The translations under genes were made by a program, and so were the position numbers. Below the pieces are notes generated by a model. The model was not told the DNA's origin. It made no database searches and saw only the letters and a program-made list of their open reading frames with translations. Shown here piece by piece: positions 1 through 52,934 of a stretch of 52,934 bases of DNA; position 1 is the first letter of the stretch; each line of letters begins with the position of its first letter. The stretch comes from an archaeon (GTDB lineage: Archaea; Nanobdellota; Nanobdellia; Woesearchaeales; GW2011-AR15): contig JABHXU010000017.1 of assembly GCA_018657065.1 (NCBI GenBank), positions 107,067-160,000 on the forward strand, given 5' to 3'.

Positions 1-100
1 AGCAGGATTTGACTCTGCAGAGGTTGACTTTGAACTATTAGTTCCAGTTAATACGGCAACAGGACAATCTACATATTATTTTTACGTAGAAATTGCTTAA
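1..100 (+). CDS. Surface/secreted protein, C-terminal end only (paralogue of the next gene)
   Basis: The window opens inside a reading frame (codons from base 2) that ends at TAA 98-100. The last residues, ending TYYFYVEIA, match the end of the next gene (TYYFYLELTSS) and the end of the large surface protein at 13812-15713 (SYYFFVEVE). A segment about 20 residues earlier also matches: DFELLVP here, DFQAIVP next door, HFQMLVG in the large protein. It is therefore the tail of a third family member, in tandem with the gene at 165. The function is unknown. The family looks exported, with an N-terminal hydrophobic helix in the two complete members. Confidence 0.7.
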   Translation, partial: AGFDSAEVDFELLVPVNTATGQSTYYFYVEIA

Positions 101-164
101 AAATAGATAATAAAATAGTAATATAGAGACACGAAGTTAGATTATATAGTAAAAGGTGGAAAAA

Positions 165-920
165 ATGCTTAAAAAAACACAGCAAAAGGACATGGGGATA
201 ATAATGCTCACCCTAATGTTTACAGTAATAGTACTGAGCGTTTATGTAGTTGGAGACCCAACTGGAGCAGCTCTTACTAATCTATCCACCTCACAAAAAG
301 CAGCAACCACACCTGATTTTGGAAATCACAGTAAGGGTGCTATTCATACTATTAGACTTGGTGCAACTCAGCAAGACACTAAATGGAAAGCTTATGTAGG
401 AAATGTTACTTCAGCTTTCGTTTTAGATGATGCTGATGATTACTCTATTTATCAATGGACAATTAATAGTTTTACTGGTCAAGTATACATAACTAGAAAT
501 AGTTCAGTTACTTGGAGTAATGTTGGATGCGCAGTAGCAGCAAATAAGGAAACTGAAGACACAACAAATAGTCACACTAGTACTGCAGAGGATTCATTAA
601 ATAGTACCTTTGTATTACAAGCACATAAACAATTTTATGTTGGAGCAACAGATATAACTGCTAACAATTGTTTTTCAATTGCAACGAACATTAATGACAC
701 TGCACAAACACCAAGTGGTACACAACCATTTACAGAAGTATTACTATGGGATTCAGATGGAAAAATGATCTACACAACTTTTGTTGAAAGTGATGTTTCA
801 GGATATAGAAATGTTACAGGTCAAGATACTTATGATTTTCAAGCAATAGTACCTGAATCAGGTAGTGCAGGAGATCCAGCATTTACTTACTATTTTTATT
901 TAGAACTGACTTCAAGTTAA
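165..920 (+). CDS. Membrane-anchored or pilin-like surface protein, family shared with 1-100 and 13812-15713
   Basis: A 251-aa protein of unknown function. A short basic N-terminus (MLKKTQQKD) is followed by one hydrophobic helix at about residues 10-30, then a beta-rich Thr/Ser/Asn-rich ectodomain. I start it at ATG 165 because GGTG at 155-158 is a well spaced ribosome binding site; the GTG at 156 lies inside that site. Residues from about 60 to the end align with the last 200 residues of the 13812-15713 protein. Shared elements include W-x-AY-GN-T, YQW, G-[QE]-VY, two conserved cysteines, EVLL, [IM]-[IV]-YTT and the YYF-rich end. It may be an S-layer or pilus-like subunit, but that is inference. 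Confidence 0.75.
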   Translation: MLKKTQQKDMGIIMLTLMFTVIVLSVYVVGDPTGAALTNLSTSQKAATTPDFGNHSKGAIHTIRLGATQQDTKWKAYVGNVTSAFVLDDADDYSIYQWTINSFTGQVYITRNSSVTWSNVGCAVAANKETEDTTNSHTSTAEDSLNSTFVLQAHKQFYVGATDITANNCFSIATNINDTAQTPSGTQPFTEVLLWDSDGKMIYTTFVESDVSGYRNVTGQDTYDFQAIVPESGSAGDPAFTYYFYLELTSS

Positions 921-953
921 ACTTGAATTGTTTTAATTTTTAATTTTTTTAAA

Positions 954-1208
954 TTATTTTTTAGATTTTTTTGTGAAAAAAAAGTAAATTATAATTGGAG
1001 TAAGTAAATAAATTAACCAAGAGATTAACTTACCAAGAGTTGTTAAATGTAGACTTGGAAAAAGTAAGTCTAGTTCTAAAAGATTGATGAAATTCAAACT
1101 AGAAAAATCTTTGATTGTTATTGAATATATTAGAAGTAAAACCATATGAAATAAAGCTGAAAAAATTATAAAATATTTAATGGAATTTAAGAATCTATTT
1201 TTGTCCAT
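954..1208 (-). CDS. Small two-helix membrane protein
   Basis: An 84-aa hypothetical protein. Hydrophobic helices lie at about residues 11-30 and 58-78, and the tail is basic (FFFTKKSKK), so both ends are probably cytoplasmic. There is no recognisable family. It stands alone between the convergent surface-protein gene and scpA. ATG is the start, and an AT-rich promoter-like stretch lies upstream at about 1225-1245. The call rests on an open frame with a coherent membrane topology only. Confidence 0.55.
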   Translation of the reverse strand: MDKNRFLNSIKYFIIFSALFHMVLLLIYSITIKDFSSLNFINLLELDLLFPSLHLTTLGKLISWLIYLLTPIIIYFFFTKKSKK

Positions 1209-1278
1209 AATTGTTTGTTAAAAATGTCTTATATATAAATTTAATAGGCTTATGATTTGATTTTATTATGTAATGAAA

Positions 1279-2055
1279 TTATTTAGAATTCTCAATAAGT
1301 TCAATATCAATATCGCCAAAATGTGCTTTTTGAAATAGTTCAACTTTTCTTTGATGGTCTAAATGAAGAAGAGGAATAAATGTGAACAATTTATCTTCTT
1401 TAGTTTCTTGAGTATCATTAACAAGTAAATTAAAAGTTAATTTCGGAGCTTTTTTTCCTAGATCAATAAAATGGTTAGTTATTTTTTTGTATACCTCTTT
1501 GATAACTAAACTAATGTCTCTTTTTCTTTCTGGAGCTCTCATTTTTACTTTTTCTTTTATCTTTGGCGGTCTTCTTTTGTATACATGAAGTGCTTTTTCA
1601 AGTGCATTAACTAAATCAAAAACACTAACTTTTCTTTTTCTAGGTTGCGGTGTTCTTGGATAAATACTTGGTTTATCTTCTAAATTAATTGCACCAGAAC
1701 CTTCATAATCAACTAAATCTTCAAATAATTCGTCAGGTTCAGGATCATTTGCACTAGCAATTAATGAGTCTAGAGCACTGATATCTTCTTCCATAAATCT
1801 GTATGATTTAACTCTAAGTAAAATTGCTGCTGCTAATAGAACCTTCCCACTAATTTTTAGATCCATTTCTTTAAATTTTTTTAATTTTTCAAGAAATTTT
1901 GCAGATAAAAGTGAGACATCAATATCCCAAGGATCCATTTTTTCACTTGAAACTAATTCGTAAATCAAAGCTTGCCACGTTATTTCATCAGAATTAAATA
2001 AAATACTGAATACTTGGTCATTAGAACTATTAGTGGCTTCTATCATTTTTAACAT
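1279..2055 (-). CDS. scpA: Segregation and condensation protein A (ScpA, kleisin)
   Basis: A 258-aa kleisin that bridges SMC heads in chromosome condensation and segregation. The N-terminal helical region has the typical ScpA pattern with MDPWDIDVSLL at about residues 40-50, followed by FLEKLKKFKEMDLKISGKVLLAAAILL-type helices (here in fragments: FLEKLKKF, LLAAAILLRVKSYR). An acidic linker is followed by a C-terminal winged-helix-like part containing DLVNALEKAL. Length fits archaeal ScpA. A TATA-like ACTTTATATAC lies upstream at about 2072-2084. Met4 at 2046 is an alternative start. No smc or scpB is adjacent. Confidence 0.85.
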   Translation of the reverse strand: MLKMIEATNSSNDQVFSILFNSDEITWQALIYELVSSEKMDPWDIDVSLLSAKFLEKLKKFKEMDLKISGKVLLAAAILLRVKSYRFMEEDISALDSLIASANDPEPDELFEDLVDYEGSGAINLEDKPSIYPRTPQPRKRKVSVFDLVNALEKALHVYKRRPPKIKEKVKMRAPERKRDISLVIKEVYKKITNHFIDLGKKAPKLTFNLLVNDTQETKEDKLFTFIPLLHLDHQRKVELFQKAHFGDIDIELIENSK

Positions 2056-2212
2056 GTATATATTTGCTATACTAGTATATAAAGTTTTTGAGTTACAAAA
2101 ATTTTATGCTTGAAAATATTTGATTTTCATTGTATAAACGTTTTGTATACAAAGAGTATTTATCGACTAGAAGTTAATTAAATTTTTTTTGATATTTAAA
2201 CTTAATGAATCA

Positions 2213-2341
2213 TTATCTTTCATTTAGTTCAGGATTAAGATATTCGATTAGAGTTTTTTCAAGTTGAATACGAAAATTAGTTTCTCTAAGGAGTTTTTCT
2301 GTGAACGCTGTTATTATATGTTTAAGTGGAATTAAATTTAA
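2213..2341 (-). pseudogene. Short decayed coding remnant
   Basis: On the minus strand about 42 codons stay open and look coding (…ITAFTEKLLRETNFRIQ…, then LIEYLNPELNER and a stop) but have no start codon: an in-frame TAA precedes them. The ending E-x-x-LIEYLNPELN resembles the C-terminal end of some GIY-YIG-type nucleases, which is only a weak hint. The remainder of 2056-2422 is AT-rich and holds nothing else I can support. It could be a chance open stretch. Confidence 0.25.
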
Positions 2342-2422
2342 TTAAGTGAATTGATTTTAACTTTTTTGTACTATTCTTGTTGACAGAAAGTCATTTTATG
2401 TTTATTTTTGATGGTTAAATCT

Positions 2423-3132
2423 TTAGTTAATACTGTGCCAAAGCATTTCAAAATAATTTTTAAAAGATTTTGAAATTTTTTGACTTTTAATTACAGTTGC
2501 AAATGGAATATCATTCCATACTATAAGCGCTACTTTGTTTCCATAAACCCAGGTTGATGTGGGTGAAGCAAATTTTTGAGGAATAAATTTAAAAATTGCA
2601 TAACCTTTTTTTACGGTTATATGTTTTTTTAAATCTTCTGGGACAATAACTTTAGAATCTATTTTGCATCTTTTTTTTGTTTTTGAAATAATAAAAAATC
2701 ATGTTTCATAATGTCAGCAAATTCTCCAGTTGAACCAAATGAAACATAAGAGTTGTATTTTAATATTTCACAGAGAATTGATTTAATTCCTTTTTTTCCA
2801 ACATATATAGTTGATTCTTCAGAATCATTTGATTTTTGGTATTTATTTATTAAATCAGGAACAATTAAATCTACTAATTCTTTTTTTTCATTGATTTGAT
2901 CTTTGAGTAGTTTAGGTGAATTTGCTTTGAATAATTTTTTATTTGAGGAGATTGAATAGGATACTAATCCTTTTTTTATTAATCTTTCAATTATTTCATA
3001 TACTGTAGTTCTATGTATTTTGGATCTTTCTCCAATTTTTCCAGCCATTGAGGGTCCAAAATTAATTAAAGTAAGATAAACTTTTGCTTCATTAACATCT
3101 AGGCCAATTTTTACTAAATTTTTAATGTCCAT
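2423..3132 (-). pseudogene. TrmB-family transcriptional regulator, interrupted by a -1 frameshift in an A8 run
   Basis: Two frames make one TrmB-type regulator. The first (3132 to the stop at 2659) carries the N-terminal winged helix, with GLDVNEAKVYLTLINFG and the recognition part HRTTVYEIIERL, then a linker. It ends in QKQKKDAK-stop right after eight A residues (T 2671-2678 on the plus strand). The second frame continues without a gap from that run: RCKIDSKVIVPEDL, then WVYGNKVALIVWNDIP and a tail KNYFEMLWHSIN, typical of the TrmB effector domain. One extra A, or a -1 slip, restores a protein of about 236 aa. It may be a true mutation, a sequencing slip or real frameshifting. An operator-like palindrome lies upstream. 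Confidence 0.8.
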
Positions 3133-3169
3133 ATGTTTAAGAAATTTTTTTTTAATTTAAATTTTTTTA

Positions 3170-3193
3170 TTGTTGTAGGTATACCAACAACAA
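3170..3193. promoter_or_regulatory. 24-bp palindromic operator between the TrmB-type gene and 3241
   Basis: Arms TTGTTGT and ACAACAA flank the self-complementary core GGTATACC, with one unpaired base on each side of the core. It sits just upstream of the TATA-like ATTTAAATT (about 3153-3162) of the minus-strand regulator and upstream of the plus-strand gene at 3241. That is the position expected for an autoregulatory site. Binding by the adjacent TrmB-type protein is inference. Confidence 0.6.
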
Positions 3194-3240
3194 ATATTAA
3201 TGAATTATATTACTACTTTAAAGTGAAATTATTGTAAAAA

Positions 3241-4830
3241 ATGAAAATAATTGATCAAATTCAAAAGGCTAAGGCACGTTATAGTATAAGACAAGCAGAG
3301 AGAGAAGAAAAGGAAGCTTGGTTAAGAAAAACAAGAAGGGAAGGATTAGTTGGAATTGGTGGATTGTTAGGTGCAGTAATGGCTGCACTATATGTAAAAG
3401 TCCCTACAAAGGCAGGTTTTGAGGAATATGAAGATCCTCATACTATTCTTAGTATTTTAGCAGATGAATATATTTTAAAGACATTTGACTATTTTGTTTT
3501 GAATGAGACAGGTAAACCTCTTGTAAATGTAGCTGAACATGTTTTAGGAGAAGAGATTAGAGATTTACGCATAGCAATTAATGATGAATTAAATTTTGCT
3601 GTAACTATTGGAGAAATTACACCTGGAGGAGGGAATTGGAAAGAAGAATATTTTTCACATTTAGGAAGTGTTGCAACTTCAAATTTTCTAGCTTATTTGG
3701 GGAACTTTGAAATAAATAATCTTAAAATAGCGGCAAGAACTGCAATTTCTCAATCACCTGTTGATTTTTTGTTTGATATTGCAGATTTAATTAGGGGTCA
3801 AATAGATGGAAAAGATTCTTTTGGGTATGATTTAAATGGAATAGATCATAAATTGAATTATGCATCTGTTGCTTTAGCAATAGCAGGAATGGATCACGGA
3901 GATGATCTGGCGGATATTGCAAGAGCAGCTAAATATGTTGCTACAGAATCTGGAGAAAAAATTATTTATGCAACAAAAGCGGGAGAAATTTTTGAAATTG
4001 TTGGAGATACTGTAAAGTCTGTAGGAAATAGTGAATTAGATGATTTAACAAGAACAACGCTATTAACTGCAAAAGGGAATGGAAATTTGATAATAGATGT
4101 TGGAACAGGAAAACAAGTAGCTACATTAGGTGTAGGTACAATTTTTCAAGGAATAAATGGAACACCTACAATTTTAACTATAGATCCAAGTTCAAGTGTA
4201 TGGAATAATATTGCTAAAAATCCAATGAATTATTTGGCACAGGTTCAGTCAGGAGTAGTTGGCACTAATACTGCTGTTGAAAGTTTAGAAGTAGTTGCAA
4301 GAAATGCACCTTATTCAAGAGCTATGTTTCCAAATAGAGCGTTGGCATCTATGTGTTTAGATCCTAATGAATTAGGAAGTTTTGCAAAATATGGATCTAG
4401 ATTTCAAACGACATATAATCTTACACCTATGCTTAGAGGTTTTAAATTTGGTCATGCACCAAATGAGTGGGTTAATTATGTATATAATTTAAATGGAGTT
4501 CAAAATGTTTTAAAATTAGCAGGTGTTTTTGAAGGAGAAGTAAATACATCTAGAACAAGACAAATATTAGGTGAGTTTGTTGAAACTCAAAGATTTCGAA
4601 AAGGAAGTGGTGGAATTCCAATAGTTGGACCACAATATCAACAATTTTTAGATGCTTTAACATCAGGAGATAATATACCGAATTATTTTCATTCATTGGG
4701 CGTTCCAGGTTTACGAACAGCAAGAAGATTAGTAGATAATGAGATTGGTATGCTAAATACGCATTTTGCAGCTTTAATTAAGTCAGGATCTACACCTTTA
4801 CCTCAATACATAGTTGAGATTACACCTTAA
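3241..4830 (+). CDS. Orphan protein, 529 aa, with N-terminal coiled helix and one membrane segment
   Basis: I do not recognise a family. The N-terminus is a charged helix rich in K/R/E (about residues 1-33), followed by a glycine/alanine-rich hydrophobic stretch LVGIGGLLGAVMAALYV (about 36-53) that could be a membrane anchor. The remaining 475 residues are soluble in composition and mix helical parts with a beta-rich middle (residues about 235-310, with GNGNLIIDVGTGKQVATLG). The start is ATG with a TATA-like AATTATATTA at about 3203-3212, so the transcript is probably leaderless. The gene at 4858 follows closely, suggesting an operon controlled from the palindrome at 3170. Confidence 0.6.
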   Translation: MKIIDQIQKAKARYSIRQAEREEKEAWLRKTRREGLVGIGGLLGAVMAALYVKVPTKAGFEEYEDPHTILSILADEYILKTFDYFVLNETGKPLVNVAEHVLGEEIRDLRIAINDELNFAVTIGEITPGGGNWKEEYFSHLGSVATSNFLAYLGNFEINNLKIAARTAISQSPVDFLFDIADLIRGQIDGKDSFGYDLNGIDHKLNYASVALAIAGMDHGDDLADIARAAKYVATESGEKIIYATKAGEIFEIVGDTVKSVGNSELDDLTRTTLLTAKGNGNLIIDVGTGKQVATLGVGTIFQGINGTPTILTIDPSSSVWNNIAKNPMNYLAQVQSGVVGTNTAVESLEVVARNAPYSRAMFPNRALASMCLDPNELGSFAKYGSRFQTTYNLTPMLRGFKFGHAPNEWVNYVYNLNGVQNVLKLAGVFEGEVNTSRTRQILGEFVETQRFRKGSGGIPIVGPQYQQFLDALTSGDNIPNYFHSLGVPGLRTARRLVDNEIGMLNTHFAALIKSGSTPLPQYIVEITP

Positions 4831-4857
4831 AAATTAAAATTAATGGAGAATAATAAA

Positions 4858-5352
4858 ATGACACTAGAAAATTATTTTGTAGTTGATTACTTAAATATAA
4901 ATAAGATAATATCTGGTAATTCTGCAAGTTTAGAAATAGAAGTAAGTATTTCAAAAAAACTAATTAATGGAGAACAAAAAAAGGGAATTGAACTAATACT
5001 TGGAGAAGGAACAAGTAACCAATTTAGTTATTGGTCTGAACTTCCAGATGAGTTAACTGAAAATAGAGATTTAATTGAAGTAGGTGATAATTACTTAATT
5101 CAAATAGTACTTGATAAAGATAAAGTTCTTGTTGATTTTTCAAGACAAGATGAGTCCTTATATCAAAAGGAAGAGGGTCAAATATATAACGAAATGTTAA
5201 CTTTAGCTCCGAAAAAAGAGTCATTAGCTGATAAATTATTAACTATTGTCAGTTTAGGTTTGCAGTATCAAACTAGTTATCTAACGGAACTAGGTCATGC
5301 ACCACCTTTTGTGGGATATAATCTAAAATCAAATATATCAATTAAAGATTAA
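4858..5352 (+). CDS. Orphan protein, 164 aa, co-transcribed with 3241
   Basis: There is no recognised family. The protein is acidic and predicted mixed alpha/beta, with no signal peptide and no membrane helix. I prefer ATG 4858 because GGAG at 4845-4848 is well spaced for it; an upstream in-frame ATG at 4843 would add five residues (MENNK). The gene lies a few tens of bases behind the 529-aa gene on the same strand. The pair has no visible homologue elsewhere in the window. Confidence 0.55.
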   Translation: MTLENYFVVDYLNINKIISGNSASLEIEVSISKKLINGEQKKGIELILGEGTSNQFSYWSELPDELTENRDLIEVGDNYLIQIVLDKDKVLVDFSRQDESLYQKEEGQIYNEMLTLAPKKESLADKLLTIVSLGLQYQTSYLTELGHAPPFVGYNLKSNISIKD

Positions 5353-5427
5353 TTTTTTGTATATAAATATTATTTAGTTAAAAATAGTTTAGATAATTAT
5401 TAATAATAAAAAATATAAAAAAAGTAG

Positions 5428-5500
5428 TGGGCCTGCTCGGACTCGAACCGAGGATCCTCTCCGTGTAAGGGAGACATCATAGCCACTAGACCACAAGCCC
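5428..5500 (-). tRNA. tRNA-Val (anticodon TAC)
   Basis: On the minus strand the acceptor GGGCTTG pairs with CAGGCCC. The anticodon arm is TCTCC-CTTACAC-GGAGA with anticodon TAC, and the T arm is CTCGG-TTCGAGT-CCGAG with perfect pairing. The discriminator base is A, no CCA is encoded and there is no intron. It sits just downstream of the rpl15e stop, on the same strand. Confidence 0.97.
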
Positions 5501-5523
5501 TATATGAAAATAAAAAAAAATGA

Positions 5524-6108
5524 TTAATGCGCTCTTCTCTTATTTGAGTCAGCTCTTAAACTTGGTCGTACTTTTTCAGCACCTTTACCTTTGTTTCTTA
5601 AACCTCTAGACTTTCTTCCTGCAGAAGTTAAACCTCTTTCAACTCTGTTTCTATGAGCAGGTTTATGCATCCAACTTAATTCTTTTCTAGATTTAATAAC
5701 TGGGTGGTGTTTATCAACCAAAATTATTTCATACCAAATATTATTTCCATCTTCAGCAACCCAGTATGAGTTTAAAACTTCACAGTTTGGGTATTTTTTG
5801 TTTGCTCTTTCTTCGGAAATTCTCTGATAATTTTTTGCAACAACCTTTTTTTGTCTCTTGTTTTTAGGTCTTCTACCTTTTTTGATAAGAGGTCTCATTC
5901 TTCCTCCTCTAGTAACCCTTTGTCTAACAAGAATAAATCCTTGTAAAGCTTTGTATCCAAGTGATCTAGCTTTATCAAGTCTGGTTGGTCGTTTAATTCT
6001 AACTGTTACAGGTTCTCTTCTCCATGTAACTAATCTTTGCTTCCATAGCTCTGGCATATTTTTCTTTGGTTTTTTCCAAAGTTCCTTAATATATTTGTAT
6101 ACTCCCAT
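5524..6108 (-). CDS. rpl15e: 50S ribosomal protein L15e
   Basis: A 194-aa large-subunit protein found only in archaea and eukaryotes. Family signatures include the N-terminal [26 protein letters not shown] and the basic tail [18 protein letters not shown]. Length is typical. The ATG has a ribosome binding site GGTGA (plus-strand TCACC at about 6116-6120). The gene is divergent from rps6e and has its own TATA box and a structured leader (separate entries). tRNA-Val follows downstream on the same strand. Confidence 0.97.
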
Positions 6109-6161
6109 TGAGTTTTCACCTATGTTTGAGATTCAGGCTTGCTAAAGTCCTACATTTCTCA
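6109..6161 (-). promoter_or_regulatory. Structured 5' leader of rpl15e
   Basis: The predicted transcription start is about 6161, from the TATA box at 6183-6192. An outer stem TCTCA/TGAGA (6157-6161 with 6127-6131) encloses a hairpin formed by AGGACTT and AAGCCT around the loop TAGC (6151-6135 in minus-strand order). The ribosome binding site GGTGA follows. A role in ribosomal-protein feedback control is inference. Confidence 0.45.
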
Positions 6162-6182
6162 GAATTTAGGGAATTCAGATCT

Positions 6183-6192
6183 GTTTAAAAAG
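6183..6192 (-). promoter_or_regulatory. TATA box of rpl15e
   Basis: CTTTTTAAAC on the minus strand. The same sequence serves rps6e in the opposite direction at 6263-6272, so the two divergent ribosomal-protein genes use matching promoters. Confidence 0.6.
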
Positions 6193-6262
6193 ATTATGAT
6201 AAAAACTTAATTTTTGAGGTCGTAGAAGATTTAATTATAGGTTTTTAGAAAATTATAGCAAT

Positions 6263-6272
6263 CTTTTTAAAC
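6263..6272 (+). promoter_or_regulatory. TATA box of rps6e
   Basis: CTTTTTAAAC about 26 bases upstream of a predicted start near 6292, which is exactly where the structured leader begins. Confidence 0.6.
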
Positions 6273-6291
6273 AAACATTTACTTCTTTTTC

Positions 6292-6377
6292 TTGCTGAGG
6301 ATAATAATCCTTGGGATGATTCCGTGTCAAGGAACTTAAGATAAGTTCTCAGTTATAATATTAGGTGAATAAAAAAA
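6292..6377 (+). ncRNA. Three-way-junction RNA: leader of rps6e or a separate small RNA
   Basis: Three stems nest without waste. P1 is CTGAG/CTCAG (6295-6299 with 6348-6352). P2 is CCTTG/CAAGG (6309-6313 with 6328-6332). P3 is AACTTA/TAAGTT with loop AGA (6333-6338 with 6342-6347). P2, P3 and the 3' strand of P1 abut with no unpaired base; the P1-P2 joint is GATAATAAT. The fold starts at the predicted transcription start and ends about 25 bases before the rps6e ATG, with AGGTGA as ribosome binding site in between. I cannot assign it to a known RNA family. Confidence 0.5.
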
Positions 6378-6827
6378 ATGGCAGAATTTAAATTAAGTAT
6401 TGGTGATCCTAAATCTGGAAAAACAATACAAATTGAAGCTAAAGACGAGAGTGCAATAGGTTTTTTAAATAAAAAAATTGGAGACAAAGTTAAGGGAGAA
6501 TTAGTTGATAAACCTGGATATGAATTTGAAATTACAGGTGGATCAGATTATTGTGGTTTTCCAATGAGAAAAGATCTTGAAGGTCCAATTAGAAAAAAAA
6601 TCATGATTACTCAAGGTGTAGGTATTAGAAATAAAGATCATGGAATTAGAAAAAGAAAAACAGTTTGTGGAAACACAGTTCATGAAAAAATATCTTTAAT
6701 TTCATTAAAAGTGGTTAAAATAGGTAAAAAACCATTAGTTGAAGTTGCTCCTGAAACTCCTGTAGAAGGAGATGCTCCAGCAGCAGAGAAAAAAGAAGAA
6801 GCAAAACCAACAACAAAAAAAGAATAA
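6378..6827 (+). CDS. rps6e: 30S ribosomal protein S6e
   Basis: A 149-aa small-subunit protein of the archaeal/eukaryotic set. It has the S6e core FKLSIGDPKSGKTIQ, then GYEFEITGGSDYCGFPMR and the basic segment RKRKTVCGNTVHEKISLIS. The last 30 residues form a Pro/Ala/Glu/Lys-rich low-complexity tail (PETPVEGDAPAAEKKEE). The start is fixed by AGGTGA upstream of ATG. The promoter and structured leader are listed separately. T-rich stretches after the stop fit archaeal termination. Confidence 0.97.
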   Translation: MAEFKLSIGDPKSGKTIQIEAKDESAIGFLNKKIGDKVKGELVDKPGYEFEITGGSDYCGFPMRKDLEGPIRKKIMITQGVGIRNKDHGIRKRKTVCGNTVHEKISLISLKVVKIGKKPLVEVAPETPVEGDAPAAEKKEEAKPTTKKE

Positions 6828-6843
6828 TTTCTTTTTTATTTTT

Positions 6844-7521
6844 TTAAATTTTATTTCTTTCTTTTAAACTAATAAATTTATTATTACCAATAATAATATG
6901 ATCTAAAATTGGAATTCCAATGATTTTTCCTGCAATTATTAGTTGTTTAGTAATTTTTATATCTTCTAAGCTAGGCATAGGATCTCCTGAAGGATGATTA
7001 TGTACTAAGATTATTGATGCAGCAGCACTACTAATAGCAGCACTAAATATTTCTCTAGGATGAATTAAAGTTGCATCTAATATTCCTATAAAAATTGTTT
7101 TTTTGGAAATTAATTGTTTTTTTGAATCCAAAAATAAGCCAAGAAGAATCTCTTTATTTTTGTACTTAAGGTAGTTGAGGAGATGGTATACATCTTCTGG
7201 GCTATTTATTTTTGGATTTTCAAAGTTATGATAACTTGAAAGTCTGTTTGCAAGTTCAAAACTTGCTATGATTCTACAGGATTTTGCTATTCCTATTCCA
7301 GGAATTTTGCTTAATTTATGAGGTGAGAGTTTGGATAATTGCAATAAATTATATGATGAAAGAAGTTCTTTAGATAAATCTAAAACATTTTTTTCTTTTA
7401 TTCCTTTTTCTAAAAGAATAGCAATGAGTTCATAATCACTTAACGAAGATACACCAAATTCAATCATTCTTTCTCGAGGAAGACTATTTTTTGGTAAATT
7501 TTTTAATTTTAAATTACTCAT
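6844..7521 (-). CDS. radC: RadC-like JAMM/MPN+ protein
   Basis: A 225-aa protein with an N-terminal helix-hairpin-helix part (LSKIPGIGIAKSCRI) and a C-terminal JAMM domain whose metal-binding motif HNHPSGDP…ED is intact. RadC is widespread in bacteria and in many mobile elements; its molecular role is still unsettled despite the historical DNA-repair name. I choose ATG 7521; a TTG at 7530 would add three residues. A TATA-like ATATATAAAC lies at about 7547-7556. It probably came from bacteria (inference). Confidence 0.9.
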   Translation of the reverse strand: MSNLKLKNLPKNSLPRERMIEFGVSSLSDYELIAILLEKGIKEKNVLDLSKELLSSYNLLQLSKLSPHKLSKIPGIGIAKSCRIIASFELANRLSSYHNFENPKINSPEDVYHLLNYLKYKNKEILLGLFLDSKKQLISKKTIFIGILDATLIHPREIFSAAISSAAASIILVHNHPSGDPMPSLEDIKITKQLIIAGKIIGIPILDHIIIGNNKFISLKERNKI

Positions 7522-7597
7522 GTATAGCAATTTTATTAATAATGTTGTTTATATATTTTTGCAAAAAAATAAAAATAAATCTTAATTAGTTAGTTTT

Positions 7598-7900
7598 ATG
7601 AATTTTTGTCCAAAATGTAAATCTCTTTTAATTCCTAGTTCAGGAAAATTAAAATGTAGTAGTTGTTCTTATATTTCTAAAACTAAAAAGAAACATGAAA
7701 TTAAGGAAAAAATTGAAAATAAAAAACTTGAAGTAATAAATGAGAATACTCAATATGGTGATTCAACTGTTCCAATTGTTTGTTGGAATTGTGGACATAG
7801 GGGTGTTTATATAAAAGTTAATTTTCATAGATCTGACGAAGCTCCAACAAGGTTTTACAAATGCGAAAAGTGCAAAAAAGTGTGGAGAAGTAGTAAATAA
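7598..7900 (+). CDS. tfs: Transcription elongation/cleavage factor TFS
   Basis: A 100-aa archaeal homologue of RPB9/TFIIS that helps stalled RNA polymerase cleave its transcript. The N-terminal zinc ribbon uses C4, C7, C20 and C23; the C-terminal ribbon uses C62, C65, C89 and C92. The acidic tip needed for cleavage is present as RSDEAP (D80, E81), followed by the family ending FYKCEKC…W. The spacing between ribbons is short and lysine-rich. An AT-rich promoter lies between it and divergent radC. Confidence 0.92.
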   Translation: MNFCPKCKSLLIPSSGKLKCSSCSYISKTKKKHEIKEKIENKKLEVINENTQYGDSTVPIVCWNCGHRGVYIKVNFHRSDEAPTRFYKCEKCKKVWRSSK

Positions 7901-7959
7901 GATTTTTAATTAAATATCTTTAATAATAAAATTAGTTTATGTTTTAAGGGGGATGAAAA

Positions 7960-9567
7960 ATTTCAGAATTACTCATTAATATTCAATTAGGCATTTGGGT
8001 CTTAATTGTAGTTTCAACTGTAGCAATTCTAGCTAGAAGAATTAAATTACCATATACTTTAGGTTTAATCTTTATGGGGTTGATTATTTCGTTTTTTCAG
8101 TTAAATCAATATGTTGGACTAACTGTTACAAAAGAACTTTTAACACAGATTGCTCCGGAGATTTTTTTTACTATTTTTTTACCTGGATTATTATTTGAAG
8201 GTGCTATGAATTTAGGTACTGAAGATTTGTTTGAAAATATTAAGTCAATTAGTGCTTTTGCAATTATTGGAGTTTTATTAAGTGTGTTTGTTGCAGGATC
8301 AGTATTACATTTTATTTTAAATGTTCCTTGGAATATTAGTTTATTAATTGCTGCAATGATTGTACCAACAGACCCAATTGCAGTACTTTCAATTTTTAAA
8401 AAACAAGGTGTTCCAAAAAAATTAGCAGTTTTATTAGAAGGAGAATCTCTTTTTAATGATGGAACAGGTATAGTTATATTTAGAGTTATTTTAGGGCTTA
8501 TATTAACCGGAACATTTAGTTTAGGTCAAGGAGTCTTAGAATTTATTAAAGTGGTGTTAGGCGGTCTTATAATTGGACTATTTTTAGGATATTTAATTTC
8601 AAAAATAATTTCCAAAATTGAAGATAATTTTATTCAGATAACTTTAACGACAATTTTGGCATATGGAAGTTTTTTAGTTGCAGAACACATGCATTTATCA
8701 GGAGTAATATCTGTTGTAGTATCTGGTCTTATTGTAGGAGAACTAGGAATAAAAAAACTATCAGCTGAATCAAAATTAGAAATAAAATCTTTTTGGACAT
8801 ATGCTGGTTTTTTGCTCAATTCATTTGTATTTTTATTAATTGGACTTGAACTAAATGTTCAAAATTTGCTCATATATTTTATTCCTATTGTAATTGCATT
8901 TATTGCAGTTTTGTTTGGAAGAGCTATTTCAATGTATTTTATTTCTCATATAATTAATAAAGTAGATGATTCAAAACTTGTGACAACATTTGATGAATAT
9001 ATACCTCTTGAATGGCAGCATGTATTGGTTTGGGGTGGTCTTCACGGTGGACTATCAATGGTTTTAGCTTTAAGTTTACCTTCTACAAATATGTTGTTAG
9101 TGCAATGGAGACCGTTTATTATAACAACCGTTTTTGGTGTTGTGTTTATGTCATTACTTTTACAAGGAACTACTATTAGTTTTCTTTTAATATTTTTAGG
9201 AATATCAAAGAAAAAGGAAATTGAATATAATTATGATTTAGAGCAAGCTAGACAATATATGTATATGTCTGCAGAAAAAGAACTTGAGAGCATGAAAAAA
9301 TCTCGGATGATTTCAAAAAAATTATATTCTCAATATTTAAAAGTTCAACGTGACAGTATAAAAAAAACTGAAAGAAAATTAGCTAAATTAATTGATAAGC
9401 ATCCAAGTCTTAAAGAGGAACAAGTTAAAGAAATTGAAAACACAATTTTAATGTCACACAAAAATGCTCTTATTGAAGGATATAAAAAAGGCCATTTTAG
9501 TAAAGAAGTAATGAATGAATTAATAAAAGAAGTTAATCATAAACTTGTTCAAAAGAATGAACATTAA
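7960..9567 (+). CDS. Na+/H+ antiporter, CPA1 (NhaP/NHE) family, probable ATT start
   Basis: A membrane antiporter of about 535 aa with roughly 12 helices and a soluble tail of about 110 residues rich in K/E. Family motifs are PTDPIAVLSIF and GESLFNDGTGIVIF, which carry the transport acidic residues. The first ATG (8074) would cut away helix 1. The same frame is open back to a TGA at 7954-7956 and encodes SELLINIQLGIWVLIVV and ARRIKLPYTLGLIF, a normal CPA1 N-terminus. No ATG, GTG or TTG occurs there, but ATT at 7960 lies 7 bases after GGGGG (7948-7952). Substrate (Na+ or K+) is inferred from the family. Confidence 0.88.
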   Translation: MSELLINIQLGIWVLIVVSTVAILARRIKLPYTLGLIFMGLIISFFQLNQYVGLTVTKELLTQIAPEIFFTIFLPGLLFEGAMNLGTEDLFENIKSISAFAIIGVLLSVFVAGSVLHFILNVPWNISLLIAAMIVPTDPIAVLSIFKKQGVPKKLAVLLEGESLFNDGTGIVIFRVILGLILTGTFSLGQGVLEFIKVVLGGLIIGLFLGYLISKIISKIEDNFIQITLTTILAYGSFLVAEHMHLSGVISVVVSGLIVGELGIKKLSAESKLEIKSFWTYAGFLLNSFVFLLIGLELNVQNLLIYFIPIVIAFIAVLFGRAISMYFISHIINKVDDSKLVTTFDEYIPLEWQHVLVWGGLHGGLSMVLALSLPSTNMLLVQWRPFIITTVFGVVFMSLLLQGTTISFLLIFLGISKKKEIEYNYDLEQARQYMYMSAEKELESMKKSRMISKKLYSQYLKVQRDSIKKTERKLAKLIDKHPSLKEEQVKEIENTILMSHKNALIEGYKKGHFSKEVMNELIKEVNHKLVQKNEH

Positions 9568-9630
9568 ACTAAAAAGTTGTAATTATCTCAACCCAACATA
9601 TTTAAGTCCAAAACACCTATATATTTACTA

Positions 9631-9906
9631 TTGGCAGATGTTGACTATATTCTAAAACTAGAGGAACTTGTCCAAGGAAAAACCGACAAGATTGATTTTT
9701 TGAGAAATGATGATATTCAAAGAGACAATATTTTAGAATGTCTTCATAGACTTTTAATGTCGGGTTATCCTGAAACAACGCCCCAAGGTTGTTTTTTAGA
9801 ATCTGAAAATTATATTATATATGAGCTCTCTCTTAACCACAACAAAACTCCTTCTTCATTTCGTGTTTTAGATTTTGGTGATAAATTTACTGTTTTGAGA
9901 CTTTAA
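9631..9906 (+). CDS. Small hypothetical protein, 91 aa
   Basis: A soluble acidic protein with a helical N-terminal half and a beta-rich C-terminal half (YIIYELSLN, RVLDFGDKFTVLRL). I do not recognise a family. It has a TTG start and no ribosome binding site; the TATA-like CATATTTAAG at about 9597-9606 fits a leaderless transcript. Its stop overlaps the end of the convergent nre gene by 4 bp. Confidence 0.6.
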   Translation: MADVDYILKLEELVQGKTDKIDFLRNDDIQRDNILECLHRLLMSGYPETTPQGCFLESENYIIYELSLNHNKTPSSFRVLDFGDKFTVLRL

Positions 9907-11111
9907 AAATTTGTTAATTTTTTCTGTGTTTTATTTTCCTTAATTAATTTACTTTTCTTTAACCAAAAATCTGCATCTAAATTGTATTTCTTTTTTAAGA
10001 AAACTTTTGCATATTTCATCATTAAATCTTTATCAGAAAAAATAAGAGGTTTACTTTGCAAACAATGTCTAACTGCTTGTCTAACTACCCAAACACCTAG
10101 AGGCATATAGTAATCATTTGTAATAAATCTTAGAGCTAAAACAGATGCTTGTCTTTTTTTATTTTTTAAATATTCAAGAATTGAAAGACGTGTTGCATAG
10201 TATCCTCCTACAGTGTTTGAAGCATATGTTTTTCTTCCTTTATAAGATTCAAAATCTGTTGCAGTTTCTTCTACTCTTGCAGTTTTAGGATTACCAATAT
10301 AATTTTCAAATAATTCATAGCTCCAAACATCACTAAAAAATAAAATTAAATAATAATTTCCTAGGTATCCACCAAAATGAGCAACAAAATCATAATTATT
10401 ATAATCTTTAATTTGAGATATTAATTTTTTTCCAACAGTATCATCAATTGCAGTAATTGACCATCTTGTTGGAACAAGTTTTCTGTTTTTTTCTATGCCA
10501 AGATTTCCTACTGAAATTAATTTAGTTAGAAAATGTTCATCATAACCTTTTTTGTATAAATAATCAATGGCTCCTACAGCTTTTAAATCTGTATCACTAA
10601 CAACTTTATCAACTTGTCTAGGTATTTTGGGATTTTCTGTTATTTTTGCCTTTTCTAAATTAACAGAAGGACCATAAGGAGTAATATCTTGATTGAAATT
10701 AATATTGAATGTAGGTTTTTTATTTAGATGAACTTCAACATCAACTGGTTTTTTTGCTTGACTAATTTCTTGAGTCATTTGTGTAAATTTATCATCAAAA
10801 CTTTTGATATTTACTTTAAATTTTGAATTTACAAGTGAACTTCTTAAATCTACAATTTTAGGAATTTGATAATTTTCTTTTGACCATAATTTAGGTTTAT
10901 CAATGTCTTTAGGAACAGTATTATTAGAAAGAAAACCAACATTTACTTTTGGATAACCATATCTTCCAATAAAAACATTAGGGGATTCACCAAAATAATC
11001 TTGTTTAGCTTTTTCATTGAAAGCTTTTTTTTTAATTAATGAATATACTTTAGGACAATTTCTAAGATGATAAAGTCTACTTCCTCCACAATACAGACAA
11101 GAGAAATCCAT
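9903..11111 (-). CDS. Nre-family DNA repair protein with C-terminal PCNA-binding box
   Basis: A 402-aa archaeal Nre protein; in haloarchaea NreA acts with UvrABC in repair of crosslinks. The N-terminus has the family metal-binding pattern C5-x2-C8…HLRNCP. It continues with ESPNVFIGRYGYPKVNVG, the Nre signature, and a long conserved body with TARVEE…YKGRKTYASNTVGGYYA (in parts). The last seven residues, QKKLTNF, fit a PCNA-interacting motif (Q-x-x-L-x-x-F), which is known for NreA. A TATA-like TATATATTTAC-type sequence lies upstream near 11135-11145. Confidence 0.9.
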   Translation of the reverse strand: MDFSCLYCGGSRLYHLRNCPKVYSLIKKKAFNEKAKQDYFGESPNVFIGRYGYPKVNVGFLSNNTVPKDIDKPKLWSKENYQIPKIVDLRSSLVNSKFKVNIKSFDDKFTQMTQEISQAKKPVDVEVHLNKKPTFNINFNQDITPYGPSVNLEKAKITENPKIPRQVDKVVSDTDLKAVGAIDYLYKKGYDEHFLTKLISVGNLGIEKNRKLVPTRWSITAIDDTVGKKLISQIKDYNNYDFVAHFGGYLGNYYLILFFSDVWSYELFENYIGNPKTARVEETATDFESYKGRKTYASNTVGGYYATRLSILEYLKNKKRQASVLALRFITNDYYMPLGVWVVRQAVRHCLQSKPLIFSDKDLMMKYAKVFLKKKYNLDADFWLKKSKLIKENKTQKKLTNF

Positions 11112-11379
11112 GATTTTGAATTAAAATGAAATGTAAATATATAGTTTATTATATTTGAAATTGACTATATTTTTGTTTTATAAATTATGTAATAATGATT
11201 AATGTATAAATATTCCTCATTGCATAGTATTTTAGATAAAAACTTAATTTGTGGAGAATAAATATAATCTATTTTGATGATATTTTAATTTTTTAACTGA
11301 TTGGTTTAAGTACGTTTAACCTCACTTTTATAACCGATGATATATTACACAATATTAAATTATTTTATTTGTGGTTTAA

Positions 11380-12795
11380 TTGGCTAAAATCAAAGGAAAG
11401 AAAAGCAGTTTTAATCCTGCATTTAAGGAAGATCATTATTTATTTAGGCCTTTGACTGTTTTAAAAAAATTATTTGGTGCACATTTGCCAATATTTACTG
11501 CAATTATCATTTATATTGGGTTAATTGTATCAGATCCTGCTACAAGTCCTTTTTATGCAATTGAAAATGTCTTAATGTATGTAGGGCATAAATATATTTT
11601 GCTTACAATGATTATTGTTTTAGTTGTTGCTTTCTCTGTAGCTATTGGATATATTGCAATAGGATTTAGATTTAATAAAGGTGAAGGAGGAACTGGACTA
11701 GTTTTTGAATGGCTTGGTTCAAAAGCTGCAATGGTTGCAGGAGCATCTCTTCTTACAGATTTTGTTTTAACAGATTCAGTGACCATGGCGGCTTGTGTTG
11801 CTGCTTTGGTTTCTTTTGGAGTTCCAATAAACAGATTTGTTTTAGCAATTATTGTTTTTTTACTTGTTGGAATACTGTTAAGATTTGGAGATAAAGGAAG
11901 AACAGTTTTTGCAATACTAAGTTATGGATTTATTATAACAATTTTAATTACAGCATTTTTGCCAATTGTACCAAATGCACCTGAAGTAGTTCATAGTTTT
12001 AATACGCACAGTCAAGTACCAGATCATTCAAATTTAAAAGGACTTGCGCTTATAACAATATTATTATTTGGTGTTGTTCGAGGTTTTGCTTTGCTTACAG
12101 GACTCGAAGCAGGGTTATCTGCATTATCACATGAAGAAGAAAAACCAAAATACGCTAGAATTGCAATGGGTGTGGGAACAATTATTACAGTTTTAATTTT
12201 TACAACAATTATTACAATTAATATTGCTCAAATTGCACAGATATTTAAATTACAACCTGATCATTCAAACACATTATTTGCAATGTGGACAGCTCTAAAA
12301 ACTAACAATAGTTTTTTACTTGCAGTTTTAGCATTTTTTAGTACTGGAATTTTACTATCTGGAAGCGCAAGTGGAGCAACTGCAGGTGGTGGACTCGTTC
12401 ATGTTCTTGTTAGAACTAAAATTTTACCTAAATCATTTACACATGTTGATAAAGAGCATAATGATTACAAGGCAATGTTAATAGTGCATTCAATTGCTTT
12501 TGCTATTGTTTTATTGTTTGCAGTTGATGAACAAAAAATTGTTGCATTTTATGCAATCTCAGTTTTAATAGAGTTTTTTTTAAGTTTACTTGCATCAATT
12601 AAATATGCAATTAAAACAAAAACATATTATTTATTACTTTCAATTCCAGGTTTTTTAATGGTGTGCTTTGCACTTGTTTTAAATTTCTTTAGATATGAAG
12701 GGTTAGTGATAGTAGGAATAGTATTTGTTTTATCTCAAATTCTTCATAAAAGATGGATAATTGGTGGCAAGAATAAAATTAATTTTAGTCATTAG
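11380..12795 (+). CDS. APC-superfamily permease (amino acid or related solute)
   Basis: A 471-aa integral membrane protein with about 12 hydrophobic helices. A GEGGTGLVFEWLGSK segment after helix 2 and TGLEAGLSALSHEEEKPKYA in the middle resemble APC permeases. The basic soluble N-terminus (MAKIKGKKSSF) should be cytoplasmic. The substrate cannot be read from sequence; potassium-type permeases of the same superfamily are an alternative. The start is TTG, with GTGG upstream. It has its own promoter region at 11112-11379, which otherwise holds only AT-rich sequence. Confidence 0.75.
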   Translation: MAKIKGKKSSFNPAFKEDHYLFRPLTVLKKLFGAHLPIFTAIIIYIGLIVSDPATSPFYAIENVLMYVGHKYILLTMIIVLVVAFSVAIGYIAIGFRFNKGEGGTGLVFEWLGSKAAMVAGASLLTDFVLTDSVTMAACVAALVSFGVPINRFVLAIIVFLLVGILLRFGDKGRTVFAILSYGFIITILITAFLPIVPNAPEVVHSFNTHSQVPDHSNLKGLALITILLFGVVRGFALLTGLEAGLSALSHEEEKPKYARIAMGVGTIITVLIFTTIITINIAQIAQIFKLQPDHSNTLFAMWTALKTNNSFLLAVLAFFSTGILLSGSASGATAGGGLVHVLVRTKILPKSFTHVDKEHNDYKAMLIVHSIAFAIVLLFAVDEQKIVAFYAISVLIEFFLSLLASIKYAIKTKTYYLLLSIPGFLMVCFALVLNFFRYEGLVIVGIVFVLSQILHKRWIIGGKNKINFSH

Positions 12796-12825
12796 ATAAA
12801 GATAAAATTAGAAAAAAATAAAAAA

Positions 12826-13746
12826 TTACAAATTATCATTTAATTGTGGACAAATTTGTTTTTTTCGTGACATCATTTTAGGAATAAATTCTGACAAATT
12901 ATTATTAATTTTTGTATTAAAAATTTTTGTAATTTTATCTTCATTATCAGATATAACTAGTAGTTTTGATCCTTCGTGAATAATATCTGTTAGCATTAAA
13001 ACTATACTATGATAATTATCTTTTTTTAGATCATTCATAGCTTTTAAGATTTCAGGGATTCTAGATTCAATTTCAGTTAAATCAGGTGTTTCAATTTGAC
13101 CTACACCAACTTTTTTACCATTAAAGTCAAAATCCTTGTAATCATTTTTAATAATCTCTATAGGAGTTTTGCTTTTTAAATTTGATTTTGCTTTAAATAA
13201 TTCCATACCTAATTCTTGATAATCTAAACCAAGTTCTTCAGATAATTCTTCAACAAACATCATATCAACTGGTGTAGTTGTAGGACTTTTTAGAATAACA
13301 GTATCAGACAAAATTGCACATAACATTGCAGGTTTTAAATAATCTGGGACTTCAAGCAAATCTTTTTTGAACATATCATAAATAACAGAATTTGAACTAC
13401 CCCAAGGTTTCATTATTACGTATATTGGTTTAGAATTTTCAAATTTAATTTTATGATGGTCAACTAGACCAATTATATTATCATTTTCTCTTCCTTTTAC
13501 TGTTTGAGATTCTTCATTATGATCAACTAAAAACAAGGTTTTTCCTGTTGCATCTTCAAGTTGCTCAGGAAATTCCATCCCAAATCTATCAAAAATATAT
13601 TCTGTTTCAGAATTTGGAGATCCTGACATACAAGCAACATATCTATCTGTTCTTTCTTTTAAATTAAGTAAGGTAGAAAGTGCCATTGCACTAACAACTG
13701 AATCTGTGTCTGGATTTGTGTGACCTATAACATAAACTTTTTCCAT
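12826..13746 (-). CDS. ppaC: Manganese-dependent inorganic pyrophosphatase (family II)
   Basis: A 306-aa DHH-family enzyme that hydrolyses pyrophosphate and so drives biosynthesis. N-terminal HTNPDTDS (H9, D13, D15) and VDHH are the metal ligands; GSSNSVIYDMF follows, and the C-terminal signature SRKKQ is present. It has no CBS/DRTGG insert, so it is the short form. The ATG is preceded by GGGGGTAAAC. Downstream it converges with the APC permease. Confidence 0.95.
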   Translation of the reverse strand: MEKVYVIGHTNPDTDSVVSAMALSTLLNLKERTDRYVACMSGSPNSETEYIFDRFGMEFPEQLEDATGKTLFLVDHNEESQTVKGRENDNIIGLVDHHKIKFENSKPIYVIMKPWGSSNSVIYDMFKKDLLEVPDYLKPAMLCAILSDTVILKSPTTTPVDMMFVEELSEELGLDYQELGMELFKAKSNLKSKTPIEIIKNDYKDFDFNGKKVGVGQIETPDLTEIESRIPEILKAMNDLKKDNYHSIVLMLTDIIHEGSKLLVISDNEDKITKIFNTKINNNLSEFIPKMMSRKKQICPQLNDNL

Positions 13747-13811
13747 AGTGTTTACCCCCGAGTATACTTTAGAGTTTTTTACTAATAATTTAAATTTTAT
13801 GGAAAAATAGC

Positions 13812-15713
13812 CTATTCAACTTCAACAAAAAAATAATATGACGTTCCAATACTATCTTGTCCATTCTCACCAACTAGCATTTGGAAATGATATGGTGTAT
13901 TATCAAATCCAAGTTTATTATTTTCAATAATTGTTGTGTAAACAATATTATTTGCAGCATCGCTTAGTAAAACTTCAAAAAAATTATTGGATTGAACACT
14001 GTTGGAATACATATTAGTGGCAAAACATAAATTTTCATCATAAAATTGCTCTCCAATGGTAAAGTTTGGATGAGTAGCTGAATCAAAAGTATTTGTGACA
14101 CTGTCAGCAGCAGCAGATAAATGACCAATATAAGATTCTTCAGTTGAAATTTGGGTTGAATTTGTACAATTTAAAGTTGCAAAATTAATATCAGAAACCC
14201 TCGCTGCGTAAACTTCTCCACTTGGATCTAAAATCTCCCATTGATAAAAAACTGCTCCTGATGCACTTTCAAGTTTAATTCCTCCAGTAATATTTCCATA
14301 ATATGCTTGCCATGAATTTGTTAAAACATTTGAATCAAAATTAAAAAAAGTTAAATTTCCGGATTCTAGAATTGTACTTGGAGTTGATAAAGCAAATGTT
14401 CCTCTCTCATTACTTATTTCAGTTATATTGGCACCATTCGGAGAATTGTCAAAATTAATACTTGCATATTCATTTGTAGAAAGAGCTGTAAAACCTTGAG
14501 CTGAACCATCACAAGTTACATTATAGTTTTTAATTCCTATTGAGGAAAATGATCTATTATATTTAAAGAGACCAGAGTTAAATGTCATAGACTCTGAACC
14601 GTCTGTAAAATAAATTGTACAACTTGCTCCTGAGATAGGGATGTCATTTGTTATATTTGTATAATTTGCATAAAAATTAATGATTTCATTTATATTTTTA
14701 ATATTTGAATCTGAATCATCAAAAATATGTAACTTTGAATTTTCTGAAGCAGTATAGGTTGAAAAATGAGGAACTAAAAAGCTTAAATTTGCATTGTTTG
14801 AAATAATTTGACAATCTGAACAGTATTCTCCATCTCTAAAAATAACTGGATTAACTAAATTCAAATCATAAAACGTAAGTTTTGCTGTTTTATTTAAAGC
14901 AGTTATGTTTTTTGAGTTAATTGTAATTTTATTTTTTTCAACAATGACGTTGGCGTCAATATCTGCTCCTTCACTTAAGTTAATATTTTCTAAAAATGAA
15001 ATTTTTCCGTAACTCGGAGATTCAATAATAAAATTTTGAATTTTTTCAATATCAACATTATTGAGATTAGTAGTTTCTCCAGAAAATCTAGAACTTTTCA
15101 CAAAAATCAACCATCTTTTTTCACTAATTAAAGTGTTATTTTTATTATCTTTACAAGAAATTTGCCAAGTATATCTTTTAGGCAATAAACTTGTTAAATT
15201 AAATGAATGGATATTGTTTGATGTTATATTGTAGTTTGTTAATACTATTTCATTGTTGATAATAAGTTCGCAGTAGTTTAGACTATTTGATGAATTTATT
15301 TTAAATTCAAATAATGATGAGTTTACGTATTCAAAAAATCCAGAGAGTGGTGCAATTAATGAAATATTAAAAGTTCTATTTTGATTATATTTATGAATTT
15401 TTTCTATTTCATCTAAAATTTCTTGAATACTTTTTCTTCTTGGGCCACTACTTCCACTATTACTTTGAAAAATTTGGTTTTCTGTTTGATCTTCAATTAT
15501 TGAACTAGGAACTGGGAAGTTTCTTCCAATTGGTAATTCTTCTGATGTGCTATCTATGTTTGGTTGAATTTCTATATTGTTATTATTAAATTCAAAAATA
15601 GAAAAACCTGTGGGAGTTGGCGTGGTTTTTATTAAAAACATTAAACTAACAAAAACAAAGAATAGACCAATACTTAGGTAAAGCATTCTTTTGGATTTTT
15701 CATTTAATTTCAT
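13812..15713 (-). CDS. Large membrane-anchored surface protein with the shared C-terminal module
   Basis: A 633-aa exported protein. The N-terminal anchor (about residues 8-28, YLSIGLFFVFVSLMFLI) is followed by a Ser/Asn-rich linker, a beta-sandwich region (FNISLIAPLSGF, SLNYCELIINNEIVL), a middle Ig-like part (PISGASCTIYFTDG) and, from about residue 430, the roughly 200-residue module also found at 165-920 and 1-100. The start is set at ATG 15713, which overlaps the stop of the upstream recombinase-like gene as ATGA; ATG 15722 is an alternative. The coupling implies joint translation. N-linked glycosylation sites (N-x-S/T) are frequent. Function unknown. Confidence 0.75.
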   Translation of the reverse strand: MKLNEKSKRMLYLSIGLFFVFVSLMFLIKTTPTPTGFSIFEFNNNNIEIQPNIDSTSEELPIGRNFPVPSSIIEDQTENQIFQSNSGSSGPRRKSIQEILDEIEKIHKYNQNRTFNISLIAPLSGFFEYVNSSLFEFKINSSNSLNYCELIINNEIVLTNYNITSNNIHSFNLTSLLPKRYTWQISCKDNKNNTLISEKRWLIFVKSSRFSGETTNLNNVDIEKIQNFIIESPSYGKISFLENINLSEGADIDANVIVEKNKITINSKNITALNKTAKLTFYDLNLVNPVIFRDGEYCSDCQIISNNANLSFLVPHFSTYTASENSKLHIFDDSDSNIKNINEIINFYANYTNITNDIPISGASCTIYFTDGSESMTFNSGLFKYNRSFSSIGIKNYNVTCDGSAQGFTALSTNEYASINFDNSPNGANITEISNERGTFALSTPSTILESGNLTFFNFDSNVLTNSWQAYYGNITGGIKLESASGAVFYQWEILDPSGEVYAARVSDINFATLNCTNSTQISTEESYIGHLSAAADSVTNTFDSATHPNFTIGEQFYDENLCFATNMYSNSVQSNNFFEVLLSDAANNIVYTTIIENNKLGFDNTPYHFQMLVGENGQDSIGTSYYFFVEVE

Positions 15714-16072
15714 GCGCCACATCCTGCTTTTTTAATGCTTAGATAATTACAACCAATTTTTTGAAGAATTTGTCTAATTCTCCTTGTTGAAATAGAAAAA
15801 AAGTATCTCTTTTTAGATAAAGAAATAGACTTTAGTAGTAAACTTAGTTCAAGAGATATCTTTGTTCTTTTTTCATTTATTTTAATTGTACACGTTGTAA
15901 ACTCGAAATCTTCAAATCTTAATTTAACTAATTTTTTAGGAGAAATTCTTGTTTCAAGAAATAATAGAATTATTGCTCTATGCTCATTATTTGAAATTGA
16001 TTTGGACAGTTTTCTAATTAGTTTAAGATTAATTTTTTTTCTTTTTTTTACAGAGCTTTCGCTATAAGTCAT
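15710..16072 (-). CDS. Cut-down tyrosine-recombinase-like protein (no HxxR, no catalytic Tyr)
   Basis: A 120-aa protein matching the first half of the tyrosine recombinase catalytic domain: HRAIILLFLETRISPKKLVK (R42 at the place of catalytic Arg I), then RFEDFEF, a beta hairpin with KINEKRTKISL and the STRRIRQILQKIG segment that normally precedes the H-x-x-R box. It then ends in KKAGCGA, so H-x-x-R, the H/W and the tyrosine are missing. It can bind DNA at most, as far as the sequence shows. It is translationally coupled to the surface-protein gene. A loxP-like inverted repeat lies 20 bp upstream of its start. Confidence 0.65.
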   Translation of the reverse strand: MTYSESSVKKRKKINLKLIRKLSKSISNNEHRAIILLFLETRISPKKLVKLRFEDFEFTTCTIKINEKRTKISLELSLLLKSISLSKKRYFFSISTRRIRQILQKIGCNYLSIKKAGCGA

Positions 16073-16091
16073 ATTTTTTTGGCCATTGAAA

Positions 16092-16117
16092 ATCTACACT
16101 TAAAATCTAGTGTAGAT
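16092..16117. repeat. Perfect 9-bp inverted repeat with 8-bp asymmetric spacer
   Basis: Arms ATCTACACT (16092-16100) and AGTGTAGAT (16109-16117) flank TAAAATCT. The geometry resembles a tyrosine-recombinase core site (two arms, 8-bp spacer), but an operator for the gene starting at 16072 is equally possible. Confidence 0.6.
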
Positions 16118-16293
16118 AGGTTTAACTAAAGTTTACAAATAGATTTAAAGCGGAAGGAGTTTATAAATGTTTTTGTCGTCTATAAATCATTAATTGTATA
16201 AACAAAATAATTAAATATATTAATTAATTAAATACTTAATTATATCAAAGAAAAGTTTATATAGGAAGATTAGTCATATTTTTTTGAGGGATT

Positions 16294-17163
16294 ATGAATA
16301 CAACTTTAATTAATCAAACAGTAACTAGTAATGTTCCATTGACAATTGTAAATTATTTTCAAGAATTACCTAGAGGTGTTATGAGTGGGAACGCAGGAGC
16401 AATTATTATTGCTTTAATTTTATTTTTTGTTTCTTTAATCATAATAAATGCACTTTCGTCATTACTTTTATCATTTTTAAAAAGAACAATTTTGTTTTTT
16501 ATAATAATTCTAGTTATTTATGATTTATTTCCTAAATATGTACAAGTTATTAACACACAAGGATGGACTTTTAGTGTGATAGTTTTAGGAATACTAGGTT
16601 TTGCTGCATGTGGTTTTGGGTTTTATATTTCCTTAAGATCTTTTGTAACAAGTGCTAAGAATCACATAGTTAATTTTGCGGACAAAGTTCATAAAAAACA
16701 CACTCCTACCTCTACTCCTGTTAGAGATGAATTACTTCGAAAATGGGAAATAAAAGAAGCTAAAAAACAAACTGAATCTATTAAAGAAGGATTTTCTAAA
16801 GAATCAATTACAAATGAAAAATCTTTACTTGCAGTTTTAGTATATTTAGTTGTTGCACAATTTGGTGTTTTTTCAAGTCCTACACTTTCAGCACCTAATG
16901 TAAATGTTGGAGTAATGTTTTTTCTAATATTTATTGTAGGAATTATGGCATTTACAAATTCGTCATATAAAAATCTAAAGACAGCTATGCTTTATTTTGG
17001 AGTAACTTTTGCTGTTGGATTATTTTTAAGTTTTGCTCTAGGTATTTTATGGGGTAAAAGCACACTTGCTCAATTAATGTCTCCAGAATTCTTTACAAGT
17101 GATTCACTTGTTGCAATGATAACAGGAATTGGTGTAAGTTTGTTTGCTGGTAGTAAGGGGTAG
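16294..17163 (+). CDS. Polytopic membrane protein of unknown function
   Basis: A 289-aa protein with about seven hydrophobic helices in two groups: residues about 35-120 and about 178-288. A soluble charged loop (about 125-175, HTPTSTPVRDELLRKWEIKE) separates them. The N-terminus is short and Thr/Asn-rich, with an N-x-T. I recognise no family. ATG follows GAGGGATT, and a TATA-like AGTTTATATAGG lies near 16252-16264. It converges with the YdcF-like gene. Confidence 0.6.
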   Translation: MNTTLINQTVTSNVPLTIVNYFQELPRGVMSGNAGAIIIALILFFVSLIIINALSSLLLSFLKRTILFFIIILVIYDLFPKYVQVINTQGWTFSVIVLGILGFAACGFGFYISLRSFVTSAKNHIVNFADKVHKKHTPTSTPVRDELLRKWEIKEAKKQTESIKEGFSKESITNEKSLLAVLVYLVVAQFGVFSSPTLSAPNVNVGVMFFLIFIVGIMAFTNSSYKNLKTAMLYFGVTFAVGLFLSFALGILWGKSTLAQLMSPEFFTSDSLVAMITGIGVSLFAGSKG

Positions 17164-17165
17164 AA

Positions 17166-17843
17166 CTAATCAGGTCTTTCATATGTTGAATCTTTTTGAG
17201 TTAAACTAATTGCTTTATTTGCTAATTTCACAAGATGTTTTCCAATTTTGTAACCAATTGAAGGATTTTTTGTGTAAAATGGATGATTTTTTTCTAAGAA
17301 ATTTTTAAAACCTTCAACATCTCCTGATTCAATATTTCTTGTTAAAAAATTAAATGTTGTTAAGTATGCTCTATCTCTCCAATTAACTAGTTTTGAAGCT
17401 GTTGTTTCTGTAGGTATAAATTCTACATTAATTCTGTCCCCATAAACACGCTCAGTGATAGTTTGAGCTCTATTCATATGAAAATGGTCTGTAATAAGTC
17501 CAACAGATGTTGCATCTATGGCTTGTAATTTATTAAAACTATATACAATGTTTCCAAACGTGTCTAAAGATTCTTCTTCAACAATAAGATGTTCTGGAGC
17601 AACACCTAAACGAATCAGATAATCTCTAATTTGAGCACTTTCTGAAACTTTTGATTCAGTTCCATTAAAACCACTTTTTTTTCCTGAAACAACAACAAAA
17701 AGAGGATTTTCGTCTCTTCCTGTTTCCATTATTTGAGTGTAGATTTGATGAGTAAGTTCACTTCTACCTGATTTATATTCGCCAGCTAAGATTAGGATTG
17801 CATCTAGATTTTTATTTATTTGAATTGATGGACTTGGTGCCAT
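17166..17843 (-). CDS. YdcF/DUF218-like protein
   Basis: A 225-aa protein with the DUF218 pattern: a hydrophobic strand (AILILAG), SESAQIRDYLIRLGVAPEHLIVEE, S-x-DTFGNI and TDHFHMNRA. Members bind a nucleotide-like ligand, and bacterial relatives (SanA/ElyC) influence the envelope; the archaeal role is unknown. I start it at ATG 17843, because a strong TATA (17864-17877) lies 27 bases upstream. The longer frame to 17891 would begin inside that promoter. There is no membrane helix, unlike many bacterial members. Confidence 0.7.
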   Translation of the reverse strand: MAPSPSIQINKNLDAILILAGEYKSGRSELTHQIYTQIMETGRDENPLFVVVSGKKSGFNGTESKVSESAQIRDYLIRLGVAPEHLIVEEESLDTFGNIVYSFNKLQAIDATSVGLITDHFHMNRAQTITERVYGDRINVEFIPTETTASKLVNWRDRAYLTTFNFLTRNIESGDVEGFKNFLEKNHPFYTKNPSIGYKIGKHLVKLANKAISLTQKDSTYERPD

Positions 17844-17936
17844 TTTAACTTGGAAGAAGGAGTTATATTTAAAAATAATTAAATTTGTCATAAAAGAGTA
17901 GTAAAATATATAAATAACTTCTTGATTTTCTAATTT

Positions 17937-18707
17937 ATGATAATATCACATGATCATAAATTTATTTTTTTTAAACCTGCAAAAGTTGCAGGGACATCAC
18001 TTGAATTAGCACTTGCTCAACATTGTGGAGAAAATGATATTATCACACCAATTGCTAATTTAAATATTGGTTTAGATGAAGGTCATCTTGAACATACCCC
18101 TAGGAATTATGAAGGATTTTATGAACATATGACTCCAGATGAGATTAAAAAACAAGTTGGAGAGGTATGGGATGATTATACAAAAATCACAATAACTAGA
18201 AATCCTTGGGACATGGTTGTTTCAAGATGGTACTGGACACAAACAGAGTATAATGATCCAAGAATTGAAACTGGTACTCAAACAAATGTTTTAACTAGAC
18301 TTGTTGAATTAGTGCAAGAAGGAAATTTAAGTTTAGATAGAATTTTAACAAGTGCAAGACATAGGCTTATTGATAAACCTAAACTTAAAAAAAGTATTGC
18401 AGAAGGTGATTTTGAGGCTTTTGCTCAAAAATTACCGCCTTATTTTACCAATAATAATTTCTATTTTGATTCAGAAGGTCAAGATAATTTTGATGTTTTA
18501 TTGAGATTCGAAAACTTACAAGACGATTATGATGAATTATGTAGTTCATTTGGGTTTTCGAAGTCAACACTACCAAGAGCAAAAACAAAAGTTAGAAAAG
18601 ATAAAAAACATTATTCAACACATTATACACCAATTTCAAGAAATGCTATCTCACAAAAATTTAGTAGTCAAATAGATCGATTTGGATATTCTTTTGAAAA
18701 AATTTAA
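17937..18707 (+). CDS. Sulfotransferase-family protein
   Basis: A 256-aa protein with both PAPS-binding signatures of the sulfotransferase fold: FKPAKVAGTSLELAL (about residues 12-26, the 5'-phosphosulfate loop) and TRNPWDMVVSRWYW (87-100, the 3'-phosphate loop with R88 and S96). Eukaryotic and bacterial relatives sulfate glycans, so a surface-glycan target is possible but unproven. No PAPS synthesis genes are visible in the window. The start ATG is leaderless, with TATA AAATATATAAAT about 27 bases upstream. Confidence 0.75.
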   Translation: MIISHDHKFIFFKPAKVAGTSLELALAQHCGENDIITPIANLNIGLDEGHLEHTPRNYEGFYEHMTPDEIKKQVGEVWDDYTKITITRNPWDMVVSRWYWTQTEYNDPRIETGTQTNVLTRLVELVQEGNLSLDRILTSARHRLIDKPKLKKSIAEGDFEAFAQKLPPYFTNNNFYFDSEGQDNFDVLLRFENLQDDYDELCSSFGFSKSTLPRAKTKVRKDKKHYSTHYTPISRNAISQKFSSQIDRFGYSFEKI

Positions 18708-18758
18708 TTTATTTTTTATATCAAAACTTATTTAAAATCACCAAAATTCATTCTTCGT

Positions 18759-19850
18759 ATGGCTCGTGAAGATAAGATCAAAGATTTTGAGGAAGAACTT
18801 AAAAAAACTAAGTATAATAAGAGAACTCAGCATCATATTGGTCTTGTTAAAGCAAAAATTGCTAAGCTTAAAGAAGAAATTATCCAAAAAGGTAAAGGTA
18901 AAGGTAAATCTGACGGATATGTTTTAAGAAAATCAGGAGACGCCACAGTTGTTCTTGTAGGTTTTCCTTCTGTAGGTAAATCTACTTTACTTAATCAATT
19001 AACAAATGCAGAATCTAAAGTAGCTGCTTATGAATTTACTACTTTAACTGTTGTTCCTGGACTTATGGAACATAATATGGCTAAAATTCAAATTTTTGAT
19101 GTTCCTGGAATTGTTGAAGGTGCAGCTGATGGAACTGGAAGAGGAAGAGAAGTTTTAGCTGCAATTAGAACAGCTGACATGTTAGCTGTAATGCTTGATA
19201 TTAATCAACTTCATCATCATGATATTTTAATGGAAGAATTATATGAAGCAGATTTTAGAGTTAATAAAAAAAGACCAGATGTTAGAATTAAGAAAAAATC
19301 TAAAGGCGGAATTTCTATTAGTTCAACAGTTCCTCTTGAGGTTAAAAAAGAAACACTGATTGCTATCTTAAAAGAGTTTAAGTATAATAACGCAGATGTA
19401 CTTATTAGGACAAAAATTGATACTGATGAACTTATTGATGTTATTACTGGTGATAAAAAATATATTTACGCTATGCTAATAATAAATAAAATTGATTCTG
19501 TTTCTAAAGAAAAACTTGAAGAAGTAAAAAAAAGATTTCCTGAGGCTGTTTATGTTTCAGCGGGTGAAGGAACTAATTTAGAAGAATTAAAACAAAAAAT
19601 CTATGACAATTTACATATGATTAGAATTTATTTAAAAGAACCTGGAAAAGAAGCAGATATGACTGAACCTTTAATTCTAAGAGAAGGAGATACGCTTCAA
19701 AGATTATGTGAAAAATTACATAAAGACTTTGTTAAAAAATTCAAATTTTGTAGAGCTTGGGGAAAATCAGCAAGATATGATGGTCAAAAATTAACAAATA
19801 TGCAACATATTGTTAAAGATGAAGATATTATTGAACTACATATAAAATGA
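18759..19850 (+). CDS. DRG-family GTPase with TGS domain
   Basis: A 363-aa ribosome-associated GTPase of the archaeal/eukaryotic DRG group. An N-terminal lysine-rich helical region is followed by the G domain with G1 GFPSVGKS (68-75), G3 DVPGIVEGA and G4 NKID. The typical DRG insert is present, and a TGS domain lies from about residue 285 to the end (REGDTLQRLCEKLHKDF). Length is standard. ATG follows a TATA-like CTTATTTAAAATC, so the transcript is leaderless. The stop overlaps the start of the SDR gene as ATGA, implying one transcript. Confidence 0.95.
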   Translation: MAREDKIKDFEEELKKTKYNKRTQHHIGLVKAKIAKLKEEIIQKGKGKGKSDGYVLRKSGDATVVLVGFPSVGKSTLLNQLTNAESKVAAYEFTTLTVVPGLMEHNMAKIQIFDVPGIVEGAADGTGRGREVLAAIRTADMLAVMLDINQLHHHDILMEELYEADFRVNKKRPDVRIKKKSKGGISISSTVPLEVKKETLIAILKEFKYNNADVLIRTKIDTDELIDVITGDKKYIYAMLIINKIDSVSKEKLEEVKKRFPEAVYVSAGEGTNLEELKQKIYDNLHMIRIYLKEPGKEADMTEPLILREGDTLQRLCEKLHKDFVKKFKFCRAWGKSARYDGQKLTNMQHIVKDEDIIELHIK

Positions 19851-20530
19851 AAACAATCATCATAACAGGTGCAGCTTCAGGTCTTGGAAAATCTATTTCT
19901 GAAGAATTTGATAAGAAAAAATGTAATCTTGTTTTATGCGATCGAAATTTAATTGATATAAAAAAATACAAAAATCAAGTTTTGTTTTTTAAAATTGATT
20001 TGACTGACGAAAAACAAATAAAAAAATTATTTGATGAAACTTTAAAAAAATTTAAAAAAATTGATATTGTGATTAATAATGCAGGAATTACAGATAAAAA
20101 ACATTTTTCAGAGTTTTCAAGTAAAGAAATTGACAATATTATGGATGTTAATTTTAAAGCTGTAACAATTTCAACTAATCTAGCATATAAGCATATGAAA
20201 AAAGGTGTTATTGCAACAATTTCATCTCTTGGGGGAATTGTTTCTCTTAAAAATTATTCAGCATATTCAGCGAGTAAACATGCAGTTGAAGGATATTTAA
20301 AATCTGTTAGAAAAGAAATGGATAAAAAAATTAAAATAATTATTTTTAGACCCTTTAGGCTTGATACAAATCTAAATAAAAAATCCAAAATCAAATCACC
20401 AAGTAAACATAGATTGGATCCAAAAATATATGCAGAGTATGTTGTTGCAACAATTAATAGACAAATTCTAAAAAGCAGTTATTATTTTTTAAGAAACTGG
20501 GTAATTTGGATAGGGAAAATTATTTTTTAG
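19847..20530 (+). CDS. Short-chain dehydrogenase/reductase
   Basis: A 227-aa SDR with the NAD(P)-binding TGAASGLG (7-14), NNAG (77-80) and the catalytic Y140-x3-K144 (YSASK), with a serine at SSLGG upstream. Asp or basic residues after strand 2 (CDRN) are compatible with NAD(H). The substrate is unknown. The neighbouring acpS and acyl-ligase/ACP fusion suggest 3-oxoacyl or acyl-lipid reduction, which is inference. It is translationally coupled to the DRG gene and meets acpS tail to tail with a 4-bp overlap. Confidence 0.88.
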   Translation: MKTIIITGAASGLGKSISEEFDKKKCNLVLCDRNLIDIKKYKNQVLFFKIDLTDEKQIKKLFDETLKKFKKIDIVINNAGITDKKHFSEFSSKEIDNIMDVNFKAVTISTNLAYKHMKKGVIATISSLGGIVSLKNYSAYSASKHAVEGYLKSVRKEMDKKIKIIIFRPFRLDTNLNKKSKIKSPSKHRLDPKIYAEYVVATINRQILKSSYYFLRNWVIWIGKIIF

Positions 20531-20859
20531 ATTTCATTAATAACAACATTAGCTATAGCATATTCGCTATCATGAGCAATGCTACAATCTATAGATTTAA
20601 TTTTAAAATCAATTAGATTCTTGTCAAAAACAATGTATGGTTTTCCATTTTTTTGTTTTTTTACAACAAGCTCATTCCACTTTTTTATTTTTATTTGTGT
20701 GGCTTTAAAAAACGCCTCTTTTAATGCAAAAATTCCAGCTAAACTATCTATAGAATTTTTTAGTTCTTTATCATTAAATGTTCTAGAAAGGAAAATTTGG
20801 TCATTTATTTTTTCTTTTATTCGAGATATTTTCACAATATCAATTCCAGTTTTTATCAT
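20527..20859 (-). CDS. acpS: Holo-[acyl-carrier-protein] synthase
   Basis: A 110-aa enzyme that moves 4'-phosphopantetheine from CoA to a carrier-protein serine. AcpS motifs are present: GIDIVKISRI (metal Asp7) and LAGIFALKEAFFKA (metal Glu), ending with CSIAHDSEYAIANVV. I choose ATG 20859; a TTG at 20865 would add two residues. The obvious target is the carrier domain (Ser555) of the fusion protein encoded just upstream on the same strand. A short GC-rich hairpin motif lies between the two genes. Confidence 0.92.
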   Translation of the reverse strand: MIKTGIDIVKISRIKEKINDQIFLSRTFNDKELKNSIDSLAGIFALKEAFFKATQIKIKKWNELVVKKQKNGKPYIVFDKNLIDFKIKSIDCSIAHDSEYAIANVVINEI

Positions 20860-20868
20860 TTTCAAAAA

Positions 20869-20890
20869 GGGTGTGGGGAACTGCGCTTAA
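20869..20890 (+). repeat. 22-nt hairpin motif, copy 1
   Basis: Reads GGGTGTGGGGAAC then TGCGCTTAA. It matches 17 of 22 bases of the motif at 50728-50749, and four of the five differences are transitions. As plus-strand RNA GGTGT pairs with GCGCT through wobble pairs, keeping the stem of copy 2. Confidence 0.5.
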
Positions 20891-20911
20891 TTATTTTTGG
20901 ATAATTTTAAA

Positions 20912-23389
20912 TTACATATTTCTAATTACTTTTTCTAATTTTTGAGTTATTTCAACAGGTGTATCTAAACTTTTAAATCTGATTAATTTCCCAAATTCAA
21001 TTTCTGCGGGTCCTTTTTTTACTGGCCAAGACGCACCTGGAGGCATGATGTCATATAATCCTTTAAGTTTGATAGGTAAAACTGGATAGCCTGTTTCTTT
21101 AACAATTATCCCAATTCCAGATTTAAATGGATTCATTTTGCCAGACCTAGTTCTTGTACCTTCTGGACTTAGTGAAATATTCCATCTATGGTCTACAGCT
21201 TCACCAATATATTCAAATGTTTGTTTAAGTGTGCTTTTTGTTTCTTTTCCAACTCTTGCTACAGGAAACGCACCTAAGAAATATCTAAAAAATCTTGTTT
21301 TTAACCAATCTTTAATTTTTTTGGAATCTTTAAAAAAATAGTCTGCAGCAGCACCATTAGCACTTTTGCTTCTAATTTTTGCTGGTAAATGTTTACCTAT
21401 AACTTGAGCATCTAAATGACTTGTATGGTTAAAAATTATTACAACAGGTTCATTAATTTCATTAAGGTATTTTTTACCAATAACTTTGATACTTGAAAAA
21501 TACATTGAACCAAATAAATATGCAAATTCTGGGAATACTGCTCGTAGTGGAATAAAGAATTTACTGAACATTCGTTTGCTAACTTTTCTTTCTTTTTCTT
21601 CTTGTTTTCCTCGTACAACTAATTCTTTTAAATCTTTAACAGTGGTTTTACTATCAATTAAATATTCATCAATTTCAATTCTTAATAATTCTTCAATCAT
21701 TGAACTTAATTCAATTGTTTTAAGTGAATCAAAACCTAAATCAGAATAAAGGTTTGAATTTTCTTTAATTATACTAGCATCAATATGAGAAATTAATGAC
21801 AAAATATGGATAATTTCATCTTTACTTTGAGTGTGAGTATGTGTTTTAGATTCAATTGTTTTTTGCACATCAACTTTTTTGACTTTAAAACTAAAAGATC
21901 TAGGAAAATCCTTTTTTTTCCAAACAATAAATTCTTGGATTTTTTGATGAAACTCTAACTTTTTATTTGTTTTATCAATAACTTTTTGAATTTCTTTATT
22001 TGATGCTTTTTTGCTTAATAACAATGCAGCAGTAATTATAACATCAGTACCTTTATTTAGTCCTATAACACAAGATTCTTTGATTAATTGTTCTTTATCA
22101 AGAATCTTTTCAATATCTTCTGGATAAACATTCATTCCATTTTGTTTTAAAATCATGTTTTTGACTCTGCCTCTAATGAATAAGAATCCGTCTTCATCAA
22201 ATTCTCCAATATCTCCAGTATGTAACCAATTATTTTGAATAAGTTTTTTTGTTGCACTTGGATTTTTGTAATATCCTGGAGTAATATTTTTTCCTCTAGC
22301 TAAAACTTCTTTTTGTTTTGATAATTTTAATTCAACTCCACCAATAACTTTACCAGCACTTCCTATTTTTTTGTCATTAATTTTATTTGCAGTGAGAAGA
22401 GGAGATGTTTCTGTTAAACCATAACCATTTATGACATTCATTCCAATATTTTCAAAAAACTCTTCAGTTTGAACAGAAAGAGCAGCTCCACCACAAATAA
22501 TTAAATTTAATTTTCCACCAAACACTTTATGAATATCTTTAAAAATTATTTTTCTAGCAATTCTAGGAAGTGAAGAAGCGAGTTTTAATGTTTTTTGAAG
22601 TGTTTCGTATTTACCTTTTTCTTTAGCTTTTTCTTCAATTCTTCTTTTAAATAAATTAAAAAAAGCAGGAACAGCAGCAATAATTGTTGGTTTTTCTTTA
22701 TTTAAAGCAGCTCGAATTTCACTTGATCTTCTTGATCTTAGATGTGTTGTAGAAGCGCCCATTAAAGTCATTCCTAAAAAAATTGTTTGTTCAAAAATAT
22801 GGCTTAGAGGAATTATTGAAATTGCACGATCACTAGGTTTAATTGTTATGAATTTTAGTGCTGGAATAATGTTTGAATAAATATTTCCATGACTAATCAT
22901 TACACCTTTAGGTTCACCAGTTGTTCCAGAAGTAAACATTATTTGTGCTAAATCATCTTCTTTTGTTAATTGTATTTTTCCTTTGGGTTTAGGTTCTAAT
23001 ATTTCGTCTAATTCCTCGACATACACTTTTTTTATTTTAAAATTTACAATTTTTTTAACAGAAGTAATTAAGAGTTTTGTTTTAGTCTTATCAATAAATT
23101 TTTTCATTAGTTCATTTGAAGAACTAAAATCCATAGGAACTAAAATAACACCTGAAAACATACAAGCAATATAAGTGTAAAAATATTGAGGGCTATTGTA
23201 AACACAAATAGCAACTTTGTCACCTTTTTTTATATTATTTTCTTTAAAAAAAGTAATTAGTTTTAGAGAATAATTATGAATATCTTGATAAGTATATCTT
23301 TGATAAACAAAATCTTTTTTTAGACTAACAAGTCTTTTGTTTTTGAATTTTATAAGTGTATTTTTTAAAGACCTTGAAAGCTGTGACAT
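20912..23389 (-). CDS. Acyl-ACP synthetase / acyl carrier / 1-acyl-glycerol-phosphate acyltransferase fusion
   Basis: An 825-aa three-domain protein. Residues about 1-510 are an AMP-forming acyl ligase with FTSGTTGEPKG (152-162), YGLTET (323-328) and TGD (391-393). Residues about 525-595 are an acyl-carrier domain with the attachment motif DLGFDSL (Ser555). Residues about 625-825 are PlsC-like, with NHTSHLD (H655-x4-D660) and SPEGTRTRSG (741-750). One protein could thus activate a fatty acid, hold it as a thioester and transfer it to a lysophospholipid or another acceptor. This resembles bacterial Aas but adds a carrier domain. acpS is directly downstream. Whether it makes lipid in an archaeon is inference. 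Confidence 0.92.
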   Translation of the reverse strand: MSQLSRSLKNTLIKFKNKRLVSLKKDFVYQRYTYQDIHNYSLKLITFFKENNIKKGDKVAICVYNSPQYFYTYIACMFSGVILVPMDFSSSNELMKKFIDKTKTKLLITSVKKIVNFKIKKVYVEELDEILEPKPKGKIQLTKEDDLAQIMFTSGTTGEPKGVMISHGNIYSNIIPALKFITIKPSDRAISIIPLSHIFEQTIFLGMTLMGASTTHLRSRRSSEIRAALNKEKPTIIAAVPAFFNLFKRRIEEKAKEKGKYETLQKTLKLASSLPRIARKIIFKDIHKVFGGKLNLIICGGAALSVQTEEFFENIGMNVINGYGLTETSPLLTANKINDKKIGSAGKVIGGVELKLSKQKEVLARGKNITPGYYKNPSATKKLIQNNWLHTGDIGEFDEDGFLFIRGRVKNMILKQNGMNVYPEDIEKILDKEQLIKESCVIGLNKGTDVIITAALLLSKKASNKEIQKVIDKTNKKLEFHQKIQEFIVWKKKDFPRSFSFKVKKVDVQKTIESKTHTHTQSKDEIIHILSLISHIDASIIKENSNLYSDLGFDSLKTIELSSMIEELLRIEIDEYLIDSKTTVKDLKELVVRGKQEEKERKVSKRMFSKFFIPLRAVFPEFAYLFGSMYFSSIKVIGKKYLNEINEPVVIIFNHTSHLDAQVIGKHLPAKIRSKSANGAAADYFFKDSKKIKDWLKTRFFRYFLGAFPVARVGKETKSTLKQTFEYIGEAVDHRWNISLSPEGTRTRSGKMNPFKSGIGIIVKETGYPVLPIKLKGLYDIMPPGASWPVKKGPAEIEFGKLIRFKSLDTPVEITQKLEKVIRNM

Positions 23390-23458
23390 TTGAAATTTAG
23401 AACTTTTTTAGATTTTTATATTGATCGAAATTACAAATATAATTATCTTTAAATATAT

Positions 23459-23483
23459 AATATAGGGGTTACACAATATTTTA
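23459..23483 (+). repeat. Island-edge repeat, left copy
   Basis: AATATAGGGG, five bases TTACA, then CAATATTTTA. It matches the reverse complement of 41970-41994 except at a few positions. Its last three bases are the stop codon of the adjacent island gene. It also lies 70-95 bp upstream of the acyl-ligase start, so a promoter role is possible. Confidence 0.5.
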
Positions 23484-24629
23484 TTTGTTTGTATCATTTT
23501 TGTGTTCCTCCATTGATTTATACTGAATGAATTTATTATTGGTAAGTTGAGGCAATTTCTTTAGCTCATTAATGAACTCTTTATCTCTGTGATTTAGTTC
23601 AAAGTCAATTGATTTAACTCTACCTTTTTCTTTTATCATTAGAGATTTATGATCAAATTGACAAAGCATAACAAATCTCTCAAATCCTTTTAATTTAGAG
23701 TTTTGGATATGAGTATATTTGGGTGCAAAAGTAGAATCAATAGTATATAAAAATCGAATAATTAGGTTATTAAAATCATACAATTTTAGGTATTTTTTAT
23801 CAGATAGATAGTGATTACAATAATTATTGAATAAATCTGTAAGCTTTAAATTATTGCCATTATAATTTGTATTTAACAAGATGCTCTTGTGTTTACTTAT
23901 TGATTTTGTTATTTTTGTCCTCTTTTTTAGCATCTCTTCATTAAGTTGCTTTTTCTTGAGGTAATAGGTTTTGAAACCTTCTTTGTTTTCTTCTTCCCTT
24001 AATTCATATTTGTCCCATATATTATAGAATTCCTCTTCTGCAATAACAATCGTTTCATCTCCAACTTCTCTTTCTAATTTAAACATAACATTACTATGTT
24101 TTTTTAATTTCTCTTTTAAAGATTTTTCATACAATTGCTTGTGTTGTTTTTCAATTTCCTTTTTGTAATTGTATACACTTTCACTATACTTCCTTAATTG
24201 ACTCTTATAGATTAAATTCTGTGTAATTATTTCATCTTCGATCTGCCTAAGATTTATAGTAAGATTAAATTTATTTTTAAGGTGTATTTTTATTAAAAGA
24301 CTTAAAATCTTATTCAGGAGCTCTTGATAGTCAACATGAAATATCTTTTTTCCACGATATCCTTTGATAATTTTTGGATTTCCCTTTTTATCAAACTTAT
24401 TTATATGATATTTATAATAAATCAATCCTGATTTCAACAGGCTTTGTTCTAAACTTGGATATTTGTTAGTGTATATAGACCATTTTGAGGTTACTCCAAG
24501 CTTTTTTAAGTCTGGAGTATTGTTTGCCTTAAACAATGTAAGTAGAATTGTCCTGGTATATAATGGGACTGAAAATATGTTTGTTGGTGATTTGGAATAC
24601 CCTATTTTTTTATCTTTTTTAGTAACCAT
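23481..24629 (-). CDS. Orphan protein of the mobile island, 382 aa
   Basis: I recognise no family. The N-terminal 90 residues look like a winged-helix unit (TRTILLTLFKANNTPDLKKLG, then SLEQSLLKSGLIYYKYH). A long charged coiled coil fills about residues 135-240 (KEIEKQHKQLYEKSLKEKLK). The C-terminal part is mixed, with a basic patch. It starts at ATG 24629 inside one of two direct repeats of the candidate origin and is divergent from the helicase operon. That position suits an initiator or copy-control protein, which is inference. Its stop codon overlaps the island-edge repeat. Confidence 0.6.
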   Translation of the reverse strand: MVTKKDKKIGYSKSPTNIFSVPLYTRTILLTLFKANNTPDLKKLGVTSKWSIYTNKYPSLEQSLLKSGLIYYKYHINKFDKKGNPKIIKGYRGKKIFHVDYQELLNKILSLLIKIHLKNKFNLTINLRQIEDEIITQNLIYKSQLRKYSESVYNYKKEIEKQHKQLYEKSLKEKLKKHSNVMFKLEREVGDETIVIAEEEFYNIWDKYELREEENKEGFKTYYLKKKQLNEEMLKKRTKITKSISKHKSILLNTNYNGNNLKLTDLFNNYCNHYLSDKKYLKLYDFNNLIIRFLYTIDSTFAPKYTHIQNSKLKGFERFVMLCQFDHKSLMIKEKGRVKSIDFELNHRDKEFINELKKLPQLTNNKFIQYKSMEEHKNDTNK

Positions 24630-24859
24630 TTTAGTTTTATATTCACCACATAATAATATTTATTATTACAAACAAATTAGAAATATATATATTGGATTAT
24701 CTAATTTGTTTATTCATCTCCAGTTTTATCTCAGTAAAATTGGAGTTTTTTATATTTATTTAATATTAAATAAAGTTTATATAAAAATATTATGATATTT
24801 TTTAGTTTTATATTCATCGCATAATAATTCAAATAAAACTAATTTAATTCTATCTTTTT
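24629..24859. other. Candidate replication origin / divergent control region of the island element
   Basis: Within 231 bp there are two 29-bp direct repeats (24629-24657 and 24800-24828, both TTTTAGTTTTAT + ATTCA[C/T]C[A/G]CA + TAATAAT). There is also a perfect 12-bp inverted repeat AAACAAATTAGA / TCTAATTTGTTT (24670-24681, 24700-24711) and an 11-bp hairpin CTCCAGTTTTA / TAAAATTGGAG followed by six T (24718-24745). Very AT-rich segments separate them. The region lies between the orphan gene and the helicase operon. Iterons next to an SF3 helicase are typical of plasmid or viral origins; the repeats could also be operators. Confidence 0.55.
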
Positions 24860-24952
24860 ATGAAACATTTGCCAAAATGGAGACAGGAATTAATACAATT
24901 AATGGAGGAAATCGAGAATGCAAGAAAAAAAACAAATGAAACAAATAATTGA
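24860..24952 (+). CDS. Very small helical protein, 30 aa
   Basis: ATG to TGA encodes MKHLPKWRQELIQLMEE followed by IENARKKTNETNN, an amphipathic helix. It precedes and overlaps the next gene in another frame, and its distal part carries that gene's ribosome binding site (GGAGG). There is no clear ribosome binding site of its own. It may be a leader peptide coupling translation, or a chance frame. Confidence 0.35.
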   Translation: MKHLPKWRQELIQLMEEIENARKKTNETNN

Positions 24953-25190
24953 ATTTGAAGACTTTTTGCTTCAAAAAAAGAATAAAAATAGGTTAAAAAA
25001 ATTACTTCGTGCAGAAATCAATGACGTAATGTCTGAAATTAAAAACACTCATTTATTATATCATCCATTAGCAGCGTACAGAGATACAATTAGGTTTGTT
25101 GTAGGTGTTGGAGTATTATTCGCAGAATTTGATTCTGGTTTATTCATACAACTACTTGATGATATTAAATCTAAACAAAGGAGGAAGTAG
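24918..25190 (+). CDS. Small helical protein upstream of the SF3 helicase
   Basis: A 90-aa basic, helical protein with no recognised family. A strong ribosome binding site GGAGG (24904-24908) precedes the ATG. The stop lies 3 bases before the helicase start, and the helicase's own ribosome binding site GGAGG sits in its last codons, so the two are translationally coupled. Its place before the helicase suggests an accessory replication or control protein (inference). Confidence 0.6.
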   Translation: MQEKKQMKQIIEFEDFLLQKKNKNRLKKLLRAEINDVMSEIKNTHLLYHPLAAYRDTIRFVVGVGVLFAEFDSGLFIQLLDDIKSKQRRK

Positions 25191-25193
25191 GTT

Positions 25194-26471
25194 ATGATGA
25201 AAGATGTCAAATATTTTCATGGGAAAGACTTCAAAGCAAAATGGCTTGCCGATGATATTATTAGAAAATATCATATTAAAACAATGGATGATAGTGAAGA
25301 AGTTTATATATATAATAAGGGAGTATACATACCATCTGAAACAATAATAAAACAAGAAGTTCAAAAAGCACTTCATGAAGACGCAAGTAAAAATCGTGCA
25401 TCTGAGGTTGAAGGTCATGTTAAAAGAAGTACATATATCTCAAGAGAGTTATTTAACAAACCATTAAATCTTATTAATCTTAAAAATGGTATATTAGATC
25501 TAAACAAAAATAAAATTATGAAACATTCACCAGAGTTTCTATTTACCATTCAACTACCTATATATTTTAAGCCAAATGCAGAGTGCCCGAACTTTAAGAA
25601 ATTTATACATCAAACACTCACAAAAGAAACCCATAAACTCATTCAAGAATTATTTGGTTATCTATTATGGAAGAATTATGAATACCAATATGCTATCATT
25701 TTTTTTGGAGAAGGTAGCAATGGAAAAACTACTTTATTAAATGTAATAATTAAATTTGTTGGTTCTGAAAATATATCCCATATATCATTACATGAAATGG
25801 GTTCAAGCAGATTTTCTTCTGCTGAGCTTTATGGAAAACTGGCAAATATATATGCTGATCTTTCAGATAAAGAGTTAGATGACACTTCCCTATTTAAACA
25901 GATAACGGGTGGAGATAAAGTTAAAGGTGAAAAGAAATTCAAGAATCCATTTTATTTTAGCAATTATGCTAAATTATTTTTTTCTGCAAATAGAATACCT
26001 GCTACTTCTGATGATACACATGCATTCTATAGAAGATGGATTTTAGTAAAATTTCCATTTACGTTTACGGAAGAAAAAGGAAATCCAAATCTAATAAATG
26101 AATTAACAACAAATGAAGAATTAAGTGGAATTTTAAACTGGGCAGTAGAAGGACTTCAACGATTACATAAAAACAAAAAATTTTCAAACCACTTGACTTT
26201 AAAAGAAATTAAAGATCTTTACATAAAGGAATCTAATCCAATATTGCTTTTTGTACAATCATTGCTTTCAGCAGATATGAATAGCTGGACATCAAAAAGA
26301 GAATTGTATGAAGCTTATGTTTTCTTTTGCAAAGAGAATAATTATCCTGTTGTTGAAGATAATGTGTTTGGTAGAAAAGTAAAACCTTACATACTTGCGT
26401 TAAGCCCTTTTATTTCTGGAAGTAGGCATGGGTATATTGACGGCTGGAAAGGACTAAAAATTGGTCTTTGA
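25194..26471 (+). CDS. SF3 (D5/P4-type) replicative helicase
   Basis: A 425-aa helicase of the phage/plasmid primase-helicase family. A D5-type N-terminal region (about 85-165, LINLKNGILDLNKN) leads into Walker A GEGSNGKTT (172-180), Walker B NIYADLSD (D222), the sensor FFSANRIPA (N266) and the arginine-finger region FYRRWILVKF. The primase (prim-pol) part that often precedes D5 is absent, so it is a helicase-only form. It marks the region as a replicating element (plasmid or virus). Codon use is AT-rich like its surroundings. Confidence 0.92.
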   Translation: MMKDVKYFHGKDFKAKWLADDIIRKYHIKTMDDSEEVYIYNKGVYIPSETIIKQEVQKALHEDASKNRASEVEGHVKRSTYISRELFNKPLNLINLKNGILDLNKNKIMKHSPEFLFTIQLPIYFKPNAECPNFKKFIHQTLTKETHKLIQELFGYLLWKNYEYQYAIIFFGEGSNGKTTLLNVIIKFVGSENISHISLHEMGSSRFSSAELYGKLANIYADLSDKELDDTSLFKQITGGDKVKGEKKFKNPFYFSNYAKLFFSANRIPATSDDTHAFYRRWILVKFPFTFTEEKGNPNLINELTTNEELSGILNWAVEGLQRLHKNKKFSNHLTLKEIKDLYIKESNPILLFVQSLLSADMNSWTSKRELYEAYVFFCKENNYPVVEDNVFGRKVKPYILALSPFISGSRHGYIDGWKGLKIGL

Positions 26472-26812
26472 AAGGAGATACAAGGGCAATTTCTAATAAT
26501 TTATTATTGAATAAAATACATAATAAAATAATAAAGAAATGCTCCTATTGCTCATTTCTAATAAATGGCGGACCAAAAGAATGCCTGTTAGATGGTTGAT
26601 ATTAATTTAAATAAGCATTTAAATTTGTACTAAATTGTCTTATTTTCATTAATATTAAAATTTTGTCTTCTATTTTATAAATTTTAATGTCTCACTATGT
26701 ATGAATAAAATAAATAGGATTTTATTTTAAGCTTGGAAACCACAGTATTTATAAATTAATTCTGGTATGTCATTTATAAAGGGGTGGTATAATTAGGTAG
26801 ATTGTAACTAAA
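26472..26812. other. Intergenic region, 341 bp
   Basis: No gene is seen. The near-repeat ATTTCTAATAA occurs twice (about 26491 and 26556). TATA-like AGTATTTATAAATT (about 26746) and TTTATAAAGG (about 26772) are the likely promoter of the 599-aa gene. Confidence 0.4.
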
Positions 26813-28612
26813 ATGAAAAATGATACTAATGATGATTTTGATATTATAGACAAAATTGTTCCATCTGATAAAGAATTTGGTTTTAGACAATTATCTTTAC
26901 AGATTTCTATTATAAAAGGGAATTTCAGTTTTGAAAAATCCAAACAATACCTAAATAGAAATTTAATTTCTGACTCAATAAATAATGAAGGATTTGAAAG
27001 AAGTATTCAAATACGTAAACCCGAATTAATTGCTTATTATTGTAAAGAAGGAAAACGAACAAATAGGTTCTCAACACCAACAAGCAAAATTATTCCAAAA
27101 ACATTGAAAGTTATAACTGAGTATTGTACTTTAAGATTTTTAAAAGAAAGTAAGTTTAAAACAACAGTTTATATTTATGGAGGTAGTGAGAGATTTATTG
27201 ATTCTGTCTTAAAAAAAGTACTAAAAAAGATTGCTATATTCTCTGGCTGCAAATTAATCAATGCCAAAATTCCTCAATTGCTTATACGTCGGCTCTGTTT
27301 AACATCACATAGAAATTCTGTCGAACTAATAAAAATAGATCCTTCAAAATCTAAAAACTATGCAAAGATTTTAAAAGAAGAAGAGACCGAAAAACAGCGA
27401 TATGAATTTGTTATTAAAGAAGGTCTTTTCAAAGGACATAAAATTATGAATTCCAGCATGATGATAAGACTTTTTAGTGAAGAACCCAATATAGATATCG
27501 TACAATTTAAGAGTTCTTTTGAAATAACACTTACAAAAAAATCCAGGATAAAATATGAGCTAACATCAAACGGAAAAATAAATTTTTCAATTAATCAAAT
27601 TTTTATGAATAATTTTGCTGATGAATTTGAGGCAACAGAATATCTCCTGGAACGATTAGAAAAGGATGCGAGATCACAAATTCTTTTGACTGAAACAAGA
27701 ACTATGTCAAAAGGGCAACAAGGTTTACCTCATTTTCTTGGGTTTGCCTCCCATGATATTGATTCTTTATTTTCAATGCTAAATACACATATGAATAATA
27801 TTGATGTTATGGCTATATCTGCAATCTTGTCGGATCTAAGAACACATGAGCATAGTCTTAAGGATTCTCAAAAAATTCAGTTAGGTGAATATTATTTCTT
27901 GACCATAAAAAATGATCCTGCCAAAGCACTTGAATTATCTTACGCATTTCATAGTTTAATTTCAGAACCTTACTTTGAAGAAAAGAGCGATGAATTTGTT
28001 CAACTTTTTAGAAGAATGAACAGTGATACACTACTGGCGTTCACAGAATTATTTTTAAACACAAATATGCCTTTATTTAATAATATAATTAGAAAGGTAT
28101 TTTGTAATGATTTTATAACAAAAAAAGAATTACAGCTATCTTGGAATGAATGTTTGAATGAAAAGAATTCAAACAAAAAAGGAAGATATTTGGAACTTTT
28201 CTTGGCTAAATTATTTGTTGGACTCAATGGAATAGAAATTGATAAAATTAACAGAAATACAAAAAGTGAAGAAATTGATCTAACTTTAATTAACAGGGTA
28301 AAAGATACTTTCTGGATGCAATTCAATTCCCCCTTCATTTTTGTTGAAGCTAAAAATTGGACCAACAAAGTGTCTGCAAAAGAAGTTAAACTTTTCAAAG
28401 CAAAGGTAAGTGATCATATAAACCATACAAGAATGGGATTTTTTATAGCAATTAATGGTTTCACAAAAGGTTCAGATATTGAACAAATTAGAAGTGTTAA
28501 AGATAATTCAATTATTGTTTTAATTACTGGTAATGATGTTGTAAAGTATCTTGACTCAGATTTGTCATTGAGAAAATTTTTGGAAAAAAAGATAGGCGAT
28601 GCAATCAAATAG
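26813..28612 (+). CDS. Orphan protein with C-terminal Mrr-like PD-(D/E)xK nuclease domain
   Basis: A 599-aa protein. The last 150 residues fit an Mrr-type restriction endonuclease core: a leading helix RYLELFLAKLFVGLNGIE, D489 in EEIDLTL, then FIFVEAKNW with E512-x-K514, and a following strand MGFFIAINGF. The first 450 residues are mixed alpha/beta, then helical, with no recognised family (YIYGGSERFIDS at about 120, KGQQGLPHFLGFAS at about 300). It could be a DNA-cleaving defence protein with a new sensor part, or a nuclease serving the element. ATG has no ribosome binding site, so a leaderless or short leader is likely. The next gene is convergent. Confidence 0.65.
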   Translation: MKNDTNDDFDIIDKIVPSDKEFGFRQLSLQISIIKGNFSFEKSKQYLNRNLISDSINNEGFERSIQIRKPELIAYYCKEGKRTNRFSTPTSKIIPKTLKVITEYCTLRFLKESKFKTTVYIYGGSERFIDSVLKKVLKKIAIFSGCKLINAKIPQLLIRRLCLTSHRNSVELIKIDPSKSKNYAKILKEEETEKQRYEFVIKEGLFKGHKIMNSSMMIRLFSEEPNIDIVQFKSSFEITLTKKSRIKYELTSNGKINFSINQIFMNNFADEFEATEYLLERLEKDARSQILLTETRTMSKGQQGLPHFLGFASHDIDSLFSMLNTHMNNIDVMAISAILSDLRTHEHSLKDSQKIQLGEYYFLTIKNDPAKALELSYAFHSLISEPYFEEKSDEFVQLFRRMNSDTLLAFTELFLNTNMPLFNNIIRKVFCNDFITKKELQLSWNECLNEKNSNKKGRYLELFLAKLFVGLNGIEIDKINRNTKSEEIDLTLINRVKDTFWMQFNSPFIFVEAKNWTNKVSAKEVKLFKAKVSDHINHTRMGFFIAINGFTKGSDIEQIRSVKDNSIIVLITGNDVVKYLDSDLSLRKFLEKKIGDAIK

Positions 28613-28619
28613 TATTTGT

Positions 28620-29681
28620 CTATATATAATCAAGTTCAAGTAGATCATAATAGAACAACAACATACACTCAACCTGGTTTGTTATTAATTTAATGCCATA
28701 TTTTTTAAAGTAAAATCCATGAATGAATTTGATATTAAATGTGTCACTATATGACTGTTTTAACTTATATTGTCTTGTCCTTTCATCCGGAAAATATTTA
28801 AGAATTCTTGCAAAATTTTTTTTGTGAATTTTCTTAAGGTTCTCAAAATCAATAAGTAGGTTAATTTTAACTTCAGTACTCGTGAATCTGTTAAGAATTT
28901 TTGCTAACTCATTCCGTTCAATATATTTTTTATTATATGCAGTAGCTATATGTTTCCAAATAGCTGTTTCACTGACTCCCTTTAACCTTGCAATAGATTT
29001 TGGGCTTACATCCTTCCGAATAAGATTTATAGCTTCTTGGTATTTAGGTGTTTTTTGTTCACTCTTAATAGAATTTAAGTATGTCATTATTTCAGTTCTA
29101 TTTCTTTTCTCAAAAATCAGAAAACATCTTCCTTCATCTTTTAAGTCCCCCTTGAACTGTGGTAATTGAACATTTTCATGACCATAGTTAAGACAAATTT
29201 TTGGCTTAAAACGTAGAAAATACACTTGATTTCCAACAGAATCTCGGGGTAAGTAAACTTTGTTTGAGATATATTTTTTCCCTTTTGAAAATCTCTCATA
29301 TGATAATAACTTTAAATTTTTTTGTTTTAAGCAGGTTAAAACATAATTTCTTTTTATCTCTATTATGGTCCCAAATTCATATTTGCATTTAATAAAAAGT
29401 AAATAACCTGTTCCCCACCAACCTTTTGCACGCAACCTTATAGGATAATTGAGTTTTATTATTTTATATTCTGTATAATTTTTATCCATACTAAAATGAG
29501 ATTTTGGAAGATTTAATTTTCCACAATAATAATCTTGTTTCTCTGTGTATCTAATCGGGTGTTTCTGAACACAATAACTTCTTTCTGTCAAAAATTCAAA
29601 ATTATGATCTCTACCAACTAATATAGAAAAATATTTTTTCGGCCATGAGAAATACAATGCTTCATGATAAGGTAAGTACAT
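28620..29681 (-). CDS. Orphan protein with internal helix-turn-helix, 353 aa
   Basis: The N-terminal 200 residues are aromatic-rich and beta-rich (YHEALYFSWPKKYFSILVG, KGWWGTGYLLFIK) with no family I can name. A helix-turn-helix lies at about 222-255 (EAINLIRKDVSPKSIARLKG, then SETAIWKHI). The C-terminal 90 residues are basic and rich in K/Y/F. I choose ATG 29681; TTG 29693 would add four residues. It could be a transcription or replication-initiation protein of the element. It converges with the nuclease gene. Confidence 0.55.
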   Translation of the reverse strand: MYLPYHEALYFSWPKKYFSILVGRDHNFEFLTERSYCVQKHPIRYTEKQDYYCGKLNLPKSHFSMDKNYTEYKIIKLNYPIRLRAKGWWGTGYLLFIKCKYEFGTIIEIKRNYVLTCLKQKNLKLLSYERFSKGKKYISNKVYLPRDSVGNQVYFLRFKPKICLNYGHENVQLPQFKGDLKDEGRCFLIFEKRNRTEIMTYLNSIKSEQKTPKYQEAINLIRKDVSPKSIARLKGVSETAIWKHIATAYNKKYIERNELAKILNRFTSTEVKINLLIDFENLKKIHKKNFARILKYFPDERTRQYKLKQSYSDTFNIKFIHGFYFKKYGIKLITNQVECMLLFYYDLLELDYI

Positions 29682-29693
29682 AAAAGGAGGCAA

Positions 29694-30138
29694 TATTATG
29701 TATTTTTATTAGTTGTGGTACATACTACCTCTAAATCAATGCTAAACTTATACAAAATATAGTGCTTGTACAATTCTTAATACACAAAATGGATTATTTT
29801 GAAGGTTAGATCATCAAAAAGCACATAGTTTTCTATTACAAATTTAAAATTCATCATACGCTTTAGTCGAGAAAACAAAGAATTTATTTAGGTAAGATTA
29901 CTAACAATAAGTAGACCAGTAGTGAAGGTCTGTAAGTATTAATTCTAAGTTAATTAAGTTTCAGTTTAACAGATTATAAAATTTAAATATATTATTTTTT
30001 TGAACTTTTTAACTTTAGTCATTGCTATATTCTAAATTCATGTTTTTAAGGGATTTTCCCGATTGACCTATTTCTGATATTTTAAGTTTCTTTAAGTCAG
30101 AAGTAGCGTAAGCTATAAACTATGTGGAGGTGAAAACC
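29694..30138. other. Intergenic region, about 445 bp
   Basis: No gene is seen. It holds a short hairpin AGACC/GGTCT (29913-29931), a 6-bp hairpin TTCTGA/TCAGAA (about 30073-30103) and a small stem TAGC-GTAA-GCTA just before the ribosome binding site of the next gene. These may be a leader structure for the gene at 30139. Confidence 0.35.
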
Positions 30139-30366
30139 ATGGTAAAGCGAAAAGGCTTAAGCGATAGACGGCATCAAGCACTACTAAGAGATGATGTGTA
30201 CCGATTCTTACAGAAGCCAGCCATTGCATTTATAGGAATGTATGTGGTTGGCGTAATAGTACAATCATTTCTTGGAATAAAAGGTGCACTGTTTCCTGCA
30301 ATATTTTCAGGAATTGGTGGTACCGGATTTTTGGTTGTCTATTACAAAAAGGAGCTGGGGTTATGA
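30139..30366 (+). CDS. Small membrane protein, 75 aa, with unusual codon use
   Basis: A basic N-terminus (MVKRKGLSDRRHQ) is followed by two hydrophobic helices (PAIAFIGMYVVGVIVQSFLG and a glycine-rich second one ending in VVYYKKELGL). ATG 30139 is preceded by GGAGGTGAAAACC, a strong ribosome binding site. Codons such as CGA, CGG, GGC and AGC are far more common than in neighbouring genes, pointing to recent transfer. No family is recognised. A holin-like or toxin-like role is possible but unsupported. Confidence 0.6.
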   Translation: MVKRKGLSDRRHQALLRDDVYRFLQKPAIAFIGMYVVGVIVQSFLGIKGALFPAIFSGIGGTGFLVVYYKKELGL

Positions 30367-30710
30367 TACCCCTTTCTTTCTCTTTCTAATTTTATTATAG
30401 CATCTCTATTATCCCCTAATTTTGTCTTTCTTGAGATGTTTCTAACTTAAAACATTAAATATTACACTTAATATTTTTATGTTAAACACATTGAAGTTTG
30501 CATGATTTGGGTCAAAAAGGTATACATATTTATTAAAATCACATGATCTTTAATGTAAATATCTTACTTAGGTAGGATATTTAAAATTTTAACGAGGATT
30601 CTATAAGATTAATTCCAAATAATATATTATTATTACCTTGCGTAAAAAATCCAATTAAAACAAGGTTAACCTTGGTTTAACTATTTAAATATTAAGCATA
30701 TTAATTTACT
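30367..30710. other. Convergent intergenic region with two palindromes
   Basis: No gene is seen. A 12-bp stem TAAATATCTTAC / GTAGGATATTTA with loop TTAG (30556-30583, one G-T pair) and a perfect 14-bp palindrome CAAGGTTAACCTTG (30661-30674) lie here. The second is 36 bp after the last codon of the his operon and could be its terminator or a protein site. Confidence 0.5.
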
Positions 30711-31934
30711 TTACTTGTTTCTGCTAGATAACATGTTTTTAATTTCCTGCATACAAATATTATTCTTTACCATAAGACAGGTAACAAAATATGCTAAATC
30801 CGCAATTTCCCAAACTAGATTATCTCTATCCTTATAGTGCATCACTTCTTGTGATTCTTCATTTATTTTCTTTTTTATTTCGTCTTCATTTCTAAGTATT
30901 TTAGAAGTATAAGACTCTTCTTTAGGATTTTGGAATCTATCTAAGATTATATCATATAAATCATTTAATGAAAATCTCTTGTCATCAAAACAGCTGTAAC
31001 TTCCTAAGTGACATGCTACATTTTTCTGTTTAACTGTATAGAGCAAGGTATCTCTATCACAATCATATCTTGCTTTAATGAATTTTTGAGTATTGCCTGA
31101 AGTTTCTCCCTTAGTCCATATTTTTTTTCTTGATCTACTAAAATATGTAGCTTTTTTTGTCTCAAATGTTAATCTTATGGATTCTTTATTTGAAAAAGCC
31201 ATCATTAAAACTTGCCCTGAAACATCTTGAACTATTGTAGGTATTAAACCTTTATTTTTATCAAAATCTAGTACTCCAGAAAAAGCATCATTAAGATCTA
31301 TCTTTCCTGTATAAATTGCCATTCCAATCTGAGAATTACATCCTAATATCTCTATTTGCCTTATATCTTCAACAGAACTTATTCCTCCAGCAATTGTGAT
31401 TTTATTATTAGTTAATTTAACAACTCTTTTGATTTTTTCAAGATCTATACCTGATAATGTTCCTTCGATATCAACATTTGTGAACAGATACTCTGACACA
31501 TATTGATCCAATTCGTTAATTACTTGCTTAGCAGTTTTCCCAATTCCTTTTGTCCAACCTTCTTTTTGAACTTCATCATTTTTTGTATCAATTGCAGCAA
31601 TAAGTCTATCTTTTGGAAGTTTAGATAAGAATTTAGGAGTAGCTTTGGTTCCAATTATAATTTTTTTTGCCCCAAATTTAAAAAATTCTCTTGCTTTGCC
31701 TAAGGTTCTTATACCGCCTCCTACCCTACAATCAGCAATCTTACAAATTTCTTTTATTAAGTCCAAATTATTTCCTTTGCCAAGAGCTGCATCAAGATCA
31801 ATTACTGCTATTTCACCATACATTGAAAATTCTTTAGCCAATTCAATTACATCCTCTCTTTCCAATATTTTTTCTTTTCCTTGTTTCAATTGAACAGCTT
31901 TTCCATTCATTAAATCAATACTTGGAATTATCAT
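30711..31934 (-). CDS. hisAIE: HisA-HisI-HisE triple fusion
   Basis: A 407-aa three-enzyme protein. Residues 1 to about 221 are HisA, the ProFAR isomerase ([45 protein letters not shown]). Residues about 222-317 are HisI, PRA-CH (VLMMAFSNKESIRLT, WTKGETSGNTQ, DCDRDTLLYTV and the zinc-site CHLGSYSCF). Residues about 322-407 are HisE, PRA-PH (NEESQEVMHYKDRDNLVWEIADLAYF in parts). They do steps 4, 3 and 2 of histidine synthesis. It is the last gene of the operon and overlaps the PRTase stop by 4 bp; GGTGATATT is its ribosome binding site. HisI-HisE fusion is common, but addition to HisA is unusual. Confidence 0.93.
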   Translation of the reverse strand: MIIPSIDLMNGKAVQLKQGKEKILEREDVIELAKEFSMYGEIAVIDLDAALGKGNNLDLIKEICKIADCRVGGGIRTLGKAREFFKFGAKKIIIGTKATPKFLSKLPKDRLIAAIDTKNDEVQKEGWTKGIGKTAKQVINELDQYVSEYLFTNVDIEGTLSGIDLEKIKRVVKLTNNKITIAGGISSVEDIRQIEILGCNSQIGMAIYTGKIDLNDAFSGVLDFDKNKGLIPTIVQDVSGQVLMMAFSNKESIRLTFETKKATYFSRSRKKIWTKGETSGNTQKFIKARYDCDRDTLLYTVKQKNVACHLGSYSCFDDKRFSLNDLYDIILDRFQNPKEESYTSKILRNEDEIKKKINEESQEVMHYKDRDNLVWEIADLAYFVTCLMVKNNICMQEIKNMLSSRNK

Positions 31935-32491
31935 AATATCACCTTTGATTTTTTTCCTGAAACATCTACTTTGATGAAAATATCCACATCATATCCTGTT
32001 TCTTCTTTGATTTTTTGAATCCCATCATAGCCTAATTTTTCTGCAACACATATTATCTGAACAATCTCTGCACCTGTTTTTTCAATAGCCTTAATCATTG
32101 ATATCATTGTTCCTCCAGTGCTAACCATATCGTCAATTATTGCCACTTTATCTCCTTTCAATATACCATTAAGATAGAGGTTGCCCTTACAGTATTCCAT
32201 ATTAAACTTTTCAGATATCTGATTAGCTAGTCCATTTGGATACCATCTTGCCATCCCAAAAGGAAGTCCTGTGATCATACTAGTACCAGCAACAAGAATC
32301 CCTCCCTTGTCTTCCTCAGTTACTAATTTTGTAACTTCTTTTTTTAATTTTTGAGATATTAATTTACATGTTTCTGACAATAGTTCACTTGAAGTAAATG
32401 GAATCTGTTCTGTTAATGGATTGATTATAAATTTTCTTCCATCCACTATTGCAAGTGGTTGATTATCTAATGCTCTAATTATTTCTTTCAT
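31931..32491 (-). CDS. Purine/orotate-type phosphoribosyltransferase within the his operon
   Basis: A 186-aa type I PRTase. The PRPP-binding motif [18 protein letters not shown] is intact. The N-terminal pattern ([17 protein letters not shown]) and the [12 protein letters not shown] hood resemble the archaeal Hpt-like family, with PyrE as the main alternative. The base used is not certain. It overlaps hisF and hisAIE by 4 bp each, so it is made together with the pathway. Histidine synthesis consumes PRPP and ATP and releases AICAR, so a purine-salvage helper role is plausible but inferred. Confidence 0.8.
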
Positions 32492-33243
32492 AATCTCACC
32501 TCTATACTATTTGATTTCAAATAATTCTTAACATCACTAATTGAATATTGCTCATAGTGGAATATTGAAGCTGCTAGTGCTGCATCTGCTTTTCCTTCCC
32601 TAAATGCAATAAGAATTTGTTCTGGATTACCTGCACCACTACTCGCTATTATTGGAATATTAATTGCCTCAGAAATTAATTTTGTTATCTCTATATCATA
32701 ACCTTGATTAGTCCCATCTGTATCTAGTGAATTTAGTAAAATTTCTCCAGCTCCAAGTTCTTCACATTTCTTAGCAAATTGAATTGCATCTATTCCAGTA
32801 GCTTGTTTTCCACCATATATGAATAATTCCCAATAATCATTATTTTTCTTGACATCTAATGATATAACAATACATTGAGATCCAAATTTATTGGATGCTT
32901 TTTTAATTATATTTGGATTTTTTATTGCTTCTGTACAGAACGTAACCTTGTCAGCGCCATTTTTCAATAGAATGTTTATATCCTCAATAGTTTTTATCCC
33001 TCCACCTACAGTAAATGGAATAAAAATTGATTCGGCTACATTCCTTACTACTTCGATCATTGTTTTTCTGTTTTCAGAAGACGCTGTTATGTCTAAGAAA
33101 CAAAGTTCATCGGCTCCTTCTTTATAATACTTAATAGCTAATTCAACGGGATCACCTACTTCAACAAGATTTTTAAAATTTGTACCTTTGACTACCTTAC
33201 CGTTTTTTACATCCAAACAAGGGATTATTCTTTTACTTAGCAT
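32488..33243 (-). CDS. hisF: Imidazole glycerol phosphate synthase, cyclase subunit
   Basis: A 251-aa TIM barrel that joins PRFAR with ammonia to give IGP and AICAR (step 5, with HisH). HisF signatures are [19 protein letters not shown] with catalytic Asp, [28 protein letters not shown] and the C-terminal [12 protein letters not shown]. Length is typical. It directly follows hisH with adjacent stop and start, and overlaps the PRTase gene. Confidence 0.96.
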
Positions 33244-33846
33244 TTATATCAACTCACAAAAATTCTTTAATAATTGTAGTCCAGTTCTACCAGATTTTTC
33301 AGGGTGAAATTGAACAGCAATAATATTGTCTTTTTCTATTCCACTAACAAAATTAATACCGTAATCTGTTTTACATAATACTGTTTCTTCTTTAACTGGT
33401 TCGACATAGTAAGAGTGTACAAAATAGAATTGACTGTTATTTGCAATATCTTTGAAGAATATTGATTTTTTAGTAAGAGCTACTTTATTCCAGCCTATTT
33501 GAGGAATCTTTAGTTTAGCTTTAAATTTTGGAACATTACCTTTTAGAATTCCAAATCCTTGAATACCCGAATCTTCTTCTCCTACCTTAAATAAGATTTG
33601 TAGACCAATACAAATTCCAAGATATGGCTTTCCATTTTTTATTTCAGTGATTAGTAATTTATCCAATTTTTTTTCTCTTAATTTGTTCATCACATCTCCA
33701 AACCTACCTTGACCAGGAAGGATGATTTTATCCGAACTGCTAATCTCTTTTTTATTATCTGTGATAATATTTGAAATTCCAAGACTATTCAAAGCATTCC
33801 TGACACTTCCTACATTTCCTCCACCATAATCAATTATTGCTATCAT
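33244..33846 (-). CDS. hisH: Imidazole glycerol phosphate synthase, glutamine amidotransferase subunit
   Basis: A 200-aa class I glutaminase that feeds ammonia to HisF. Motifs are DYGGGNVGSV at the start, LPGQGRFGDVM, the nucleophile region YLGICIGLQILF (catalytic Cys) and the C-terminal VQFHPEKSG with catalytic His and Glu. Length is typical. It overlaps hisB by one base and is followed at once by hisF, as expected for a two-subunit enzyme. Confidence 0.96.
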   Translation of the reverse strand: MIAIIDYGGGNVGSVRNALNSLGISNIITDNKKEISSSDKIILPGQGRFGDVMNKLREKKLDKLLITEIKNGKPYLGICIGLQILFKVGEEDSGIQGFGILKGNVPKFKAKLKIPQIGWNKVALTKKSIFFKDIANNSQFYFVHSYYVEPVKEETVLCKTDYGINFVSGIEKDNIIAVQFHPEKSGRTGLQLLKNFCELI

Positions 33847-34436
33847 TACAAAACACCTTTTGTACTTGGAATTTCATTCTTTATTCTATCATCTATTTCA
33901 ATTGCATTTCTGATTGCTCTGCCAAACGCTTTAAATATTGCTTCAATTCTGTGGTGGTCATTCCTTCCATTATTGAGAAGTTTAATGTGTAAGTTCAATT
34001 TTGCATTTTCTGCTACAGCTTTAAAAAAGTCATATACTAATTCTGTTGACATATCTCCAACCTTTTCTCTGGTAAAATCTACATCATATACAAATGCAAA
34101 TCTTCCTGCAAAATCTAAACTAACTAATGCAAGTACTTCATCCATAGGAAGAATCATAGTTCCATATCTCGAGATTCCTTTTTTATTTCCAACTCCTTTT
34201 TGTATGGCTTCACCTATTACAATTCCAATATCTTCAACAGTGTGGTGATCATCTACAATCAGATCTCCTTTTGATTCAATTTCCAAATCAAATAAAGAGT
34301 TCTTAGAAAATAACTCTAACATGTGATTAAAAAAACCAATTCCTGTATTAATTCTTGATTTTCCTTTGCCCTCTAAGTTTAAGTAAATTTTAATCTCTGT
34401 TTCATTTGTTTTTCTTGACAATTTTGTAATTTTCAT
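33846..34436 (-). CDS. hisB: Imidazoleglycerol-phosphate dehydratase
   Basis: A 196-aa monofunctional dehydratase (step 6). Metal-binding histidine clusters are DDHHTVEDIGIVIGEA and NDHHRIEAIFKAFGRA; GIGFFNHMLELFSKNS and DFAGRFAFVY are also typical. There is no phosphatase domain at the N-terminus, unlike the enterobacterial bifunctional HisB. Here a phosphatase-like domain is instead on HisC. It overlaps hisC by 4 bp (ATGA type). Confidence 0.96.
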   Translation of the reverse strand: MKITKLSRKTNETEIKIYLNLEGKGKSRINTGIGFFNHMLELFSKNSLFDLEIESKGDLIVDDHHTVEDIGIVIGEAIQKGVGNKKGISRYGTMILPMDEVLALVSLDFAGRFAFVYDVDFTREKVGDMSTELVYDFFKAVAENAKLNLHIKLLNNGRNDHHRIEAIFKAFGRAIRNAIEIDDRIKNEIPSTKGVL

Positions 34437-36133
34437 TTTATTACCTCCAATAATTCATTAACATTTGAAAGAACAAACTTAGCGCCTGCTTTGTTAAGAG
34501 CAAGTATTTTTTTTTTATCCTTAGCAATACCTATTGAGATTATTCTTGCATTATTTGCAGCTACAATATCATCTACTGAGTCACCAATATACACTGCATT
34601 TTTAGAGTTTAACTCATCTAATGATTTAACTAATCCTTCTGGATCAGGTTTTCCATTTTTTACATCATCAAGTGTATTTGTTGAAGCAAAAAATTCATTA
34701 ATTTTAAATTTTGAAAGAGTATAGTCTGTATCTTTCTTTGGTCTTCCTGTTACTATTCCTAACTTGTATTTTTTACTTAATGATTTTATGAGTTCTTCAT
34801 ATAAAATTAATTTTTCATCATCAATAGTTTCGTTAAATAGAATCTCATTAAATTCCTGAACAATGTCATTATATTCAATTTTGATACCTTTATCTTTAAG
34901 GATTGTTTGTGTGCAATCCCAATCATTGTTCATCCCTTTTTTTAGCTTGTAAGAATCAATTTCTTCTAAGGATGTTTCAGCTGAAAAATATTCTACTGTC
35001 TTGAGAATAGCCAATCTATATGAATTTGATACATCAATCAAAACACCATCCATATCAAATAGTAAAGTATCAATTCCTTTCAATAAGGATTTGATTTTGT
35101 ATTTTTTTAGAGAATCAATTAAATTTTCACATTGTTCTTTTGTTCCTACCGTAATTCTTAACGTGTTTTTTACATAAGAATTTCTATTTCTTACAAGAAT
35201 TCCATATTCTTTGATCCAATCATTTACCTTTTGATAATCTTTACCATAGTCTACTAAGAGAAAGTTTGCATCTCCTTTATAGAATTTGATATTCAATTTA
35301 TCAAGTTCATTGCACAAATAATCCTTATTTTGTTTAATTTCATTTACATAATTTTTAACAAATTCTCTGTCAGAAATAGCTGCTTTCAAGATTCTTGTAG
35401 CTAAACTTGTTATACTATATGGAGAATTTACTTTCTGTAAAATTGAGATTACTTCTTGATTTGCTATTAGATATCCAAGTCTTAATCCTCCAAGACCATA
35501 TGCTTTTGAAAATGATCTTAATATTATCAAATTCTTAAATTTATTAATTAGATCAATACATGTTTCTCCAGTAAAATCAAAATATGCCTCATCTAACAAT
35601 ACTATTGAATCTTTTGCTTTTTTTAGAATTTCAATGATATCTTCCTTTAGAATTGATGTCCCTGTTGGATTATTTGGATTAACCAAAACAATTATTTTTG
35701 TTTTTGAATCAATTTCATCTATTACTCTGTTTATAGGAAATGATAGATCTTTGTTGTAGTTAACTTTAACAATTTTAGCTCCTATTATTTCAGAGTAAAA
35801 CTTAAACATTGCAAATGTTGGGGAAGGTAAAACTATTTTTTCATCCTTATCAACAAAAGTGTTTAAGACAAGCATAATTCCTTCATCTCCAGCATTAGTT
35901 GGAAGTATACATTTAGGATCAATTTTGTTTAGATTTGCAATAAGTTTCCTTAATTCAGTATAATCTGGATACATTGATATTTCCTCATTGGTAACTGACT
36001 TCAATGCTTCCAATACTTTGGGTGAGCATCCCACTGTATTTTCATTAAAATCCAGTCTAACAAAATCAGACCTTTTGTTTAAAGGTGGATTGTAAGGTGC
36101 AAGTAATTCTACAGATTTTCTTGGTTTTATCAT
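34433..36133 (-). CDS. hisC: Histidinol-phosphate aminotransferase fused to a HAD phosphatase
   Basis: A 566-aa fusion. Residues 1 to about 345 are HisC (step 7), a PLP aminotransferase with RLDFNENTVG, PNNPTGT, LLDEAYFDF and the PLP lysine K210 in RSFSKAYGLGGLRLGY. Residues about 352-566 are a HAD hydrolase with motif I DMDGV (D360, D362), motif II VTGRP, motif III GKPDP and motif IV GDSVDD. No other histidinol-phosphate phosphatase (step 8) is in the operon, so the HAD part probably fills that role. It overlaps hisD by 4 bp as ATGA. Confidence 0.93.
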   Translation of the reverse strand: MIKPRKSVELLAPYNPPLNKRSDFVRLDFNENTVGCSPKVLEALKSVTNEEISMYPDYTELRKLIANLNKIDPKCILPTNAGDEGIMLVLNTFVDKDEKIVLPSPTFAMFKFYSEIIGAKIVKVNYNKDLSFPINRVIDEIDSKTKIIVLVNPNNPTGTSILKEDIIEILKKAKDSIVLLDEAYFDFTGETCIDLINKFKNLIILRSFSKAYGLGGLRLGYLIANQEVISILQKVNSPYSITSLATRILKAAISDREFVKNYVNEIKQNKDYLCNELDKLNIKFYKGDANFLLVDYGKDYQKVNDWIKEYGILVRNRNSYVKNTLRITVGTKEQCENLIDSLKKYKIKSLLKGIDTLLFDMDGVLIDVSNSYRLAILKTVEYFSAETSLEEIDSYKLKKGMNNDWDCTQTILKDKGIKIEYNDIVQEFNEILFNETIDDEKLILYEELIKSLSKKYKLGIVTGRPKKDTDYTLSKFKINEFFASTNTLDDVKNGKPDPEGLVKSLDELNSKNAVYIGDSVDDIVAANNARIISIGIAKDKKKILALNKAGAKFVLSNVNELLEVIK

Positions 36134-37431
36134 AGAGAATCACCTACTTCAAATCTTATATTCGAGGAATTTTTGTGTGCTGGCAGATTTTCCATATCTG
36201 CTAGGACTGATATTGTGCTGTTAAGTTTCTTAAGTCCTGATTTTGAAAGATTCTGAACTGTAATGAATTTAAGAAAATCAAATACGCTAAGTCCTCCTCT
36301 TATTTTTGAAAACATGCCTGTAGGTAATATGTGGTTAGTTCCTGAACAATAATCTCCAGCAGCTTCCACACTATATTCACCTAGAAAAACAGATCCTGCG
36401 TTGTCAATTTCTTTTAAAATTTCTTTTTCAAATCCCATTAACTCTAAGTGTTCTGGAGCAAATTGATTTGAAAACTTGATAGCTTCATCTAATGAATTAA
36501 CTAAAATTATACAACTAAATTTTTCAAAAGATTGTTTGATTATTTCTTTTGAAGATAACTTCTCTGTTTGTTTTTCTATTTCAGATTTGGTAGCATTAGC
36601 AAGCTCTATTGAGTTAGTCACCAAAATTGAACATGCTAATGGATCGTGTTCTGCCTGTGCTAGCATATCAGCAGCAATAAATTTTGGGTTTGAGTCTTCA
36701 TCTGCTATAATAAGAACCTCTGAAGGTCCAGCAAGCATGTCGATGCCTACAATACCATATAGCAATTTTTTGGCAGCTGTAACATAAATATTTCCCGGAC
36801 CAACAATTTTGTCAACCTTTGGAATAGATTTTGTTCCATAAGCCATAGCTGCTACTGCTTGAGCACCTCCTACTTTGATAATTTTAGTAACTCCAGCGAC
36901 ATCAGCAGCAACTAAAATTGCAGGATTAATTTTTCCATTTTTTTGTGGTGGTGTAGCTATGACAATTTCTTTTACACCTGCTACTTTTGCAGGTATAACC
37001 GACATCAATACAGTAGAGGGTAATGGATACCTACCTCCAGGTATGTAACATCCTATCTTTTCTATAGGTTTTATGATTACACCAATTTTAATTCCAGTTG
37101 AAGTTTCTTTAAACCATTGTTTTGGTTTTTGAAATCTTGCATAGTTTTTTATGTTCTTGGCAGCATTTTTTATTGCCAGTATCTCAGAAAATGATAATTT
37201 TGAATATGCTTGTTTAATCTCATTTTGTTTCACAATTATTTTTTTTTCACATAACAAAACATCATCAAACTTTTCAGTTAATTCAATTAATGCTCGATTT
37301 CCATTATTTTTTACATTATCAATTATTGCCTTAACTGAATTTTCGACATCCAAAATATTTCCTGAGGATCTATTCTTTATTCTAGCAATCTGATCCCTTT
37401 CCTCTTCTAATTTTAGTATTCTTACTTTCAT
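36130..37431 (-). CDS. hisD: Histidinol dehydrogenase
   Basis: A 433-aa NAD-dependent enzyme that oxidises histidinol to histidine (step 9). Signatures are CYIPGGRYPLPSTVLM, KVGGAQAVAAMAYGT, VGPGNIYVTAAK, AGPSEVLIIAD and the zinc/base region QAEHDPLA; FAPEHLEL and GSVFLGEYSVEAAGDY follow. ATG 37431 is preceded by GGTGAAAGAA; the GTG at 37440 lies inside that ribosome binding site. It follows hisG after 9 bases. Confidence 0.96.
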   Translation of the reverse strand: MKVRILKLEEERDQIARIKNRSSGNILDVENSVKAIIDNVKNNGNRALIELTEKFDDVLLCEKKIIVKQNEIKQAYSKLSFSEILAIKNAAKNIKNYARFQKPKQWFKETSTGIKIGVIIKPIEKIGCYIPGGRYPLPSTVLMSVIPAKVAGVKEIVIATPPQKNGKINPAILVAADVAGVTKIIKVGGAQAVAAMAYGTKSIPKVDKIVGPGNIYVTAAKKLLYGIVGIDMLAGPSEVLIIADEDSNPKFIAADMLAQAEHDPLACSILVTNSIELANATKSEIEKQTEKLSSKEIIKQSFEKFSCIILVNSLDEAIKFSNQFAPEHLELMGFEKEILKEIDNAGSVFLGEYSVEAAGDYCSGTNHILPTGMFSKIRGGLSVFDFLKFITVQNLSKSGLKKLNSTISVLADMENLPAHKNSSNIRFEVGDSL

Positions 37432-37440
37432 TTCTTTCAC

Positions 37441-38292
37441 CTAGGGAATCACTTTTTTTAGATCAAAAACAAGAATATCTGTTGCACCCTCTTTTTTTAG
37501 TAAAGGTATTAGATTTGGAATCTTATCTTTAGTAACAGCTATCTTAATTGCATATCCCTGTTCACCATAGAGTTTTGAAATTGTTGGTGATTTCATGCAA
37601 GGAAGTTTAGGTATTAGTGTATCTAATTTATCTTCAGAAACATTCATTTCAATTAAGACCCTATTTCTTGCTTCAAGAACACTTTGAAATAATGTTATTA
37701 GATTCTCAATTTTCTTTTTCTTCCAAGGATCATTTATTGCATCTTTGTTAGCAATTAGTCTTGTAGATGATTTCAAAACATCATCGTAGATCACTAGATT
37801 GTTCTCTTTTAGTGTTCTTCCTGTTGAGGTATTATCAATAATCATATCAGCATCTTCAGGAATAAAACTCTCTGTTGCTCCAAAGGATTTTATGAAAACA
37901 TAATTAAATCCTTTTTTATCTAGGTAGTCTCTGGAAATTTTTTCATATTCAGAAACTACTCTAATACTAGATTTGCTGGTCTTATCTATTTTAAGTTGTT
38001 TGGGAATGGCAGCTACAATCTTTACTGGATTAAAACTTAGATCCATAAGCTCTTCTACATCTGCATTTTGCTCTAGAACCCAATCATATCCAGTAAATGC
38101 AACATCTTGAGATCCAAGTTCTACAAGTTTTGGGATATTTTGTGGTTTAAGTATCTTTAATTGAATTTCTGGATCATTAACATTTGGCCGATAATTTCTA
38201 CCATTAGTAGAGATTTTAATCTCTGCATCTTTCAGCAGAGATTCGATCTCATTATACAACCTACCTTTAGGTAACGCTAGTTTAATCTTCAT
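37441..38292 (-). CDS. hisG: ATP phosphoribosyltransferase, long form
   Basis: A 283-aa enzyme that condenses ATP and PRPP in the first committed step. KLALPKGRLYNEIESLL opens the protein, and the PRPP-binding stretch is DADMIIDNTSTGRTL. The last 75 residues (SKLYGEQGYAIKIAVTK, then LLKKEGATDILVF) form the ACT-like regulatory domain of the long form, which permits feedback inhibition by histidine without HisZ. ATG 38292 has GGTGAT as ribosome binding site inside the hisS end. The two genes overlap by 11 bp. Confidence 0.96.
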   Translation of the reverse strand: MKIKLALPKGRLYNEIESLLKDAEIKISTNGRNYRPNVNDPEIQLKILKPQNIPKLVELGSQDVAFTGYDWVLEQNADVEELMDLSFNPVKIVAAIPKQLKIDKTSKSSIRVVSEYEKISRDYLDKKGFNYVFIKSFGATESFIPEDADMIIDNTSTGRTLKENNLVIYDDVLKSSTRLIANKDAINDPWKKKKIENLITLFQSVLEARNRVLIEMNVSEDKLDTLIPKLPCMKSPTISKLYGEQGYAIKIAVTKDKIPNLIPLLKKEGATDILVFDLKKVIP

Positions 38293-39583
38293 CGCTATCA
38301 CCATTAAGAATTTTAAGAGCTTCTGAAAGAGTAACTAGATTTTCGTCACCTGAATTCATATCTCTTAATTTTATTTTATTTTGCTTGACTTCATCCTCTC
38401 CAATAAAAACAACATAAGGAATGTTCATTTTATTGGCAAAATCTAAATTCTTACTTAGGTTTCTACCAATTAGATCTAAATCAGATTTTATTCCTGAATT
38501 CCTTAGATCCTCAACAATTTGAACTGCTCTTTGTTTTGTATCTCCAATTGGAATCACATAGACGTCAGTAACACTTTCTTTTGTGTTAAATCCTCTAAGT
38601 TTAAGCTCTTCTGTTATGGGTTCAAGGCCAAATGCAACTCCTGTAGCTGGCACAATTTCTTTTGTTCCAAGATAATTTCCAATCATCTTGTCCCATCTTC
38701 CACCTCCAGCAAATGAAGAGGTAATTTCAGAACCTTTTAGAAATACCTCAAATATTGGACCAGTATAATATGCAAGTCCTCTTGCTAATGCAGGATTAAA
38801 TTCAAATGAGACATTGAATTTATTAAGCCATTCAAAGAGTTCAGTGATTTCAATAATTCCTTCTGTATCTCCAAGTTTTTCTTGTAAGAGTTTTAATTTT
38901 TCACTATTTGAACCTTCCACAGATATAAGTTCAATAACTTTTTTTATCTGATCACCTGATACACCCTTAGAGTTAAGTTCATCTGCAATTCCTTTTGGAC
39001 CTACCTTTTTCAGTTTGTCAATTGAGATTAATGTTGCTTCTCTTAATTCTTCATTAATTCCTGCGAATGACAATATATCATTGAGTAGTTTTCTATCATT
39101 TACTTCAATAGTTACATCCATGTCAAGTTCTTTGAATCCTCTCTTTAGTACTGCAATAATTTCAGCATCTGCAATAATACCATTACAACCTACAATATCT
39201 ACATCACATTGCCAAAATTCTCTGTATCTTCCGAGACGTATCGGACCATCTCTATATACTCTACCAATTTGATATCTTTTAAATGGCATACGAGTATTTT
39301 GATTCATTCCAATGTATCTCGCAAGAGGAAAAGTTAATTCATATCTTAGACCAAGTTTTCTATTTCCTTGATCATTGAAAGTAAATACTTCCTTCATAGC
39401 ATCTGATTCTTCCCCTGCTGTAAATTTAGCAGCTAAGACATCATATCTCTCGATAATTGGTGTCGCTAATGGTGAAAACCCATATAGCTCAAATACCTTA
39501 CTTAATTTGCTCATTACATATTTTCTGAGCATTTGTTCTTTGGGACTAAAATCCCTTGTTCCTTTTGCACGTTCTAGTTTCAT
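38282..39583 (-). CDS. hisS: Histidyl-tRNA synthetase
   Basis: A 433-aa class II synthetase. Motif 1 region RAKGTRDFSPKEQMLR, motif 2 FKRYQIGRVYRDGPI with RYREFWQCDVD, the histidine-binding element ARGLAYYTGPIFEVF and motif 3 TGVAFGLEP are all present. The C-terminal anticodon-binding domain is complete (DVYVIPIGD, IPYVVFIGEDE), so this is a charging enzyme rather than a HisZ paralogue, which would lack it. It is the first gene of the his operon, with GAGGTAA as ribosome binding site and a TATA-like AATATAAATATAC at about 39602-39614. tRNA-His lies 98 bp upstream. Confidence 0.95.
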   Translation of the reverse strand: MKLERAKGTRDFSPKEQMLRKYVMSKLSKVFELYGFSPLATPIIERYDVLAAKFTAGEESDAMKEVFTFNDQGNRKLGLRYELTFPLARYIGMNQNTRMPFKRYQIGRVYRDGPIRLGRYREFWQCDVDIVGCNGIIADAEIIAVLKRGFKELDMDVTIEVNDRKLLNDILSFAGINEELREATLISIDKLKKVGPKGIADELNSKGVSGDQIKKVIELISVEGSNSEKLKLLQEKLGDTEGIIEITELFEWLNKFNVSFEFNPALARGLAYYTGPIFEVFLKGSEITSSFAGGGRWDKMIGNYLGTKEIVPATGVAFGLEPITEELKLRGFNTKESVTDVYVIPIGDTKQRAVQIVEDLRNSGIKSDLDLIGRNLSKNLDFANKMNIPYVVFIGEDEVKQNKIKLRDMNSGDENLVTLSEALKILNGDSDED

Positions 39584-39681
39584 TTCTATTACCTCGTTTA
39601 GTATATTTATATTGAAAATTTAAAGATAAAATTGGGTTGATGAGAATTAAATCAATGATGATGAAATATAGTAAGAAGAAG

Positions 39682-39753
39682 GGCAATAGGCGGGAATCGA
39701 ACTCGCGACATAGGATCCACAATCCTATATTTTACCACTAAACTACTATTGCC
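39682..39753 (-). tRNA. tRNA-His (anticodon GTG), G-1 encoded
   Basis: On the minus strand G-1 then GCAATAG pairs perfectly with CTATTGC, and G-1 faces discriminator C73. The anticodon arm is TAGGA-TTGTGGA-TCCTA with anticodon GTG. The T arm GCGAG-TTCGATT-CCCGC has one A-C mismatch. No CCA and no intron are encoded. It lies on the same strand as and just upstream of hisS. Confidence 0.95.
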
Positions 39754-39823
39754 ATAAAGACTATAGAATAGACTATTATCAAGAATGAAATTTTTTATTT
39801 TGAAAAGAATATTAGATTTAGAA

Positions 39824-39871
39824 CTACCGACAATGAATACAACCAGCACTCACCTGTGCCTGATCCTCCAT
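39824..39871 (-). other. GC-richer patch upstream of tRNA-His: tiny ORF, RNA or tRNA remnant
   Basis: In an AT-rich region this stretch stands out. It contains ATG to TAG for MEDQAQVSAGCIHCR (15 aa), and a small hairpin GCAC-AGGTGA-GTGC. The bases just after it resemble a degraded tRNA T arm (GGTAG-TTCTAAA-TCTA). I cannot decide between a leader peptide, a small RNA and a tRNA fragment left by integration. The rest of 39754-40147 holds only the inverted repeat listed next. Confidence 0.3.
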
Positions 39872-40008
39872 AAAAACTGATAGTTTTGATTTCATAACAA
39901 ATAGAAATGTTAATCAAGTATATAAATATTGTGGTTGTAACTACATACGAGTGAATACATATATTGTTTCTCATATGAAAAAGCTTTCTCTTTCAATAAA
40001 AAGTAAGA

Positions 40009-40115
40009 TTTTCCCTCGGGAAATTAAGTAAATTAATACATTTTCTAACTATAAAATTTACCTTAATTTTACCAATAAATGTACTTTTTAGCACCTATAT
40101 TCCCGAGGGGAAAAA
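40009..40115. repeat. Nested inverted repeat with GC-rich ends downstream of the integrase operon
   Basis: TTTTCCCTCGGGAA (40009-40022) is mirrored by TTCCCGAGGGGAAAA (40100-40114) with one extra base. Inside, AAATTAAGTAAATT is mirrored by AATTTACCTTAATTT with one base difference. Such two-level symmetry could be an integrase arm-binding site, an origin or a terminator for the minus-strand operon ending at 40148. Confidence 0.5.
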
Positions 40116-40147
40116 TTTGTAATAAATTTCAAAAAATATACAAAAAG

Positions 40148-40576
40148 TCACCAAGGATCATTATATGTACCGCCAAGAAATTTAGGTATATTTTGTCTAA
40201 GAATCCTAATAACAGTGTTTTTTGTCATTTCTTTATCCGACTTTTTTAGTTTTTCATTCCAACCTGAATCTTCAAGTACACATCTTACTAAAGCATATCC
40301 AAATTTTACTTCCAGTTTGTGGATCTCTTTTTCAATATCTGAAAAAATTACTTCAAGTTCCCTTAAATCTGTGACAGCATCATGCCTATAGTCATTCCAT
40401 CTCAAACAATTTCTAATAATTGAATGAAATTTACTGTATTTTGTATATTCAATATTTAAGAAAAGCATTACATTTTCTCTTGTGTATAGTACTTCTAATT
40501 CCTTTAATTTATGTTTTATTTGTTCTATCACACCATTTTTTATTACGTCTTTTATTTCTTCCATTGTTTCTAACAT
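40148..40576 (-). CDS. Small helical protein co-transcribed with the integrase, 142 aa
   Basis: A helical, charged protein with no recognised family (IKHKLKELEVLYTRENVM, then RELEVIFSDIEKEIHKLEVK). The ATG lies next to the integrase stop and its ribosome binding site GGAGG is in the last integrase codons, so the two are coupled. An excision or directionality factor, or an integrase partner, is plausible from position only. Confidence 0.55.
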   Translation of the reverse strand: MLETMEEIKDVIKNGVIEQIKHKLKELEVLYTRENVMLFLNIEYTKYSKFHSIIRNCLRWNDYRHDAVTDLRELEVIFSDIEKEIHKLEVKFGYALVRCVLEDSGWNEKLKKSDKEMTKNTVIRILRQNIPKFLGGTYNDPW

Positions 40577-40578
40577 TT

Positions 40579-41883
40579 TTATTCCTCCTTACGATTCACT
40601 CTCTTTTTTAAAAATTCTTTAACAAGTTCTTTGAACTCATTATCAGAAAATAGTTCATTCATTAGTTCATCAGTTTCACTAATAGTCTTTCTGTGCTTTG
40701 TAAATTCCTTGATATCTAATGGATATCCGCAATCACAATAAGTTGCAGTTGCAGAATTCTTATGACCACAATTATCACATTTTTTAATATTAAGGATTTT
40801 ATCTTCAGCTTCATTCTTTTTTTCCTCAGCTTCATCAAAAATCCCTAATTCTTTTACATATTTTTTATTCACTTCCTGTTGAGCAAAATGGACATAGCGG
40901 TTTGGCATATAAGAAGTAGCAGTCCAACCAAACCATAGCCTAAGTTCCCGCTCTGTCCATTTTTTGACAAAAGAAAGATAAGTAGCTCTTGTATGTCGAA
41001 ATAGATGAGGATAAACTCTCTTACTGATATTTGCTCTTTTGCTTGCTTTTTTTATGACACTATTTATGCCATGTGCCAATAGTCTTCTTCCCCATTCATT
41101 GTTCTTAACTGAGATAAATAATGGAGCATCAGTATCAAATCTATAGGGGTGTGTTTTAAGCAGTTCCCTTAAGTAAGGCATTGTTTCAACTAAAGGTAGA
41201 GTCCTCTCTCCTGTTTTTCCTCTAACAGTAACTAAGAAATGTGTATCTTTATCTTCCAAATCTTTAATATTAATGAAAGACACTTCACTTCTACGACATC
41301 CAAGTTCATATATCGTCATTATGATTGTTTTATCTCTAATTCCAGTATCTACAATTGCGTTGTAATCACAATTCAAATCTAACTTATAGATTTCAGAACA
41401 ACATGCTGCAACCATGTTCCTAACATCCATTTTGGATAACAAATCCTCTTTTCTTAGTTTATTATCTTCCATTGGTTTGATGACAATATGCTCAACAACT
41501 TCTGGTCTTTCAAACCATTCAAAGAATCTTTTAATAATGTCTTTACGAGTATTTACTGTATTAAACTTACAATTCCTCACTTGTCCTGCAATATAGTTAT
41601 TAAGATCCTTAATTGTAATCAAAGAATAAGGCTTGCCAATATCTTTACTGAATAAAGCAAGGTTAGATATTTGATTTCTAATTGAATGAGGGCTTTTTGA
41701 TTTTCCTTGTGCAATGATATGGTTAAAATAATCCTTCAACACTATTTGCTGTTCATATGTACAATATTTCTTAGTCAAATAACTATTTTCAACCTTATCT
41801 AATATTGCTCTTTTCTTATACTCATTTTCATTGATTGATTTGAGCTTACGTTCATTTTCTGATAGGTATTTTGTTTTAACCAT
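40579..41883 (-). CDS. Tyrosine integrase with C-terminal zinc ribbon
   Basis: A 434-aa integrase. The N-terminal core-binding (SAM-like) part lies at about 40-125. The catalytic domain has R197 in LGCRRSEV, K223 in RGKTGERTLP, H293-x2-R296 in HLFRHTRA and the nucleophile Y330 in NRYVHF; W replaces the last His, as in many family members. An additional zinc ribbon (C369-x2-C372…C383-x-C385) follows, then a charged tail. All catalytic residues are present, so it should be active. ATG follows AGGTGAATTAA. It marks the right end of the island, close to the edge repeat at 41970. Confidence 0.92.
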   Translation of the reverse strand: MVKTKYLSENERKLKSINENEYKKRAILDKVENSYLTKKYCTYEQQIVLKDYFNHIIAQGKSKSPHSIRNQISNLALFSKDIGKPYSLITIKDLNNYIAGQVRNCKFNTVNTRKDIIKRFFEWFERPEVVEHIVIKPMEDNKLRKEDLLSKMDVRNMVAACCSEIYKLDLNCDYNAIVDTGIRDKTIIMTIYELGCRRSEVSFINIKDLEDKDTHFLVTVRGKTGERTLPLVETMPYLRELLKTHPYRFDTDAPLFISVKNNEWGRRLLAHGINSVIKKASKRANISKRVYPHLFRHTRATYLSFVKKWTERELRLWFGWTATSYMPNRYVHFAQQEVNKKYVKELGIFDEAEEKKNEAEDKILNIKKCDNCGHKNSATATYCDCGYPLDIKEFTKHRKTISETDELMNELFSDNEFKELVKEFLKKRVNRKEE

Positions 41884-41969
41884 TTAATTCACCTTCAGAA
41901 AGTATTTCGTTAAAATAAGGAATCTGGTACCGTGAATATAAAACTGAAAAAATAGCCCAAAAACCCTGA

Positions 41970-41994
41970 TTAAATATTGTTTATCCCCTATATT
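41970..41994 (-). repeat. Island-edge repeat, right copy
   Basis: On the minus strand AATATAGGGG, five bases ATAAA, then CAATATTTAA, matching 23459-23483 at all but a few positions, in inverted orientation. It overlaps the upstream side of the TATA box TATTTAAATATA of the gene at 42024, so a promoter element is the main alternative. Confidence 0.5.
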
Positions 41995-42023
41995 TAAATA
42001 TAAAATATTGTTAGCTTTGAGTT

Positions 42024-42716
42024 ATGAACGATTTTTGGAAGTTATTATCAGCATTTAAAGTATATGAAAATGAGGCATTGGACGGATATTTAGTTGATCC
42101 TCAAGAAGCTGTTCTTGATGAATTAACAAAATGTGTCAAATCACTTAAAATATTTGAACATACACCTGCAGAAGCAGTATATTTAGATGCTATGCTTGAT
42201 TTATATTCTAATCCGAAGAGATTAAATGAAGGTTATCTTATTGAAGGAAATGAAATGTTTGATTTTATATATACTCATGTAAGTTCTATGCAAGATGCAG
42301 TAAGTGGTCTTGAAGCAGATACAGAAATTTTAGCAGCAGATACAAAGATGGGTGAATTACCTGAAACAGTTTTTGTAGAAGCAATGTTGGGTGGATCAGT
42401 TCTTGAAAGTGAAAGTATTTACGCATCTCGAGAAGAAGGATTAACATTTTATGAACTTAGAGAAGAAGCATTTCGAAATACAAATATTGATGTTTTTGGT
42501 TGGCAACCAAATATTGTTAATCCAATAATTAGAGCAGGTTCTGGAAAGAAAAAGGAATACTGGCATTCTAATATAAGTGGACTTTTGAATTTTGTAACTG
42601 AACCTTTACCAACAATAGGAAGAGACCCTTATCAGGCATTAATGTCAATAAGAAATATTGGAGATGAAAAAGCAACAACTGTTGTTGATACTTTGGAACA
42701 ATATGGTCTATTGTAA
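42024..42716 (+). CDS. Hypothetical protein with C-terminal helix-hairpin-helix-like end, 230 aa
   Basis: An acidic, mostly helical protein. The C-terminus (YQALMSIRNIGDEKATTVVDTLEQYG) looks like a helix-hairpin-helix, a DNA- or RNA-binding motif. The rest has no recognised family. The start ATG follows TATA TATTTAAATATA by about 27 bases. It lies immediately outside the island and next to L21e/Rpo4, and may be a lineage-specific core gene. Confidence 0.6.
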   Translation: MNDFWKLLSAFKVYENEALDGYLVDPQEAVLDELTKCVKSLKIFEHTPAEAVYLDAMLDLYSNPKRLNEGYLIEGNEMFDFIYTHVSSMQDAVSGLEADTEILAADTKMGELPETVFVEAMLGGSVLESESIYASREEGLTFYELREEAFRNTNIDVFGWQPNIVNPIIRAGSGKKKEYWHSNISGLLNFVTEPLPTIGRDPYQALMSIRNIGDEKATTVVDTLEQYGLL

Positions 42717-42766
42717 AGCTAATTTTATCATAATCTTTATAAACAACACCTTTTTTCTCTGCTGTT

Positions 42767-43057
42767 ATGAAACATCACGGTGGATTTAGAAGGAAAACAA
42801 GGCAAAAGTTATCCAAACATTATAAAACTAAAGGAAAAATTTCATTAAGAAAGTTTTTTCAAGATTTTAAAGAAGGGGATAGAGTTGTTCTTAAAGCTGA
42901 ACCAGCTTATCATAAAGGAATGTATTATCCAAGATTTCATGGAAATGCAGGAGTAATTCTTGCAAACCAAGGAAAATGTTATCAAGTTTTAATAAAAGAT
43001 GGCAATAAGGATAAATTATTAATAGTTCATCCTGTTCATTTAAAGAGGTTAGAATAA
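42767..43057 (+). CDS. rpl21e: 50S ribosomal protein L21e
   Basis: A 96-aa archaeal/eukaryotic large-subunit protein: GFRRKTRQKLSKHYKTKGKI at the start, FKEGDRVVLKAEPAYHKGM, then RFHGNAGVILANQGKCYQV. The transcript is leaderless with TATA CTTTATAAAC at about 42734-42743. It is the first gene of the conserved archaeal cluster L21e-Rpo4-DUF655, and Rpo4 follows with no gap. Confidence 0.97.
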   Translation: MKHHGGFRRKTRQKLSKHYKTKGKISLRKFFQDFKEGDRVVLKAEPAYHKGMYYPRFHGNAGVILANQGKCYQVLIKDGNKDKLLIVHPVHLKRLE

Positions 43058-43399
43058 ATGAAGCCTCAAATTATTGCAGAAGAACCAATAAATATTTATG
43101 ATCTTAAAAAAGAAATTAGTAAAATTAAAAAAAGAGATGAAGAACTTTCTTTAAGATCAACTAAAACTGAAGAATATCTAAATAGTTTTGTTGTTTTGAA
43201 ACAAAAAGAAGCTAAAGATCTTGAAGATGAACTTTTAGCTTTAGAAGTACCAAGAGTTAAGGATTTTCATGTTAAAAAAATGATTGATGTTCTTCCAGCA
43301 AGTGTTGAAGAACTTAAAATCGTTATGCAAGGCTTTACAGTAACAATAACAAAAGAAAATCAACAAAAGATAATTTCTACTATCAAAAAATATCTATAA
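43058..43399 (+). CDS. rpo4: RNA polymerase subunit Rpo4 (RpoF)
   Basis: A 113-aa stalk subunit that pairs with Rpo7. Its position after L21e and pattern (LRSTKTEEYLNSFVVLKQKE, VKKMIDVLPASVEELKIVM) fit the family. The HRDC-like C-terminal part is present (IISTIKKYL). The start is directly after the L21e stop. The intergenic 43400-43496 holds a T-rich stretch and the promoter GATTTAAATAC of the next gene. Confidence 0.92.
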   Translation: MKPQIIAEEPINIYDLKKEISKIKKRDEELSLRSTKTEEYLNSFVVLKQKEAKDLEDELLALEVPRVKDFHVKKMIDVLPASVEELKIVMQGFTVTITKENQQKIISTIKKYL

Positions 43400-43496
43400 C
43401 TAGTCATATTTTTTTATTTGTAAGGGGGACGTAGTTAGTTAGAGTTTTTTCTTATAACACAAGATTTAAATACAAAGATCCTATATCTTTTGATTT

Positions 43497-44048
43497 ATGG
43501 CTAGAGAAGAGTATGCTATTGTATTAGATTTTTTGCCACACGGCTATGCATTTGATAATACACCAAGCTACAAAAAAACTGCAGTTGTTCAAGCAATAGG
43601 TAGAGACAATTTAACTTTATTAGAAGCAGTTCCAAAAAAAGATATACAAGTAGAAATTCATGAAGAAGTTTATATTGGTGAAGGTAAAAGAGATAAAATT
43701 CATCATGTTAATGGCAGACTTGATCCTAAAAAGTTAACAGCAACAGGAAAAGCAGAATTAGAATATGTAATACAAAATGTTGTTGAAAAAAATCAAGCCA
43801 AATTTTTAGAATTTTTCAATAAATCTCAACCTTTAACAACAAGAATGCACACAATTGAGTTGCTTCCAGGTGTAGGAAAAAAACACATGTGGCAAATAAT
43901 TGAAGAAAGAAGAGTTGAACCATTTAAAGATCTTGCAGATGTTAAAGCTAGAGTTAAATTAATGCCTGATCCTAAAAAAGTTATAATTAAAAGAATTCTT
44001 GCTGAACTTTCAGGAACTGAAAAATATAATTTATTTGTAGGAAGATAA
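43497..44048 (+). CDS. DUF655 protein
   Basis: A 183-aa archaeal protein conserved next to L21e and Rpo4. An N-terminal OB-like part (YAIVLDFLPHGYAF, QAIGRDNLTLLEAV) is followed by a helix-hairpin-helix segment (LLPGVGKKHMWQIIEERR, PFKDLADVKARV). It is thought to bind nucleic acid, with no defined reaction. The transcript is leaderless, with TATA about 27 bases upstream. Confidence 0.92.
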   Translation: MAREEYAIVLDFLPHGYAFDNTPSYKKTAVVQAIGRDNLTLLEAVPKKDIQVEIHEEVYIGEGKRDKIHHVNGRLDPKKLTATGKAELEYVIQNVVEKNQAKFLEFFNKSQPLTTRMHTIELLPGVGKKHMWQIIEERRVEPFKDLADVKARVKLMPDPKKVIIKRILAELSGTEKYNLFVGR

Positions 44049-44054
44049 TTTTTT

Positions 44055-44678
44055 TTATCCTATATATAAAGTTTCATTAAAGAAGTGCCATTTTTCTTCA
44101 TAACCAAATAATTCTACAGAATCAATTTCATTCCATCCTTTTACTAAGTCTGTATCAATTGTAACTCTAACTGTATCAGTCATAAAAGGAGTATGGCTCC
44201 AAGTTATGTTTAAATTATCCATATATTCATAACTAGTTTCAAAAGTATAAGGACATGCTCTTTTAATGTCATATGACCCTTTCCACATGGTAAAGTAATC
44301 TGAGCCATTTTTAAGCTCTATTTTAGTTATTGTTCCTGGGTTAAAAGTTTCATAAACTTTGATTTTTGATACATATACTTTGTCCCAATAAGTTAATTCA
44401 ATCCATTGTTCACCATGATTTTGTTCTCTAGGTGTCCATGCTTTTTTACTTTCAATGCAGGAGTTAACATCTGGAGCACCTGTAGCAGCATAAGGACTCT
44501 GATCATCTGTATTTTGACCCAGAGTTCCTCCATAAGCAGAACTTGCTAGTGCTTCAAAAGGAAATTGATTGGATTCATTAGGGATAAAAGGTCCTTTTTC
44601 TCCACCATTTAAAAAAGGAAGACTTGAACACGCACTAATAATTATAATCAATGAAATAAAAAGTAGAATCTTTTTCAT
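44055..44678 (-). CDS. Lipoprotein with discoidin/galactose-binding-like domain
   Basis: A 207-aa protein whose signal peptide ends in a lipobox, ISAC (Cys17), so it is probably lipid-anchored outside the cell. The body has AATGAPDVNSC, then WTPREQNHGEQWIELTYWDKVYVSKI, the layout of F5/8-type (discoidin-like) beta sandwiches, ending in NEIDSVELFGYE. These domains often bind carbohydrate. It heads a run of exported proteins on the minus strand. The ligand is unknown. Confidence 0.75.
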   Translation of the reverse strand: MKKILLFISLIIIISACSSLPFLNGGEKGPFIPNESNQFPFEALASSAYGGTLGQNTDDQSPYAATGAPDVNSCIESKKAWTPREQNHGEQWIELTYWDKVYVSKIKVYETFNPGTITKIELKNGSDYFTMWKGSYDIKRACPYTFETSYEYMDNLNITWSHTPFMTDTVRVTIDTDLVKGWNEIDSVELFGYEEKWHFFNETLYIG

Positions 44679-44726
44679 AGCTTAATTTATTAAATTTAGA
44701 ATATATAAAATTTATGGTAAAATTAA

Positions 44727-45371
44727 TTACCAGATTTGATCAATTAGTGTATCTAGATTTAAATTCTTATTAAAGAGATCTTGAATTTGAGTTTCTTCAA
44801 TTTTAATTACAATAGGGATTTCATTTTCAATTTGATTAACATAATCATTTATTTGTTGTTTGATACTTTCTTCATCTTCTTTATTTGTAACTGATAATTC
44901 TTTTACAAAAGTTTCATTCATATTACTAATTTCATTTACAAATGTATTTTTTTTTATATCTTCTTCAACAAACCTTAAAGTAGTCAGTTTTATTTCTTGA
45001 AATTTATTTATGTTATTTGATTCTATTCTAATTAACTTTGTTACAGTCTCATCACTAAGTAAAGAACTGTCTTTCATGTTGAGAGACTGACTGAATCTCT
45101 CTCTATCTAGAATTTTAATTTGAATTACTTCTTGTTTGATATTTTGATTATTATTAGTCTGATCATTAGATCTATCATCATTCTCATTTGTACTATTTTC
45201 ATTAGTTTCATTATCAATAGCTAAGTCAAAAGTTAATCCTGAAGAAACTGTTAAAGTAGTATTACTAATATTTTTTAATTGAGGTGTATTTGATACCAAT
45301 TTTGTTTGAGCATATACATTACTTATTACTAAAATCAAAATTATTAAATTTATAATTTTTTTATAATTCAT
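44727..45371 (-). CDS. Exported Asn/Glu-rich protein, 214 aa
   Basis: A signal peptide (about residues 1-21, ending VYAQ) is followed by an Asn-rich low-complexity stretch (NENSTNENDDRSNDQTNNNQN in part) and a helical, charged C-terminal half. No family is recognised. ATG 45371 has GGTGG as ribosome binding site, and the gene overlaps the end of the membrane regulator gene by 11 bp. The two are coupled, so this may be the partner or signal of that regulator. Confidence 0.6.
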   Translation of the reverse strand: MNYKKIINLIILILVISNVYAQTKLVSNTPQLKNISNTTLTVSSGLTFDLAIDNETNENSTNENDDRSNDQTNNNQNIKQEVIQIKILDRERFSQSLNMKDSSLLSDETVTKLIRIESNNINKFQEIKLTTLRFVEEDIKKNTFVNEISNMNETFVKELSVTNKEDEESIKQQINDYVNQIENEIPIVIKIEETQIQDLFNKNLNLDTLIDQIW

Positions 45372-46182
45372 CAAACCACCGTGTAAACTTTATGTAATGA
45401 GTAACGTTTGTTTTATCAATAATAATTATCTTTTTTCTTTCTAAAATATTAAGTGTATTAGCTAAACTAGATTTTGCTAATTTTGTTTTTCTTTCAAGAT
45501 AATTTCTTTTTATTTCACCATTTGTTTCAATTAAAGTGTTAACAACAAGTCTTTCATTTTTTGAAAGAGTTTTAATTACATTTTCTTTACTTGATTTTTT
45601 ATTTTTTAAAACTAAGACAATTGAAATTAATGCAATTAAAATTGATCCAATATAAAAAATTGAATAATTTGTTTTTTCTTTAACTGGTTTTAATGGTTCT
45701 TCATAAGGATCAATTATTATTTCATTTTCTTTGAATTCATATATTAGTTTAATATTTCCAGATTCTTCAAAAATTAATCTAGTATAGTTTAAGTTTTGGA
45801 TAAAAGCCTCTGGAATATTGTTTTTAATTATTGTGTTTTTTGGCATAGCAATTGTTGCGTTACTATTGTCAATAAGAGATATATCAAAAGTCCAAATGCT
45901 TTGCTCTTTTTTAGTTAAAAGTGAAGTTTTATAGAGTAAAATTGCTTTTTTTGTTGATCCTATTGAGATATCAACACTATTATTGTTTAGTTTGTATAGA
46001 GCACCTTTTACTTTAACTTCATTAACATCTTTTTGAATTGGAATATTTATCATACCTGATCCTTCAATTTCAATAATCACAAGTGAATTTCCATTGTCTT
46101 CAATTATGATATTATAATTATTTGTAGTTGCACTAGCTAATGGTACAATTAACAATAAAAACAATAATAATCGTTTAATCAT
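45361..46182 (-). CDS. Membrane-bound winged-helix regulator with extracellular sensor
   Basis: A 273-aa one-component regulator layout. It has a signal peptide (about 1-18), an extracellular beta domain (about 19-165), a single membrane helix (about 173-193) and a cytoplasmic winged helix (205-265, SKNERLVVNTLIETNGEIKR and KSSLANTLNILERKKII). Such proteins occur in many archaea; they may carry an outside signal straight to DNA. The gene is followed in overlap by an exported protein. The target genes are not known. Confidence 0.75.
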   Translation of the reverse strand: MIKRLLLFLLLIVPLASATTNNYNIIIEDNGNSLVIIEIEGSGMINIPIQKDVNEVKVKGALYKLNNNSVDISIGSTKKAILLYKTSLLTKKEQSIWTFDISLIDNSNATIAMPKNTIIKNNIPEAFIQNLNYTRLIFEESGNIKLIYEFKENEIIIDPYEEPLKPVKEKTNYSIFYIGSILIALISIVLVLKNKKSSKENVIKTLSKNERLVVNTLIETNGEIKRNYLERKTKLAKSSLANTLNILERKKIIIIDKTNVTHYIKFTRWFDEL

Positions 46183-46221
46183 ATAGCTAGGTTATGGACT
46201 TTAATTTTTAAAGGTTTTTGT

Positions 46222-46260
46222 AAGGAAAAAAAGTACGCCTAAGCGTACTAAAATTTCCTT
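46222..46260 (-). terminator. Strong hairpin terminator after the 46259-46759 gene
   Basis: On the minus strand AGTACGC-TTAG-GCGTACT (46249-46232) is followed at once by a run of T. An outer stem AAGGAAA/TTTCCTT (46254-46260 with 46222-46228) encloses it and includes part of the stop codon. It looks like a bacterial intrinsic terminator, unusual for an archaeon. Confidence 0.7.
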
Positions 46261-46759
46261 ATTTAATAGCTGCAACAGATGTTGGAGTTACTATTTGTGC
46301 TGATGAGATTGTTTGAGGTCTAAGTACTGGTGAAGGAAAAACAACAAATTTTCCTTTACTTGATCTTAAATTAAATAAGCCATAAGCTTTCCAGTTACCA
46401 TTTCTATATCTACCCCAAAAGAATTTTCCATCATAAAATCCTGCAAAAACATCTTGTCCATAAATTCCCCAAGTATATTTGCCGTGGTTATCTTCTGCTT
46501 TAAAATAACCTCTTGAAAATTCTCCCCACATTACGTTTTTACCATTATTTGTGTAGAGTAAAAATCTATGTTGAATTGGTAAAATAGACATTTCTTTTAC
46601 AGCTAACTCATAAGTTGCTGGAATTTTTTCCATTGCGTTGTCTTTTTTTAGAACATCAGTTCTTGAAAAGTCAGATTCTACATTTGCGTCAAACGCAGAA
46701 ACAAGTGGCAATGCTAAAACTAGCATCGCAGCTAAAATTATTTTTAATATGTTTTTCAT
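46259..46759 (-). CDS. Exported protein with aromatic-Gly pattern, 166 aa
   Basis: A clear signal peptide (KIILAAMLVLALPLVSAF) leads into a beta-rich domain with repeated W-G-x-[FY] and G-x-[FY] units (MWGEFSRGYF, YTWGIYGQDVFAGFYDG, FFWGRYRNGNWKAYG). It ends in a Pro/Ser/Thr tail. It has a strong ribosome binding site (GGAGG), a long leader region and a hairpin terminator, all signs of a highly expressed single gene. Function unknown; a surface or binding protein is likely. Confidence 0.7.
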   Translation of the reverse strand: MKNILKIILAAMLVLALPLVSAFDANVESDFSRTDVLKKDNAMEKIPATYELAVKEMSILPIQHRFLLYTNNGKNVMWGEFSRGYFKAEDNHGKYTWGIYGQDVFAGFYDGKFFWGRYRNGNWKAYGLFNLRSSKGKFVVFPSPVLRPQTISSAQIVTPTSVAAIK

Positions 46760-46857
46760 TTTATATTGTCCTCCGATTTTATGTTTTACATGCTGTTTTT
46801 GTTAGGTCTTAAGTTCTCCTTATCTTCAAGTCAAAACATTTACATGAATTTTTTTAA

Positions 46858-46880
46858 TGTAACAAAGCAAATTTGTTACA
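46858..46880. promoter_or_regulatory. Perfect 9-bp inverted repeat, operator-like
   Basis: TGTAACAAA (46858-46866), spacer GCAAA, TTTGTTACA (46872-46880). It lies about 100 bp upstream of the 46259-46759 start, in its promoter region. Confidence 0.55.
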
Positions 46881-46968
46881 CATACTCTGTTTTTACTTTA
46901 AAATACCAAATATTCACACTCTTTTTTACACATTTCATTAAGATTGAACAGAATATAAAACCTGAATA

Positions 46969-46998
46969 GAACAAAGTTGAACAAGGTTGAACAAGAAC
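46969..46998. repeat. Three tandem 10-bp repeats
   Basis: GAACAAAGTT, GAACAAGGTT and GAACAAGAAC follow one another without a gap. A spacing of 10 bp puts each copy on the same face of the helix, as for cooperative protein binding. It lies between 47050-47292 and the promoter region of the exported-protein gene. Confidence 0.6.
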
Positions 46999-47049
46999 AA
47001 AAAAAGAAATAAAACTAACAATTTTTTTAATGAATTCAATAAGGTTTTA

Positions 47050-47292
47050 TTATTTTTTTATAAGTACCTTATATGAATCAATTGACGTATTTGTAAGTTT
47101 TCTAAACATTTCTTCTATAGCATCTTCAACTTCAATTATTTCTTTGTGTTCATCTTGTAAGCTATGTAATATTAATGCTATACTTGCCATTATATTTTTT
47201 AATGCGTTTTTTGCATGTTCATCAGAAATTAAATTTAAATTCTCTTCAGCTTCAGTTAAAAATCTTCTAGCTTGCAGTAATCTATGTCCCAT
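47050..47292 (-). CDS. Small helical protein, 80 aa
   Basis: An all-helical, acidic protein: RLLQARRFLTEAEENLNLIS, then ASIALILHSLQDEHKEIIEVE. No signal, no metal site and no family I recognise. ATG follows a ribosome binding site AGAGGTG (on the minus strand). The neighbours are exported-protein genes on the same strand. Confidence 0.55.
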   Translation of the reverse strand: MGHRLLQARRFLTEAEENLNLISDEHAKNALKNIMASIALILHSLQDEHKEIIEVEDAIEEMFRKLTNTSIDSYKVLIKK

Positions 47293-47358
47293 TTTTACAC
47301 CTCTTTTACGTAAATGAGAGTAATAATTATTTAAGGTTTTTGGTGAAATAAAAAAGAA

Positions 47359-48729
47359 TTAATTAAATATTGAAGAAATCCATTCAAAAAATGATTGAAA
47401 AATTGTTTTGTTTGTTTCTTTTTCAATATTTTGACAAAATCCATTATTACATAAATTTGATTCGCATTCAAAACTACTAATACAAACTGCTGTTTTAGGT
47501 TTTTGTTTTGTTATTTCAAAATTTGTTGAGCAATATGATTTTTGAGAATTTAATTCAAATCTTTCAGAAACATCATAACATAGATTTAGAAATTGACATC
47601 CTTTGCATTGATCAAATTCATCTTTATTTTTTTCTTTGGAATTTTGATCTTCTTTTTCCTTAATGTTGTTTTTGATAGATTCTTCATTGACATAAATATA
47701 TTTAAAAGCTTCGTCAAGCAAGTTTTTATCTTCATCATAAACAAAAATTTCTAACTTATATTCTCCTTTTGTTGCATCACTAGGAATTAAAAACTTTACA
47801 CCGTTTATTTCAATTCTACTTCCTTTTTGATTTTTAATATTTCTTTGTTTTTCTAGATCTAGGCTGGTTATTTTGTAGACAACATCAACATTTCTTTCAA
47901 TAGTCCAAAGTTCATTACTTAAATTTACGTTTATTGAAAAAATGTCTTCATTTTTTAGTTCATTTCCTGGAATTAATTCTATGGAATCAATTTTTAAATC
48001 ATAGTCTTTAGGGTTAATAATTTGAGTTTCATCATTATAAAAAATTTCTTCATAATTATCACATTCAAGTCTTGCAGTTATATCATAATGACCACTTTTT
48101 GCGTCTTCAGGAATTTCAATTTCTAGTCTAATTTCTGTTTCTTCTCCAGATTTTAGAGGTTCTTTCATCCTATAAGTATCTTTTTCATTAATGTAAGAAT
48201 TTCCAAATACAATCTTGCATTCATAACTATCTTCATCTCCTTCATTTTTCAAAACCACATCAATTATTTTTTCTCCACCAACATAAGCAACACCTGCAGG
48301 AGAATACCAATGAATTCCAGCAAAAGGTATTTTTTTATCCGGTTCTATAAATGTTATTGATTCAGTGAATGTGTCAAATGTTTCTCTATTTCTTCTCACT
48401 TTTAATATTGCTTCATATGTACCTGGTTGATAATGAGCTCTAGGTCTAAATAAAATATATCTTGTTTCCCCATAATTAGAACTATCTTTTTTATGAAAAT
48501 TTCCAACAGAATGTAGATTTAATTCAGGAATATCAAACATAATTTGGGTATAATCTAAGTTATCTCTACTTGAAAAATCAACTTCAACAATTGCATAAGA
48601 ATATCTTCCAATCATTGGGTTATTTGGAGTAATATCTACATTTTTTATTTCAATACTAGCTATTGAAATTGATATACTTATCAAAAACATTAATATTGTT
48701 AAAATTAATTTTTTTCTCACTTTTGTCAC
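47359..48729 (-). CDS. Exported multi-domain protein with Cys-rich C-terminus, 456 aa
   Basis: A signal peptide (about 1-24) is followed by several Ig-like/CARDB-type beta domains (IEIKNVDITPNNPMIGRYSYA; VLKNEGDEDSYECKIVFG; DYDLKIDSIELIPGNEL). A charged linker leads to a Cys-rich end (CKGCQFLNLC, then CISSFECESNLCNNGFCQN), and a hydrophobic tail FFEWISSIF closes it. The architecture is typical of archaeal cell-surface proteins. The start is GTG with a TATA-like element about 25 bases upstream and no ribosome binding site. Confidence 0.75.
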   Translation of the reverse strand: MTKVRKKLILTILMFLISISISIASIEIKNVDITPNNPMIGRYSYAIVEVDFSSRDNLDYTQIMFDIPELNLHSVGNFHKKDSSNYGETRYILFRPRAHYQPGTYEAILKVRRNRETFDTFTESITFIEPDKKIPFAGIHWYSPAGVAYVGGEKIIDVVLKNEGDEDSYECKIVFGNSYINEKDTYRMKEPLKSGEETEIRLEIEIPEDAKSGHYDITARLECDNYEEIFYNDETQIINPKDYDLKIDSIELIPGNELKNEDIFSINVNLSNELWTIERNVDVVYKITSLDLEKQRNIKNQKGSRIEINGVKFLIPSDATKGEYKLEIFVYDEDKNLLDEAFKYIYVNEESIKNNIKEKEDQNSKEKNKDEFDQCKGCQFLNLCYDVSERFELNSQKSYCSTNFEITKQKPKTAVCISSFECESNLCNNGFCQNIEKETNKTIFQSFFEWISSIFN

Positions 48730-48866
48730 AAAGAAGTAATGATTTATTTATTAATATTTCTGTTCTCTAAGAAACCGAAACCTTTTTAAACCAAGTCCTT
48801 TCCTCTTTATAAAATTAATGTTTTTACTTGATAATTAAGATAGGCAAAGCGTGGGGTGTATAAATA

Positions 48867-49802
48867 TTGGTAGATAGAGATTATGTTAAAAAATGTCCTG
48901 AGTGTGGAGGCATAAATTTATTCTTTAATAAAGAAAAAGGGGAAGTTATCTGTAAGGATTGTGGTCTCGTTGTAGAAGAAAAAATGGTTGACTTTGGTCA
49001 AGAATGGAGAGAGTTTGATTCAGCTCAAAGTGAACAAAGAAGAAGAACAGGAGCTCCAATAACTTATACTCAATATGATCAAGGTCTAGGAACTGAAGTA
49101 GGTAGAAAAGCAGATTTATATAATTTAGGAGCCAAAACAAAAAATAAATTTTTTAGACTTAGAAAATGGCAATATAGGATTTCTACAGCAATTGAAAGAA
49201 ATTTAAAATTAGCTCTAGCTGAATTAAAAAGAGTTTCGTCATATCTAAAATTACCTAAATCTGTTGAAGAAGAAGCAGCTAGAATTTATACACTTGCTGT
49301 TCAAAGAGGTTTAGTTAGAGGTAGATCAATGGAATCTGTTGTTGCTGGAGCACTTTACGCTGCATGTAGAAGACATGAAGTTCCTAGAACATTAGATGAA
49401 CTTTCTGAAGCATCAGGAATTGAGGAAAAAGAAGTTGGGAGAACTTATAGGTTTATTACTAGAGAACTTCAAATCACTATTCTTCCTAGTAATCCTATTG
49501 ATTATATACCTAGGTTTTCAAGTTCATTAAAATTAAGTCCAAAAACTCAGAGTAAATCTGTTGAAATAATTGAACTTGCTCAAAAACAAGAACTAACTTC
49601 TGGAAGAGGTCCAACAGGAATTGCTGCAGCAGGTCTTTATGTAGCTGCATTAATTAATGGAGAAAAAAGAACTCAAAGAGAAGTAGCTGATGTAGCTGGA
49701 GTAACTGAAGTTACAATTAGAAATAGGTATAAGGAACTTCTTGAAAAACTTGATTTAGAAGAAGAAATTAAAAAATTAAAGAAAAAAGTAAAAGAAGATT
49801 AG
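48867..49802 (+). CDS. tfb: Transcription initiation factor TFB
   Basis: A 311-aa archaeal TFIIB. The N-terminal zinc ribbon is CPECGG…CKDCGLVV; the B-reader/linker has GQEWREFDSAQSEQRRRTG; two cyclin repeats follow (RISTAIERNLKLALAELKRV and IDYIPRFSSSLKLSPKTQSK as starting points). The C-terminal helix-turn-helix VAGVTEVTIRNRYKELLEKL contacts the BRE. The start is TTG with GGGGTG upstream. A lysine-rich tail ends it, tail to tail with a small membrane protein gene (4-bp overlap). Confidence 0.96.
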   Translation: MVDRDYVKKCPECGGINLFFNKEKGEVICKDCGLVVEEKMVDFGQEWREFDSAQSEQRRRTGAPITYTQYDQGLGTEVGRKADLYNLGAKTKNKFFRLRKWQYRISTAIERNLKLALAELKRVSSYLKLPKSVEEEAARIYTLAVQRGLVRGRSMESVVAGALYAACRRHEVPRTLDELSEASGIEEKEVGRTYRFITRELQITILPSNPIDYIPRFSSSLKLSPKTQSKSVEIIELAQKQELTSGRGPTGIAAAGLYVAALINGEKRTQREVADVAGVTEVTIRNRYKELLEKLDLEEEIKKLKKKVKED

Positions 49803-49993
49803 ATATTTTTTCTCTTTTTTTTAAATTCAAAATAATATATAGCTGCAGTTACAATACTAAACAGTAAAGCAAATATAGACCATAATATTTTTGAGCTTAT
49901 TTTAGAATTTTTATTTCTTGTCCAAATTTCAAAAAGAACCCAACTACCACATAGTAAATGTGCAAGTCCAAATATAATGTTTGTTATTTCCAT
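49799..49993 (-). CDS. Small two-helix membrane protein, PLDc_N-like
   Basis: A 64-aa protein with two hydrophobic helices and a basic C-terminus. The second helix and tail (SKILWSIFALLFSIVTAAIYYF) match the next gene's product (KKIMWTVLALFFNVITAIVYYF), so they are tandem paralogues. The layout resembles the PLDc_N membrane domain of phospholipase-D-like proteins, here standing alone. Confidence 0.65.
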   Translation of the reverse strand: MEITNIIFGLAHLLCGSWVLFEIWTRNKNSKISSKILWSIFALLFSIVTAAIYYFEFKKKRKNI

Positions 49994-50030
49994 TTTTCTA
50001 AAAATTTATTATTAATAAAAAATAAAAAAA

Positions 50031-50210
50031 TTATTTATTTTTTACAACAAAATAATATACAATTGCTGTGATAACGTTAAAGAATAGAGCAAGAACTGTC
50101 CACATAATTTTTTTTCCTGTACTCATTCTTTGCTTTGCAAAAACATCATAAATTACCCAGATAGCACAAGCTAAAGGTATTAATCCAATTAAATAATTAA
50201 CAATTCCCAT
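50031..50210 (-). CDS. Small two-helix membrane protein, tandem paralogue
   Basis: A 59-aa protein related to 49799-49993 (see that entry for the matching segments). I set the start at ATG 50210 because GGTGATAAAAAA lies directly before it; the longer frame to 50255 has no ribosome binding site. The first helix is YLIGLIPLACAIWVIYDVF. It has the same strand and spacing as its sister, suggesting a local duplication. Confidence 0.65.
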   Translation of the reverse strand: MGIVNYLIGLIPLACAIWVIYDVFAKQRMSTGKKIMWTVLALFFNVITAIVYYFVVKNK

Positions 50211-50254
50211 TTTTTTATCACCTATTAAATTATGAAAAAAGATAATGAAGTCCA

Positions 50255-50626
50255 TTATTTAAATTTATATAGAATTTTATCAAAATTCACTATTTTATTA
50301 TTTTTAATTTGGATTCCTTCTTTTTTTAGTATATTTATTTTTTCAGAAATTTCTTTTCCTTTTGTTTTTCCTTTAAATCCACCTATATTTCCATCACTTT
50401 TTACAACACGATGACAAGGAACTTTTGGAGTGTCGGAAATCGAAGATTTCTGAGCATGATCAGAAATGTTTTGCATTTCTGACACATAGGGATTACAACG
50501 CATAGCGTTTCCCACAGCTTGATATGCTTTAGTTTCTAGGGCGTTACTGATTTCTTTATATGTTGTTACTCTACCTTTAGGAACTTTTTTTAGAAGAGTG
50601 TAGCATTTTTCATTAAACGTTGTCAT
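50255..50626 (-). CDS. ogt: Methylated-DNA-protein cysteine methyltransferase (Ogt/ATL type) with palindromic insert
   Basis: A 123-aa C-terminal MGMT domain that repairs O6-alkylguanine by suicide transfer to Cys. The active site PCHRVV (C71) is intact, as are RVTTYKEIS, AVGNAMRCNPY and the Arg-finger region. There is no N-terminal domain. Between NPY and PKVPCHRVV, where relatives have one or two residues, there are about 18 extra residues (48-66) encoded by a 54-bp palindromic repeat. The frame stays open, so the enzyme may still work if the loop tolerates it. Confidence 0.9.
   Translation of the reverse strand: MTTFNEKCYTLLKKVPKGRVTTYKEISNALETKAYQAVGNAMRCNPYVSEMQNISDHAQKSSISDTPKVPCHRVVKSDGNIGGFKGKTKGKEISEKINILKKEGIQIKNNKIVNFDKILYKFK
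50431..50484. repeat. 54-bp palindromic element inserted in frame in ogt
   Basis: Ends are near-perfect inverted copies: TGTCGGAAAT at one end and ATTTCTGACA at the other. Each half folds by itself: CAGAAATG-TTTTG-CATTTCTG on the right and CGGAAATC-GAA-GATTTCTG on the left. The length is exactly 18 codons with no stop in the ogt frame. It has the form of REP or Rickettsia-type palindromic elements. Confidence 0.7.
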
Positions 50627-50695
50627 ATTTCTAAATAAAAGAAATTCTTTTTTATTTCTTTTCCTTAACCAGCTATAAAATTCTTACAAATCAAC

Positions 50696-50749
50696 GAGCG
50701 GAACTATTCTAATTGTGGTGCTCAAAGGGGCGCGAGGAACGGCGCCTAA
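50696..50749 (+). ncRNA. GC-rich island with hairpin motif copy 2; candidate small RNA
   Basis: In an otherwise AT-rich intergenic region (50627-50847) this stretch is strikingly GC-rich. GAGC/GCTC (50696-50699 with 50720-50723) could close one stem, and GGCGC/GCGCC (50729-50733 with 50742-50746, loop GAGGAACG) forms a second. The latter repeats the motif at 20869-20890. The strand is chosen because the wobble pairs of copy 1 only work on the plus strand. It could also be a repeat element. Confidence 0.4.
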
Positions 50750-50847
50750 AAACTATTTTACTCTAATTATTATTAACTTCAACTTCACTTAAACTTAAAG
50801 AAATGTATATATAAGACATATACTTAACAAATTTCAGGTGATTAGCA

Positions 50848-51744
50848 ATGGCTATAAAGGATCAATTAAATAAATTAAAAGAAAACTGGTTGCTTATCCT
50901 CCTTGTTTTTGTTGTTTTTGTTTTTATGTCTGGTGGATTAAACATGTTTTCAGGTTCAATGAACTATGCAATGGATAGTTACAAGAGTGGTGGTTATGCT
51001 GAAAGCATGGTTGCAGATATGGGTTATCAAAGAGGTGGGTATTATCCTAATCCAGGGTATAACGAGGATTTTGCTCCAGAAGTAGAAGAAAGAGTTGTTA
51101 CAAAAACTTCTTCAATGTCAACAGAAATTGAACGTGGTAAATATTACAGCTCAGAAGCTGTTTTAAAATCAATCGTAACAGCATCTAGAGGATTTATATT
51201 AAATGAAAATGTTAATCAACATGATGAGGGTTGGAAAGCATATTCCTCAGGGTATTATACAATTAAAGTTCCTACAAATGATTATAGTAATGTTCTTGCA
51301 CAATTAAAAGAAATTGGTGAAGTTAAATCTTTTAATGAAAATGCACAAGATGTTACAGGTAGATATACAGATCTTAACACTCAATTAGAAACTGAAAGAT
51401 CTCGATTAGAAAGATATGAACAAATGTACGCAGAAGCAACAGAAATTGAAGATAAAATAAATTTAAATGATAGAATTTTTAATCAAGAAAGAACAATTAA
51501 ATATCTAGAAGACGCAATAAATAATATTGATTCTAGAGTTGATTATTCTCAAATATCTTTTAGAATGACTGAAAAAAGAAGTAATTATGCAAACATTTAC
51601 TTTGTGAAATTCTATGAATTAGTTGATAATTTAGTAGATAGTACAAGTAGTTTACTAAGATTTGCATTTACAATATTCCCTTGGGCTGTTGTATATCTTC
51701 TAGGAAGAGTTGTTTATCTAAGAGTTAAGAGAAGACAAAATTAA
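50848..51744 (+). CDS. DUF4349-family membrane protein
   Basis: A 298-aa protein. A short cytoplasmic start and membrane helix (about 13-30, WLLILLVFVVFVFMSGG), a Gly/Tyr-rich linker and a DUF4349 domain (about 85-290) follow. The domain has YYTIKVPTNDYSNVLAQL, GEVKSFNENAQDVTGRYTDL and a coiled coil (TQLETERSRLERYEQMYAEA). A second membrane helix (about 270-292) and a basic tail end it. Function unknown; envelope-related in bacteria. TATA ATGTATATATAAG lies at about 50803, and GGTGATTAGCA precedes the ATG. Confidence 0.88.
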   Translation: MAIKDQLNKLKENWLLILLVFVVFVFMSGGLNMFSGSMNYAMDSYKSGGYAESMVADMGYQRGGYYPNPGYNEDFAPEVEERVVTKTSSMSTEIERGKYYSSEAVLKSIVTASRGFILNENVNQHDEGWKAYSSGYYTIKVPTNDYSNVLAQLKEIGEVKSFNENAQDVTGRYTDLNTQLETERSRLERYEQMYAEATEIEDKINLNDRIFNQERTIKYLEDAINNIDSRVDYSQISFRMTEKRSNYANIYFVKFYELVDNLVDSTSSLLRFAFTIFPWAVVYLLGRVVYLRVKRRQN

Positions 51745-52878
51745 TTCAAAACTTTTTTTATTTCTATTTTTTTTATAATTTTTAGCTAATTCGATCATAT
51801 TTTCTTTTTTAATCAAAATATCCTTAGTTGCTAGAAGTTCATTGAAAGTTTTGCTAATTAAAAAATCACAAAATTGAGAAACATTTTTTGGATCATCAGT
51901 ATGTCTACAACGCTCAAAATCAATTAAAACTGGAGTATTTTTTTCAATTATTATGTGTTTTAAAGGATGATGCATTTCAAATTTATTGATTCCAAGTTCA
52001 TCCATTTTATACATTTGTTCATATACATTTTTTAATACGATTAAGATGTTTTTTTTATTGTTTGATTTAACAAATTCTTCAATAAATTTTCCATTTACAA
52101 ATTCATACATTAAAAAATTATTTTTATGCATAACTAATTTAGGTCCAATATTATGTTTATTTAATATTTTTAAAAACTTAGCTTCAATTTCAATTGTTCC
52201 TTGAGCATAACTTTCTTCTTTTTTAATTTTAATTCCAACAATTTTGTTCCTATATTTTCCTTTTATTATAACTCCTCTTTTTCCATGATCAAAAACTTTA
52301 GGATCGATTATTTTTTCTTTTTCAAGTTTTTTTAAAATACTAGATTTAGTTAATTTTAACAAGATTATATCTTCAAAAAAAATATGAATTTTTTCAAGTT
52401 CTTTAGAAACAAAAAGATTTTTTTCAATAGAGTCATTTAATTTTGATTTTGAAGCTAGTGAAGAAGTAATTAATAAAATTGTTCCATTTTCTTCTAAATA
52501 ATCGGCAGCTTTTTCTAAAAATTTTATTGATACATTTGTTCCTGTTTTTCCTGAAACTAGTGCAATATCTTTTACATGTTCTTCACTTGGTAAATAAGGA
52601 GGATTAAATATAATTAAATCAAATTTTTGCTTTAGAATTTTTGAAAACAAATCTGATTCAATGAATTTTACATTCGAAAGAGATTTAGCTTGGTTTTTTG
52701 CATATTTAATAGCTTCAGGGTTGATATCTATACCAATAACTTTTTTAGCATTTTTAGCAGCTGTAATTGCTTGAATTCCACTTCCTGTTCCTATATCAAG
52801 GATAGAATTTACGTTAGAATACTTTTTAACATATTTTTGTAAAAGAAACGAGTCTTCTGCTGGTAAATATACTGTCAT
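51718..52878 (-). CDS. PrmC/HemK-type methyltransferase fused to an archaeal Ser/Thr kinase (COG2112-like)
   Basis: A 386-aa fusion. Residues 1 to about 176 are an N5-glutamine methyltransferase of the archaeal HemK/Mtq2 type: YLPAEDSFLL, the SAM loop DIGTGSG (28-34) and the catalytic NPPYLP (92-97). Members methylate the GGQ glutamine of release factor. Residues about 177-386 resemble small archaeal kinases: HGKRGVIIKGKYRNKIVGIK with the ATP lysine near 217, IEAKFLKIL, GPKLV, MYEFVNGK, DELGINKFEMHHPLKHIIIE and the metal site IDFERC (D320). It overlaps the DUF4349 gene end by 27 bp. The transcript is leaderless, with TATA AGTATATAAAAC at about 52899-52910. Confidence 0.88.
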   Translation of the reverse strand: MTVYLPAEDSFLLQKYVKKYSNVNSILDIGTGSGIQAITAAKNAKKVIGIDINPEAIKYAKNQAKSLSNVKFIESDLFSKILKQKFDLIIFNPPYLPSEEHVKDIALVSGKTGTNVSIKFLEKAADYLEENGTILLITSSLASKSKLNDSIEKNLFVSKELEKIHIFFEDIILLKLTKSSILKKLEKEKIIDPKVFDHGKRGVIIKGKYRNKIVGIKIKKEESYAQGTIEIEAKFLKILNKHNIGPKLVMHKNNFLMYEFVNGKFIEEFVKSNNKKNILIVLKNVYEQMYKMDELGINKFEMHHPLKHIIIEKNTPVLIDFERCRHTDDPKNVSQFCDFLISKTFNELLATKDILIKKENMIELAKNYKKNRNKKSFELILSSLNS

Positions 52879-52934
52879 AAAATAATAAGAAAATGTTTTG
52901 TTTTATATACTTTTTAATTGTTGATATCTTTCTA

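Follow-up and report, generated by a model that had tools for sequence, protein, structure and literature searches.

A palindromic double-hairpin element read in frame in the ogt gene of a Woesearchaeales archaeon and its proposed mobile family

The ogt gene of a Woesearchaeales archaeon, whose genome is designated G000, contains a 54-bp palindromic element that is read in frame (50431..50484, minus strand; positions refer to the window, the whole 52,934-nucleotide stretch of this genome that was analysed). The best explanation is that the element belongs to a short double-hairpin mobile family of Woesearchaeales and neighbouring orders, with the stems TCAGAAA..TTTCTGA / TCARAAA..TTTYTGA. With a probability of roughly 0.86, this palindrome is mobile but non-autonomous, owes its persistence to one translatable frame and works like the Rickettsia palindromic elements (RPEs). 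The family, its range in Woesearchaeales, the double-hairpin form, the insertion into an RNA gene and the coding sublineage are new here. The case for mobility is built on dispersed copies and empty sites, since the data, in fragmented assemblies, hold one genome per species.

On the minus strand, the element has the layout TG-TCAGAAATGCAAAACATTTCTGA-TCATGC-TCAGAAATCTTCGATTTCCGA-CA, with the stem TCAGAAA..TTTCTGA present twice between TG...CA ends. Hairpin 1 (TCAGAAAT-gcaaaac-ATTTCTGA, 50460..50482, minus strand) encodes SEMQNISD, and hairpin 2 (TCAGAAATC-ttc-GATTTCCGA, 50433..50453, minus strand) encodes QKSSISD. The spacer between them, TCATGC (50454..50459, minus strand), has the form NNATGC in the majority of copies, and GCATGC is common in other genomes. 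Peptides of the element include SEMQNISDHAQK and SETKVSDDAQKPK, the element ends being TGTCAGAAA. The MFE of the ogt element is -23 kcal/mol, compared with -10.0 ± 2.4 kcal/mol for 200 dinucleotide shuffles (z -5.33; 0/200). The covariance model scores it at 60.4 bits with an E value of 2.3e-11 in a search of the window, where it is the sole copy.

The host gene (50255..50626, minus strand) encodes the C-terminal domain of O6-alkylguanine-DNA alkyltransferase, 123 aa in length (Pfam DNA_binding_1, PF01035, E 1e-20), which resembles the solved alkyltransferases 1mgt, 1sfe and 1qnt. The insert splits an Ala codon between bases 1 and 2 (G|CT) and turns NPY-A-PK into NPY-VSEMQNISDHAQKSSISDT-PK; the frame is unharmed, and the active-site PCHRV (Cys71; 50405..50419, minus strand), four residues past the insert-coded stretch, is intact. 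An orthologue search in a set of 60 genomes, G000 among them, yielded an alignment with NPY-A-PKVPCHRV or NPY-S-PKVPCHRV against NPY-VSEMQNISDHAQKSSISDT-PKVPCHRV in the window. Most orthologues match residues 1–48 and 66–122 as two abutting pieces with nothing between them, and the ogt of the same-genus relative G002 is also without the insert. When exactly these 54 bp are deleted, G meets CT to form an alanine codon and the sequence becomes NPYAPKVPCHRV; one orthologue has CCTTATGCACCTAAAGTTCC. Since excision restores an orthologue-type sequence, the insertion was precise, 54 bp in length and without net duplication. The earlier note on this DNA had described a 54-bp palindrome with inverted ends and two internal hairpins, lying between NPY and PKVPCHRV and leaving the frame and active site intact. 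The palindrome is confirmed at 50431-50484, the intact frame and active site are borne out by translation and alignment, and the comparison of orthologues that the note suggested revealed the empty site at the residue level, orthologues being without the extra residues.

As judged from the sequence, the probable translation product is an Ogt with 18 additional residues forming a loop beside the active site, and this protein may keep its activity. An RPE-containing product stays active, as shown for guanylate kinase. Single-sequence structure prediction of Ogt, made without an alignment, gave a pLDDT of 38.6, which is too poor for use. Directly downstream of ogt, at 49799-50255 of the window, two neighbouring minus-strand ORFs of 64 and 74 aa encode small membrane proteins that resemble paralogues of each other. 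Between ogt and the neighbouring gene, a GC-rich stretch (gggcgcgaggaacggcgcc, window 50690-50755) can be noted in this AT-rich genome; it has no match in Rfam.

Searches by DNA similarity, pattern and covariance model placed at least 18 copies of the element in the G000 assembly (1.49 Mb, 25 contigs), the analysis covering these searches and the regions surrounding their hits. Eleven are ORF-borne, including those in ogt and two other ORFs. Two copies each were found in the eS19 tail and in an ORF with histidine-phosphatase and FtsY (SRP54) domains; single copies are located in the linker after the lipoyl domain of 2-oxoacid dehydrogenase E2 (PDH E2), in an AAA ATPase, in a DUF7121 coiled-coil protein and in an ORF resembling ribosomal L14e, which is without a Pfam match. 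In the single ORF L028:457-2424, the histidine phosphatase domain precedes FtsY (SRP54 domains), and each has a copy of the element ahead of it; this ORF is possibly a gene fusion. The 16S–23S spacer and the RNase P RNA contain one copy each, and the remaining copies are intergenic. No exact match to the strict palindromic pattern was found in G000, which suggests that its own copies mostly belong to the coding sublineage or are diverged.

The RNase P RNA of G000 (RF00373, 124 bits) has exactly 52 added bases, TGTTGAAAATGG...TTTCTGACA (TGTTGA..TCTGACA), after GATGATG in the P12 region. In the alignment, this insert is absent from G007, G004 and G003, which belong to the same family, and from G059 and G013; once it is excised, the length of rnpB equals that of its orthologues. 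This copy has no coding role, which indicates that the unit is DNA and not a peptide. The RNase P RNAs of G003 (L240), G013 (L244) and G059 (L239) contain different hairpin or double-hairpin inserts at other positions, which suggests further palindromic families in the order Woesearchaeales.

All 11 genic copies of G000 have the same strand and frame (consensus ISETKVSDDAQKPKKVSDK) and give peptides like (I/V)SETKVSDDAQKPKKVSDK; their lengths are 54 or 60 bp, all multiples of three, in frame 0. Every genic copy of G059 also has a length divisible by three, whereas the lengths of its non-genic copies are spread over the three residues modulo 3 (7, 7 and 6). Lengths divisible by three were counted for 17/17 genic and 11/27 non-genic copies (Fisher p 5e-5), but the "genic" label requires an open ORF, so that survivorship accounts for part of this bias. 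In addition, two of the six copies counted as genic in G059 lie on antisense ORFs that are possibly spurious. The element is 51–60 bp long in genes and 48–97 bp elsewhere. When the coding elements of G000 and G059 were translated in six frames, the sole frame open in all of them was the observed one. For many coding copies, which lie in tails rich in Lys and Glu, alignment cannot reveal an empty site.

Further copies, which the earlier note advised looking for, proved to be many in G000 and also occur in its relatives; they are palindromic at the DNA level, and their stems show compensatory changes. Neither of the outcomes that the note had named as refuting its reading was observed. With an E threshold of 0.01, the covariance model detected copies in 30 of the 60 genomes; with the stricter 1e-4, 65 of 371 genomes sampled from the phylum were positive, all of them in the same class and most in the same order. 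Copy number among related species ranges from 0 to more than 20. A scan of 84,980 bacterial and archaeal species with the exact gapped pattern returned 68 stretches labelled as Woesearchaeota, Nanoarchaeota, DPANN or unclassified archaeon. The sole exception is the Nomurabacteria-labelled contig LBZW01000015 (L188), which bears the element; the contig may be mis-binned, or the element may have been transferred. Among 2.9 million viral contigs, no match to the pattern was found, and the viral contigs contained no relative of ogt. A literature search for palindromic elements in Woesearchaeota found nothing relevant.

In G059, 54-bp copies lie in frame inside GatA, GatE, Trm1 and DUF371 proteins, with peptides like MSEMQSISEHAQKPLVFDK; the alignments of GatA and GatE with solved homologues have a gap at the element peptide. 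The coding type was detected in ribosomal-protein tails (uL10, eS19, S3ae, S24e, S6e) of G245, G131 and the isolate BS150m-G68. Coding copies of G000 and G245, which represent different families, are 86–91% identical over 56 bases, whereas the level of DNA identity of the S19e cores of G000 and G131 is 63%. This difference points to spread after the lineages separated, by transfer or recent dispersal. In contigs JACQXV (L150-L207) of one Woesearchaeota genome, a longer repeat, tggcatcctaaatg...aatcggtctata, encloses many identical 54-bp copies, the majority of which do not lie in conserved genes. At L109:2047-2283 (G008:C72), four diverged copies form a tandem head-to-tail array outside long ORFs.

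In an alignment of 85 distinct rows, 97.4% of pair cells hold standard pairs, although fitting the rows to the model biases the alignment toward pairing. Two-sided changes were observed at 11 of 17 pairs, in 146 cells; shuffled controls gave 40 ± 12 such cells, and pairing drops to 25–62% when the partner is slid by 1–3 columns. Compensatory stem changes thus far exceed both controls despite the model-fitted alignment. The coding sublineage has TC in place of TG at its left end, and a single stem pair is disrupted in 25 rows.

TG/CA ends were found at 35 de-duplicated sites. Position -3 of the target is A in 26/35 sites (p 8e-8) and position +3 is a pyrimidine in 31/35 (p 1e-7), which gives a symmetric but weak preference, ANN^NNY. 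Flank repeats of at least 3 bp occur in merely 2/35 sites, and the lengths of ogt and rnpB fit those of orthologues on excision, counter to target-site duplication. A symmetric target bias without duplication argues for a site-recognising enzyme. The Y1 (IS200/REP-type) transposase, the obvious candidate, was rejected as the mobiliser: in a survey of Y1 alone across 60 genomes, it was absent from G000 and occurred in 11/30 genomes with the element and 11/30 without it (p = 1).

The strikingly constant peptide invites a different reading, in which SETKVSDDAQKPKKVSDK would be of use as a linker or tag and would have passed from one coding gene to another by recombination, the palindrome being a by-product of repeated codons. 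The copies of G000, G245 and G131 are indeed mostly coding, many of them in disordered ribosomal-protein tails, and the TC left end and broken stem pair of the coding sublineage also fit. However, the copies in RNase P RNA, the 16S–23S spacer and intergenic regions have the same hairpins and ends, and those in RNA genes in particular strain this reading; moreover, the stems covary at the DNA level, and intergenic lengths in G059 are mostly not divisible by three. We regard it as improbable. It is unlikely, though to a lesser degree, that the coding sublineage has been domesticated, so that a peptide of mobile origin would now have a role in ribosomal-protein tails, with the ogt copy a plain recent insertion. 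The ends of this sublineage are asymmetric and coding-adapted, and it recurs in the tails of eS19, S3ae, S6e, S24e, uL10 and the L14e-like ORF in several genomes; however, this recurrence may merely reflect tolerance, because such tails accept almost any hydrophilic insert.

The stability of the double hairpin (z -5.33) would also be expected of a cis-acting RNA hairpin, a processing or stability signal that happens to fall in a coding region. Such a signal is very improbable for an element that interrupts unrelated ORFs, and RNase P RNA as well, at internal positions, is missing from orthologues, has no fixed position relative to genes and varies from 0 to more than 20 copies between related species. 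A chance palindrome or ordinary Ogt length variation, to which only the general variability of this Ogt loop points, is refuted by the dispersed copies and is also at odds with the fold z, the empty site and the covariation; its probability is practically nil.

For a mobile palindrome, the following mechanism can be proposed. A candidate trans-acting enzyme, host- or element-derived, would move the element, possibly acting on its hairpin form. Copies in genes would survive when the frame TCA-GAA-... is read, because this frame contains no stop and yields a short hydrophilic peptide, which folded domains would carry as a loop and disordered tails freely. The majority of other frames would run into a stop. 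The element may be selfish in character, as the earlier note supposed.

In-frame palindromic elements have so far been regarded mainly as a curiosity of Rickettsiales, apart from a single archaeal report. A family that is abundant in many Woesearchaeales genomes and seems to have dispersed recently, with copies in GatA, GatE, Trm1, Ogt, FtsY and RNase P, would demonstrate that translatable selfish DNA evolved convergently in reduced archaea. The mobility mechanism could be sought in such a system, whose target preference is measurable. It is also a warning that annotated insertions and ribosomal tails of DPANN proteins may be mobile DNA and not function.

Several known systems share some of these features. 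Like MITEs fused to coding frames, the archaeal element is small, non-autonomous, bounded by inverted repeats and at times fused in frame. Most MITEs (Correia/NEMIS, ERIC, YPAL) have TA termini and target-site duplications (PMC2229807), whereas the archaeal element has TG/CA ends and no duplication. Paired hairpins without target duplication are also characteristic of REP/BIME, which are mobilised by Y1 (RAYT), an association that the archaeal element does not show across the 60 genomes surveyed; according to PMC3733652, REPs usually lie outside genes and bear the tag GTAG or CGTC. PARCEL (palindromic amphipathic repeat coding sequence) of Mollicutes and others is likewise a palindromic coding repeat, but it is a tandem surface-protein domain, unlike the element, and its authors found none in archaea (PMC2996958).

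Contrary to the earlier note, which knew of no established archaeal counterpart, PMC2229807 cites palindromic repeats with coding potential that are reported as fused into protein genes of Methanocaldococcus jannaschii (Suyama et al. 2005). The 84,980-species scan found no match to our pattern in M. jannaschii or other Methanocaldococcus, and these elements are compared here by description. Those presented by Suyama, Lathe and Bork in 2005 are reportedly old and diverged, with only three in coding regions. Unlike them, the Woesearchaeales element has tens of copies, is near-identical across genes, extends order-wide and occurs in an RNA gene.

RPEs are dispersed palindromes that interrupt unrelated housekeeping genes without breaking the frame and also occur in RNase P RNA; a recurring peptide is encoded by one of their frames, the mobilising enzyme is not known, and Wolbachia has also been reported to contain them (PMC2229807, PMC10969869, PMC3767692). 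The archaeal element is likewise palindromic and dispersed; it keeps the frame of unrelated protein genes whose orthologues have the site empty (ogt, GatA, GatE), and it is inserted in RNase P RNA. The parallel with Rickettsia drawn in the earlier note is thus matched by frame preservation across many unrelated genes and by the RNase P RNA insertion. In contrast to RPEs of about 100–150 bp, however, it is 54 bp long, has two tandem hairpins around a spacer and an archaeal host, and its pattern had no match in Rickettsia among the 84,980 species scanned. Being half the size, unrelated by pattern and archaeal, it is not a member of the RPEs. We tentatively propose, at somewhat short of even odds, a wider picture of order-wide archaeal mobile hairpins that are translatable, have no sequence relationship with RPEs, evolved the same trick of a single hydrophilic frame free of stops, move without duplication and with mild target specificity, and have been repeatedly recruited into ribosomal-protein tails.
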